NCBI GenBank assembly: GCA_027449865.1
Contig: DAIDKV010000185.1
Location: 1 to 43,618, forward strand
Source of the DNA: Planctomycetales bacterium
GTDB taxonomy: Bacteria; Planctomycetota; Planctomycetia; Isosphaerales; Isosphaeraceae
DNA length: 43,618 bases
Direction: 5' to 3'
This document shows, one piece after another, positions 1 through 43,618 of this stretch. A model generated the notes under the pieces. The model was not told the origin of the DNA. It worked only from the letters and a program-made list of their open reading frames with translations, and searched no databases. Position numbers and translations under genes: made by a program. The stretch's first letter is position 1, and the number at the start of each line of letters is the position of its first letter.

Positions 1-369
1 AAGAATGTCTCGCCATCGATCGTCGTCCGAGCGGACCTCGACGACCAGGTCGGGCACGATCTTGAGATAGCCCCTGGGAAACTTTCCCTTGGGGATTTTC
101 GCATAGCTGTAAAAGCTGATATCCGCGCCACGCACGGTGTCCGGATCTCGCCCGGTGACGACGCCCGAATCATTGGAGAGGACGTGGCCGAGGTCGTGCG
201 GACCGGCATGACTCCGCAGGATGAAATGCGTCTCGCCGCAGACTTTTCCGTGTCTTGGAGTCGCTGGCGGCATCGATACGATCCTCCCCTGAACCAACTC
301 CTCGGGATATCCGGGATCTGGCCGGGTGGCGAACTCCTCGGCGGTCATCGGTTCGGTCGCGGTGGCCAT
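1..369 (-). CDS. Uma2-family putative endonuclease, C-terminus cut by window edge
   Basis: The frame opens with ATG at 369 and runs off the window after 123 codons, so only the N-terminal two thirds are present. Visible family features are the opening MTAEEF, the helix-turn PGYPEELVQGRIV, the segment NDSGVVTGRDPDTVRGADISF, and the strand PDLVVEVRS that carries the acidic catalytic residues of the PD-(D/E)XK-like fold. Uma2 (DUF820) proteins are abundant in planctomycetes and cyanobacteria; their substrate is not established. A second, complete Uma2 gene lies at 33153-33794. The next gene on this strand ends only 64 bp upstream of this start, so co-transcription is possible. Family assignment is good, cellular role unknown. 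Confidence 0.85.
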   Translation of the reverse strand, partial: MATATEPMTAEEFATRPDPGYPEELVQGRIVSMPPATPRHGKVCGETHFILRSHAGPHDLGHVLSNDSGVVTGRDPDTVRGADISFYSYAKIPKGKFPRGYLKIVPDLVVEVRSDDDRWRDIL

Positions 370-433
370 GGAACGCGCCTCCTTTGGAGGGACCTGGCGG
401 ATGCGGAGGCATCCGGTCACTCGATTTCGCCGG

Positions 434-1774
434 TCACTCGTCCTCGAAGTCGTCGTCGTCCTCGTCCTCGTCCTCGTCGGTGTGGTCGTCGTCGTCATCG
501 AGGTTGTCGTCGCGGAGGGTGGCCTGATCGCGTCGAGCCTGGATTCCTTCGAGGGTTCTGCGCAGGATGTCGAGGCCGTTTTCTCCGGCGATGTGCTCGC
601 GGAACGGGAGGGCGAGCCGGAGCAATTCGGGGTGGCTCGGGCCGACGTCCTCGACGGTCTGCTTGAGGAGGTCGAGGAACTCGACGAGGCCCTCCTCGGG
701 GAGTCGGGCCCGAGCGACGAGCGATCGGAGTTCGGCGAGGGAGGCGGTTCCGCCGCGGGGGATGGAGATCGAGGCGGAGGGATGCGGGACGACGCGGGAA
801 CCGATCGTCGAGGGGCGGTCTCGATCGCGATCGCGGTCGCGTGGGTCGGAGGTGTCTCGGGCGCGCCGGCTGTTTTCGACGGCCTGGATGAGTTGCTCCT
901 GGGCCTCGGCGACGTAGGCGGCCCAGTCGGTGGAGAAGTCCTGGCGGAAGGCTTCGATGTAGCCGGGCTCGTAGGTTCGGGAGAGGAACTTGAGCTGGTG
1001 GAAGACGCGGTGCGAGAGGGCCTGCAATTCCTCGGTCATCTCGGCGTCGCGGTCGTGGGCGGCCTGATAGTGCCGGAACCGTCCGATCCAGACCTTGAGC
1101 CGGGCGTACTGTTCGAGCTTGCCCAGAGCGCCGAAGGCGGCCATGCCGGCGTCGACCTCGTGGGCCAGAAGCTGCAACTGGCCGCCGGGGAAGTGGGCCT
1201 CGGCGTCCCAGAGGAGTCGGTCCTCGACGGCAAACTGCTCGGCCAGCTCGGGCTGCAAGCGGTCGATCTCGCGGCGGAGGTTGCGGTAGGCGTCGGTGGC
1301 GGTCCGAAGGTCGCGGCGGGCCTCCTCGACGTCGCGGCCGACATCTTCCAGGTCGGCGCGGGCGCGTCGCCTGGCGTTTTCGATCTCGGCGCGTGAGGTC
1401 TCGATGAGGCGTTCGGCGTCGGTCTCCGAGTTTAGCGACGACTTGAACTGCGCGAGCTTGCGCATCAGGTCTTTCAGAAGTTGTTCCTCGTGATCGGCCT
1501 GTTCGAGCGCCCGGAGACTGGCCGGACGAACGACGCGGAGCCGCTCGACGGCCTTGCGGGCCCGAAGCTCGGCGGCGCGGAACTGCTCGGCGGCGTGCTG
1601 CGTTTCTCCCTCGATCTTTCGGGCCCTGGTCTTGGCCTCGGCCTGGCGGACCAGCTCGGCGAGCTTCTCCAGTGCCGGTGAAACGGCCGGTTCGGCCCCG
1701 AGACGGCCCGGCCCCACTCCAACCACCCCACGGACGCCCCGAATCGCCGGGGCCAACCGCTCTTCCCGATCCAT
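434..1774 (-). CDS. Coiled-coil protein with highly acidic C-terminal tail, unknown function
   Basis: A 446-residue protein starting at an ATG preceded by AAGGAAAATATC. Residues about 30-200 are dominated by Ala/Glu/Arg/Leu heptads (LAELVRQAEAKTRARKIEGE and onward), predicting long coiled coils. A second helical block follows to about residue 300. A short RDRDRDRDR run lies near residue 315, and the protein ends in an almost purely Asp/Glu tail of about 25 residues. There is no signal peptide or membrane segment, so it is probably cytoplasmic. I recognise no enzyme motif. The acidic tail could bind basic proteins or metal, which is inference. The long plus-strand frame opposite it (326-1396) is a high-GC shadow. 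Confidence 0.8.
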   Translation of the reverse strand: MDREERLAPAIRGVRGVVGVGPGRLGAEPAVSPALEKLAELVRQAEAKTRARKIEGETQHAAEQFRAAELRARKAVERLRVVRPASLRALEQADHEEQLLKDLMRKLAQFKSSLNSETDAERLIETSRAEIENARRRARADLEDVGRDVEEARRDLRTATDAYRNLRREIDRLQPELAEQFAVEDRLLWDAEAHFPGGQLQLLAHEVDAGMAAFGALGKLEQYARLKVWIGRFRHYQAAHDRDAEMTEELQALSHRVFHQLKFLSRTYEPGYIEAFRQDFSTDWAAYVAEAQEQLIQAVENSRRARDTSDPRDRDRDRDRPSTIGSRVVPHPSASISIPRGGTASLAELRSLVARARLPEEGLVEFLDLLKQTVEDVGPSHPELLRLALPFREHIAGENGLDILRRTLEGIQARRDQATLRDDNLDDDDDHTDEDEDEDDDDFEDE

Positions 1775-2172
1775 GATATTTTCCTTCGGAGTTTATTCAG
1801 AACCTTATTTATCGATACGTATCTAGGCTCCGTACGGTCCGATCGCCCCGCGCGGTGATTGCATCTTACCGGACGGGCGCCCGTGGCGAAACCCAGCGGG
1901 GCGCCGGACCTGGGGGAATCGGGAGCGGAGCCGAGGCCGGGGTGGTCCGGTGTGGTCGCGACCCGGGATCCGGAGCGTGCGCGGGTCTTTTCCCCGTGAG
2001 TGGTTTATCATGAGTAGCCAGCCGCGTTCGGAACTGGACCAGGATTCCGCCTCAAGCCCAATCGGTCGGCGGGACGATCTCAGTCTCTTTCGGTGAGGCG
2101 CCGGTTGACGTACGCGGTCGAGTCACGGCCTTCCGACGCCGATGTGTCGTTCCGACGATCAGGAGGAACTCG
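1775..2172. other. Intergenic region, no convincing gene
   Basis: About 400 bp between two divergently read genes. It should hold the promoters of the coiled-coil gene (leftward) and of the AAA fragment (rightward). The first part (1780-1830) is locally AT-rich. The short frames here have no family resemblance. A good Shine-Dalgarno (AGGAGG) sits at the right end, just before the ATG at 2173. Confidence 0.5.
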
Positions 2173-2493
2173 ATGAGCCCGGAGTCGAGCCCGTTCACGC
2201 CAGGCCAGCGGGTCCCCATCGAGTTCTTCGTGGGACGGGTTCGGGAGATCGAACGGCTCAGGAGCCTGGTGCGGGCCGCCGCCCGGGGAAAGTTCAAGAT
2301 TGGCTTTGTGACCGGCGAGCGCGGGATCGGCAAGACGTCACTCGTCTCGTTCGTCCGGCATCTCTCGGAGAAAGACGATCGCGTCGCCGGCGCCCACGTC
2401 TTCCTGGGCGGGGCAAAGGATGTCCCCGACATGATCCGGCGCACGCTGGACAGGCTACTGAAGGAGAACGTCGAGAAGCCCTGGTACGGCAAA
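2173..2493 (+). pseudogene. Truncated AAA/STAND-type ATP-binding protein (N-terminal fragment)
   Basis: ATG at 2173 follows an excellent Shine-Dalgarno (CAGGAGGAACTCG). The translated start reads like the N-terminus of a family of AAA ATPases: FFVGRVREIERL at residues 18-30 and a Walker A GERGIGKTSL at 48-57, followed by the start of the RecA-like fold. Family resemblance stops at about residue 107 (EKPWYGK). The frame then passes antisense through a hairpin and the end of the DUF1559 gene to a stop at 2652. No Walker B, sensor or C-terminal effector domain is present. I infer a gene whose 3' part was removed when the DUF1559 gene and its terminator came to lie here. A short expressed remnant cannot be excluded. 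Confidence 0.75.
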
Positions 2494-2513
2494 CGGACAA
2501 AGCCTGAGACAAA

Positions 2514-2546
2514 GCGAGCCGGGTGGCCTTGCACCACCCGGCTCGC
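2514..2546 (-). terminator. Strong hairpin, probable terminator of the DUF1559 gene
   Basis: A perfect 13-bp inverted repeat (GCGAGCCGGGTGG at 2514-2526, complement at 2534-2546) with a 7-base loop. It begins 36 bp past the DUF1559 stop on the minus strand. There is no clear U-tract, so efficiency is uncertain. Confidence 0.65.
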
Positions 2547-2581
2547 CGGTCGCCGGACGATTTGCCATCGATCCGTTGCGA

Positions 2582-3655
2582 TCAATAACTGTTGGCGGAG
2601 AGAACCTCGCCGTTGCCTCGGGTGCCCAGCGCCATCCAGGTCTGGAAGCTGACGGAGTTCTTGATGAACTTGACACTGCCGTCGGCCGCCAGGGCGTTCA
2701 CGCCGCCGGCATGCCAGCTCGAGGCGGGCAGATAGTGCGCGGCCTGGGCCTGCTGGCAGCAGCCAACCCGGCAGCTATTCCAGGTGTACTGGCCGCCGCC
2801 GTTGGGCGGAACGACGGTGTTGAACAGCGTGTAGCCCATCATGCCGGCGCCCCAGCGATAGCCACGGTCGTCGGCCAGGAAGAGGGTCTGGAACGAGAGG
2901 CTGCAATTCTGAAGGTCGGCGGTCACCAGGTTGTAGGCGATCTGGCTGACGTCGAGCTTGTTGGCGGCGTTACCGACACTCGACATCGTGCCATTGCCCG
3001 GCGCGGGACCGCCTGGGCTGGCGTTGCCGTTGCCGCACTTGGCCTCGGCGGCGGCGATCGTGTTGGAGGTTCCGTCCGTGATGTCCGAGATGCCGTAGCT
3101 GTACGTCATGCCGAAGACCCCCGTACTCGCCGGCATGTGCTGGCCGGTGTTGAAGGTCGTCGTCCCGACGCTCATGTGGTAGCTGTTGTTGTTGATCGGT
3201 CCGGCGTTCGGATCGGACGGGCAAAGGAACGAACTGATCTTCGTGTTGTACACGGTCATGTTGATGTAACCGCCGAGCGAGGCATAACCCTTGTCTCGCG
3301 CCGTCGGCTCGGAATACGGCTCGGGCGCCCACGACCAGTTGGCCGCGTTGTACAGCGGCATTTGCTCCATGAAGGGGAGCATCTGCGCCTGCGCGCTCCA
3401 GCAACTCCAGTTGTAAACCGTGTACGGCGGGTTGTTCGGTTGGAGCGTCGAGCCCATTGGGAAGACGTTGGAAGTCTGGTGGTAGTTGTGCAGGCCCAGA
3501 CCGATCTGCTTCAGATTGTTGACGCACTGCGCCCGGCGGGCTGCCTCGCGAGCCGCCTGCACGGCCGGAAGCAACAGGGCGATCAGCACCGCGATGATCG
3601 CAATGACGACCAGCAACTCGATCAGCGTGAAACCGCGACGTGCATGCCTCTTCAT
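2582..3655 (-). CDS. DUF1559 domain protein with prepilin-type N-terminus
   Basis: A 357-residue protein. Residues 7-30 form a classical type IV prepilin/pseudopilin signal ([20 protein letters not shown]): cleavage is expected after the Gly, leaving a methylated Phe and a long hydrophobic helix. The DUF1559 block follows directly ([20 protein letters not shown], then LHNYHQT). The usual C-terminal motif is present: [17 protein letters not shown], then the end block [15 protein letters not shown]1559 proteins occur in dozens of paralogues in planctomycete genomes and probably form extracellular pseudopilin-like structures; the function is not established. The length is typical. A small lipoprotein gene (3831-4010) lies upstream on the same strand. 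The hairpin at 2514-2546 probably ends its transcript. Confidence 0.95.
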
Positions 3656-3830
3656 CGGAAACCTCCATCGGGAATGGCATAAAGAAAGGATAAACGAATC
3701 GCTTCCGGATCGACGCGGGGGGAGGGACTCCGCGGCCTCCGGATGTGGACCAATGGCCCCAGACTCATGGTCGGTTCCATCGGTCCGATCCCATCGCAGC
3801 GGTCGAACCGAACCGTGGCGGAGAACCGAT

Positions 3831-4010
3831 TTACCTCCCCTGCGCGTTATCGGCCGGCTGATTCTTCATCATGAAGTCGCCCATGGCCTTGTTGCGCTGG
3901 GTCGCGGCAGGCGGAGGCGTCGCCGGGCCATTCGTCGCCGTCCCCTGATCGCAACCGACCGAAGCGCCCAGCACCACGGCCAGGCATAGCCCAGAGATCC
4001 GCTTCTTCAT
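3831..4010 (-). CDS. Small lipoprotein, 59 residues
   Basis: I chose the ATG at 4010 because it gives a clean lipoprotein signal: MKKR, a hydrophobic core, then a Cys at residue 20 (VGC). The upstream extension of the frame (to 4187) has no signal character. The mature part is about 40 residues, rich in Pro/Ala/Thr and then Lys/Met/Asn ([12 protein letters not shown]). It sits upstream of the DUF1559 gene, a pairing common in planctomycetes, so it may act with that envelope protein; this is inference. A second lipoprotein of identical length and similar composition is at 21001-21180. Confidence 0.7.
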
Positions 4011-4473
4011 CGATGACACGAGAACCCCCCAGAGAAATGTTGGGTCGAGGAATGCGCCTATGAAATTAGGCTTGCCCATCCCCTGAATGATGGGCGATAC
4101 ATTCCTCATGACCTCTAAATCTGTTCGAAGTAACTGACCCAAAGATTGGTGTGAAGCGAATGTAAACGGAGAAGTCGGCCCTGGCAATCAAAATTCCTTT
4201 ACGCGCGGCTTTTTTTCGATGCCACGATGGGACAGTGCGAGGATGTGCCACCGGAGGGGCGGAGACGTGGAGACATAGGGGGTCAACGGCAGGGAATTAC
4301 GTTCTATCCGATCTCTGGATTTACTGGATTTTTTGATGAGTTGAGGGACGGGATGGCCGGGTGGGGATGGCGTGAGATCGGTTTATTCCGGAGGACTCGT
4401 ATCCAGGGGCGATTGGCGTCTGGCGATTGGGTGCGATCGCCGCCGGGAGCGGTTGGATCGTGCTTCCGAGGGA
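4011..4473. other. Intergenic region, no gene seen
   Basis: About 460 bp between the small lipoprotein gene and the end of the acyl-CoA synthetase gene, both read leftward. The stretch 4020-4220 is less GC-rich than its surroundings and probably holds the lipoprotein promoter. The part next to the synthetase stop has short direct repeats of GGCGATTGG (about 4412-4430). No convincing coding frame. Confidence 0.4.
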
Positions 4474-7218
4474 TCAGGGAACGCGCTCGGCCCTGAGCAC
4501 GCCGTCGTCGGCGTCGAGCGAGAGCCGGAAGCCGAGTCGCTCGCAGACGCGTCTCATCCCGAGGTTCTCCGGGAGGATCGACCCGACGATCCGGCCGATC
4601 CCCTCGTCCCGGGCGATCGCGACCAGTCGGTCTAACAAGGCTGTTCCGAGCCCCTGGCGCTGGTAACGGTCGGAGATCAGGAGGGCGAATTCGGCGTCGT
4701 CGGTTCCGCGGAGGCGGGAGAGCCGGCCGACTCCGGCGATCTCTCGGGTGTCGGTGGCTTCGGGGTTCTCGCGCTCGGCGACCAGCGCGATCTCCCGGTC
4801 GTAGTCGATGTAGCAGATCCGGGTGAGGCGTTCGTGCGCCACCCGGGCGCTGAGCTTCATGGCGTGGAAGTAGCGGAGGGCCACCGTTCGTTCGGAGAGC
4901 GTCCCGTGGAAGGCGACCAGCATCGGCTCGTCCTCGGGGCGGATCGGCCGGAGCCGCATCGGGGTCCCGTCGCTGGCGGTCCAGGTGGTCGCGTACTGAG
5001 AGGGATACGGCCGGATCGCCAGTCGAGGCAGGGCGGAGGGTTCCACCTCGGGACCGTGCACGATCACCCGGGCGTCGAGCGCCAGCAACCGATCGGGCGA
5101 AGCGAGAAGTGGGTTTATATCGATTTCCTTGATCCAGCGCTGCTGGACGACCAGGTCGCTGAAGCGCACGAGCAACTGTTCGAGTGCCGCCAGGTCGATC
5201 GGCCGGCGTCCGCGGACGCCCTTGAGCGCCTGAAGGATTCGGGTTTGTTCCATCATCCGGCGGGCGAGCGTGGAGTTCAGCGGCGGGAGGCCGAGCGCCC
5301 GGTCGTGAAAAACCTCGACGAGCTGGCCGCCGGTTCCGAACAGGAGGACCGGGCCGAACTGGGGATCGAGGCTACTGCCGACGATCAGCTCGTAGCCGTC
5401 GAGCCGGAGCATGGGCTGAACGTTCACGCCGTCGAAGTGCCCGGCGCCGACTCGATCGCGGACCGACGACTCGATCGACCGGAAGGCGAGGCGGACCGCT
5501 TCCTCGTCGGCCAGGTCGAGCTGCACGCCGCCGACATCGGTCTTGTGCGTGATGGTTTTGGAGTGCAGCTTCAGGACGACCGGATAGCCGATCGCGCGGG
5601 CGGCCTGGATGGCCTGGTCCTCGGTGGTTGCGATCCGAGACTCGGTGGTTGGGATGCCGTAAGCGGCGAGGACGCGTTTCGACTCGTCCTCGGTCAGGAT
5701 GGTTCGGCCCTCGGCGCGAGCGGCGTCGACGATGGCGCTGGCGGTGGAGGCGGCGTGGTCGGCGTCTTCCTCGCCGGAGGGGAGCGTCGGCGTTTCGTAG
5801 ATCGCCTGGAGGTTGTAAAACGACCGCCACATCAGGGTGAAGATCCGGGCGGCGGTGTCGGGATAGGCGAAAGTGGGGATGCCGGCATGGTCGAGAACCT
5901 CCTCGCCGGGCGCGACCGACTCGCCTCCCATCCAGCTTGCGAGCACGGGCTTGCCGGGGATTTTGGCGAATTTGGAGAGGGCCTCGGCGGTCGCGGTCGG
6001 GTCGCTCATGGCCTGGGGAGTGAGGATCGCGAGCAGGCCGTCGGTCGATTCGTCGCGCGCGGCGGCCTCGAGTGCCTGGGCGTAGCGTTTGGGGTCGGCG
6101 TCGCCGAGGATGTCGATCGGGTTGGCGTGGCTCCAGGCGGCGGGGAGGAAGGCGTTGAGGGCCTCGATGGTCGTTGGGGAAGGCTTGGCCAGCTCGCCCC
6201 GGCTCTTGATCAGGGCGTCGGTGGCGAGGACGCCGGGGCCTCCGGCGTTGGTGACGATCGCCAGCCTCGGCCCGCGCGGGCGAGGCTGCTTCGCCAGGAC
6301 GTCGGCCATGTCGAAGACCTCGGAGATCGAGTCGACCCGAAGAACCCCCGCGCGGCGGAAGGCGGCCTCAAGAACCTCGTCGCTCCCGGACATCGAGCCG
6401 GTGTGCGAGGCCGCCGCCTTCGCCGCGGCCTCGGTCCGGCCCGCCTTGATCACGATGATCGGCTTGGAAAGCGCCACCTCGCGCGAGGCCGAGAGAAACG
6501 CCCGGGCATCGCCGATCGTCTCCATGTAGATCACGATGCATTTGGTCTCCGGATCGTCGGCCAGATGATCGATCAGATCGCCCCAGCCGACATCCAGCAT
6601 CGATCCGATCGAGACAAACGCACTAAATCCGACGTTGACCTTCAGGCTCCAGTCGAGGATCGCGGTCAGCAGGGCGCCGCTCTGGCTGAGGAATCCGACA
6701 CTCCCGCGCCGGGCCATTCCGGCGGCGAAGGTGGCGTTCAGGCCGATCACCGGGTTCATCACGCCGAGGCAGTTCGGGCCGATCAGCCGGATGCCGCCGC
6801 GCCTGGCCTGTTCGAGAACCTGGCGCTCGAGCTCGGCGCCCTCGGGACCGACCTCCTTGAAGCCGGCGGAGATGATGATCGCCCCCTTGACGCCCCGATC
6901 GGCGCACTGGCCGATGATCTCGGGGACGCTCGGAGCGGGCGTGACAACGACAGCCAGATCGACCGGCTCGGGGATCGCGGCCAGATCGCGATAGGCACGG
7001 ATGCCCAGGACATTCGGCCGCTTCGGGTTGACCGGGTAGACGGTTCCGCCGAACGGGCTACTGATGAGGTTCCAGAGGATCGATCGGCCGACGCTGCCGG
7101 GCTTCTCGCTGGCGCCGATGACGGCGACAGCCCTCGGCGCGAAGATCGCGCCGAGCGGCCCGCGCGGATCGGGGCGGGGATCGGACTCGGAGGCGAGGAA
7201 CGTCGACGGAACGCTCAT
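4474..7218 (-). CDS. NDP-forming acyl-CoA synthetase fused to GNAT acetyltransferase (PatZ/Pat-like)
   Basis: A 914-residue protein, close to the size of E. coli PatZ. I chose the ATG at 7218 because GGGAG precedes it and the family's CoA-binding domain starts soon after; the frame stays open to 7413. Domains in order: CoA-binding Rossmann domain (VAVIGAS, 31-37), succinyl-CoA-ligase-like domain with [10 protein letters not shown] (147-156) and SHTGS (His272), ATP-grasp (about 500-730), and C-terminal GNAT (742-914) with an acetyl-CoA loop [12 protein letters not shown]. Pat enzymes acetylate lysines of acetyl-CoA synthetase and other proteins. The His in SHTGS aligns in position with the phosphorylated His of ADP-forming acetyl-CoA synthetases, so the synthetase half may be active here; that needs alignment. 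It is monocistronic. Confidence 0.9.
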
Positions 7219-7499
7219 GCGGCTGCTCCCGATCGCGTGAGGGCGGGTGGTCGCCGGCCTCATCCGGCCGGATTCCCCGAACCCGATTGCACAGCGATCG
7301 GCTCCGATTGGCAAGGGGAAGCTCGCATGAATCCTGGGTGAACGACTGGAAATCGTGGAGGCATGACCCAATAATCGGCGTAAGACGTCCGAATACCCGC
7401 GCGGGGCGATCAAACAACACCCCTCCCGGAGCGCGACGACATCTCTCGCGTCGGAAGTATCAAATTCGTTAAGAACCCATCGAGAGAGGAGATTCCTTC

Positions 7500-7856
7500 A
7501 TGGCCACCCCTCAGATCAACGGCGCGACCGCCAGCACAACCACGTGGGTGCAGGATCAATCGTGTTCGTTCACGATTTCGGGGAGCCAGTTCGCCGCCAG
7601 CGCGACGGTGCAGTTGACCGACACGCGTGCCACCTGGGGGCCGGCGGCCTACGATCAGCGCACGTCGAACAACGTTCGATTTCGCAGCTCCCCGACCAAC
7701 ATCAACGGTGGCATTCTCATGGGGATCGGGGCGCTAACGATCACCGTGACGAACCCGCCCGCGTCATCGGCCCAGACGAACGTGCAGGGCTATTACATTC
7801 TGCCCACGCCGCCGCCATCGACCTCGACAAAGCCGCCGGGATCGGAGGAAAGCTGA
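7500..7856 (+). CDS. Small beta-rich hypothetical protein, 118 residues
   Basis: ATG at 7500 is preceded by GAGAGGAGATTCCTTC. The product is rich in Thr/Ser/Asn with alternating hydrophobics (CSFTISGSQFAASATVQLTD), followed by a Pro/Thr/Ser tail. This resembles a single IPT/TIG or Ig-like beta-sandwich unit (phrases like ALTITVTNPP are typical), but there is no signal peptide and I would not name a family. It stands alone: the gene on its left is divergent, and the MBL-fold gene on its right is convergent, ending 30 bp away. Confidence 0.65.
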   Translation: MATPQINGATASTTTWVQDQSCSFTISGSQFAASATVQLTDTRATWGPAAYDQRTSNNVRFRSSPTNINGGILMGIGALTITVTNPPASSAQTNVQGYYILPTPPPSTSTKPPGSEES

Positions 7857-7886
7857 CGATTCCAGAGTGCCAGGCGAGAGGTTTGA

Positions 7887-8987
7887 TCACGCGATTCGCC
7901 CGGCTTCCCCTTCGTGTTCCAGGGTGAAATGCCCCCTGTTGTCGAAGATCAGGTGGCACGCGCCGCCCTTCCGACCTGATCCCGAGAGCCTTGCCCTTGC
8001 CTTCGCGGCGAGCATGGCACGTATTCGGGTGAAGCTGGGGTCGGGTGCTGTCGGGAAGGAACTCTCATCGTGTCGCAGGACTGCGGCCGAGTGAATGGAA
8101 GACGCTCTCGCCTGAATATGGTCCAGCGCCTCCCTCTGGGGAAGGGCTTTCGACGCGAACGGCGTTAGGATCGCGACAGGCTTGCTGCCGGCCGAAAACC
8201 GATCCCAGAGCCCGAGACAAAAGCCGTTCTTCGACCCATGATGCGAGACCTTCACGGCGTGGGCCGAGAGGTCATCGACGGGCTTATCGTCCAGCACATG
8301 CTGCCAGCCCTCGTTCTCCACATCGCCGCCGAGGATGATCCTCGTCCGACCGAACTGAATCAGGAGCGCCGACGAGATCAGGTTGTGGTCCGCTCCTGGC
8401 AACGCTGACTTGAAGCGCTTTCTAGCGAACGACTTCACCAAACATCGCTTGTATTCGTCGGTGTGGCGCCCGGACGGTGCCAGGCCCCAGATCCGGACGC
8501 TCGACCTCTTGTCGACCGATTCCGGATAGATCAGCGTCTTTGCAGACACCGCTTGTGTGGAGGGAACTTGGGACAGAATCCCATCGAAGAGCTCGGAGAT
8601 TTCCGCCGCCCCCTCCCGCGCATCCGCATCCAATCGGTTGCTGCTGGTCGCGGCGTCGGCCTGGAAGAACGACTTCAACAGGTCGAAATCGGGCGGCTGG
8701 AGGCCGCCGAACCCCCAAAATTTCCTGATCTGGAAATCGCGGACCAGGCGGCTCATCCCGGTGAAGTGATCGGCATGAGGATGTGTCAGGCAGAGGAAGG
8801 CCAGCTCACGGACGCCTCTGGATTTCAGCAGGTCATGTGCGGGATTCGTCCGTACATCCTTCGACGAGGTTGCGAAGCAATCGATCACGGCCCAGGACCG
8901 ATCGGGCAGTTGGATCACGATGCTCTCGCCGGAGGACGCGCCGAACAAATAAAGATGGAGTTCAGCCCTCTTCGTCGCCATCGCCAT
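7887..8987 (-). CDS. ComEC/Rec2-type metallo-beta-lactamase-fold hydrolase, third gene of operon
   Basis: A 366-residue soluble protein (MAMATKR start at 8987; a second ATG at 8981 is equally possible). The zinc-site motif HPHADH is at residues 69-74, GGD at 220-222 and SHHGS at 248-252. This is the pattern of the beta-lactamase-fold domain at the C-terminus of the DNA-uptake protein ComEC, here without the membrane channel. The strand before the GGD motif (ISSALLIQFGRTRIILGGD) also fits. Relatives hydrolyse phosphodiesters, so a nuclease or nucleotide-hydrolase role is likely but unproven. The start overlaps the preceding gene by 26 bp, indicating translational coupling. There is no signal peptide. 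Basic residues cluster near the C-terminus (KARARLSGSGRKGG). Confidence 0.85.
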   Translation of the reverse strand: MAMATKRAELHLYLFGASSGESIVIQLPDRSWAVIDCFATSSKDVRTNPAHDLLKSRGVRELAFLCLTHPHADHFTGMSRLVRDFQIRKFWGFGGLQPPDFDLLKSFFQADAATSSNRLDADAREGAAEISELFDGILSQVPSTQAVSAKTLIYPESVDKRSSVRIWGLAPSGRHTDEYKRCLVKSFARKRFKSALPGADHNLISSALLIQFGRTRIILGGDVENEGWQHVLDDKPVDDLSAHAVKVSHHGSKNGFCLGLWDRFSAGSKPVAILTPFASKALPQREALDHIQARASSIHSAAVLRHDESSFPTAPDPSFTRIRAMLAAKARARLSGSGRKGGACHLIFDNRGHFTLEHEGEAGRIA

Positions 8988-9576
8988 CGTCCACCAGGAG
9001 ATCGGCATAAGCCGCCTTGATTTTCTTGATTTCCTCCCACAAATCGTCCGGGATCCGCTTTCTTGGCACCTTCCGGAAGGAAGACCGAATGACATCCCCC
9101 GCATCCGTGAGGGTCCACCGGAAGAGATCCCCCCGGCCAATCGATTTCCTGGCCAGATCTTGCTCCGGCCACTGCGCGGCGATCGTCTCTCCATGCTCCG
9201 AAACGAGCGTGACGAAGGCCGTTCCGTCGATGATGTCATCGACGCGTCCGTCGAATTGCTCTCGGACGACCGCCTTCTTCTCAACCTGCAAGACCGGCCG
9301 TTCAGCCTTCCGATCCGCCCGTGGTATGGCCCGAAAGCGACCACGGTCCGAGCCGATCTCCTTCCGACCGGGTCGCTTCGAATTCTCCCGGGAGCGGACA
9401 ACGCTCCGCTTGGCCTCGGACTGCACCGGGACCTCTCCGAGAGGCGCCCCTCGATTTGCCCTCTTCAGCTTCGAGCCGACGCTCCTCGGCCCGCAAAGAT
9501 CCTCGGATGCCAACAGCACAGCCTTCCACCGTGACATGGGCCCAGACCTCAGAGAATTCCACTCAATCAGACTCAT
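8962..9576 (-). CDS. Hypothetical protein with basic linker and small C-terminal beta domain, second gene of operon
   Basis: A 204-residue protein from ATG at 9576. The first about 95 residues are basic and low in order (Arg/Lys/Ser/Pro-rich). From about residue 98 a compact domain begins: VEKKAVVREQFDGRVDDIID, then strands ending in RWTLTDAGDVIRSSF, then a helix DDLWEEIKKIKAAYADLL and an acidic end. The alternating pattern suggests a small SH3- or OB-like barrel, which is inference. It overlaps the upstream gene by 14 bp and the MBL-fold gene by 26 bp, so all three are probably made together. I do not recognise a named family. Confidence 0.75.
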   Translation of the reverse strand: MSLIEWNSLRSGPMSRWKAVLLASEDLCGPRSVGSKLKRANRGAPLGEVPVQSEAKRSVVRSRENSKRPGRKEIGSDRGRFRAIPRADRKAERPVLQVEKKAVVREQFDGRVDDIIDGTAFVTLVSEHGETIAAQWPEQDLARKSIGRGDLFRWTLTDAGDVIRSSFRKVPRKRIPDDLWEEIKKIKAAYADLLVDDGDGDEEG

Positions 9577-10279
9577 TCGAATCCTCCGCCCCTACGATCG
9601 CGAAGGTGAGGCTACTGTCCCTCGACGAGAAGTAGTTCCGCACCGTCTCCGCTTTCTGGAGAGCCCTCTCGCACTGCTCCAGCAAAAGTCGAAGGTCGAG
9701 GGCATCCAGGGCGATGCTCAGGCTCTGGGAGTGGCCGGCATTCAGAAGATTCATCCTCAAAGTGAAGGCGACAACCGCACCCTCGACCTCGTCTCCGTCC
9801 TCGTTGAAGACCGGCCTCACGTCGGTCATGATGCGTGAAAACTGGAGCAGGTTCGCATACTCATAAGCGATGTCGAGTGCCTTGACCGTCGTTCGCACCG
9901 GCTTGGTGCTGAGCATTTCGACGAGCGGGGGCCGAATCCGGTCCCAACGTTCGATCTTCGCCGGTTCGGAGGCCCACGCCGCCTTAAGGTCCGCCCGGAT
10001 CGCGTCCAGATAGGATTCGATCTCGGTCATCCCGCGCGAGACAACGGTCCCCATGCCCATCAGGATATTGGCGAGGGCCTTGATCGCATTCCCTTCTTCA
10101 GACCGCTTTTCCGACGTCAGGGCGTTCCCGATCAGATCTCGGAGGCCCGAGGGGCTCACCGGAAACTGTCTTACCGCCTTGAGTCGACGGAGAATCTTCG
10201 CGAAATCCCGGGGATCGAGACTGAGTATGCGGTCGAAATGAGAGACCTGCTCTCCTGTAAGAATCGATCGCTCGGACAT
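9563..10279 (-). CDS. Helical protein with COMM-domain-like C-terminus, first gene of operon
   Basis: A 238-residue protein. The N-terminal about 140 residues are helical (SLDPRDFAKILRRLKAV, then LRDLIGNALTS and KALANILMGMG). The C-terminal about 70 residues read IMTDVRPVF, then VVAFTLRMNLL, SLSIALDALDLRLLLEQCE and RALQKAETVRNYF. This order (helical block, a D-x-R strand, two more strands, then a Leu-rich helix) is the layout of eukaryotic COMMD proteins. The resemblance is by eye and may be convergent. It lacks a signal peptide and membrane segments. The gene overlaps its downstream partner by 14 bp. The promoter must lie in 10280-10666. Confidence 0.75.
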   Translation of the reverse strand: MSERSILTGEQVSHFDRILSLDPRDFAKILRRLKAVRQFPVSPSGLRDLIGNALTSEKRSEEGNAIKALANILMGMGTVVSRGMTEIESYLDAIRADLKAAWASEPAKIERWDRIRPPLVEMLSTKPVRTTVKALDIAYEYANLLQFSRIMTDVRPVFNEDGDEVEGAVVAFTLRMNLLNAGHSQSLSIALDALDLRLLLEQCERALQKAETVRNYFSSRDSSLTFAIVGAEDSNESD

Positions 10280-10666
10280 GAGTTTCCAGTCCTACCTGAT
10301 GGCCACCGGCTTGGACCTAGTGGTCAGGTACACAGACCAATCAGAGAGCGCGGCACCGAACCACAACTTATTGCTAATAAGCAAGATAGATACTTCGCCC
10401 GGAACCGTGCAACTCCCTACCGAGGCCCGACAGCGAAATTCAACACGATCTCGATGGCGCTGTCGAGAGCTAAGTTCCATCCTACACGGGGCTAATATCC
10501 TGCCATCTTCGCCGGGACTATTCCATTCGGCTCGACGGCCCTGGCCAGTTCCGCGCCCCGAGGCGCGGCGGATCGATCACCGCACACTCCCTTTCGACCC
10601 GTCGCCCGCCGGGCTACCATGAGACGGTCGAGAAATCGCGAGGGCGTCCAGCGGCGGAGTATCCAA
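10280..10666. other. Divergent intergenic region
   Basis: About 390 bp between the COMM-like operon (leftward) and the TIM-barrel gene (rightward), expected to hold both promoters. The stretch 10365-10480 is lower in GC than its surroundings. The overlapping short frames show no family signal and I see no strong repeat. Confidence 0.4.
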
Positions 10667-11620
10667 ATGCTCACATTGTCACGTCGGGAATTTCTTCAGG
10701 CAGCGGTCGCGGCCGGGTCGATGGCGGCGGCCGGATCGGCGGGCGCAGGCGGACGCTCGGGCCGGAAGATGACCATTGACCTTGTCTGTGGCAACCTCGG
10801 CGTCAGCGCCGATCCGCCGACCGCCGTCAAGCTGGCGATCGATCACGGCTTCGAGTCGGTCGCGCCCGACGCCGGATTCCTCGGCAAACTCTCCGACTCT
10901 CAGCTCGCCGAACTCATGGAAAATATGAAGGCGCACAACCTCGTCTGGGGCGCCTCGGGGCTCGCGGTCGATTTCCGGGCCGATGAGGCCACCTTCCGCG
11001 CCGGGATGCAAAAGCTCCCCGCCTTTGCCGATGCCCTCAAGCGCGCCGGGGCCTCGCGGGTCGGGACGTGGATCAGTCCCGCCCACGGAAAGCTTCCCTA
11101 CGTCGCCAACTTCCGACGCCACGCCGGACGGCTCCGCGAGGTCGCCTCGGTGCTCGGCGATCGTGGGATCCGGTTCGGGCTGGAGTACGTCGGGCCGAAG
11201 ACCTCGTGGACCGCCTCGCGATACCCGTTCATCCACACGATGGGCGAGATGCGCGAGCTGATCGCCGAGATCGACCGCAAGAACGTCGGCCTGGTGCTCG
11301 ATAGCTGGCACTGGTACACCGCCGGCGAGACCCCGGCCGAGATCCGCGGCCTGACCAACGCCGACGTCGTCGCCTGCGACCTCAACGACGCTCCTCGCTT
11401 CATCCCCGTCGATCAGCAGCGGGACCTCGTTCGCGAGCTGCCCGCCTCGACCGGCGTGATCGACGTGAAGGGCTTCCTCGCGGCGCTCTCGGCGATCGGC
11501 TACGACGGACCCGTCCGCGCCGAGCCGTTCAACGCGGCGCTCCGGACGCTCCCCCCGGCCGAGGCCGTCGCCGCGACCGCCCGGGCCATGAAGCGGGCCT
11601 TCGCGACCCTGGAGGGTTGA
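10667..11620 (+). CDS. Tat-exported TIM-barrel protein (sugar phosphate isomerase/epimerase-like)
   Basis: I chose ATG at 10667, which gives 317 residues beginning with a twin-arginine signal (SRREFLQAA followed by an Ala-rich core); the frame itself opens at 10619. The mature protein has the AP-endonuclease-2/xylose isomerase-like barrel pattern: repeated strand-loop units such as RFGLEYVG, NVGLVLDSWHWY (metal-ligand region), VVACDLND and the C-terminal VRAEPFN. This superfamily isomerises or epimerises sugars or opens abasic sites; Tat-exported members in planctomycetes are usually linked to sugar metabolism, but the substrate is unknown. The gene is followed 129 bp later by a lipoprotein gene. 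Confidence 0.88.
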   Translation: MLTLSRREFLQAAVAAGSMAAAGSAGAGGRSGRKMTIDLVCGNLGVSADPPTAVKLAIDHGFESVAPDAGFLGKLSDSQLAELMENMKAHNLVWGASGLAVDFRADEATFRAGMQKLPAFADALKRAGASRVGTWISPAHGKLPYVANFRRHAGRLREVASVLGDRGIRFGLEYVGPKTSWTASRYPFIHTMGEMRELIAEIDRKNVGLVLDSWHWYTAGETPAEIRGLTNADVVACDLNDAPRFIPVDQQRDLVRELPASTGVIDVKGFLAALSAIGYDGPVRAEPFNAALRTLPPAEAVAATARAMKRAFATLEG

Positions 11621-11749
11621 CCCCGACCCGTTCGGGCCGGGACCTCATCGCCTTCCGCGCACCGGACGGATATCCTAAACGGATCGGCGAATCGACGAAC
11701 CCAGGGATGGACCGGGGTCGTTCGGAAATCTCCAACCAGGACTCCCACC

Positions 11750-12256
11750 ATGTTGCCTTCCCTCCGCCTGCCTGCCCTCGCCCTGGTCTTCGCGACGCCC
11801 ATGTTGCTCCTCGTCGGCTGTGAGGAGGAGAAGAAGCCGGCCAAGCCCAAGATCCAGGCGCGCGAGACCCTCCACAAGACGACCCAGGATGTCCGCGAGC
11901 TGGAAAAGGAGCTCGCCAACGGGGCCATCCTCGCCCCCACTGAGATCGAGGTGGCCGACCCGCTTACCCAGAGCGCCGCCGCCTACCGCACCAGCGTGGG
12001 CAAGATCGCCAGGATGAAGGTCAAGATGGACATGGATCAGTATGAGGCGCTCAACGGCGAGAAGCCCAAGACCTATGAGGAATTCATGGAGGTGATCATC
12101 AAGAAGGGCCGGGCCGACGGCATCCAGCTTCCGATGCTCCCCTATTACCAGGAATACGCCTACGACGCCAAGAACAAGGAGCTGGTCGTCATCGAGTATC
12201 CCGCGAAGAAGAAGGCGATGCAGGAGCAGACCGACCGGGAGATGGGTCGAAAATGA
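11750..12256 (+). CDS. Hypothetical lipoprotein, 168 residues
   Basis: The N-terminus is a signal with a lipobox ending LLLVGC (Cys at about residue 24), then an acidic-basic stretch EEEKKPAKPK. The mature part has a helix rich in Glu/Lys (TQDVRELEKELANG) and a segment MDQYEALNGEKPKTYEEFMEVIIKKG. That segment resembles sequences in planctomycete proteins related to pseudopilin/GspG-like C-terminal regions. It is probably anchored in a cell-envelope membrane. Function unknown. It lies between the TIM-barrel gene and HicBA on the same strand. Confidence 0.75.
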   Translation: MLPSLRLPALALVFATPMLLLVGCEEEKKPAKPKIQARETLHKTTQDVRELEKELANGAILAPTEIEVADPLTQSAAAYRTSVGKIARMKVKMDMDQYEALNGEKPKTYEEFMEVIIKKGRADGIQLPMLPYYQEYAYDAKNKELVVIEYPAKKKAMQEQTDREMGRK

Positions 12257-12328
12257 GAATCCCCAGCTCGAAATCCGGCGGGAATCACCCGGGGGCGGGT
12301 CCGCCGAGGCCGTGAAAGGAGGACGAGG

Positions 12329-12541
12329 ATGAGGTTCCGTGTGACCATCCAGCAGGATGAGGACGGCGTCTTCGTGGCCGAAGTCCCGGTCCTGCCAGGT
12401 TGCCTGTCTCAGGGGCGGACCCGGTCGGAGGTGATCGAGAACATCAAGGAAGCGATCGGGGCCTACCTGGAGAGCCTGAACGCCCACTCCGAGCCGATCC
12501 CATCGCCGATCTCCGAGGAGATCGTGGAGGTCGCTCTTTGA
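12329..12541 (+). CDS. hicB: HicB-family antitoxin
   Basis: A 70-residue protein with a GAAAGGAGGACGAGG Shine-Dalgarno just before ATG. The partial RNase H-like fold of HicB is clear: FRVTIQQDEDGVFVAEVPVL, then PGCLSQGRT and the helix EVIENIKEAIGAYLESL. HicB neutralises HicA and often represses its own operon. This short form lacks a separate C-terminal DNA-binding domain, as in many HicB proteins encoded before hicA. The stop overlaps the TTG start of hicA, which implies coupled translation. Confidence 0.93.
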   Translation: MRFRVTIQQDEDGVFVAEVPVLPGCLSQGRTRSEVIENIKEAIGAYLESLNAHSEPIPSPISEEIVEVAL

Positions 12542-12762
12542 GTTTCTTGCCGCTCATTTCGGGGCGGGAGGTCATCAGCGCGTTGGAGAAGATCGGCTAT
12601 GGGGTCGACCACCAACGGGGCAGTCACGTCGTGCTTCGTCATGGCGATCCTCCTCATCGGCGGCTTACCGTCCCCGACCACAACGAGGTGGCGAAGGGGA
12701 CACTGAGAGCGATCATCCGACAGGCCGGCCTGACCGTCGAGGAGTTCAAGACATTGCTCTGA
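12538..12762 (+). CDS. hicA: HicA-family mRNA interferase toxin
   Basis: A 74-residue protein whose only sensible start is TTG at 12538, overlapping the hicB stop (TTGA). It has the double-stranded RNA-binding-like HicA fold: SGREVISALEKIGYGVD, the catalytic RGSHVVLRH (His30 from this start), then LTVPDHNEVAKGTLRAIIRQ and the end TVEEFKTLL. HicA cleaves mRNA when free of HicB. All recognisable residues are present and the frame is intact, unlike the two other toxin loci in this window. ORF callers that require ATG would miss or mis-start it. Confidence 0.9.
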   Translation: MSFLPLISGREVISALEKIGYGVDHQRGSHVVLRHGDPPHRRLTVPDHNEVAKGTLRAIIRQAGLTVEEFKTLL

Positions 12763-12795
12763 CGACCATCGGGCCGCGTCCCGGCGCCCGGCCGA

Positions 12796-15504
12796 TCAGG
12801 ACGCGGCCTCGACTCCGATCGCCTTCCCGGCTTCCGACGTCCGGGCCGCCCGTCGGTTCAGGGCCCAGAGCGCCAGCCCGCAGGCGATCAGGCCGAGGGC
12901 GACGAGGATCTCGTCCCAGTAGGCGAGCCAGTCGAGTCGGACCCAGGCCGCCGACTCCCAACCGCTCGACATCACGGCCAGAGGTCGAACCACCGCCTCG
13001 ATCGTGCTCAGCTCGATGCCGATGGGGCCCAGGCCCATCAAGTATGGTCCGATCACCATCGGGACGAGTGCGATCGCAATGCCCATCATGGTGGCCCGCC
13101 GGCGTCGGCGGCACGCCAGGCCCACCGCCGCGCCAAATTGAACGATCGCCGCGCCGTGGGCCAGGATCGTTGCGAACAACAGCACGGCCAGGCCCAGCCG
13201 ATCGATCCGGGCAGGGGGGCGGTTGGTGTCGTACCGGGCGATTTCCTCCGCGGTCGCCAGGCGGTAGGACGGGATCCCCTTCGCGTCGATCGTGGTCACG
13301 TAGACGTCCGAGGTGCCTGAGTTTGTCCAGATCTGCTGGGACGTGCCACTGCTTCCGGGTGGCGTCGGTATGACCCTCGTATCGATCCAGATGCGCACTG
13401 GCGCCACAACCAGCGCCACCGCGATCAGCACCGGCCCGATCGCCAGCAGCAGGACCATCCGAAACGCCTCCCACCATCGGACGAGGTACGACCGGCGGTC
13501 GAAGACCTCGGCCGACTCGCGCGAGGTCGAGCGCGCCGCCATCGCCGAGGCCAGCACTAGCCCGACCGCCATCCCGAACGCCGCCAGGGTGATCCCGGGC
13601 CCTCCGCCGGAGTAGGGGTGCCGGAATGCCCCTCGCCACGCGGCCACCGACCCGATGACGCCGCCCGCCTCCATCATCACCGCCAGCACGAGCAGGACGT
13701 CGCCGAACGTCGACCGACGGACGGGGCGGTCGGGGATCCGGCCGAGGCAGTCGTCGAACGTCCGGATCGTCAGCCAGACCAGCCCCAGCGCCAGGATCAG
13801 GCACTCGACATCCCAGAACAGGATCCAGCCGAACGGCATCCGGTTGTAGAACATGTCCCGGCTCAGCCATTCCAGAATCTGGGCGAGGGCGACGATCGGC
13901 GAGAGGGACGCTAGGCTATCGCCACCCGCTCCTGTCCTCGTGGTCGAGAGCAGGATCGGCCAGCCGCCGCCGATCGCCAGCGTGAAGCCGAGGCTGATCG
14001 CGATCGCGCGCCCCTGCCGCGCCACCCAGACGGCCGACGCCAGCCCGACGCTCGCGATCAGGGCGCCGTGGATCAAAATCGTCGCGACCGCCAGCCCGGC
14101 CAGACCGAGCCGCATCCCGAGACCGAACTCGCCGTACGGCCAGACCGACAGTCCCGGCGGGAGGACCCTCGCCGGCCGACCGGCCGTCGCCAGGGCCAGG
14201 GCGAACACCGAGGGCCCGATCAGCAGCAGAAGGAGCGGCCGCAGCGCGCCGAGCCACTTGCCGATCACGATCGTCGCGGACGACATCGGCGTGGCGGTCA
14301 GCAGGTCGAGGCTCCCTCGCTGCCGCTCCTCGGCCATCGACGTCGGTGCTGACGCCGCAAGCATCAGCCCGCCGAAGGTCAGCAGGATGAACGTGCCGAA
14401 GATTCCAGGGATGATTTGATCGCGGCTTGCGCCCGATCCGTAGGGGTCGAGGCCGAGGACCCAGGCGGCCACGGCGCTGTAAATGCAGGCCATCCAGGCG
14501 GCCACGGCGCTGTAAATGCAGGCCATGGTCGTCGAGCCGCCGACCAGGACGACCAGGATCAGCAGCCATCGCGAGACGCGCATCCGGTGCCACTCTCGCC
14601 AGAAGACGGGATTGCCGTCGAGCGAGGGGCCGGGCAGCATCCGGACCGCCCGCGCCAGCAGCCCGGGCCCGACCCGCTTCGACGGCCGGCCCTCGCCGAC
14701 GATCCCCTTGCGCGCCACCGGCCGCATCCGCCAGATCGCCAGCAACACCAGCGCGACCGAGAGCCCGAGCGCCGAGCCGAACGTGCCGAGGTAGTCCTCG
14801 ATTGTCAGCTTGCCCGGCCTCGCATACGGGGCATAGGCGATGTAATAGGGGTCGAGCCAGAGCGTCCATTCGGGCGGTCGGCCGATGATCGAGCCGGGGT
14901 AGGTCGAAATCCCGTACCAGATCGGCCAGAGGAGCAGGGCGGCCATCCAGAAGGTGTAAACAACCATCACGACCTCGTGCGACTTCCGCGCCCAGACCGA
15001 GAGCGTGATCGCCATCGAGCAGCCGACCAGCGCCACGGCGATCAGCACCGCAAACGCCAGCACCAGCGCCATCGGGTCGATCCCGCCGAGCAGCGAGCTG
15101 ATCGCGAGGATCGGCCACGAGCAGGCGACCAGCCCGAGGACCGGCAACATCCGCGCCGCGAGCTTCCCGAGGACAATCTCGACATCGGATAAATCGGTGA
15201 CGAGCATGTGCGCGAGCGTCCCGCGCGCCCGATCGACGCAGATCGCCCCGGCCGTCGCCGCCGGCGCCGCGAGCATCACGAGCGTGATCTCGACGCCGAT
15301 GATCCCGTAGAAGAGCGACTCGCCGATCGCCGCGTATTCCCGCCACGACATCGAATTGTCAGACGACCATGTTCGTGACGAAACGACCGTGAAGATGGCA
15401 ACGCACAACATCGCGCCGCCGAAGGCCCGGACGGCGTAGGTCTGCCATCGCCGGGACGCCACGAGGCCATCATAAACGAAGACCGGCCCCAGACCCCATC
15501 GCAT
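12796..15504 (-). CDS. Fused ABC-2-type transporter permease, about 902 residues
   Basis: A large membrane protein with two permease halves. The first has hydrophobic segments from about residues 20-50 to about 260; the second starts near PGPSLDGNPVFWREWHRM and has many more segments to the C-terminus. ABC-2 motifs are visible: MSWREYAAIGE, ARGTLAHMLVTDLSDVEIVLGKL in the first half and the second-half equivalent AEERQRGSLDLLTATPMSSA. These ER.RGTL/LL.T segments are typical of permeases that move lipids, drugs or polymers. The expected ATPase gene is not adjacent. An in-frame 33-bp tandem duplication (14461-14526) doubles 11 residues around ACIYSAVAAW. I chose the internal ATG at 15504; a GTG six bases upstream is the alternative. 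Confidence 0.88.
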   Translation of the reverse strand: MRWGLGPVFVYDGLVASRRWQTYAVRAFGGAMLCVAIFTVVSSRTWSSDNSMSWREYAAIGESLFYGIIGVEITLVMLAAPAATAGAICVDRARGTLAHMLVTDLSDVEIVLGKLAARMLPVLGLVACSWPILAISSLLGGIDPMALVLAFAVLIAVALVGCSMAITLSVWARKSHEVVMVVYTFWMAALLLWPIWYGISTYPGSIIGRPPEWTLWLDPYYIAYAPYARPGKLTIEDYLGTFGSALGLSVALVLLAIWRMRPVARKGIVGEGRPSKRVGPGLLARAVRMLPGPSLDGNPVFWREWHRMRVSRWLLILVVLVGGSTTMACIYSAVAAWMACIYSAVAAWVLGLDPYGSGASRDQIIPGIFGTFILLTFGGLMLAASAPTSMAEERQRGSLDLLTATPMSSATIVIGKWLGALRPLLLLLIGPSVFALALATAGRPARVLPPGLSVWPYGEFGLGMRLGLAGLAVATILIHGALIASVGLASAVWVARQGRAIAISLGFTLAIGGGWPILLSTTRTGAGGDSLASLSPIVALAQILEWLSRDMFYNRMPFGWILFWDVECLILALGLVWLTIRTFDDCLGRIPDRPVRRSTFGDVLLVLAVMMEAGGVIGSVAAWRGAFRHPYSGGGPGITLAAFGMAVGLVLASAMAARSTSRESAEVFDRRSYLVRWWEAFRMVLLLAIGPVLIAVALVVAPVRIWIDTRVIPTPPGSSGTSQQIWTNSGTSDVYVTTIDAKGIPSYRLATAEEIARYDTNRPPARIDRLGLAVLLFATILAHGAAIVQFGAAVGLACRRRRRATMMGIAIALVPMVIGPYLMGLGPIGIELSTIEAVVRPLAVMSSGWESAAWVRLDWLAYWDEILVALGLIACGLALWALNRRAARTSEAGKAIGVEAAS
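14461..14526. repeat. Perfect 33-bp tandem duplication inside the ABC permease gene
   Basis: Positions 14461-14493 and 14494-14526 are identical. Being 33 bp, the duplication stays in frame and repeats 11 residues (MACIYSAVAAW) in a predicted membrane segment. The identity indicates a recent slippage or an assembly artefact. Confidence 0.95.
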
Positions 15505-15541
15505 GACCACGGCCTCCCCTGGCTCGGTCCGCCGCCGGATG

Positions 15542-15695
15542 GTTTTCAGTTTTCGGTTTTCAGTTTTCGGTTTTCAGTTTTCAGTTTTCAGTTTTCAGTT
15601 TTCAGTTTTCAGTTTTCAGTTTTCAGTTTTCAGTTTTCAGTTTTCAGTTTTCAGTTTTCAGTTTTCAGTTTTCAGTTTTCGGTTTTCCGTTTTCC
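15542..15695. repeat. Heptanucleotide tandem array, GTTTTCA x about 22
   Basis: Twenty-two consecutive 7-bp units from 15542 to 15695. Most are GTTTTCA; the variants GTTTTCG and GTTTTCC occur at both ends of the array. The last units encode the C-terminus and stop codon of the four-helix-bundle gene on the minus strand. Four units of the same heptad in opposite orientation lie at 16069-16096, on the other side of that gene. Confidence 0.97.
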
Positions 15696-16049
15696 GTCCC
15701 GCGGTCGGCTGGCCAGCGAATGGGCGAGACTGGTGAGCATCTTCGAAATCGCCTTCAGCTCGGAGATCAGATGAAAAAATGGCTCATCTTCCAGCATCCC
15801 GATTCTCCTGGCGATGTAGAGTTGCGTGCGAAGCTCGGCGGCAGATCCGCGAGCGATCCGGAGAAACCTCTCGAAATCCCTACCGCCTCGCTCGGAACCT
15901 TCCGCGATGTTCGATGGTATCGATAAAGCCGCCCGCTGCATCTGATTCCGCAAGGCGAATTCACGGCTCTCCCTGAAGACCTCAAACACATAAACAGCGA
16001 CCTGGCATCCTCGCTTCCAGACCTCAAGGTCTTCGAACGAATGATACAT
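15672..16049 (-). CDS. Four-helix-bundle protein (S23/IVP family, Avd-like fold)
   Basis: A 125-residue protein from ATG at 16049. The family signature is clear: FEDLEVWKRGCQVAVYVFEV, then LRNQMQRAALSIPSNIAEGS, the ERGGRDFERFLRIARGSAAEL helix and a last helix ISELKAISKMLTSLAHSL. The family is named from proteins encoded in intervening sequences of bacterial 23S rRNA; it shares its fold with Avd, the accessory protein of diversity-generating retroelements. The role of free-standing members is unknown. The last codons (GKRKTEN and the TGA stop) are read from the heptad array. Inverted heptad arrays flank the gene, suggesting a mobile or replicating cassette. Confidence 0.92.
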   Translation of the reverse strand: MYHSFEDLEVWKRGCQVAVYVFEVFRESREFALRNQMQRAALSIPSNIAEGSERGGRDFERFLRIARGSAAELRTQLYIARRIGMLEDEPFFHLISELKAISKMLTSLAHSLASRPRDGKRKTEN

Positions 16050-16068
16050 GATTGCTCTCGTAAAGAGC

Positions 16069-16096
16069 CGAAAACTGAAAACTGAAAACTGAAAAC
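16069..16096. repeat. Short heptad array, TGAAAAC x 4, inverted relative to the array at 15542
   Basis: Four 7-bp units (CGAAAAC then three TGAAAAC), the reverse complement of the long array. It abuts the stop codon of the GlcE-like gene at 16097, so the cassette boundary is sharp on this side. Confidence 0.95.
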
Positions 16097-17344
16097 TCAG
16101 CCCACGAACCGCCCGGGATTCATCGCATGATGCGGATCGAGCGCCGCGCGAACACGGTCGGCGATCGCCCGGTCGGCCCTCGGCTCGCCCCAGACGCGGA
16201 GGCGTTCCTTCCAGTCGGTTGGGCATCGCGATAGGATCAGGTTGCCGCCGTCCTGGACCGCACGGGCGCGGAGCGGGGCGATGGCGGCGTCGGCGTTGTC
16301 GGGCGTCCAGTCGCCGAGGGCGTGGGCGCGGACGATCCCGTTCCCGGCGTGGGCCTGCGCTGCCCATCGCGAGGGATCGAGCGAGGAAACCATCGCCGCG
16401 ACTGACGACGGCCGGACGTTCGCCACGAACGAGAGCGGCCCGGGCGCCTCGGCCTGGAACGTGGTGAGTGCGTCCCAGAGGGCCAGCGCCGACGCGCCCT
16501 CGACGACCGCCCGATCCGTCACGCCGACCTCGGCGCCGAGGCGATCGAGCTGCCAGCGGACGGAATCGGCGTTGTCCTCGTAGCCGACGACCAGCGCCGG
16601 CGCCTCGGCCGGAAGCCCGGCGCCCGCGACCCGCCCGACGATCGCCGCGGCCGGAGCGTTCAAAAGCTCGATCGCGACCGGACGGGTCGACGAGGTATTC
16701 AGGGCGTCGAGCCGATCGGCGATCGCCGAGGGATCGGGCATCGGAACCCAGGCGATCGCGGTGGCCTCGGGCTTCGGCCGGACCTTCAGCGTGAGCTGCG
16801 CGATCACGCCGAGCGTCCCCATCGAGCCGGTCAAAAGCCGGGGAAAGTCGTAGCCGGCGACATTCTTGACGACCCGACCGCCGCCGTGCACGAGCGCTCC
16901 GTCGGACGTGACAAAGGCCACGCCGATGATCTGGTCGCGGGGCCGTCCCCATCCGAATCGGCGGGGGCCGGAGGTGTTCGTCGCGTAGATCGCGCCCAGG
17001 GTGGCGCGGTCGGGATCGGGAGCGTCGATCTGGAGCCGCTGGCCCTGGCCGTCGAGGAGACCTCGGAGCGCGGCGAGAGTCATGCCGGCCTCAATGGTGA
17101 TCGTCATGTCGGCGGCCGGGTAGTCGATCAGGCGGTCGAGCGACCGGGTATCGACGGCAACGCCCGGACGCCCGGGGATGCCGCCGTAGTCGAGCGAGGT
17201 TCCGCCGCCCTGGGGATAGATCGCCTGACCGGCGGCGACCTGGCCTCGGACAATCTCGCGGAGCGAATCCAGATCGGTGGGACGGAAGGCGGCGGTCGAC
17301 GATCGGCCGTCGCCGATCGGGGCGGGGGGCAAGGTCTCGGTCAA
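16097..17344 (-). CDS. glcE: FAD-binding oxidoreductase, GlcE-like glycolate oxidase subunit
   Basis: 415 residues from a TTG start at 17344 that overlaps the stop of the upstream gene (TTGA); no ATG lies near the expected N-terminus. FAD-binding type 4 motifs are visible: YPQGGGTSLDYGG near the N-terminus, then TLGAIYATNTSGPRRFGWG, and VVKNVAGYDFPRLLTGSMGTLGVI. The C-terminus, NPGRFVG, is typical. GlcE with GlcD and GlcF oxidises glycolate to glyoxylate; the partners are not in the window unless they lie elsewhere in the genome. Other FAD/lactate-type dehydrogenases remain possible. It is encoded immediately after an unknown protein with which it is translationally coupled. Confidence 0.85.
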   Translation of the reverse strand: MTETLPPAPIGDGRSSTAAFRPTDLDSLREIVRGQVAAGQAIYPQGGGTSLDYGGIPGRPGVAVDTRSLDRLIDYPAADMTITIEAGMTLAALRGLLDGQGQRLQIDAPDPDRATLGAIYATNTSGPRRFGWGRPRDQIIGVAFVTSDGALVHGGGRVVKNVAGYDFPRLLTGSMGTLGVIAQLTLKVRPKPEATAIAWVPMPDPSAIADRLDALNTSSTRPVAIELLNAPAAAIVGRVAGAGLPAEAPALVVGYEDNADSVRWQLDRLGAEVGVTDRAVVEGASALALWDALTTFQAEAPGPLSFVANVRPSSVAAMVSSLDPSRWAAQAHAGNGIVRAHALGDWTPDNADAAIAPLRARAVQDGGNLILSRCPTDWKERLRVWGEPRADRAIADRVRAALDPHHAMNPGRFVG

Positions 17345-18261
17345 GGCAAGGGCTCCGAGGCCGCGGGCGCCGCGGCGTTGCTGGGATAGTAGCGAATGTC
17401 CTGGCCGGAGAGAACCCGCTCGACGGCCTCCTGCACCGACCGGATCGCGGCGATCATCGCCCCGTCGAACGCACCCGGCCAGGCGTCGGTGAGCAAAACC
17501 TGAGACTCCAGCGCCAGGCGGTGCAGGGCGTGCGCCAGGCCCCGCTCGATCGCCGAGACGCCTCGAAGATCCGATTCGAGCAGGGTCAGGGCGTGAAGCA
17601 GCTCGGTGATTTTTGCCCGGGGAACGGCCATCCCCCGACGGAGACACGGCAGGAATCCCAGCTCGTCGTTTCCCTGGCCGACGTGCCGGGCCAGAACCTC
17701 GAGGGCGGATCGGTCGGAAGCCAGGCGCACGGTCTGGACCGGCTCGGCCTCGACGACCGACTCGATCGCCGCGGACTCATCGTCGTGGATCACGCGCGCT
17801 TCGCCCTCGACCTCGTCGGGACCCACGGGACCGGGAAGCATCTGCGATTCATCTCCATCGGCGAGAACAAGGTCCACGGCGAGAGCATCGCCGGGCGGCT
17901 GGGGCAGGGGGGCTGAACTCGCCTCGACACGTCCCTGCCATTCGGAACGGTAGTCGGGGTCTTCCTCGATCTCGTGAATTCCCTCGTCGAGGGCCCGACG
18001 CGACTCGAAGCGCGCGACCTTCAGGCGAAGGTGCTCCTCCTCGATCGCGTGGGTGAGGAGCCGCTCGCAATATTCCTGAAGGACCGGGATGCCGGCCCGT
18101 TGCGCGAGCGTTTCGGCGAGGTCCAGCACCTGCGTGGGCAGGTAGAGGATGATCCGATCCAGCTCCTTGCCGGAGCCGATCGGCCGGTTCTCCCCCGTCC
18201 GGAAGACCGGCGGGAGGCGTCGCCATCGCGAGAATGGGGGCCGCTCGGCCACGTTGGGCAC
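17341..18261 (-). CDS. Hypothetical protein coupled to the GlcE-like gene
   Basis: About 306 residues if started at the GTG at 18261 (GGAG five bases upstream); the frame stays open to another GTG at 18318. The segment DRIILYLPTQVLDLAETLAQ followed by HAIEEEHLRLKVARFESRRA suggests a short strand-helix-helix head and a helical stretch. Acidic low-complexity sequence follows, then a second helical block (ITELLHALTLLESDLRG, AIERGLAHALHRLALESQ). I do not recognise a family. The stop overlaps the start of the GlcE-like gene, so the two are probably made together, which may mean a related role. Confidence 0.7.
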   Translation of the reverse strand: MPNVAERPPFSRWRRLPPVFRTGENRPIGSGKELDRIILYLPTQVLDLAETLAQRAGIPVLQEYCERLLTHAIEEEHLRLKVARFESRRALDEGIHEIEEDPDYRSEWQGRVEASSAPLPQPPGDALAVDLVLADGDESQMLPGPVGPDEVEGEARVIHDDESAAIESVVEAEPVQTVRLASDRSALEVLARHVGQGNDELGFLPCLRRGMAVPRAKITELLHALTLLESDLRGVSAIERGLAHALHRLALESQVLLTDAWPGAFDGAMIAAIRSVQEAVERVLSGQDIRYYPSNAAAPAASEPLP

Positions 18262-18527
18262 GCTCCAGGGAGGAAGACCTGGGTGGATCGATCGATCCGA
18301 TCGATCGCGACCGCCCACGTCCTACCCAGGATATCCCGCCCGACCCCGTGCGCGAATCGCCGACCGGCCCGGATCGGAAGTCCCGCCCTCTTCGGATGTC
18401 CGCCGCGAGACCTGATAAGCCCCGACAAATCGGGGGCCAGCTCCGGGTCTTCGAGGTGCCAGTCCCCGTTTTGTCAGGGCCTCCTAAAACCTGGGCCATC
18501 CTCGCCCTCGCCCCGGACTCAGGTCCC

Positions 18528-19886
18528 TCATTCCCGCTCCATTCGCGAGACGGCCCCGACGAGCCCCTCCGGCACGTCCTCGCGCCCCTCGCTTATTGAA
18601 GGGCCCTGGCGCGATGGCGGAAGGCCATCGCCGTCGATCCCGCTCGGCACCCGGTCCGAGGCCACCGGCTTAACTAGCCCTGGAGCAGCCTGGCCCCGGC
18701 CCTGGAGGACCGGTCCGAATGGCCCCCCCGATTCGCTCAGGGCGGCCAGCGAATGGGCCCGGACCCACCCGCCTTCATCCAGGGGATCGGCGAGGAACCG
18801 GAGGACGAGTTCGCTCCATTCGAGCCCGACGTACAGGCCCTCGAGGGCCTCGGCGCTGGCTTCCGAGAGGCGGCCGTAGAGCTGGGGCTCGCGAATGAGC
18901 CGCACCACTTGCCGGGCGAGGTCGCGGGGGTCGGCGGCCCGGAATCGCAGGGAATCGACGTCGGGCCGCAGGCGGTCGACGAACGCCGGGTGGTCCGAGG
19001 CGATCAGCGGGCTCCGCGAGGCGAGGGCCTCGAAGATCGTATTCGGCAGGCCCTCGCTGTATTCGTGGCGGGAGGCGACGACCACGGCATCGCTCGTCCT
19101 CATCTCCGCAAGGACCTGCTCCGCCGGGATCACGCCGAGCAGGCGGACCGCACTCCCGACGCCGCGACGGCTCGCCAGCTCGGCCCAGGCATCGACATCG
19201 CCGGGCCCGGCGAGCGTCAATTCGAGGTCCACGCCAGCCTCGTTGGCGATCGAGACCCCCTCAATGCAATCTCCCACCCCCTTCGATTCGCTGAGCGCCC
19301 CCGCGAAGAGGAGCCGGAACGGCCGGTCCGGCGGCGGGGCTGCCTTGGCCTCGCCCTCCGGCCGAACCCGGCAGAATTCCCAGGGCACGATCTCCTCGGG
19401 CCCCAGGCCGAGCCGTGCCAGGGACATCGACGCCGAAAGGCTGTGGTTCGCGACACACGGCCGGAGACATCGCCGGAGCGCGCGGGCCAGCCGCCAGTTC
19501 CTCAGCCGAGTTCTCAGCCCCCCGCTCGTGAAGATGTCCGCGAACGAGGGCAGCGTGTGGACGCGCTTCCTCGCGGCCCATCTCAGCACGGCCCTGTTCG
19601 GCGTCCGGCAGATGAGGGCCTCCGGGGCGAGCCGGTCCAGCACCGGCCAGATCCGGCGCCGATCGTGGGCAAGATCGCACGGAATCCCGATCGAGCGCAA
19701 TCCCGGCCCAAGCTCCTCGTCGTGGGGCCGACGGCAGAGCGCGACCGACGTCACCTCGTGCCTTGGTGCCAGCGAGGCCACGAAGTCCACGCTATGCAGC
19801 TGGTCACGATAGGTCTCGGGGCCACCGGCCCGGAGACGGCGATAAACCTCCCCGAAATCCCCGTACTGAAACAGCACAATGCGCAT
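18528..19886 (-). CDS. GT4-type glycosyltransferase, group 1
   Basis: 452 residues from ATG at 19886 (MRIVLFQYGDFGEVYRRL). The frame opens 46 codons earlier, without family character. The N-terminal domain has a nucleotide-fold start and GGPETYRDQLHSVDFVASLA. The C-terminal GT-B domain has FRLLFAGALSESKGV, LTLAGPGDVDAWAEL and the nucleotide-sugar-binding SRHEYSEGLPNTIFEALAS (the E-x7-E motif). The last about 75 residues after FLADPLDEGG are low in complexity. Such enzymes add sugars to glycans or lipids of the envelope. It stands alone, with about 1.1 kb of gene-free sequence upstream. Confidence 0.9.
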   Translation of the reverse strand: MRIVLFQYGDFGEVYRRLRAGGPETYRDQLHSVDFVASLAPRHEVTSVALCRRPHDEELGPGLRSIGIPCDLAHDRRRIWPVLDRLAPEALICRTPNRAVLRWAARKRVHTLPSFADIFTSGGLRTRLRNWRLARALRRCLRPCVANHSLSASMSLARLGLGPEEIVPWEFCRVRPEGEAKAAPPPDRPFRLLFAGALSESKGVGDCIEGVSIANEAGVDLELTLAGPGDVDAWAELASRRGVGSAVRLLGVIPAEQVLAEMRTSDAVVVASRHEYSEGLPNTIFEALASRSPLIASDHPAFVDRLRPDVDSLRFRAADPRDLARQVVRLIREPQLYGRLSEASAEALEGLYVGLEWSELVLRFLADPLDEGGWVRAHSLAALSESGGPFGPVLQGRGQAAPGLVKPVASDRVPSGIDGDGLPPSRQGPSISEGREDVPEGLVGAVSRMERE

Positions 19887-20390
19887 CTTCGCACACCCTC
19901 GCAATGGTTCAAAAGGGCGAGAAACAGAACACGCCCGGCCATTGGACTCGATCTCGAAGTCAGCGGCGTGGACGGGTGCGCTTCGTCCATCGAAAGGCCA
20001 GTCAGCGGACGGGATCTGCGGCACACGCGGCCCTCGCGACCGCCCGACTCCGGGCCCTGATCGGCTCCGAACCAGAGCGATCCTCTACGCAGTCTGGTCC
20101 CGTCAACGCGAGATCAGTCCCCTGATTCGGCACACGCCGCGATCAAAATCATGCGATTCGCGATCCGTTGATAGCACCCTGACAAACATACCGCACTTAT
20201 TCAAGATCCGAGTCGAGAATGTTGTGCCCGAGAATCTTTCATGATGAAAAAAAGCATCAGGGAGAAAAGCGGACAAGGATCGATCTTTCGTGTTTTTCGC
20301 AGTCCGGCTCTCCGGCCGGCCCGGTCGGGTATGCCGTGATCCGGGGCGGAACTCGCGATCGCGATCTCAATCGAGGGCGCCCGAGGACGA
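19887..20390. other. Intergenic region before the MITE composite
   Basis: About 500 bp with no recognisable gene. It should hold the promoter of the glycosyltransferase. The part 20130-20290 is less GC-rich than its surroundings (for example around ATGATGAAAAAAAGCATC). The short frames crossing it have no family resemblance. Confidence 0.4.
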
Positions 20391-20400
20391 GCCTCATCGC

Positions 20401-20505
20401 CCCATAGGCGTTAACTTAAGGGCCAAATCTCCGGGAAATCGACGCCACGAGCGTTGAGATTCCAGGGGTTTTTCGGGAGTGCTGGCCCTTAAGTTAACGC
20501 CCAAG
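20401..20505. mobile_element. MITE-like element, copy 1
   Basis: A 105-bp block identical to 20627-20731. Its core (20407-20501, 95 bp) is bounded by perfect 19-bp terminal inverted repeats, GGCGTTAACTTAAGGGCCA. It has no coding capacity. The structure is that of a miniature inverted-repeat element that would need a transposase from elsewhere in the genome. Confidence 0.85.
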
Positions 20506-20509
20506 GGCA

Positions 20510-20575
20510 GGAGCCCCCTCCTACAAAATGGGACCGACTCCGCGGGCGTGAATGGTTTTTGTAGGAGCCGGCTCC
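20510..20575. repeat. REP-like inverted pair between the two MITE copies
   Basis: Arms at 20510-20528 and 20557-20575 are complementary at 17 of 19 positions (core CTCCTACAAAA / TTTTGTAGGAG). The right arm runs into a second hairpin, GCCGGCT-CC-AGCCGGC (20567-20582). The TGTAGGAGCCGGCTCC type resembles bacterial REP/REPIN elements. Confidence 0.75.
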
Positions 20576-20626
20576 AGCCGGCGATGATGGCGTTCGGATG
20601 AGCTGCGAGTGGATCGGGGGCAGGAG

Positions 20627-20731
20627 CCCATAGGCGTTAACTTAAGGGCCAAATCTCCGGGAAATCGACGCCACGAGCGTTGAGATTCCAGGGGTTTTTC
20701 GGGAGTGCTGGCCCTTAAGTTAACGCCCAAG
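20627..20731. mobile_element. MITE-like element, copy 2
   Basis: Identical over 105 bp and in the same orientation as copy 1. Inverted ends are at 20633-20651 and 20709-20727. A 13-bp direct repeat (GCCTCATCGCCCC) occurs left of copy 1 (20391-20403) and right of copy 2 (20731-20743), so the pair may have moved as one unit. Confidence 0.85.
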
Positions 20732-21000
20732 CCTCATCGCCCCCGGGCCTGCCGGGCCGAGGCCAGGATCGAGCTGTCCAGCCCGACGACCTCCGGCTTG
20801 ATCCGTGATGGCTCGACCCGATGGTCGTGGCCCGTAATGAGCCCTGTCAGAGACGGGGCACGAACGCGAAAATGGTTCGGACGGTGAAATGACGCGTTCC
20901 GATTCCAGCGGGCAGATTCCAGACGGGAGAGGAAAGCGCATCGTCCGACCGGCCCGGATGGCCGGAGTACAGCCGGGCCCGGCCGGACCGATTCAACGAA

Positions 21001-21180
21001 TCAGTTCTTCTTGCCTTTCTCGACGGTGGACTTCATCTGATCCATCATCCCGCCGAACTGCGAGGTGTCGGCCGGCTTGGTCAGAGCTTCCGCGGTGGGC
21101 GGCGGGGCCGTGCCATCGCCACAGCCAGGAACGGCGAAGGTCGAAAACAGGGCCACCGCGGCAACGGCCAGGCGCGTCAT
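21001..21180 (-). CDS. Small lipoprotein, 59 residues
   Basis: The ATG at 21180 gives a short signal with a lipobox (hydrophobic AVAAVALFSTF, then VPGC with Cys at residue 20). The mature part is Thr/Pro-rich, then KPADTSQFGGMMDQMKSTVE and a Lys-rich end. It matches the protein at 3831-4010 in length, Cys position and the Met-rich middle, so the two are probably paralogues. Unlike the other, no DUF1559 gene is beside it. The frame extends to 21285 but that part has no signal character. Function unknown. Confidence 0.65.
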   Translation of the reverse strand: MTRLAVAAVALFSTFAVPGCGDGTAPPPTAEALTKPADTSQFGGMMDQMKSTVEKGKKN

Positions 21181-21301
21181 CTGAATGGAGAGATCTCCTG
21201 AGGGAGGATTTGTTAAAGTAAAGGTCATACGTCCAAAAGTGAACGGGAAGTACGACCACGGCCTCGGAGGTCTTGCTCCGCTCACACGATCATCCCTGAA
21301 C

Positions 21302-22198
21302 TTAGGCCGGCGGTGTGGACGAGATAGACAGGCTGTAGGTTGACTTCAACGTATTTCCATCATTCATAGTTCCATAAATTCCAATCCCACCACTGTAATT
21401 AACTCCCCAGGGAACGCCCACGGCAGTCCCATTCGAATTCCACCCGGCGCCTGGGAGGGCCCCGACTGGCTGCGTCTCGGTGACATTGACGCTGTCACCG
21501 GCGTTGGTAGCGCTGGCGGAAAACTTGATCGTCTCCAACCCGAACGTGATCGTGTCGCTTCCTTTCCCAGTGGGAACCTCGGCGGTTTGAAAGAGAATCG
21601 TGTTGCCCACCCCGATTGTGACGTTGCCGACTGTAGCAGTGACACTGAGTCCCGGGGTTGTGAGACTCGCTTGCAACAGCCCAATGCTGCTGGTTGGGTT
21701 CGTGTATTGTAGAGTGAACTTTTCAGTGACATAGGCCGCAGTGTCCCCAGTGCCATTGCTGTCGGCTAAAACGTAAGACCGGGAGAGCGTGGTACCGGCC
21801 CCTAGACCGACCATGCCGTTGCCCGTACCGGCGATGGTCTCGACGACTGAGGACGCGAACGAGATACCGTACTGCCCGACGGGACTCGCAGGCGGGGTCG
21901 GCTCTTGCAGGTCGAGCACGCCGATATCGGCCTTAGCCACACCCGTGGTTGTGCCGCTGGTCACTGCGGAAGAACTGGTGGCGGACTGGACCTCAGTGTC
22001 TGAAGAAGATCCGGTTCCAGCGTAAACAAAGTCTCCTGTGCCGGGCGGGTCCATAGGCGGACCAAGGAGATAGATGGCCGGCGCCGCGAGCGACCTCCCC
22101 TCAAGTCGCCCCCAATCACTCCGTGCCGACCAATCGGGGACGAACATCACCGGTCGCCTTTTGTCGCTGTGCCGCAGTCTCCCCAACGAAATAGCCAC
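21302..22198 (-). CDS. Thr/Ser/Gly-rich hypothetical protein of atypical composition
   Basis: 298 residues from GTG at 22198, chosen because AGGAGG lies seven bases upstream; the frame opens at 22240 without a ribosome site. A first basic stretch (HSDKRRPVMFVPDWSAR) is followed by a long beta-type region of Thr, Ser, Gly, Val and Asn (VTATVGNVTIGVGNTILFQT). This looks like a structural or surface beta protein. There is no typical signal peptide or sorting motif. It uses more A/T-ending codons than its neighbours and is preceded by an AT-rich island, so recent acquisition is plausible. No family recognised. Confidence 0.7.
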   Translation of the reverse strand: MAISLGRLRHSDKRRPVMFVPDWSARSDWGRLEGRSLAAPAIYLLGPPMDPPGTGDFVYAGTGSSSDTEVQSATSSSAVTSGTTTGVAKADIGVLDLQEPTPPASPVGQYGISFASSVVETIAGTGNGMVGLGAGTTLSRSYVLADSNGTGDTAAYVTEKFTLQYTNPTSSIGLLQASLTTPGLSVTATVGNVTIGVGNTILFQTAEVPTGKGSDTITFGLETIKFSASATNAGDSVNVTETQPVGALPGAGWNSNGTAVGVPWGVNYSGGIGIYGTMNDGNTLKSTYSLSISSTPPA

Positions 22199-22274
22199 AG
22201 TTGCGCCTCCTGAGAATTGTCTCTTGGATGGATGTCCCAACGGATGCTGGGGTCCACTAGGCCCGCCGCATTAA

Positions 22275-22470
22275 ATTTGGTCCTGAGACACTTGTCAAGA
22301 AAAAAATTTTTAACTTACATAGATTTTTGTATTTCAATAAAAAGTCGCGATCAAAAAACCACCTGAGCAACTTAAATAATAGACAAAACAATTACCTTGC
22401 ATATAATCATATAAATTTCTCCATTAATAAGTTTGGTCAGCCTAAACCCTATAAAATACAAATTAACATT
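22275..22470. other. AT-rich island upstream of the Thr-rich protein gene
   Basis: About 195 bp of strongly A/T-rich DNA (for example runs of A and T at 22300-22340) in an otherwise GC-rich region. No coding frame of note. It could hold the promoter of the leftward gene ending at 21302, or be a horizontally acquired or curved-DNA segment. The rest of the gap to 22716 shows no gene I can support. Confidence 0.7.
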
Positions 22471-22716
22471 TGTTGATCCGCAAGAGTGTCGCCGGGCAGA
22501 CATTCTCTTGTGCGGGCTTACCTGAAGCATGTTCTGTGGGCGAGCAGGAGGGGCACGGCCCCACCGAAAGCATGAGCGGGTGCGTGGGACAGTGGACTCG
22601 ACGAGGACGCCCGAAGGCTCGCCCCAACGCGGTCGGATCTGGGCTCCGACATCCGGATCGAGCCGTCCGAACTGGCCGGCGAGTCTTCCGGCTCACGCCG
22701 CGGGCACCTGCTCGGA

Positions 22717-23010
22717 TTGGACGGCGACGCCGATCGGCCGATCGAGACCGTCCGACCCGCCGGTCTCCGGCTCGATCCGGGATGGCTCGACCGCCTGGCC
22801 GATGCCATGGCCGACCGTCCCGACCTCCGGCTCGTCCTCGATTTCGGTGAAATCCGCGAGCGATCAAGTGCCTCGCTGGGCGGCCTGATCCAATGGAAGC
22901 GCCGCATCGGCACCGACGCCGGGCGATGGATTGTCCGGCTTCTCGATCCGGGCTTGAGAGAGGTTTTCCGGATCACCCGGCTGGATGCGATGTTCGACCT
23001 GGATGCCTGA
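22717..23010 (+). CDS. STAS-domain-like protein (anti-sigma factor antagonist type), start uncertain
   Basis: 97 residues from TTG at 22717, the only ATG/GTG/TTG codon in the frame after the stop at 22573, and it lacks a ribosome site. The C-terminal two thirds match the STAS pattern: LRLVLDFGEIRERSSASLGG, then LIQWKRRIG, and a last helix LREVFRITRLDAMFDL. In SpoIIAA-like proteins the Ser in the D-x-S-S position is phosphorylated; here the sequence is RERSSAS. The N-terminal strands of the domain are poorly formed, so it may be a degraded or mis-started gene. No anti-sigma kinase is adjacent. Confidence 0.55.
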   Translation: MDGDADRPIETVRPAGLRLDPGWLDRLADAMADRPDLRLVLDFGEIRERSSASLGGLIQWKRRIGTDAGRWIVRLLDPGLREVFRITRLDAMFDLDA

Positions 23011-23151
23011 TCGACGCGTCGGCGGATGGGCTCTGATCCGGACGGGAGGGCGAACTCCGCCCGAGGTGCGCTCCCAGGCTCGGAAGACACTTCGCCCTCC
23101 CCGCGCAATCGGACCTTCCCTGCAGGCGCAGAAAGGAAAGCGGCGAGCCGA

Positions 23152-23859
23152 TCACGGAGCCTTCCGTGAGAGTTCGGCGGCCCGCTGGAAATCGGAGGCG
23201 GCCTTTTGTCGATCGCCCCTGGCCGTCCAGGCTTGCCCTCGGTCCATGAAGAGATTGGCGTTCTTCGGGTCGAGCTGGATGGCCCGGTCGAAATCGGCGA
23301 TCGCCTTGTCGAAATCCCGCTTCATCATCCAGACACCGCCCCGGCTCTCATAGAACATGGATACCCTGGGGTCGAGCCGGATGGCCTCGTCGAGGTCGGC
23401 CATGGCCTTGCTCAGTTCGCCCCTGACCATGTACACCTCACCCCGACCGAAGCGAAAAAACGGCTCTTTGGGGTCGAGTCGGATCGCCTCGCTGAAGTCG
23501 GCACTCGCCCGGTCGAATTCGCCCTTCATGCCCAGGACTCCACCTCGCGTGATGAACGCCTGAGCGTTCTTCGGATCGAGCTGGATGGCCCTGTCGAGGT
23601 CGGCGATCGCCTTGCCGAACTCGCGCCGGTCGGACCAGAGGCAGCCTCGCGCGATAAGGGCCTGGGCATTCTTCGGTTCGAGCCGGAGGACTTCGTTGAA
23701 GTCGGCAAACGCCCGATCGTACTGACCCTGGCGGGCATGCTCGATGCCCCGATCATAAATCTCCTTCGCTGTCGGGTCCATCGCACTGGCCTGAAAGGAG
23801 GCCGAGACCGAGATCATCGTGATCAGGCCGACGGTGAGCCAGCGAGGGAGACAGGACAT
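23152..23859 (-). CDS. Exported tetratricopeptide-repeat protein
   Basis: 235 residues from ATG at 23859, preceded by a perfect Shine-Dalgarno (AAGGAGGTGG). A signal peptide (about residues 1-27, hydrophobic LTVGLITMISVSASFQASA) leads into about six TPR units of 34 residues, each with the pattern A-x-x-D-x-x-x-A-I-x-L-D-P-K (for example FDKAIADFDRAIQLDPKNAN). TPR proteins act as protein-binding scaffolds; exported ones usually work in the periplasm or at the envelope. The frame upstream of the start is the remnant of a PIN toxin and is not part of this protein. Confidence 0.92.
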   Translation of the reverse strand: MSCLPRWLTVGLITMISVSASFQASAMDPTAKEIYDRGIEHARQGQYDRAFADFNEVLRLEPKNAQALIARGCLWSDRREFGKAIADLDRAIQLDPKNAQAFITRGGVLGMKGEFDRASADFSEAIRLDPKEPFFRFGRGEVYMVRGELSKAMADLDEAIRLDPRVSMFYESRGGVWMMKRDFDKAIADFDRAIQLDPKNANLFMDRGQAWTARGDRQKAASDFQRAAELSRKAP

Positions 23860-23994
23860 TTTCCACCTCCTTGCGAAAAAACCGAGGCGCTCTGGTTGAG
23901 TCTTCACGTCAAGGACCGCTTCAGGAATGTCCCATTGACACTTTCCTGTCAAGAGAAAGCGTCGGCCTCCAAACCGAGAAACCGAGACCAATCC

Positions 23995-24093
23995 GGGGAG
24001 CGACTCGAATGCAATATGCCACTTGATGACGGCGCTCGCGTAAACGACCAGGCGTGCCGACGAAGCCCCCGTCTCGGCCCCGGCGGCGCTCAT
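23995..24093 (-). pseudogene. Remnant of a VapC/PIN-domain toxin
   Basis: The ATG at 24093 overlaps the antitoxin stop (ATGA), the usual TA arrangement. Residues about 14-27 (RLVVYASAVIKWHI) match the first strand of PIN domains, normally V-x-D-A-S-x-x-I-K-W, but the catalytic Asp is Tyr here. Resemblance ends after about 33 residues; the frame then runs into the TPR gene. No remaining PIN acidic residues are found. The toxin is therefore truncated and probably inactive. Confidence 0.75.
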
Positions 24094-24335
24094 CGTGTCC
24101 GGTCTTCCGCCAGCATCTCGGCACTGTCGGACTGCGGACGGTCCCCCAGGCTGGCACGGACCCAGTCGGCCAGGACCCGGTATTCGCCGCGAGAGGGCCG
24201 CGACGTCCCCCGCTGGACCGCCTCTTCCAGGATGAGTTTCAGCTCCGCCTGCAAGGAGCGGCCATTGCCGCGAGCGCGGTCCTTGAGCTGTTCGACGACC
24301 GCCTCATCAAGATGACGCACCAGGACCTCGGACAT
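24090..24335 (-). CDS. FitA/VapB-type ribbon-helix-helix antitoxin, orphan
   Basis: 81 residues from ATG at 24335. The N-terminal ribbon-helix-helix is clear: SEVLVRHLDEAVVEQLKDRA, then the turn GNGRSL and the helix QAELKLILEEAVQRG, as in FitA-type DNA-binding antitoxins. The C-terminal tail (YRVLADWVRASLGDRPQ) is where such proteins grip the PIN toxin. The toxin gene that should follow is only a fragment (23995-24093), so this antitoxin may act as an autonomous regulator or protect against related toxins. Its upstream gap is AT-rich with a dyad around 24345-24380 that could be an operator. Confidence 0.85.
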   Translation of the reverse strand: MSEVLVRHLDEAVVEQLKDRARGNGRSLQAELKLILEEAVQRGTSRPSRGEYRVLADWVRASLGDRPQSDSAEMLAEDRTR

Positions 24336-24662
24336 CGCAACCTCCGCACCATACCTCCACAATACGAGCACAACGCTATCATTATGCTAACACTCCGTGC
24401 CAACCGTGTCTAGTTCCGGGGTCGAGAGTCTATGATGGTGGGACGATTCGTGCTTGCGAGCGCCACGGCGACGAACTTCCGATCACTCCGATTAGTTGCG
24501 GCGCGGGGGTGTTCCGTTCACGATCAACGCGCCGGGGCTTGGGTCTCGCGTCCATCCTTGTGGCCTCCATTCTGTGGTAAAAGGAAGGCGACGAGGAGAC
24601 TGTCACCGGAATCCTTGCAACGCGGTAGAGCCGGGTGATTCGCAACGGAGTCTCACATCATC
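24336..24662. other. Divergent intergenic region
   Basis: About 330 bp between the antitoxin (leftward) and the SDR gene (rightward). The left side (24350-24400) is AT-rich and likely holds the antitoxin promoter. Short frames on both strands have no family signal. Confidence 0.4.
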
Positions 24663-25445
24663 ATGAGCATCTTCGACCGATTCAACCTAACAGGAAAGCG
24701 TCTTTTCATCACGGGAGGAAGTCGTGGGCTGGGGCGCGAGATGGCCCTCGCGATCGCCGATGCCGGCGCCGACGTGATCCTCGTCGGCCGCGACACGGCG
24801 AGTTTGGAGAAAACCGCCGGCGACATCCGAGCCCTGGGCCGGCAATGCTGGACCCTCGCGGCCGACGTCGGCAAGCCGGACGAGTGCGAGGAGGCGTGCC
24901 GGTTGACTCTCGATCGTCACGGCCCGATCGACATCCTGATCAACAACGTGGGCGGCCGTCGCGAGAACATTCCCACGGAAGCGATCGCGCTCGACAAATG
25001 GCGCGAACTGATCGACCTGAACCTCACCAGTTGCGTGCTCTGTACGAAATCGATCGGCGCGGCGATGATCGAGCGCGGCCAGGGCGGGCGCATCATCAAC
25101 ATCGCTTCGATCAACGCGCTCGTGGCCGGGCGTGGGATCACGGGCCGGCACTACGAGGCAGCGAAGGCGGCGATGCTTCAGTTCACTCGCGCGGTCGCGG
25201 CCGACTGGGCGGTGCACAGGATCACGGTCAACGCCATCCTGCCCGGCGGCTTCATGACGGAGGCGAACCAGCGCTGGTCCACAATCCATCCGGAGGTGAT
25301 CGATCAGTTTCGCGCCAACATCCCGCTCGGAGATTTCGGCCAGCCGGAGGATCTCGGGCCGCTCGCGGTTTACCTGGCGAGCGACGCCTCACGCTACATG
25401 ATCGGGGCCGGCCTGGTGATCGACGGCGGATACACGTTGTGGTAA
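24663..25445 (+). CDS. SDR-family oxidoreductase
   Basis: 260 residues with all classical short-chain dehydrogenase features: the NAD(P)-binding TGGSRGLG (17-24), the structural NNVGG (94-98), catalytic Ser149, and Tyr164 with Lys168 in HYEAAK. The C-terminus has the PLGDFGQPEDLGPLAVYLAS and GAGLVIDGGYTLW blocks of the gluconate 5-dehydrogenase/3-oxoacyl-ACP reductase group. The substrate is not readable; a sugar or polyol oxidoreductase is likely from the subgroup. The sulfatase gene starts 69 bp downstream on the same strand, so they may share a transcript acting on sulfated sugars. Confidence 0.93.
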   Translation: MSIFDRFNLTGKRLFITGGSRGLGREMALAIADAGADVILVGRDTASLEKTAGDIRALGRQCWTLAADVGKPDECEEACRLTLDRHGPIDILINNVGGRRENIPTEAIALDKWRELIDLNLTSCVLCTKSIGAAMIERGQGGRIINIASINALVAGRGITGRHYEAAKAAMLQFTRAVAADWAVHRITVNAILPGGFMTEANQRWSTIHPEVIDQFRANIPLGDFGQPEDLGPLAVYLASDASRYMIGAGLVIDGGYTLW

Positions 25446-25514
25446 GAAAAAAAGGCGGAAACCATCCACAATGAAGAGGTCCCGGTGAAGACTCCACCCG
25501 CGAGAGGTTGTCTT

Positions 25515-27053
25515 ATGAAACGGATAAACGGGTTTCTTGCCATGCTCGTTTCGGTTGCCGTGCTCGGTCCGGCCGTCACGCGAGCGGCCGAGGTTCGGCG
25601 CCCGAACATTGTCGTCTTCCTGGTGGATGACATGGGCGTGATGGATACGTCGGTCCCTTTTCTGACCGACCCGAAGGGCCAGCCTCGGCGGTATCCGCTC
25701 AATGAATTTTACCGGACGCCGAACATGGAAAGGATGTCGGCGATTGGGATCCGCTTCAACCACTTCTCGGCGATGAGCGTTTGCTCGCCGTCGCGCGTCT
25801 CCATCATGACCGGCCAGAACGCCGCGCGGCACCGAACCACCAACTGGATCAACCCCGACACGAATAACGGCGGACCGCACGGGCCGCCCGACTGGAACTG
25901 GCGGGGGCTGAAGAAAGGTGATCTCACAGTAGCGAGGCTCCTGCAATCCGCTGGCTATCGGACGATCCACGTCGGCAAGGGCCACTTCGGATCGCGCGCG
26001 AGCGAGGGGGCCAACCCGCTCAATCTAGGCTTCGACGTCAATGTCGCGGGGGCCTCGATCGGTTCACCGGGCAGTTACCACGGCCGGGAAAACTTCGGCC
26101 TCGGAGGCAAGAACGCCAGTCATGCCGTGCCCGGCCTGGAGAAGTATCACGGTCAAGACATCTTTCTCACCGAGGCCCTCACGATCGAGGCGAAATCGCG
26201 CGTTTCGGACGCGGTCAAGGATGGGAAGAGTTTTTTCCTGTACTTCCCCCATTACGCGGTCCACGCGCCGTTCCAGTCGGACCCACGTTTCGCCGCTCAC
26301 TACAAAAACTCCGGCAAGCCCGCGCCGGCCCAGGCGTTCGCGACACTGATCGAGGGCATGGACAAATCGCTCGGAGATGTGCTCGACCACCTCGACGCCC
26401 TGGGCGTTGCCGAAAACACGCTCGTCTTTTTCCTCGGCGACAACGGTTCCGATGCACCACTCGGCCCGCCTCATGAGGTCGCCTGCGCCGCACCGTTGCG
26501 CGGCAAGAAGGGAGCGCATTATGAAGGGGGGATGCGTGTGCCGTTCCTCGCGGCCTGGGCGAAACCAAACCCCGAGAACCCGCACCAGAAGCGCCTGCCC
26601 ATCCCCGCGGGCGCGATCCAGACTCAGCCCGCCTCGGTCTGCGACCTCTTCCCGACCATCCTCCATGTCGTCGGCATCGCGTCACCGGCCGACCACGTCG
26701 TCGATGGCGCCCGGCTCGATACGCTACTGAAGGGTCAGCCTGATCCCGGACGAGAGGACGTCTTCCTCATGCACTATCCTCACTCGCCACATCGTAGCAA
26801 CTACTTTACGGTCTACCGCGCCGGCGCATGGAAGGTGATCTATCACTATTTCCCGTCGGAAGCGTCGGAGAATTCCCACTACCAGCTTTTCCACCTCGAC
26901 GACGACCCCTTCGAACAGAAGAACCTCGCGACCTCCCGGCCGATCGAGCTTCGTCGCATGATGCGGGGCCTGATCGCGGCGCTGGAGAAGCACGGTGCGG
27001 CCTATCCCGTGGGCGAAGATGGGATGACACCGTTGAGACCGCGGATGCCCTAG
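25515..27053 (+). CDS. Secreted sulfatase (arylsulfatase A family)
   Basis: 512 residues from ATG at 25515 (a GTG at 25485 is less likely). A signal peptide (about 1-25) precedes PNIVVFLVDDMG (calcium-binding DD). The formylglycine motif is C90-S-P-S-R followed by VSIMTGQ. Further family blocks include YRTIHVGKGHFG, TLVFFLGDNGSDAP and a C-terminal region with NYFTVYRAGAWKVIYHY. Sulfatases of this family remove sulfate from polysaccharides or aryl substrates in the periplasm or outside; they are numerous in planctomycetes. The Cys needs conversion by a formylglycine-generating enzyme encoded elsewhere. It is paired with the SDR gene and converges with the methyltransferase gene. Confidence 0.95.
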   Translation: MKRINGFLAMLVSVAVLGPAVTRAAEVRRPNIVVFLVDDMGVMDTSVPFLTDPKGQPRRYPLNEFYRTPNMERMSAIGIRFNHFSAMSVCSPSRVSIMTGQNAARHRTTNWINPDTNNGGPHGPPDWNWRGLKKGDLTVARLLQSAGYRTIHVGKGHFGSRASEGANPLNLGFDVNVAGASIGSPGSYHGRENFGLGGKNASHAVPGLEKYHGQDIFLTEALTIEAKSRVSDAVKDGKSFFLYFPHYAVHAPFQSDPRFAAHYKNSGKPAPAQAFATLIEGMDKSLGDVLDHLDALGVAENTLVFFLGDNGSDAPLGPPHEVACAAPLRGKKGAHYEGGMRVPFLAAWAKPNPENPHQKRLPIPAGAIQTQPASVCDLFPTILHVVGIASPADHVVDGARLDTLLKGQPDPGREDVFLMHYPHSPHRSNYFTVYRAGAWKVIYHYFPSEASENSHYQLFHLDDDPFEQKNLATSRPIELRRMMRGLIAALEKHGAAYPVGEDGMTPLRPRMP

Positions 27054-27075
27054 CCCGCGGTTCGAGGGTCAGGTC

Positions 27076-27978
27076 TCACTTTCGGGCCGACCGGGCGCGG
27101 CCCTTGCCGCCGACGGTCGGCTCGGGACTCCCCGAAAGCGCCTGGCCGACGTGGGTCTCATCCAGCCGCTTCTGGATCGCCGCGGCGTAGTCGGGCGAAA
27201 GCTCGAAGCCGAGGAACCGCCGGTCGAGCTTTTTCGCGACGACCAGCGTCGTCCCGCTTCCTCCGAACGGGTCCAGGACCAGCTCGCCCGGGTTCGAGCA
27301 CGACCGGATGATCCGGCCGAGTAGTTGCTCCGGCATCTGGCAGCCGTGCCAGCCGGCGCGTTCCTTGAACGTCCCGCAGACCCGAGGGAAATACCAGGTG
27401 TCTCCCTCGGCGCCGAAGCCCTCGGGAACATCCTGGGGGCGGAGGATCCAGGTGTCGTCCGGCAAACGACCCTTCGGATTCGCCCTCGCGTCGAAGTACA
27501 CCAGTTGACGCGCCGAGGGAACCCGGATCGACTCGTCGTTGAAGGTAAAACGTTTGGGGTCACGCACGAAGTAAAACAGGTGGGCGTGACTTCGGGTGAA
27601 CTTCTTCGTGCAGTGAACCCCAAACGTATAGTACCAAACCACCCAGCTTCGGAGCGTGAGCCCCAGCTCGCGGTGAAACATCACCTTCAGCTCGGCGGCA
27701 TACTCGTCGCCGATCGCCAGCCAGAACGTTCCTTCCGGCTTCAAGACCCGGACCACTTCTCGGCCCCAGGCCATCGACCAGTCGAGGTACGCCCGCTCGT
27801 CACGGCGATCATCGTAGATATCGTAATCATAGCCGATGTTGAAAGGAGGGTCGGCGAAAACCAGGTCGACCGTCGCATCGCCTACCCTCCGAAACAGTTC
27901 CAGGCAGTCGCCGTGGTGAAGTCGATCGAGTTCCAGGGGGCTGGATTGGCTCGCGTTCGCCAAGGCGTTGGATTGCAT
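27076..27978 (-). CDS. Site-specific DNA methyltransferase (N6-adenine/N4-cytosine, beta class)
   Basis: 300 residues from ATG at 27978 (the frame opens at 28044). The catalytic DPPF is at 43-46 and the AdoMet motif [10 protein letters not shown] at 235-244. The order (IV before I, with a long target-recognition part between) marks the beta class; DPPF favours N6-adenine, but cytosine is not excluded. The C-terminus is basic ([10 protein letters not shown]), as expected for DNA contact. No restriction endonuclease is adjacent: the neighbours are a sulfatase (convergent, 22 bp away) and a sigma-54 activator. It is probably a solitary methyltransferase, possibly epigenetic. Confidence 0.92.
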
Positions 27979-28071
27979 TTCGCGTACCCGATAAATGGCC
28001 TGGAAAGCAAAACCATTGGCCTCGCGTGGGGAAAAGGTGCCCACCGTCCGAGGCGTTTTGCCGCGCGAGAA

Positions 28072-29298
28072 TCAATCGTCGTCCATCGCACCCGAGTCGG
28101 GACCGGAGTCGGGACCGGAGCCGGGGCGTGCGGTGGATGAGTCGCTGGCCGGGCCCTCGTCGTGCCCTTCGCCGTTGAGGGTATCGCCGGGTCCAGCCTC
28201 GTCGAGGCGGAATTCCGAGAGCTTCTTGTGCAAGGTGTTTCGATTGATCCCCAGCCGGGCCGCGGCCTTGATCTGCACGCGGTCGCACGACTGCAAGACC
28301 TGCTGGATCAGCTCGCGCTCCACCCGACCGACGATCCGATCATACAGGTCATTCGACGACGGCCCCGCGGCGCGCACACCTTGCCGGACCAGTTCCGCGC
28401 AGAGAGTCGGGAGGTCGGCCGAGCCAGCCCTTGGGCGGATCGGACGCGGGACCGACTGACCCCGAAGCTGCGGCGGCAGATGCTCGACCAGCAATTCCGG
28501 ACCTGTGCCGAGGATCACCGCGCGCTCGACGTAATTTTGAAGCTCGCGGATGTTTCCCGGCCAGTCGTGTTCGCGGAGCAGCCGCATCGCCTCGGGATGA
28601 ACCCTTCGCACCTCGCGACGGTTCTGCTCGGCATACCGCCCGAGGAAAAACATCACCAGTGCCTCAATGTCATCCCGGCGCTCGCGGAGCGGAGGCAAAT
28701 ACACCGGAACCACATTCAACCGGTAATATAAATCCTCGCGAAACCGGCCGGCCTCGATTTCTTCCAGGAGGTCGCGGTTGGTCGCGGCGATGATCCGGGT
28801 ATCCACCTTCTTGGTGTTGTTGTCGCCGACTCGCTCGAATTCCCCTTCCTGCAACACCCGGAGCAATTTTACCTGCAACTTCGGCGAGGTGCTGTTGATC
28901 TCGTCGAGGAAAATGCTTCCGGCGTGCGCGGCCTCGAACCGTCCGGTCCGGTTGTCGTGAGCGCCGGTGAACGAGCCCTTCACGTGGCCGAAGAGCTCGC
29001 TTTCCAGCAGGCTTTCTGTGAGCGCCCCGCAGTTGACCCGCACATAAGGACCGGTGGCGCGCGGGCTCAGGTCGTGGATCGCCCGGGCGATCAGCTCCTT
29101 GCCGGTTCCCGTCTCGCCGACGATCAGCACGCAGGCCCGAGAGGGAGCCACGCGCCGGGTCGTCCGGATGACTTCCTGGAGCATCGGGCTATGGCCGACC
29201 ACGCCCGGCAATCCATTCTCGTCACCGACGGAGAGACCACCGACGCCACCGCGCTTCGGTCCCGCCGCACCAGGGATCGTCCTCAGGTCGAGTGGCAT
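28072..29298 (-). CDS. Sigma-54-dependent transcriptional activator without receiver domain
   Basis: 408 residues: a short N-terminus (about 30), then the AAA+ domain with Walker A GETGTGKE (61-68), the sigma-54 contact loop GSFTGA (108-113; usually GAFTGA), Walker B SIFLDE (128-133) and sensor/arginine-finger block EDLYYRLNVVPVYLPPLRER, WPGNIRELQNY, and a C-terminal Fis-type helix-turn-helix (AAARLGINRNTLHKKL). The tail is Gly/Ser/Pro/Asp-rich, ending MDDD. There is no receiver, GAF or PAS input domain, so activity would be set by another protein or by abundance. The target operon is unknown. Confidence 0.93.
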   Translation of the reverse strand: MPLDLRTIPGAAGPKRGGVGGLSVGDENGLPGVVGHSPMLQEVIRTTRRVAPSRACVLIVGETGTGKELIARAIHDLSPRATGPYVRVNCGALTESLLESELFGHVKGSFTGAHDNRTGRFEAAHAGSIFLDEINSTSPKLQVKLLRVLQEGEFERVGDNNTKKVDTRIIAATNRDLLEEIEAGRFREDLYYRLNVVPVYLPPLRERRDDIEALVMFFLGRYAEQNRREVRRVHPEAMRLLREHDWPGNIRELQNYVERAVILGTGPELLVEHLPPQLRGQSVPRPIRPRAGSADLPTLCAELVRQGVRAAGPSSNDLYDRIVGRVERELIQQVLQSCDRVQIKAAARLGINRNTLHKKLSEFRLDEAGPGDTLNGEGHDEGPASDSSTARPGSGPDSGPDSGAMDDD

Positions 29299-29453
29299 GA
29301 GTCCTCTTCGTCCTTCTCGTCCTTAAATCCTGGAGTCTTCCGACCTGGCCCCGGACAATCTACGATCGCGATGCGGGATCCACTGACAATGGAGAGCCGA
29401 GAGGAAAGGGTGAACGAAAAAACGAGCAACGAGAAGGACCGGCGACGGAAACC

Positions 29454-31583
29454 CTACCGACGACGCAGAGCGAGCACCACCTCGCCGAGAGCTTTTCGAA
29501 CGGAGGTCTCGGGCTCGGCGTCGATGGTGGCAACCAGGCGAGATTCCTGGTCGCGAGTCAGCAGTGGTCCGAAGTGTCGGAGGGCATCGGCGAGGCGTCG
29601 AGCGGCCTCAGCGCGGAAGTCGGCGGGGCGAGAGGGATCGAGGACCGCATCGGCGAGGGCCCGAATGCCGTCGGGGTTGGGGATGGTGGCGAGCACGGCG
29701 ACGGCCGATCCGGCGGCCTCGGGCGATCGGAGAGCGGCGGCGAGGGCCGGCTCGATCGTCGGGAGACCGCTGGCGAGCGGGCCGCGGGGCGTCGCCGCGA
29801 TCCGGGCGAGCAGGGCGGCGGCCTCTCGGGCGTAGGCGATCCGCTCGGCCTCGGTGAGCATCGCGCGACGACCGCCAAGCTGCCCCTCCATCACCGCCGG
29901 CTCGGGCGAGGGAACCAGGAACCGCAGACCGGGGAAATCCTCGGCCAGATTGGGATGTTTATAGCGATAATCGTAAGGGCCATACACATAAAGCGGCAAC
30001 GTGGTGGTTCGGGTGTCGGCCTTGAGGTTGGCGAGCGTATCGGTGAGGAGCCAGCCCTGGTGCAGGTCGTAGGCGACGAGGACGAGCTCGACATCAGCCG
30101 AGTTGGCTGCGGCCAGGAATCCGAGTCGCCCGTTTCCTTCGAGCTGTGCGAAATAGCCGAGTCCGTTGAGGGCGGAGGCGACCATCGCGCCCCGGCTCGC
30201 GTTGTGGTCGATCACGACGGCGCGGGGGCGACTGCCATCGGCGAGGAACCGTCCGAGGGTCTCGGCAACCTGCCCCGCGCCCGGGAAGGGGCGATCGGGT
30301 TCGAGGTTAACGATTGCTCTGGCCGCGGCGAACTGGAGCCGGCGTCCGGGCTTCGTCAGGGCGGTGACCAGGGCGTCCGTATGCCGTGGGGTGCCACTGA
30401 GTGCCGATTTGTCGGTGATCTTCGCGAGGGCGATCAGGGCGGCGGTGGCGAGGTCGGATCTACGATCGGCGATGGCCGTTTCGACGACACTGGTGAGGAT
30501 GGGCCGTCCGGCGGCGGTGGCCGTGGTGAAGGCGGCCGGCTCTCGGGTCGCGACCGCCTCGGGACCCACCCGGCGGACGGCGGCGTCGAGGATGAGGCTG
30601 ACCCGAGCGGCGATCGCCAGAGTCTCCTTCGAATCCAGCCGCAGGGCCAGATCGGCGAAGTGCAGGCCGAGGGCGGTCCGCCAGTCGGCCGGGGTCACCT
30701 CGCGGGGTGTCGGGGTCTTGCGGGCGGCGTCCCAGGTCCAGAGGACGACCGGCTCGTCGGGGGCCTCGGAGACGGCTCGGTGATAGGCCCAGGCGGCATC
30801 GGCGAGTACCCGAACCGAGGCGCTGGGGGCTGGGTCGAGAGGGGCGCCGGTGATCGCCTCGATCGCCGCGCGGGCCGACGACCGGACCGAGGGATCGACC
30901 GTGGGCGAGGCGGCGAAAAACGTCAGGAACGGGACGGCGGAACGTTGGCCAATGGCACCGAGGGCGGTCGCGGCGGCCGAGGCGATGGCCGGCTCGGGCG
31001 AGTCGAGAGCCGCGGCGAGTGGGGCGACGGCCGAGGACTGGAGCCGTCCCATCGCCCCGACGATCAGGGCCCGGTCGCCGGCCGAGAGACCCGGCTCCCG
31101 AAGCGCCGAGAGCATCGGAGGAATGGCGTAAGGACCGGCTTCCCAGAGGCGTCGAAGGGCGTATCCGCGCTCGGCCGGGGTGAGGAGCAGTTCTCGGATC
31201 AGCCGATCGATCGCGCCGGGACGGCTCGGATGTCGGCGTGCCGCGGCGGCCAGTCGGTCCGCGAGTGGACGGGCGAACGGCTTCGTGGCCGGTTCGGCAT
31301 CCAGCCGGAGAAACGACCCCACGCCGAACCGGTCGCGGACGGCGATCATGGTGGCGTCGTCGGGCTCGGCCTTGAGGAAGCGGTCGAGGTAGGGAACGGC
31401 TTTGGGACCCTGTCCGGTCCGGATCAGATAGTCGGCGGCCTCCCAGAGCTCGGCCGGCGTGCGCGGCTCGCGTGCGAACAGCTCGGGACCAGGCGCCTGC
31501 GCCCGCGCCGTCGCCGCGATTGCCGAGATCGCCAGCACCGCGGCGGCGATCCACCGCCCTCGTCTGCTTTTCGCTCGTCGCAT
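29454..31583 (-). CDS. Exported HEAT-repeat-like protein
   Basis: 709 residues. The N-terminus is a signal peptide (MRRAKSRRGRW then AAAVLAISAIAATARAQA). The rest is mostly helical with HEAT/PBS-lyase-like units, for example PLAAALDSPEPAIASAAATALGAIG and VLATIPNPDGIRALADAV. A central alpha/beta segment (RAVVIDHNASRGAMVASALN, VELVLVAYDLHQGWLL) looks like a receiver-like fold without clear phospho-acceptor assignment. It probably acts as a periplasmic scaffold. It lies between lysA and the sigma-54 activator; I see no functional tie. Confidence 0.85.
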   Translation of the reverse strand: MRRAKSRRGRWIAAAVLAISAIAATARAQAPGPELFAREPRTPAELWEAADYLIRTGQGPKAVPYLDRFLKAEPDDATMIAVRDRFGVGSFLRLDAEPATKPFARPLADRLAAAARRHPSRPGAIDRLIRELLLTPAERGYALRRLWEAGPYAIPPMLSALREPGLSAGDRALIVGAMGRLQSSAVAPLAAALDSPEPAIASAAATALGAIGQRSAVPFLTFFAASPTVDPSVRSSARAAIEAITGAPLDPAPSASVRVLADAAWAYHRAVSEAPDEPVVLWTWDAARKTPTPREVTPADWRTALGLHFADLALRLDSKETLAIAARVSLILDAAVRRVGPEAVATREPAAFTTATAAGRPILTSVVETAIADRRSDLATAALIALAKITDKSALSGTPRHTDALVTALTKPGRRLQFAAARAIVNLEPDRPFPGAGQVAETLGRFLADGSRPRAVVIDHNASRGAMVASALNGLGYFAQLEGNGRLGFLAAANSADVELVLVAYDLHQGWLLTDTLANLKADTRTTTLPLYVYGPYDYRYKHPNLAEDFPGLRFLVPSPEPAVMEGQLGGRRAMLTEAERIAYAREAAALLARIAATPRGPLASGLPTIEPALAAALRSPEAAGSAVAVLATIPNPDGIRALADAVLDPSRPADFRAEAARRLADALRHFGPLLTRDQESRLVATIDAEPETSVRKALGEVVLALRRR

Positions 31584-31604
31584 CGCGGGCGTTCCCTTTT
31601 CGAG

Positions 31605-31719
31605 AGTGGTCAGTGGTCAGTGAAGGAGCGGTAAGAGTTTGCCTGGCCAGATCGCATCAGCCGACCCGTCTTTCCACCGACCATGTTTCCACGGAACACT
31701 ACCTACGGAAAACGGAAAA
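31605..31719. repeat. Degenerate heptad clusters in the HEAT-lysA gap
   Basis: Two short 7-bp repeats lie in this gap: AGTGGTC twice plus AGTG (31605-31622) and CGGAAAA twice (31706-31719). The second matches the edge variant of the long array at 15542-15695; the first shares its CAGT core. No gene lies between them. Confidence 0.6.
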
Positions 31720-31732
31720 TTCGGACCACGGA

Positions 31733-33016
31733 CTATTCAAGGATTTCCGGGCGGAGGAGGTCGTCGAAGGTCTCGCGGCGGCGGACGAGCCGGGCGTTGG
31801 TACCGTCGACCAGGACCTCGGCGGCTCGGGGACGAGTGTTGTAGTTGGAGGCCATAACCATGCCGTAGGCACCGGCGGAGAAGGTGGCGATGAGGGCGCC
31901 TCGGTCGAGCCGGGGCAGGTGTCGATCCTTGGCCAGGAAGTCGCCACTCTCGCAGACGGGTCCGACGACGTCCCAGGGCTCGGTGCCTTCGGGCTGCGTC
32001 TCGGCGTCGCCGGGCGGGGGCGAGACACCGGGCGAGAGGACGGCTGGCCAGATCCGGTGATACGACTCATAAAGCGCGGGCCGGATCAGGTCGTTCATGG
32101 CGGCGTCCTGAATGAGGAACCGCTTGTCTCCCGACTGCTTGGTATATAACACACGGCTGAGCAGGATGCCCGCATTCCCGGCGATGACCCGCCCAGGCTC
32201 GATCGCGAGGCGACATCCGGCGGCCTTGACCGACGGGGCGATCACGCGGGCAAACTCCTCGACGGGGCGAGCTTCGTGGCCCTTGTAATTGATTCCGTAA
32301 CCCCCGCCCATGTTGTACCAGGCGATCGGATGGCCCAGTTCTCGAAGCCGTGCGATCAGCTCCACTCCCTTCGCCACGGCGCCGGCGTAGGGCTCAACGG
32401 TGGTGATCTGCGAGCCGATGTGCATGTGCATGCCGATCATCCGGACGGAATCGATCGCGACGGCCGACTCGGCGACCCGGAGGGCGCGCTCGATGTCCAT
32501 GCCGAACTTCGATTCCTTCTTGCCGGTCGAGATGTATCGGTGGGTTTTGGGGTCGACGTCGGGATTGACGCGAAGCGCGATCGGGGCGACCTTGCCGATC
32601 GAGGCGGCGACGCGGGCGATTGCGTCGAGCTCGGCCTCGCTTTCGACGTTGAACATCAGGACGCCCGCCTCGAGCCCGGCCTGGATCTCCTCGTCGGTCT
32701 TGCCGACGCCCGCGAACACGGTTTTCCCCGGATCTCCGCCGGCGACCCGGACACGGTGCAACTCGCCCGACGAGACGACGTCGAACCCGCTCCCGTGCGC
32801 CGCCATCACTTTCAGGATGCCGAGATTGGAGTTGGCCTTCACCGAGTAGCAGACCAGCGGATCGACCCCGGCGTAGGCCGACTGGAGGGCCTTCAAGGTC
32901 CCCAGGAACGAGGACTGGCTGTAGACGTACAGAGGCGTCCCGAACCGATCGGCCAGTTCGGCCGCCGGGATGTCCTCGCAATACAGTTGGCCGTCGCGGT
33001 AGTGGAAGGGTTCCAT
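31733..33016 (-). CDS. lysA: Diaminopimelate decarboxylase
   Basis: 427 residues from ATG at 33016 (MEPFHYRDGQLYCED). It is a PLP enzyme of the alanine-racemase fold: the PLP lysine is in VCYSVKANSN (Lys60), followed by GSGFDVVSSGEL, HMHIGSQI, the glycine-rich phosphate loop NMGGGYGI, and the conserved GPVCESGDFLA (Cys and Glu of the active site from the partner subunit). It catalyses the last step of lysine synthesis, meso-diaminopimelate to lysine, in the cytoplasm. Length is normal for the family. It lies downstream of a Uma2 gene and argH on the same strand, with gaps of about 50-140 bp. Confidence 0.97.
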   Translation of the reverse strand: MEPFHYRDGQLYCEDIPAAELADRFGTPLYVYSQSSFLGTLKALQSAYAGVDPLVCYSVKANSNLGILKVMAAHGSGFDVVSSGELHRVRVAGGDPGKTVFAGVGKTDEEIQAGLEAGVLMFNVESEAELDAIARVAASIGKVAPIALRVNPDVDPKTHRYISTGKKESKFGMDIERALRVAESAVAIDSVRMIGMHMHIGSQITTVEPYAGAVAKGVELIARLRELGHPIAWYNMGGGYGINYKGHEARPVEEFARVIAPSVKAAGCRLAIEPGRVIAGNAGILLSRVLYTKQSGDKRFLIQDAAMNDLIRPALYESYHRIWPAVLSPGVSPPPGDAETQPEGTEPWDVVGPVCESGDFLAKDRHLPRLDRGALIATFSAGAYGMVMASNYNTRPRAAEVLVDGTNARLVRRRETFDDLLRPEILE

Positions 33017-33152
33017 GGGTCCTCGGTTCACTCGGTCTCGAAGAGGTTCGCGCACGAGCTAATCAGGAGTTTCGAAGGATGATTCCGGTCGGTCGATACT
33101 CAGCCGCCTCCGGGCCTTGTCGATCGAGTCGCTCACATCGAAGCGGTTTGCA

Positions 33153-33794
33153 TCACGGTAGTATTTCCCTCACGGTAAACCGCCCGACCTCGCGGCCGTC
33201 GAGGACCAGCGCCATTTCGTCATCGGGGCCGAGGATCTGCGTCCGCGAATAGACGGCGGCCTCGCCCTCGCCCGTCGGTTCGGTGTGGACCTCCAACCGT
33301 CGGCGATGGATATCAACGATCCAGTACACCGGCACCCGCGCGGCGGCGTAGGTCACCCATTTGGCGTGTCGGTCGTAAGCGTAGGAGGTGTCGGAGACCT
33401 CGGCGAGCAGAGCGGCCTCGGCGGGGGTACGCGGGCGAACCGCGACGTCGCGGATGTGGCCGCGGTAGACGCCCGCGTCCGGCTCGGGCTCTCCGTCGCG
33501 GTCCTCGATCGTGACCGGATTGCCCATCGTGACAAAGTATCCGCCCCCACGGGGGACGAGATGATGCAGCAGGTCTGCCAGAAGGTCCGTGGCGATGATG
33601 TGAGGCGGTTTCTTGGTCATCTTCTCGACGATGACGCCCTCCAGCAGCTCGACCCTCGGCTCCGGCCCAAAGACTCCGGCGTCAACGATCCGATGGTACT
33701 CCTCAACCGTGATCCGACGACGGACGCTCATGAGCGAGTCCACCAATGTCGGCTCGCTCCGGACGGTCGGCTGATCGATCACCGCGGTCGCCAT
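33153..33794 (-). CDS. Uma2-family putative endonuclease
   Basis: 213 residues, complete. The PD-(D/E)XK-like core is visible: VELLEGVIVEKM, then EPEPDAGVYRG (catalytic Asp), LLAEVSDTSYAYDRHAKWVT (Glu and Lys region) and VPVYWIVDIHRRRLEVH. Typical length. These proteins are very numerous in planctomycetes, often alone; target and trigger are unknown. It lies between argH (50 bp upstream) and lysA (136 bp downstream) on the same strand, so it may be read with these biosynthetic genes. Confidence 0.92.
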   Translation of the reverse strand: MATAVIDQPTVRSEPTLVDSLMSVRRRITVEEYHRIVDAGVFGPEPRVELLEGVIVEKMTKKPPHIIATDLLADLLHHLVPRGGGYFVTMGNPVTIEDRDGEPEPDAGVYRGHIRDVAVRPRTPAEAALLAEVSDTSYAYDRHAKWVTYAAARVPVYWIVDIHRRRLEVHTEPTGEGEAAVYSRTQILGPDDEMALVLDGREVGRFTVREILP

Positions 33795-33843
33795 GAGAGT
33801 CCTCCTCGGGATGGAATGACGAGGCCGGATCGCCAGATCCTTC

Positions 33844-35250
33844 TCAGGATGGGAGACTCGCGTCCTGGCCGGTTTGCAACCGCCCCCGCCACCGCCCCAG
33901 TTGCTCCTCGACCTCCGCCGGCGCCGTCGAGCCGTACGACCGGAACGCCCTGACGGCGTTCTCGACGCCCAGGACGTTGCGGACCTCGGGGCCGAGCCGG
34001 GGGTCGGCCGCGGCGAGGTCGGAGTCCGAGAGGTCGGCCAGGCGAGTCAGCCCCCGAGACTCGCAGAGCCCGACCAGCCGGCCGATCACCTCGTGCGCCG
34101 TGCGCTGCGGGAGGCCCAGGCCGATCAGATGCTCCATCAACGTCGTCGCGTCGAGATAGCCCTCGTCCAGCCGCGCGGCGATCCGGTCGGCGCGCAGGCT
34201 CGCACCCTCAACGACCACCGCCGCAAGCTGAAGGTTCGCCTCAACCGTGTCGAACGCGTCGAAGAGCGGCTCCTTGTCCTCCTGGAGATCACGATTGTAG
34301 GCCATCGGCAGGCCCTTGATCAGCACCAGGAACGTGGTCAGGCTCCCGACCACCCGCGCGGATCGGCCCCGGATCAACTCCAGGACGTCGGGGTTTTTCT
34401 TCTGCGGCATGATGCTACTGCCGGTGCAAATAGCGTCGGGCAGGGCCAGAAAGCCGAATTCCTGGGTGCTCCAGAGAATCCACTCGTCGGCCCAGCCGGC
34501 CAGGTGCTCGGCGATCATCGTCAGGACGAAGACCGACTCGACCGCGAAATCCCGGTCGCTCGACACATCCAGGCTGTTCGCCGCGACCGCCTCAAAGCCC
34601 AGCTCCTCGGCGACCGCGTGGCGGTCGATCGGCAGACTTGTTCCGGCCAGGGCCGCGGCGCCCAGCGGCAACACGTTCAGCCGCTTCCGACAATCGGCCA
34701 GCCGCGACCGATCCCTTTCGAGCTTTTCGACATATGCCAGAAAGTAATGCGGCGCCAGTACCGGCTGTGCCCGCTGCATGTGGGTGTAGCCGGGCAAAAT
34801 CACCGCGCGGTGCCGATCGGCCGACGCCACCATGGCCCGCTGCAAGTCGACGAGCCTCGCGTCGACCCGATCGATGGCCTCGCGGGTCCAGAGCTTCAGC
34901 CCGGTGACAACCTGATCGTTCCGGCTCCGGGCCGTGTGCAGCTTCCGGCCGGCGTCGCCGATCTTCTCGATCAGCGCCGCCTCGATGTGCATGTGGATGT
35001 CCTCGCGTTCGAGGACAAACGCGAATTGGCCCGCCTCGATCTCAGCCCGGATTTCCGTCAAACCCCGCTCAATTTGCCGGCATTCGTCGACGGTGAGCAG
35101 TCCGACCTCGCGGAGCATTCGCGCATGGGCGATCGAGCCCCGGATATCCTGCTCGAAGAGTCGGCGGTCGAAGGAGATCGATTCGGTGAACGACTCCACC
35201 CGACGATCGGTCCCGCCCGCGAATCGACCGCCCCACGCCTTGCCGGCCAC
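33844..35250 (-). CDS. argH: Argininosuccinate lyase
   Basis: 468 residues from GTG at 35250, chosen because GGGAGG lies about seven bases upstream and the family N-terminus KAWGGRF follows at once; the frame opens earlier at 35337. Fumarase/aspartase superfamily signatures: TARSRNDQ (106-113), [10 protein letters not shown] (154-163) and [11 protein letters not shown] (277-287, with the catalytic serine). It splits argininosuccinate into arginine and fumarate, the last step of arginine synthesis, in the cytoplasm. argG is not in the window. It follows the gene for a secreted protein by 83 bp and precedes a Uma2 gene. Confidence 0.97.
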
Positions 35251-35333
35251 GTTCCCGCCTCCCTGTCGCACCTGGCGACGTGCCCAGTGTTTCGGCAACC
35301 AATGACTCAGTTTAGGCAGTCCGGAACAGAGAG

Positions 35334-36890
35334 TCAACGAGCGAGGGCCTTCGTTTCGGGGAGTCGGAGCCTCGGATCCGAGAGGTCGAGCCGATAGAGA
35401 ATCTGGTTGTATTCGTAGTACGGTGTTGGGTGCGGGTTTCCGCTGAAGGTGTTGACGTAAGTGCCTTCGAGGTAGATGATCCGGCCGCCCTCGCGGTCGA
35501 GGAACGGGTGCTGAGTTGGGTTGTAGAAGTCGTGAGCATCGCCCGGCTTGTTGGCGTGGGTGATGATCTTGCGGGCAGCGATCCAGGGGCCTTCGGGGTG
35601 GTCGGCCTCGCTGTACCAGACCTCGCCGAGCATCGTGGCGCCCAGGCTCTCGGAGGCGATCATCACGTATTTCTTCCGAAAGTTGTTCCAGTGGACCGAG
35701 CCGTTGTGGAGCAGGAACGGCTTGGCGGTCTCGGCGTCCTGGAGACGGAACGGCGATTCCTCCCGGCGCATCTTGCCGGCGGCGATCAGGGCGTTCTGAT
35801 CCCGCGGACCAAGCGGCGGCGTTGCCATTTTCCAGGCCCAGACGAGTCGGCCGTTCGCGTCGCGGTCAAGCTCGGACTTCGCCCCGTGGGCGCGGGTGCC
35901 GGGCTTCAGGCAGGTGTACGACTCATAAGACGAGAGGTCGACGAAGGCGTCTCGATCGGCACGGACCCGGAGCGTCGGGTAGGGGGCGGTGAAATAAATG
36001 TACGCCGTCCCGTCTCGCTCGACCCGGAACGACTGGCCGGTGGGATTGTACGGGGGATCGATCGGGGCGTCCTTGACCTTCACGAACCGATCGAGGTGGT
36101 CGTCGTACTCGACGAAGCCGCTCTCAAGGACGGCGCCCAGCCCTCGCCGACGATCGAAGAAGGCGAGCATCCGATCGCGACCGGAACGGTCGGGGACAAC
36201 AGCGAGTCCGGAGATCCAGACGACCCCCTCGCCCTTCATCGGGGCCATCGGTCGAGAGAAACCGTCCTTGCCGACGAAGTAGGTCAGGTCGATACCAACC
36301 TCGGGGTTAAGCTTCTCCGGCGCGGCCGAGGTCGCGCCCGAGATCGCGAACTGCCCGAGCGCGTAGGAGAGGCGGTTGGTGTCGCCGTAGAACCAGAAGG
36401 TCCGGCCCCGGTAGACATCGGCCAAAATGGTATCCTGCCCGGTGACCTGGGCGTTGAGCAGCGGCGCGGCGATCGGCGGCTTGTGGGCGAGCAGGACGGT
36501 ATCGCGATAAATCCCCTGGCCAGTGATCCGGTAGAGGCGTTCGGCGATGTTGATTCGGTGGATCTTCAACCGGGCCGATCCGCCGGGGGTCGCGACGAGC
36601 GCAGCGCCTCGCGAACCGAACCCGTCAGGCGCGAACTCATAGCCGTGCGAGGCGACGCCGAAGTAAACCTTCTGGCCCATCAAACCTGGCTCATAGAACG
36701 CGACCAGTCCGGCGGAGTCGGTATAGTACCGGGCGCCCGAGGTGGTCTGCAATTCCACGAGCGGGACGCCTCGGCCGGTCTGGTCGTCGACGACCTCGAT
36801 GGCGAACGGGCGGGTGTCGTCGGCCTGGGTCGGGCGAGTCAGGAGTGAGATCCCGAGGATCATAGCGGTTAGGCAGGTGGGTCGGGGCAT
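35334..36890 (-). CDS. Secreted protein, probable beta-propeller, unknown function
   Basis: 518 residues with a signal peptide (about 1-23, [19 protein letters not shown]). A first beta-sandwich-like part ([20 protein letters not shown], then [12 protein letters not shown]) resembles a carboxypeptidase-regulatory/peptidase-associated domain. The rest has repeated blades such as [34 protein letters not shown] and the end [13 protein letters not shown], similar in style to GH43/DUF4185-type five-bladed propellers. Catalytic residues cannot be assigned. It is probably periplasmic or extracellular and carbohydrate-related, by inference. It starts 18 bp after the end of the TOPRIM-like gene, so the two may be co-transcribed. 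Confidence 0.8.
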
Positions 36891-36908
36891 CGGAGAGGTT
36901 TCCTCGGT

Positions 36909-37673
36909 TCAGTGGGCCGGAGGGCTGGGGAGGGAATCGATCTGGGGGCGGGTGACGTCGAAATATCGGCCATTCGTCAGTTGATAGACATCGTCGAACT
37001 CCCGGCCGATCGCCCGCGAGCACCAGCCGAAAAGGGTGCGGAGCGACCGGCACGTCTCGGGATTCGAGAGGACGCGGGGAACGTCCAGCCGTTCGATGAT
37101 CTTTCGACCGTGCTCGATTTCCTTGAAGCCTGGTGAGAGCTTCTTTAGCTCATTCTTGGGGTGGCGAATATCCTCCACATCGCCCTGGTAATCGGCCAGG
37201 CGGGTACCAAGGACGGCGTTGATCGCGTCGGCATGGGCGAAGTAGTAGGCTTCCAGCATGTTGACCAGGAAATGGACCGAGGCGCGGTGACTCAATCCCG
37301 CTGGCTCAAGCAACGTATCGAAGTCATCTCGATATCTCTGGTACACGGCGGCGGCTTGGTCCCTGAAGTCGTGCTCAAGGTCGTCAACGAGGATGACGTA
37401 ATCGTACCCATTCCGCAGATACCCCCGAACGCGTAGGCCAAGGCTGCTTTCATTGTTCGAAAGCGACTTACTCTTGCCAACACCCTTCAGTGGTTGCTTC
37501 GATGGCTTTTTCGACGTCCTGGGCCTGAGTTGGTTGATCCGTGCTCCAACCTCGAAGGAGCAATGTCCCTCAGCTTCCAGCGAACGGAAGAGTCTGGGCA
37601 AGAAACCAGCCTCGCCTTTTCCCGTCACCAGGAGGGCGAACCGGAAAAAGGACCAGGAGGGAAGGCTGCTCAT
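36909..37673 (-). CDS. TOPRIM-like (RloB/DUF4276-type) partner of the AAA ATPase
   Basis: 254 residues. An N-terminal strand-turn, LLVTGKGEAGFLPRLF, holds a conserved-looking Glu; YVILVDDLEHD holds paired Asp residues; and FLVNMLEAYYFAHADA ends the core. This order (G-x-E, D-D, then a helix with E) fits the split TOPRIM proteins RloB and DUF4276, but the exact family needs a profile search. The middle has a conserved-looking block DYQGDVEDIRHPKNELKKL. The ATG overlaps the ATPase stop (ATGA), so the two proteins are translationally coupled. In such pairs the TOPRIM protein is a likely nuclease effector, controlled by the ATPase. Confidence 0.7.
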   Translation of the reverse strand: MSSLPSWSFFRFALLVTGKGEAGFLPRLFRSLEAEGHCSFEVGARINQLRPRTSKKPSKQPLKGVGKSKSLSNNESSLGLRVRGYLRNGYDYVILVDDLEHDFRDQAAAVYQRYRDDFDTLLEPAGLSHRASVHFLVNMLEAYYFAHADAINAVLGTRLADYQGDVEDIRHPKNELKKLSPGFKEIEHGRKIIERLDVPRVLSNPETCRSLRTLFGWCSRAIGREFDDVYQLTNGRYFDVTRPQIDSLPSPPAH

Positions 37674-38872
37674 GAGCGGTTGCTCGTAGGAACCGGGACA
37701 ACGGGGCTACTCTGTGCGCCAACGACTTCCGCCATATAGAGCGAGCCGGCGGCGTAGTCCTCGAGCAAGTCCTGGATGTCTTTCATATCGCTCAGCCGGG
37801 TGATGCGGGCTCGACCCTGGTCCTGCCCGATGTCCAATATCTGTTCCGGTTCAAACTGGCTGATAAGGACTGGCGAATGAGTGGCGAGGATGACCTGCTT
37901 TCCCCACTCTTCCGTCGCCTCGGTGATCGCTTCAGCCAGAACGGCCATCGCCCAGGGGTGGAGAGAGGTCTCGGGTTCGTCGATCAGCATCAACGAATAG
38001 CGTTCCCGGCCTTCAGCAAACAAGGCCGTAAGCAGGATGAGCATCTGGAGATGCCCATCCGAAATTCCTGATGCGAGAATCGGCTTTCGACGCCACTTTT
38101 CCAGGAAGCTGGCATACAGTGAGTTTGGTCCAAGCGGATCGATGACCACTCCATCGAAAGTGGGGAAGGCTCTACCCATGTATCGCATGATCGTGGTGTA
38201 TCGATCATCGAGTTGGCGACGGCCTTCGAGATTGCGAAGAACCGACCACAGGTTGTCAGCCCTCCCTTTCACCCAGGTTTCGTATCCCGTACTAGAGCCG
38301 CGCTCCTTGAGGCCCCACAGGTTCAAGGAACGGGAGTGGTAGAAATGGACATAATGCAGAATCCGATCGAGCTCTGTTGCTTCGTCGCAGCTTGGTTCGA
38401 AGTCCAGGTATCGAGCGAAGGAGAGTTTTTCCGGCTCACGCAGATCAAAGGCCGCGGTCTGTCCTCCCGTGCGAAGACTGAGAAAGTCAGCCCGAGCAGT
38501 ACCTGCCCGGCGTTCAAACAGGATTCCGCCGCGGTCATGGGAATAGAGCCTCTCTCCCGCGAACGGCTCGATCCGCCCGGCGGAGAAGCCAAGGCTCAGG
38601 GCATACGCGATCCTCTCGGTGGCAATCTCGATCTGAATGGGATCATTCTCATCGGCCCCATCGAATAGGAGCCCGATCCCGTGATCGCGATTGGCTGAGG
38701 CTAATTCGACACTGCGAATCGCGCAGTCTCGAACGAACCAGATCGTGTCAAGGAATGTCGACTTGCCCGCTCCGTTGGGCCCGAAGAGGACGTTGATCGG
38801 CCTCAGTTCGAGCGAGACGTCCACCAGCGATCGGTAATTCTGGATGCGGATCGATTTCAGCAGGGCCGCCAT
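37670..38872 (-). CDS. AAA (SMC/OLD-like) ATPase, first gene of pair
   Basis: 400 residues from ATG at 38872, preceded by GGAGGAGGATATC; the frame opens at 39118 but that part is unrelated. ABC/SMC-type ATPase motifs: N-terminal IQNYRSLVDVSLELRPINVL, Walker A GPNGAGKST, a signature-like SGISDGHLQMLILL, Walker B LMLIDEPETSLHP and the H-loop ATHSP. These are the AAA_15/AAA_21 ATPases found in OLD nucleases, RloA and the PARIS ATPase. Without a fused TOPRIM domain it depends on the partner gene it overlaps by 4 bp. A role in phage defence is likely by analogy and unproven. Confidence 0.88.
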   Translation of the reverse strand: MAALLKSIRIQNYRSLVDVSLELRPINVLFGPNGAGKSTFLDTIWFVRDCAIRSVELASANRDHGIGLLFDGADENDPIQIEIATERIAYALSLGFSAGRIEPFAGERLYSHDRGGILFERRAGTARADFLSLRTGGQTAAFDLREPEKLSFARYLDFEPSCDEATELDRILHYVHFYHSRSLNLWGLKERGSSTGYETWVKGRADNLWSVLRNLEGRRQLDDRYTTIMRYMGRAFPTFDGVVIDPLGPNSLYASFLEKWRRKPILASGISDGHLQMLILLTALFAEGRERYSLMLIDEPETSLHPWAMAVLAEAITEATEEWGKQVILATHSPVLISQFEPEQILDIGQDQGRARITRLSDMKDIQDLLEDYAAGSLYMAEVVGAQSSPVVPVPTSNRS

Positions 38873-38943
38873 GATATCCTCCTCCAGGATCGCCGGACGA
38901 CGCCGCGCCCGGCCGCCCTCCATCCTATCCGACCGGGCCCCGA

Positions 38944-41544
38944 TCATGAACCGGGGGTCGGACGGCCTGGCGCCGGGCGTTCGACCCGGCCGTAACGCCG
39001 GAGCACCCGTTTCAGAGTGGCGATCGTCTCCGCCGAGCCGACGAATGTTTTCTCCGGGAATCGGTAATGCGCCAGAATCCCGGCGAGATTTTGAGGACCC
39101 ATGTTGGTGTTCAGCCACATCCCGGCCAGGTACTGCAAGCGCAGGTTGCGGTCGGTGTTGATCTGAGCGCCCTTCGACCAGTCGCCCAGCATTGGCGCCT
39201 GGCCGGCGTAGGTCGCCAGCAGCTCGATCGACTCCGGCCTCATTGTCCCCTCGTCGGACATCGGGTCGGGGCCGCCGAAGCCGACCTCCAGCAGCGATTG
39301 CTTCACCGCCTCGTGGTCCGGCCGGTCGATCCTGCGCTGGAGGGCGTCGACATCGATCACCGTCGGCTCGACCTGCCCGAACAGGATCGCGTCGTAGCCG
39401 TAATGCTGCTCGCCGAAGAGAGCGTCCGCGCCCATCGCCTGGCGCTCGTTGCTCCAGAGAATCGCGTTCGGGAAGACCTCAAAAAATGTCGAGATCAGGC
39501 TCTGTGTCGTCTCGGCGTTGGCCTCGTAAAGCGGCATCCAGAGAGAGACGCTCCCGCCCGGGTTCAGGTGATCGCGGCACATCCGGTAATATTCGATCGT
39601 GTTCAACGCAGCACACCCCTTGACCCACGGGTCGATCGGGTCGGAGGTGATCACGTCGAACTTCTCGCGGGTCGTGCTGAGATAATGCCGGCCGTCGTCG
39701 TAGATCACCTCGACTTGCTTGCCGTTGACGACGTGCGGGTTCTCGCGGGCGATCCCGTCGACGACGTGGTAATTCTGCTCGCCGAACATCGGCGTGACGT
39801 GCTGTGGGACGATCGGCTCGATGTCGCAGATCACGATTCGCTCGACGTCGGGATGCACGACGAACGAACCGGCCGTGACGCCGGCCCCACAGGCGACGAC
39901 CAGGACGGTCTTTGGCTTCGGATGAAGAAGCGCCGGGATGTGGCCAAGCATCCGCTGCAACCGCATGTCGACCGGCTGGTTCGACGCCTGCACCTTGCCG
40001 GCGCCGTGGAAACTGCGAACACCCTGCGGCGTCTCCAGCACGGCCACCGAGACGTTCTCCCCCTCGCCGACGTACCGGCAGAACATCGCGGCCTCGTCGG
40101 CGCCTTCGGGGATCTTATCGACGACGCCGGGGACCGCGTTGGGGATCGCGGCGGGTGTTTCGCGGCCAAAGGCGATCAGGGCCCAGGGGACGGGCGTGAC
40201 GCTCCATCCCACGACCGCCGCAATAGCGATCGTCGCCACGATCCCCGCGAGCCGCGCCGGCCGGATCGAAATCCCGAACGCCGAAATGGCCGCCACCGCC
40301 GAGAGCCCGATCATCGCCCGCTCGGCGCCCGTGGTGCCGAGCATCGGGACCAGGACCAGGCCGAAGGCCAGCGCCCCGGCGATCGCGCCGAGGGTGTTCG
40401 CCGCGTAGACCCCGCCGACCAGCCGCCCGGCGTCGGTCCCGGGCGCGGCGACCGCCCCGATCGCGATCGGGAAGCTTGCCCCCCAGAGGATCGCCGGCGG
40501 CAGGACCGCCCAGAGGCTCATCGCCAGGTCGAGCTGGAAGGTAAACCATGGGCTGGTCGACATCGACGGGACGAGCGGCCAGTACGGGAGCGACCGGGCG
40601 ATCATCGCGGCCGTCCAGGCGATCGCGGCCGTCAGCAGGAGTTGCCCGATCCCCAGCGCCAGCCGGGGCGACCGCGCCCCCCGCGCCACGACGGCCCCGA
40701 TCGCGCTCCCGATCCCCAATCCGACCAGAAAAACGGCCAGGATCAGGCTGAAGCTGTAGACCGTCGGGCCGAAGAGGAGCGAGAGAAGCCGGGTCCAGAC
40801 GACCTCGCCGCCCATTGCGGCCATCCCCGAGATCGCGATCGCCAGATAAACCGCGGCGGAGCCCCTCGGGCGTTCGGTCTCGATCCGGGGCACCGAAACC
40901 GCTGGCGACGGCCTCCGCGAGACGATCAAGGCAATCGCCGCGACCAGGACGTTGATCCCGACGGCGGCGTAGGTCGCCACAGCAACGTCATAGACCCGGA
41001 GCAGGTAGAACCCGGCAAGCAGGCAGCCGACGACGGCGCCGGCGATGTTCCCGCCGTAGAAGAACCCCAGCCAGGCGACGCCCGAGGGATCGGCCTCGAC
41101 GCGTCGGGCGATCGCCGGGAGCGTGGCGCCCATCAGGATCGTCGGCGGGAGCAGGCAGGCCCCGGCGGCGAGCCCCCGGATCAGGATCGCCGGGAGCCCT
41201 CGGCCGGCATACTCGACATAAATCTGCTCGACGTGCGGCATCCCGAAGAGCACCGCCAGCGCAATCGCCCCGATCCCCAACTCGAGGACCGCGTAGACCC
41301 GGAGCGGATTCCAACGCGCCGGGACGACCCGGGGCAAAAGCAGGCTGCCGAGGCACATCCCGCCCATGAACGTCGCGAGCAGGACGCCCAGCGAGACGGC
41401 CGTCGAGCCGATCACCAGTTGCAGGAGCTGCAACCAGACGACCTCGTCGATCAGTGCCGCGCATCCGCTGCCGACGAAGAGGACGAGCAGGATCGGCAGC
41501 GAGCGCCCGATGTGGGGCGAGGGGATCGTCTCGGATTCATGCAT
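38944..41544 (-). CDS. Membrane-anchored spermidine-synthase-like protein
   Basis: 866 residues. Residues about 15-470 contain roughly a dozen hydrophobic segments (for example ILLVLFVGSGCAALIDEVVW, then LLQLVIGSTAVSLGVLL), with the repeated E-VVW-RLL pattern of the spermine/spermidine-synthase-associated membrane domain. From about 480 the cytoplasmic or periplasmic Rossmann domain follows: TVLVVACGAGVTAGSF, RIVICDIEPIV, DDGRHYLSTTREKFDVITSDPIDPW. This is the aminopropyltransferase/methyltransferase-like fold; the usual polyamine-synthase catalytic Asp is in SDPIDPW. Many such fusions exist in planctomycetes, and their substrate is unknown. Confidence 0.88.
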   Translation of the reverse strand: MHESETIPSPHIGRSLPILLVLFVGSGCAALIDEVVWLQLLQLVIGSTAVSLGVLLATFMGGMCLGSLLLPRVVPARWNPLRVYAVLELGIGAIALAVLFGMPHVEQIYVEYAGRGLPAILIRGLAAGACLLPPTILMGATLPAIARRVEADPSGVAWLGFFYGGNIAGAVVGCLLAGFYLLRVYDVAVATYAAVGINVLVAAIALIVSRRPSPAVSVPRIETERPRGSAAVYLAIAISGMAAMGGEVVWTRLLSLLFGPTVYSFSLILAVFLVGLGIGSAIGAVVARGARSPRLALGIGQLLLTAAIAWTAAMIARSLPYWPLVPSMSTSPWFTFQLDLAMSLWAVLPPAILWGASFPIAIGAVAAPGTDAGRLVGGVYAANTLGAIAGALAFGLVLVPMLGTTGAERAMIGLSAVAAISAFGISIRPARLAGIVATIAIAAVVGWSVTPVPWALIAFGRETPAAIPNAVPGVVDKIPEGADEAAMFCRYVGEGENVSVAVLETPQGVRSFHGAGKVQASNQPVDMRLQRMLGHIPALLHPKPKTVLVVACGAGVTAGSFVVHPDVERIVICDIEPIVPQHVTPMFGEQNYHVVDGIARENPHVVNGKQVEVIYDDGRHYLSTTREKFDVITSDPIDPWVKGCAALNTIEYYRMCRDHLNPGGSVSLWMPLYEANAETTQSLISTFFEVFPNAILWSNERQAMGADALFGEQHYGYDAILFGQVEPTVIDVDALQRRIDRPDHEAVKQSLLEVGFGGPDPMSDEGTMRPESIELLATYAGQAPMLGDWSKGAQINTDRNLRLQYLAGMWLNTNMGPQNLAGILAHYRFPEKTFVGSAETIATLKRVLRRYGRVERPAPGRPTPGS

Positions 41545-41733
41545 CGCGCGGGGGTCTCCGGGGGGCGTCCGACCCGCCGGAGGCGGAACGCGGCCAGGGG
41601 AAGGCTCGGTCGTGGAATCTACGGCCCCGTCGGATCCGACGTCCCGGCGCCGTCCCAGGCAGCATACCTCCCCGAGGGCCGGTCTTGAAGCGCGGGCCGC
41701 CGTGCCGGGCCTGGCACTCCGCCGCCTGCGTGC

Positions 41734-41751
41734 TAGAATCGAATTCGATTC
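41734..41751 (+). promoter_or_regulatory. Extended -10 and 16-bp palindrome upstream of the Phd-type antitoxin
   Basis: TGCTAGAAT (41731-41739) is an extended -10 box. It overlaps a perfect 16-bp palindrome, GAATCGAATTCGATTC (41736-41751), 26 bp before the antitoxin ATG. A weak -35 (CTGGCA, 41711-41716) lies 17 bp upstream. This placement fits an operator bound by the antitoxin. Confidence 0.55.
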
Positions 41752-41777
41752 GTAAAAAGTTCTTGCCCGGAGGCTCC

Positions 41778-42068
41778 ATGCTGGACATTAGCCGCGATAT
41801 CCAATCGCTGACCGACTTCAAGAAGAACACGCCTGAATTCGTCGAGCAACTCAAGCAGACCGGCGAGCCGATCATCCTGACAATCAACGGCAAGGCGGAA
41901 ATCGTCGTGCAGGACGCCGCCGCCTATCAGAAGCTTCGCCGGATGGTCGAGGAAGCCCGCGTGCTGGAAGGCATCCGTCAGGGCATCGCCGACATGAACG
42001 CGGGTCGCACCATGAGCCTGGACGAGATGAAGGAACACGCCGGCACGAAGCATGGAATCAAGGCGTGA
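41778..42068 (+). CDS. Phd/YefM-family antitoxin
   Basis: 96 residues from ATG at 41778, with CGGAGG upstream; the frame opens at 41454 but the rest has no family character. The Phd/YefM pattern is clear: LTDFKKNTPEFVEQLKQTGE, then PIILTINGKAEIVVQDAAAY. The C-terminal helical tail (IADMNAGRTMSLDEMKEHAG) would wrap the toxin. The antitoxin both neutralises the toxin and represses the operon. Its toxin partner, directly downstream with a GTGA overlap, carries a nonsense codon. The antitoxin frame is intact. Confidence 0.9.
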   Translation: MLDISRDIQSLTDFKKNTPEFVEQLKQTGEPIILTINGKAEIVVQDAAAYQKLRRMVEEARVLEGIRQGIADMNAGRTMSLDEMKEHAGTKHGIKA

Positions 42069-42376
42069 CCTGTACCCTGCGGGTTACGGCCCGTGCCGTC
42101 GCCGACGCCGACGAAGCCCATGCCTGGATGACCGAGCATCTTTCCCCCGCCCAGGCCGACCGCTGGTAACAGGGGCTTTTCAGGCATATGGAGACGCTCA
42201 CGCGGCAGTCGCAACGCCGCCCGCGTGCCGCCGAGAGCGACAAGTTCCCCGAAGAACTCCGCGAACTACTTTACGGCAAGCGGAAGAATAAATATCGTAT
42301 CATATTCACTATCCGTGGTGATGCGGTTTTCGTGCTGTTCATCCATCACGCCGCCCGCAAGGAGCTTGAGCCGTAG
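42065..42376 (+). pseudogene. ParE/RelE-family toxin with internal stop codon
   Basis: The GTG at 42065 overlaps the antitoxin stop. The frame reads as a full 103-residue toxin with one in-frame TAA at 42167-42169 (codon 35), right where the family has W-Y (DRW-stop-QGLFRHMETL). After it the toxin continues in the same frame to 42376, ending in the strong family block LLYGKRKNKYRIIFTIRGD, VFVLFIHH and AARKELE. A single base change from TAT or TAC to TAA explains it. An internal ATG at 42188 could still make a C-terminal piece. The toxin is probably inactive. Confidence 0.85.
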
Positions 42377-42533
42377 CAGCGATACCACTACGCGTCCATT
42401 GATACTATTCGCTTACCAAATGAACAGGGACCATGAGAACGGATAAGGGTTTCATCGGATGATGAGTCAGGAGCCTTAAACAAAAGCCCTTGACCCCTTT
42501 GTCTGGTCCCGTCCACCACCGAGGCAAGTTTCG

Positions 42534-42914
42534 ATGATCGTCGGCCATGGCATCGATATCGTCGAGATCGGCAAGATCGAGCGTAGACTGGCGACCGCCC
42601 ACGGCGAATGGATCGAGAGCGCATTTACCGCGGCCGAGCAAGCCCAAGCCGACCCAGATCCTCACCGGGCCCAGTATTTCGCAGGCCGATACGCCGCCAA
42701 GGAAGCCGTCGCCAAGGCCATGGGCACCGGGTTCTCGGGCGATGTTACTTGGCACGATGTAGAGATCCTGCGTTCGGTGACTGGGGCACCGACAGTTGGT
42801 CTGACAGACGCGGCGGCAGACGTCGCCGAGTCTCTGGGGATTACTCTATGGCTGCTCAGCATCAGCCACAGCGATTCTTTCGCAATCGCCAGCGCTATCG
42901 CCGTGAAGGGGTAA
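42534..42914 (+). CDS. acpS: Holo-[acyl-carrier-protein] synthase
   Basis: 126 residues with the AcpS pattern: the metal-binding Asp8 in HGIDIVEIGKIE and the Glu57-containing RYAAKEAVAKAMGTG, then a C-terminal strand LLSISHSDSFAIASAIA. The enzyme transfers 4'-phosphopantetheine from CoA to acyl carrier proteins. Length is normal (about 120-130). ATG was chosen because the GIDIV start is at the proper distance; there is only a weak purine-rich site (GAGGCAAG) upstream. It sits downstream of the toxin-antitoxin locus and converges with the gene at 42920. Confidence 0.95.
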   Translation: MIVGHGIDIVEIGKIERRLATAHGEWIESAFTAAEQAQADPDPHRAQYFAGRYAAKEAVAKAMGTGFSGDVTWHDVEILRSVTGAPTVGLTDAAADVAESLGITLWLLSISHSDSFAIASAIAVKG

Positions 42915-42919
42915 TACGT

Positions 42920-43543
42920 TCACTGGGAGCCCTTGAACGAGATCGACCTTTCATCCAGGTTCAGCACGAGCGTTCCTGAACCTCGCTTCTTGATCTCGCG
43001 CCAGACGGAGAACGCCTGAACGATGGCTCGCTCCCATTCCCCCTCCGTGCAGTTCCCGACTTCCAGGTGGGAGGTCATGTTTCGGATCATCCGGAGCAGC
43101 TCGGAGCTGACGCTCGCCTTGCCCTCCAGCCAATTGTAGTCGCGGGCGTATGCGAAGATCATGGTCGACAAGCCCTCCTCCGTATAGAGAGCCCTCGCCC
43201 CGTCCTGCACCTCGTCAACGGTAGGGTTACTCTTCCTCTTGAGCCCGAGCAGCTTGCGGGTCAGAGGCGACCAGCCGAGGACGGCGGTGAAAGACAGGTG
43301 GATCGCGTCGTGGAAGCCGTAGCCATCGGGCTCCTCGGCGTTGTCGGTTAGCGGGTCGCCGTACGGCTCGCCTTTGTGAAATACCCGGATAATCGGTCGC
43401 TCATTCCCGTCGTGCGTTGTAGCGAAGTCGATCATCATGCGCCGCGGGAAACGTTCGTTGTCGGGATGGCCGGCGTCAAACGTGTCCTTCCGGTAAGCCT
43501 GCCTGAATCGTCGCGGGGGATTTGCTACGGTGGCGGTCCTCAT
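42920..43543 (-). CDS. MazG C-terminal-domain-like protein, stand-alone
   Basis: 207 residues. The sequence carries the pattern of the domain found after MazG-type nucleotide pyrophosphohydrolases: ERFPRRMMIDFAT, GDPLTDNAEEPDGYGFHDAIH, LSFTAVLGWSPLTRKLLGLK, DEVQDGARALYTEEGLST and EWERAIVQAF. The N-terminal MazG helical domain is not in this frame. The acidic and His residues (HDAIH, DEVQDGARA, EEG) suggest metal or nucleotide binding. The assignment is from memory of the pattern. A gene on the plus strand starts 14 bp beyond this start codon, so the two promoters overlap. Confidence 0.65.
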   Translation of the reverse strand: MRTATVANPPRRFRQAYRKDTFDAGHPDNERFPRRMMIDFATTHDGNERPIIRVFHKGEPYGDPLTDNAEEPDGYGFHDAIHLSFTAVLGWSPLTRKLLGLKRKSNPTVDEVQDGARALYTEEGLSTMIFAYARDYNWLEGKASVSSELLRMIRNMTSHLEVGNCTEGEWERAIVQAFSVWREIKKRGSGTLVLNLDERSISFKGSQ

Positions 43544-43557
43544 TCGGGAGGATCGCG

Positions 43558-43618
43558 ATGGATACGACTCCGCACCGCCAACGGCCTGCCGATCTGGTCC
43601 GGGCTCAGCAACGCTTTC
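43558..43618 (+). CDS. Start of a divergent gene, cut by window edge
   Basis: ATG at 43558 follows a good Shine-Dalgarno (TCGGGAGGATCGCG). Only 20 codons are present (MDTTPHRQRPADLVRAQQRF), too few to assign a family. It is read away from the MazG-C-like gene, and the two share about 14 bp of sequence between their start codons. Confidence 0.55.
   Translation, partial: MDTTPHRQRPADLVRAQQRF

Follow-up and report, generated by a model that had tools for sequence, protein, structure and literature searches.

Genes of the S23/IVP family, which encode four-helix-bundle proteins, are linked across many bacterial phyla to inverted tandem arrays of period 7. One such “cassette” lies in the window, a term that here denotes the whole 43,618-nucleotide stretch of planctomycete DNA that was analyzed. 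On balance, this cassette is probably a small mobile element in which an IVP pentamer recognizes its own heptads, and in which the cassette and its non-coding derivatives are spread by IVP together with host enzymes. The parts, namely the IVP family and heptad repeats, are known; their joining into one protein-repeat system is new within the open-access papers searched, among which no text was found linking heptads with S23/IVP genes in general. We know of no function for the S23/IVP family, for which structures have been available since 2006.

The cassette in the window

The original observation, that 22 units of GTTTTCA and four units of the reverse complement box a single S23/Avd-fold gene, is confirmed by TRF, which resolves the arrays as (GTTTTCA)21.9 at 15542-15694 and (GAAAACT)4.0 at 16070-16097, by pattern search, and by profile searches (Table 1). 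The 14-mer GTTTTCAGTTTTCA, with up to two mismatches allowed, has 24 matches in the window, all of them in the two arrays, where 0.14 would be expected, so that chance is excluded for these arrays. In the long left array, GTTTTCA is interspersed with some GTTTTCG and GTTTTCC units. The gene, read on the minus strand from an ATG at 16049, ends inside this array at 15672, its last eight codons and stop being array sequence. The cassette, of about 555 bp and with one ORF, is flanked by an ABC-permease-like gene, which starts at 15510, and by an FAD/GlcE-like gene with a TGA stop (16097-16099) that overlaps the final array base.

Table 1. Coordinates of the cassette and its parts, as positions in the window
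Feature	Position	Strand	Description	Evidence
Left heptad array	15542..15695	+	22 units GTTTTCA/G/C, G/T-rich strand toward gene	TRF, pattern search, unit count
S23/IVP four-helix gene	15672..16049	-	125 aa; 3' end and stop codon within left array	PF05635, TIGR02436, AlphaFold2 model
Right heptad array	16070..16097	-	4 units, reverse complement of left array	TRF, pattern search
Whole insertion	15540..16101		Missing at homologous sites of congeners G017 and G018	blastn and alignment with L262 and L264

Membership of the encoded protein in the family is clear from both PF05635 (E 5e-31; 107.5 bits against a curated cut-off of 33.8) and TIGR02436 (E 1.8e-29; 102.1 bits against 24). The AlphaFold2 monomer model (pLDDT 94.8) is predicted to form four helices in an up-down bundle, and its best structural match is 2gsc (XCC0516 of Xanthomonas campestris; TM-score 0.8-0.9), with 2rld (BT_0352) and then Avd as further matches; these relatives have five chains or are known rings. 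The protein is under purifying selection, with dN at 0.13-0.24 and dS saturated. No catalytic activity is visible in it, and to our knowledge none is known for IVP proteins. As quoted in PMC4990558, XCC0516 was described as a ring of five four-helix bundles (Lin et al. 2006). Phage records contain no close relatives of XCC0516.

Within the cassette, PF05635 is the sole family found by Pfam search, HUH/Y1 transposase is absent, and there is no reverse transcriptase or template/variable repeat. A known structured RNA is ruled out as its identity, since the window has no Rfam match. The arrays are predicted to pair as RNA into a long stem around the gene (z -4.0). An insertion in a 23S rRNA helix is likewise ruled out by the position between two protein genes, and 23S motifs were found around none of the surveyed IVP genes.

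Elsewhere in the window, TRF and inspection weakly indicate a probable decayed, gene-less heptad pair at 31605-31735, in which AGTGGTC (2.6 copies, 31605-31622) and ACGGAAA (two copies, 31705-31719) are separated by about 80 bp of unrelated DNA; AGTGGTC is the same word as TCAGTGG, which flanks IVP genes in two congeners. The ABC-permease gene contains a perfect 33-bp tandem duplication (14461-14526) by which MACIYSAVAAW is repeated in the protein.

Period-7 arrays and their units across phyla

Two sets of IVP genes, each chosen regardless of repeats, were surveyed. The first comprises 100 genes, most of them retrieved by a family search within the family and phylum to which the window belongs; the second comprises 80 named IVP genes collected by protein similarity. 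Six loci of the second set, being re-deposits of first-set loci, were left out of pooled statistics. Period-7 arrays occur near IVP genes at 0.92/kb in the first set, against a background of 0.09/kb, and at 1.61/kb in the second, an 18-fold enrichment over 0.088/kb. A period-7 array lies within 500 bp of the gene in 67 of the 80 loci of the second set, compared with 5.8% of random windows from the same contigs. Periods 4-6 and 8-12 are without comparable enrichment near the gene in the second set; in the first, period 8 is enriched too, to a lesser degree (0.135 versus 0.023/kb). The phyla represented in the second set include Planctomycetota, Acidobacteria, Chloroflexi, Omnitrophota, Proteobacteria, Cyanobacteria, Spirochaetes, and Bacillota, among others. 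On cyanobacterial plasmids, at a looser threshold, a period-7 array lies no more than 600 bp from the gene in nine of 11 IVP loci; in two of these nine it has only about two copies. In about half of the Planctomycetota loci of the first set, including most of the ISNNIAEG-type subfamily, no array was found at the threshold used.

Arrays on the two flanks of an IVP gene are usually reverse complements. In an exact two-copy test, 17 of 94 loci have an inverted match between their two flanks, compared with 0.1 when flanks are swapped between loci, and three have a direct match; because this test is blind to imperfect arrays, the 17 inverted matches are a lower bound. When the surveyed loci were searched from the repeats alone, 14 heptad-bounded stretches were found away from the query genes, and the two that contain an ORF of at least 100 aa both encode IVP. 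Arrays near IVP genes also become scarcer past five units (46 of 29-35 bp against 11 of 36-42 bp), a drop that depends on how broken arrays are split.

The impression that free-standing planctomycete IVP genes are often near such heptads is upheld, and inverted heptads accompany these genes far beyond planctomycetes; the unit is not GTTTTCA as such. Units vary by lineage and include GTTTTCA, TAGCGGG, GTGTGGG, TCAGTGG, GGGAGTC, GTAATTG, and AGTAGGC, and a conserved GTTTTCA motif as the link to IVP is ruled out, each lineage having its own 7-mer. The link is to the period of 7, and the units are not arbitrary. In 88 loci the gene-pointing strand of the unit has more G than C, and in nine more C than G. 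The triplet AGT is present in 58 of 111 units on the gene-pointing strand and in three on the other; none of 2000 shuffles exceeded 31. After reduction to a set non-redundant at 55% protein identity, 17 of 40 units contain it, against a shuffled mean of six. Similarity of units also tracks similarity of proteins among pairs below 60% identity (r -0.23, a strength reached in 0 of 1000 permutations), a covariation that may in part reflect inheritance of whole elements.

With strands taken together, units are not enriched in stop codons, and stop-codon content was set aside as an explanation. Stop codons on the outward strand are commoner than in shuffled units (33 versus 21 of 111); as 7 is coprime to 3, a unit that contains a stop ends translation in every frame within three units.

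Insertion sites and dispersed arrays

Judged by alignment with its congeners, the window cassette is an insertion. In two of these (G017 and G018), the same two neighbor genes are about 92% identical to those of the window, and homology stops at 15539 and restarts at 16102; where the window has the cassette, both have an unrelated spacer of about 80 bp, common to the two. This break in homology indicates that both the old spacer and the end of the upstream gene were lost on insertion; the stop of that gene is now supplied by the cassette junction. A second copy of the cassette in this genome (G000), at the end of contig C142 (L046), is 96% identical over 543 bp with unrelated flanks; a one-base insertion in a T run shifts the frame of its IVP gene, which may therefore be decaying. 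The predicted insertion exactly between two genes is upheld by the empty congener sites and the paralogous cassette, but the old spacer was replaced, and no clean drop-in is seen.

Insertion is likewise indicated in Cyanobacteria. The nrdB-nrdA spacer of Nostoc edaphicum holds an IVP cassette with AGTAGGG heptads, and in its place Calothrix NIES-4105 has about 15 bp. The cas6-cas4 interval of Anabaena sp. 90 contains an IVP gene; a Dolichospermum plasmid whose flanks are 99% identical has none there, yet its spacer contains another repeat. No target-site duplication was seen at the compared sites, at which a spacer had been replaced (about 80 bp and about 15 bp) or six bases differ. On cyanobacterial plasmids (L228 and L236), IVP genes sit within CRISPR operons, at cas6/cas4 and cmr2/cmr3, and could be mistaken for CRISPR-associated genes. 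At another locus (L053, 1257-2092), near-perfect terminal inverted repeats of about 64 bp surround the IVP gene inside its heptad arrays, in the manner of an insertion sequence.

The same heptads are dispersed through this genome. Twenty-one array pairs were read, of which 20 are ordered GTTTTC...GAAAAC and none the opposite way; in the last of them, two like arrays were read, followed by an opposite one. The DNA between paired arrays is 49-459 bp long and mostly unrelated, and of the 20 pairs besides that of the window only one, the second copy, encloses IVP. The gene-less pairs fit non-autonomous derivatives. An origin of the cargo from IVP itself is ruled out, the cargos being unrelated except for the two IVP copies, a 113-bp cargo common to C246 and C247, and a shared MITE. 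This MITE-like palindromic cargo (GAGACTCCTCGCTCA... GGAACCCTCGCTGGCGCTTCGGGTT), 83-85% identical, is found in three heptad pairs (L045, L048, and L313).

In the clearest cases, the dominant unit of a genome matches the unit of its own IVP gene to one base. Where IVP is flanked by GTTTTCA, in this genome, GTTTTCA has 124 matches and GTTTTCG nine; where it is flanked by GTTTTCG, in G019, GTTTTCG has 33 and GTTTTCA six, as predicted from the IVP flank. TAGCGGG arrays are confined, among the family's 45 genomes, to the two (G043 and G044) with TAGCGGG-flanked IVP genes. Arrays of TCAGTGG are abundant in G016, G017, and G019 and rare in other genomes of the family, and TCAGTGG-flanked IVP genes occur in G017 and G019. 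Many GTTTTCA arrays are present in G016 and G018, in whose incomplete assemblies a matching IVP was not found. In six of the surveyed loci, against 0.4 expected, the unit near an IVP gene reappears on its contig at a distance above 1.5 kb.

Comparison of individual spacers indicates that arrays can change in place, with no movement of a cassette needed. At one spacer, the arrays are GTTTTCA in this genome, and in G017 and G018 cargo that looks related by eye is bordered by AGTCCTT-like repeats; at a neighboring spacer, the cargo of G018 is different and its arrays are GTTTTCC; a third array site is empty in G018. Differing heptads around related cargo imply that the array-making process can act on both sides of an existing spacer, and cargo can apparently be exchanged between array pairs. 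A simple cut-and-paste cassette fails to explain arrays rewritten in place and the exchange of cargo. Two outcomes had been named beforehand as counting against a mobile element: the first, a gene always present at orthologous sites, is contradicted by the two empty congener sites, and the second, heptad arrays distributed independently of four-helix genes, finds partial backing: arrays also occur without the gene, a pattern that fits non-autonomous derivatives. At several loci (L034, L035, L037, L047, L313, and L314), insertion-sequence-like ends of the TGACGTCACCGACAGAAATCCGCG and TGACGTTGCCGACAGAAGTGCGGCG types lie directly in or against heptad arrays, as if these were preferred targets.

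A proposed mechanism and its rivals

The proposal of a mobile protein-repeat element draws directly on the family-wide association, the inverted arrangement, the strand polarity, past movement, covariation, and matched genome-wide arrays. The element would be a free-standing relative of the S23-ORF intervening sequences of 23S rRNA, with one IVP gene between inverted heptad arrays, and the ring of five four-helix bundles would be the sequence-specific partner of those arrays. Each ring would bind heptads of its own type in tandem, these being probably single-stranded RNA or DNA; one repeat per subunit is the probable stoichiometry, with which the drop in array length after five units is in line, and recognition would run through an AGT-type core plus lineage-specific bases. 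That the protein recognizes the heptad ends had been predicted; covariation of unit and protein and the matched arrays indirectly favor such recognition, with binding itself inferred from these sequence patterns. IVP may then promote copying or exchange of DNA between two arrays, the chemistry being supplied by host replication, recombination, or other enzymes. The autonomous form would spread its own IVP gene, non-autonomous forms would be array pairs around unrelated short DNA, and the arrays of a genome would be homogenized to one unit by IVP activity. By analogy with the Coxiella heptamers at an RNase III site, and given the predicted stem, the insert may be tolerated because RNase III-type cutting of the array stem could excise it from transcripts.

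The most serious competitor, though an unlikely one, makes IVP a passenger without a role, frequently carried by arrays that arise and spread alone through slippage and recombination between arrays as arms. That most array pairs in this genome are without IVP, that no matching IVP was found in the array-rich but incompletely assembled G016 and G018, and that cargo at one site varies between congeners would all be expected of such arrays. Against it, no other protein family than IVP recurs as coding cargo from phylum to phylum, unit and protein covary, and the dominant unit of a genome is that of its own IVP in the clearest cases. Inverted pairing and strand polarity are in addition left unexplained by slippage, by which a plain slippage array is ruled out.

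It is less probable still that IVP is an RNA-binding regulator that reads heptads in transcripts, with scattered arrays as operators and the arrays beside its own gene serving autoregulation. In rings such as TRAP, each subunit binds one of several regularly spaced short RNA repeats, spaced triplets in the case of TRAP, and the ring-shaped IVP fold, the fall in array lengths past five units, the strand-specific AGT core, and the intergenic position of arrays, often directly after stop codons, would suit a comparable role. The likeness to TRAP is an analogy only, TRAP being of unrelated fold and without mobility. Operators would hardly be expected at array sites that are not conserved between congeners, among neighboring genes in which no common function was seen, or in an inverted pairing that holds in 20 of the 21 pairs of this genome regardless of gene orientation.

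Very little probability attaches to an element selected only for its RNase III-cleaved RNA stem, in the manner of rRNA intervening sequences, with a vestigial protein; the predicted pairing of the arrays and the Coxiella case, in which an RNase III site lies at heptamers and the protein is apparently not made (PMC4990558), are offset by strong purifying selection on IVP and by its covariation with the unit. Assembly artefact or chance simple repeats, to which the heptad arrays ending several contigs of this draft genome might point, can largely be dismissed: the association recurs, with independent controls, in many phyla, in named records, and on complete plasmids, and junctions with homologous flanks are clean.

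Several known systems resemble the proposed mobile element in part. The rRNA intervening sequences of Coxiella and Leptospira contain an ORF of the same protein family in a stem of terminal inverted repeats, and the cassette likewise has terminal inverted repeats predicted to form a stem around its ORF; unlike them, IVP cassettes lie between protein genes, with arrays that are long, unit-specific, and genome-dispersed. In the Coxiella 23S rRNA intervening sequence, tandem GACAGAT heptamers of variable copy number adjoin the ORF at the RNase III site (PMC4990558). Intergenic heptads have also been described as GGGAATC in Xanthomonas and Nostoc, with 70-75 convergent inverted pairs per Xanthomonas genome near stop codons (Rehm et al., PMC4692102), and as TAACTGA arrays in Beggiatoaceae (PMC4679880). 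These repeats are described as G-quadruplex-forming or regulatory, with no protein partner proposed and, in the passages searched, no mention of a four-helix gene. X. campestris, in which Rehm et al. found 70 convergent GGGAATC pairs, also encodes XCC0516, the closest solved IVP. In REP/BIME elements with their RAYT transposases (PMC2817692), a chromosomal gene is flanked by inverted repeats that are also dispersed in intergenic pairs, an arrangement found for IVP cassettes both in the survey and in this genome; IVP differs in having no HUH/Y1 transposase domain, and its repeats are heptads in tandem, where those of REP elements are single palindromes. Avd of diversity-generating retroelements shares the fold (TM-score about 0.7 to 4dwl and 8ub7) at about 13% identity, and the cassette lacks the retroelement's reverse transcriptase and template/variable repeat. 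Avd acts in a ribonucleoprotein with reverse transcriptase.

A broader and decidedly speculative possibility is that IVP/S23 proteins are the sequence-specific factors of repeat-spreading elements throughout bacteria, their pentameric rings each reading about five tandem heptads and directing how these are added or copied where DNA is broken or replicating, in a telomere-like manner and possibly, like Avd, in company with a reverse transcriptase; this would explain many bacterial heptanucleotide repeats and the origin of rRNA intervening sequences. More immediately, two orphans, the S23/IVP family and the abundant intergenic heptanucleotide repeats of bacteria, appear to be halves of one system. 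If so, a protein would stand behind a class of repeats that has been ascribed to polymerase slippage, it would become possible to test how rRNA intervening sequences originated, and a recognition code from protein clade to 7-mer could be read from sequence and tested at the bench.

Follow-up and report, generated by a model that had tools for sequence, protein, structure and literature searches.

A 329-bp unit in a planctomycete genome, consisting of two identical MITEs (E1 and E2) with a single BIME unit between them, is probably best explained by composite transposition, with both elements and the enclosed DNA moving together. The unit lies at 20403-20731 (tip to tip) of the window, i.e. the whole stretch of 43,618 nt that was analysed (contig DAIDKV010000185.1 of Planctomycetales bacterium, GCA_027449865.1), and is bordered by an exact 11-bp target-site duplication (TSD). 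The genome is a draft of 8.48 Mb in 278 contigs with a completeness of 99.39. The locus is very small and unusually legible, as the insertion into a REP and the gain of a new target site have both been kept as exact duplications. The site is intergenic and the unit encodes no protein.

Across the locus, the order is X-E-Y-BIME-Y-E-X, with X and Y standing for the outer and inner duplications. The maximal repeats are two direct copies of 105 bp that are 100% identical (20401-20505 and 20627-20731), as the first-pass annotation had described. Their length was corrected to 103 bp, placing E1 at 20403-20505 and E2 at 20629-20731, both in the same orientation on the plus strand. These tips were set from relatives with duplicated flanks, in which the duplication starts directly outside CAT...ATG. 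CCCATAGG, initially taken for the tip, was rejected, since the relatives assign the terminal C and G to the element. Each copy starts with CAT and ends with AAG. The perfect 19-bp inner inverted repeat GGCGTTAACTTAAGGGCCA occurs at four places in the window, so that the four inverted ends already reported show 0 mismatches, compared with 0 occurrences in 100 shuffles. E is near-palindromic and forms a single long hairpin when folded as single-stranded DNA (-31.6 kcal/mol, z -7.3). No Rfam family was found at the locus at its gathering score.

Immediately outside the pair, the direct repeat (A)GCCTCATCGCCCC is exact at 20390/20391-20403 and 20730/20731-20743. It had been read as a 13-bp duplication; the exact repeats do adjoin the pair, while the TSD proper is CCTCATCGCCC, 11 bp long (20392-20402 and 20732-20742), and reaches 13 bp only if matching tip bases are counted, because the additional matching base at either side, a G or a C, is the terminal base of the element itself. 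A second direct repeat, overlooked in the first-pass annotation, lies immediately inside the pair. Its maximal form GGGCAGGAGCCC is exact at 20505-20516 and 20618-20629, and the same tip rule reduces it to the 10-bp TSD GGCAGGAGCC, located to the right of E1 within REP2 (20506-20515) and to the left of E2 (20619-20628). Outer copies pair with each other at 11/11 positions and inner copies at 10/10, whereas a random pair of places in the window is identical at a rate of about 6e-6 (10-mers) or 2e-6 (11-mers). Neither E1 nor E2 alone is flanked by a TSD. Each TSD belongs to a pair of ends, and the outer repeats are therefore assigned to the pair as a whole. As in a composite transposon, a segment is enclosed by two copies of one element, with a TSD flanking the pair but neither of its members.

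The enclosed hairpin, previously called REP-like, is indeed a REP, and the BIME unit has at least 78 matches in the own genome, itself included (40 of 159 candidates were scored). In its usual form, seen at 29 loci, REP1 (GTAGGAGCCGGCTCCAGCCGGCGA) is followed by a spacer and an inverted REP2, e.g. GATCGGGGGCTGGAGCCCCCTCCTACA; as in BIMEs, the palindromes alternate in orientation and occur in many copies and in tandem arrays. In the window, REP1, which starts with GTAG, is intact (20561-20584, plus strand) and has many copies in the own genome, often in such arrays. REP2, on the minus strand, is split, with its left-hand part GGATCGGGGGCAGGAGCC before E2 (20611-20628) and its right-hand part GGCAGGAGCCCCCTCCTACAAAA after E1 (20506-20528). 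When the two halves are joined with one copy of GGCAGGAGCC (20611-20618 continuing through the TSD), they form GGATCGGGGGCAGGAGCCCCCTCCTACAAAA, i.e. a whole REP2 as found elsewhere in the genome, with 5 differences from an intact genomic REP2 over a 34-bp stretch. The midpoint of the 10-bp inner TSD coincides with that of the palindrome GGGGGCAGGAGCCCCC, at the axis of REP2. Since the inner TSD is exact and the joined inner ends restore the whole palindrome, E was first inserted at the REP2 axis. The distance between the inner repeats is 113 bp (20505 to 20618), which fits the period of a BIME array because 12 of the 14 REP1-REP1 spacings that contain a REP2 measure 104-125 bp (five of them 114 bp). 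No donor BIME carrying E was found in the assembly, the best other BIME match among those scored being 82% over 73 bp. A Y1-transposase gene (L286, G000:C33:29711-29962), one of six PF01797 hits, has REP1 on both sides and is likely a RAYT.

Based on these features, the locus probably arose in three steps. First, as the inner TSD shows, one E entered the REP2 axis within a BIME, duplicating GGCAGGAGCC. The 113-bp BIME unit with its E would then have been repeated in tandem, by array expansion or a REP circle, resulting in two identical, equally oriented E copies one BIME period apart. In the last step, most likely, a transposase acting in trans would have brought together the outermost tips (left in E1, right in E2), and E-BIME-E would have been cut and pasted as one unit into a new site, duplicating the 11 bp of CCTCATCGCCC. 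The right tip of both copies is CCCAAG, compared with CCTATG in several relatives. The identity of the copies, their shared orientation and this shared altered tip suggest that one copy gave rise to the other, as identical copies with a common altered tip most simply form one lineage.

From the inner 10-bp repeats, the enclosed REP unit can be seen to close on itself, as it would in a circle or a tandem array. It follows that the final DNA would be no different if a simple E insertion had recombined with a BIME circle or array bearing E. The earlier claim that the elements and the intervening DNA moved together is thereby only partly upheld: the outer repeats do belong to the pair, while recombination could also account for the structure. 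In the latter case, an E at CCTCATCGCCC with its 11-bp TSD and an E in a REP with its 10-bp TSD would have been merged by homologous recombination within E, either via a small E-carrying BIME circle or with an E-BIME-E array as the source of a conversion. The exact order X-E-Y...Y-E-X would be obtained, and both TSDs would become ordinary single-element TSDs. For ISRm22 in REPs, mixed direct repeats have been explained by recombination between IS copies (PMC1525189), and circular REP intermediates have been proposed as the source of REP arrays (PMC3733652). Nevertheless, we regard recombination as possible but rather unlikely. It requires two independent E insertions, yet the altered right tip is common to both copies and all 103 bp are identical (which gene conversion could explain); the exchange has to occur within 103 bp of homology, and no second E locus is present in the assembly. 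Composite transposition is preferred because a single E lineage suffices and no recombination within 103 bp is needed, even though searches for a donor, an empty site and a transposase in the own genome found none.

A more doubtful reading is that the locus is the fossil of a REP circle, i.e. an E-interrupted BIME excised as a small circle and captured by a chromosomal E or by transposition. If true, the two sets of TSDs would record a normally invisible intermediate. Replicative transposition, fusing a circular E-bearing BIME with the target into a cointegrate, is very unlikely. The anatomy fits, with the donor between two direct copies and the target TSD outside, but a circle of about 226 bp is required and the IS4 family, including IS231A, is described as cut-and-paste (PMC2266710). 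Most improbable of all is an artefact of short-read assembly in which E copies were misjoined or collapsed. The 278-contig draft, an exact 103-bp repeat at a 226-bp period and the repetitive BIME arrays speak for it. By reasoning, however, misjoining X-E-X and Y-E-Y cannot by itself bring the right and left halves of a single REP to the sides of one BIME unit, each next to an E, unless E-BIME-E was already contiguous. Real doubt is limited to copy number, as further tandem E-BIME units could be collapsed at this locus in such a fragmented draft.

Judging by its tips, its TSDs and the transposases of its relatives, E is an IS4-family, IS231-like MITE, since similar tips occur together with 9-12-bp TSDs and, in 4/5 full-length cases, with an IS4-type transposase. 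That the elements are MITEs, as first proposed, is thus supported. An IS4-type transposase, also suggested at that stage, is likely the mobiliser of E, given the IS231-like tips and the TSDs of 10 and 11 bp. According to PMC2266710 (Table 1), the IS231 subgroup of the IS4 family has ends of the type CAT-------AA--TAA--- and direct repeats of 10-12 bp, a range that includes both TSDs of the locus. The left tips of E fit this consensus at 8/8 positions and the right tips at 7/8, although the consensus is short and one further 8/8 match occurs in the window by chance.

The relatives were sampled as 47 non-redundant paired elements from other genomes (L140 onward); the set leaves out duplicates, the elements of the window itself, pairs that exceed 4 tip mismatches and pairs with a flank truncated at the end of a contig. 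In 16/47, a TSD of 9-13 bp is present that is exact (7 cases) or differs at one position, compared with 24/2162 mismatched flank pairs. A clean TSD is lacking in 31/47, several of which have inverted flanks. Such inverted rather than direct flanks are seen at six loci (L142, L155, L160, L161, L187 and L242), with 0-2 mismatches in 11; L242 fits both. They look as though the two halves of the palindromic target had changed places or been inverted. Elements bounded by facing tip pairs fall into two size classes, about 100-600 bp and 1.3-1.7 kb. Of the five pairs in the longer class, four (L161, L174, L186 and L206) hold a DDE_Tnp_1 / IS4-type transposase, whereas the fifth (L253) has no long ORF. 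The YREK motif, a hallmark of IS4 (PMC2266710), is found in 4/4 of these transposases, none of which is in this genus. L161 and L174 pass the NCBIfam IS4 cut-off, while L186 (93.7 of 115 bits) and the two L206 frames fall below it. Full-length relatives with a transposase, envisaged in the first-pass annotation, thus exist in other bacteria and were not found in the own genome.

No transposase with the tips of E was found among the 18 PF01609 hits of the own genome, which were read for matching tips or other TIRs, and no matching one in this genome or four congeners. A profile of three related transposases was found in 0/5 genomes of the genus; with no positive genome, this empty answer shows nothing. 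A mobilising transposase in the same genome is no defining requirement for a stranded MITE. Relatives of IS231 without a transposase are known as MIC231, and IS231A prefers targets resembling GGG(N)5CCC. One candidate E end beside a transposase (L039) was rejected, as its 114-aa frame matched 0 Pfam families and the other scanned ORF is an acyltransferase.

The search of the own genome found no E apart from the pair at this locus. Matches with an E-value of at most 0.001 occur in 4/45 genomes of the family, namely the own genome and the congeners G016, G018 and G019; the congener G017 has none. Several congener elements have variable ends, CCCATAGGCGTTAACTTAAGGGCC and ...CGCCTATGGG. The exact 19-mer end gave 0 matches in genome_contigs, and no match that would point to a horizontal route was found among 72,556 plasmid records. 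The tip CATNGGCGTTAACTTAAG occurs in at least 113 stretches of genome_contigs, including Brocadia, Algoriphagus, Anaerolineae and Maledivibacter among others, and with at most two mismatches in 16/392 genomes of the phylum. Its loci (L140-L282) are spread across many phyla, and in one Anaerolineae MAG (CALDFY records) it is found on many contigs, often in a 275-bp element.

Several parts of this structure have counterparts in known systems. E resembles the IS231 subgroup, described as cut-and-paste, in its tip consensus and in the TSD range of 10-12 bp, but it is 103 bp long, has no gene, and there is no transposase in this genome to classify; IS231 itself is reported almost exclusively from the Bacillus cereus group (PMC2266710). 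As described for class 1 integrons in Acinetobacter and for MITE-297 (PMC6382973, PMC10969869), two identical MITEs enclose DNA in the manner of a composite transposon. The cargo reported there consists of whole integrons or a 76-kb region, whereas in the present case a single BIME unit of 113 bp is carried and the inner TSD has been kept as well. ISRm22, an IS4-family element, is reported to insert at the axis of REP palindromy with GC pairs at the ends of its TSD, as E does in REP2; it differs in its 6-bp repeats, in being an insertion sequence rather than a MITE, and in having nine copies in its genome (PMC1525189). GTAG REPs have been reported from Planctomycetes among other phyla (PMC3733652). 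With GTAG REP/BIME systems that have a RAYT, the present genome shares the GTAG-starting REP1, the tandem arrays and the REP-flanked Y1-transposase gene, but the BIME unit of the locus serves as cargo and landing site and not as the mover of the composite. MITE-flanked composites and REP-targeting ISs are already in print, and the locus represents no new mechanism. No mention of the end sequence GCGTTAACTTAAG was found in the open-licence literature, and none of the titles or abstract openings retrieved from that literature describes a MITE-BIME-MITE unit. The locus connects REP palindromes, as landing sites, with an IS4/IS231-like family of ends present in many phyla, and it suggests that REP units could travel to new places on MITEs, independently of the transposase of the REPs themselves.

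The E elements of three congener loci (L033, L034 and L036) are interrupted close to a common central point; the intervening 134-274 bp do not belong to E and are hairpin-rich by eye. These split elements are located at L033:4742-4972, L034:4109-4475 and L036:4136 onward. A repeat present in many copies in G019 (84 matches) is related to the core of L036, which also occurs there without E ends. REP-like DNA thus lies inside E in the congeners, and E lies inside a REP at the present locus. If the REP-circle reading is true, the two findings together would mean that REPs have been carried by IS4-type MITEs, and such MITEs by REPs, more than once. In L033 and L034, the outer flanks belong to the GG...CC type and show no clean TSD. 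One other locus, L165, contains two complete elements; it was rejected as a second composite, its flanks being mismatched (outer 3/11, inner 4/10).

The left neighbour of the unit is a glycosyltransferase gene (18528-20024, minus strand), upstream of which E-BIME-E now apparently lies stranded, and the right neighbour is a short ORF (21001-21285, minus strand). Both occur in conserved order in G017 and G018, while the right flank was not found in G016 or G019. Between the aligned blocks, 1032 bp are present here, compared with 378 and 385 bp in G017 and G018, and in an empty-site comparison the orthologous intergenic DNA of these two genomes could not be aligned with the locus. The segment 19909-20941 of the window is about 650 bp longer than its counterparts in G017 and G018, and the composite makes up only about half of this excess.
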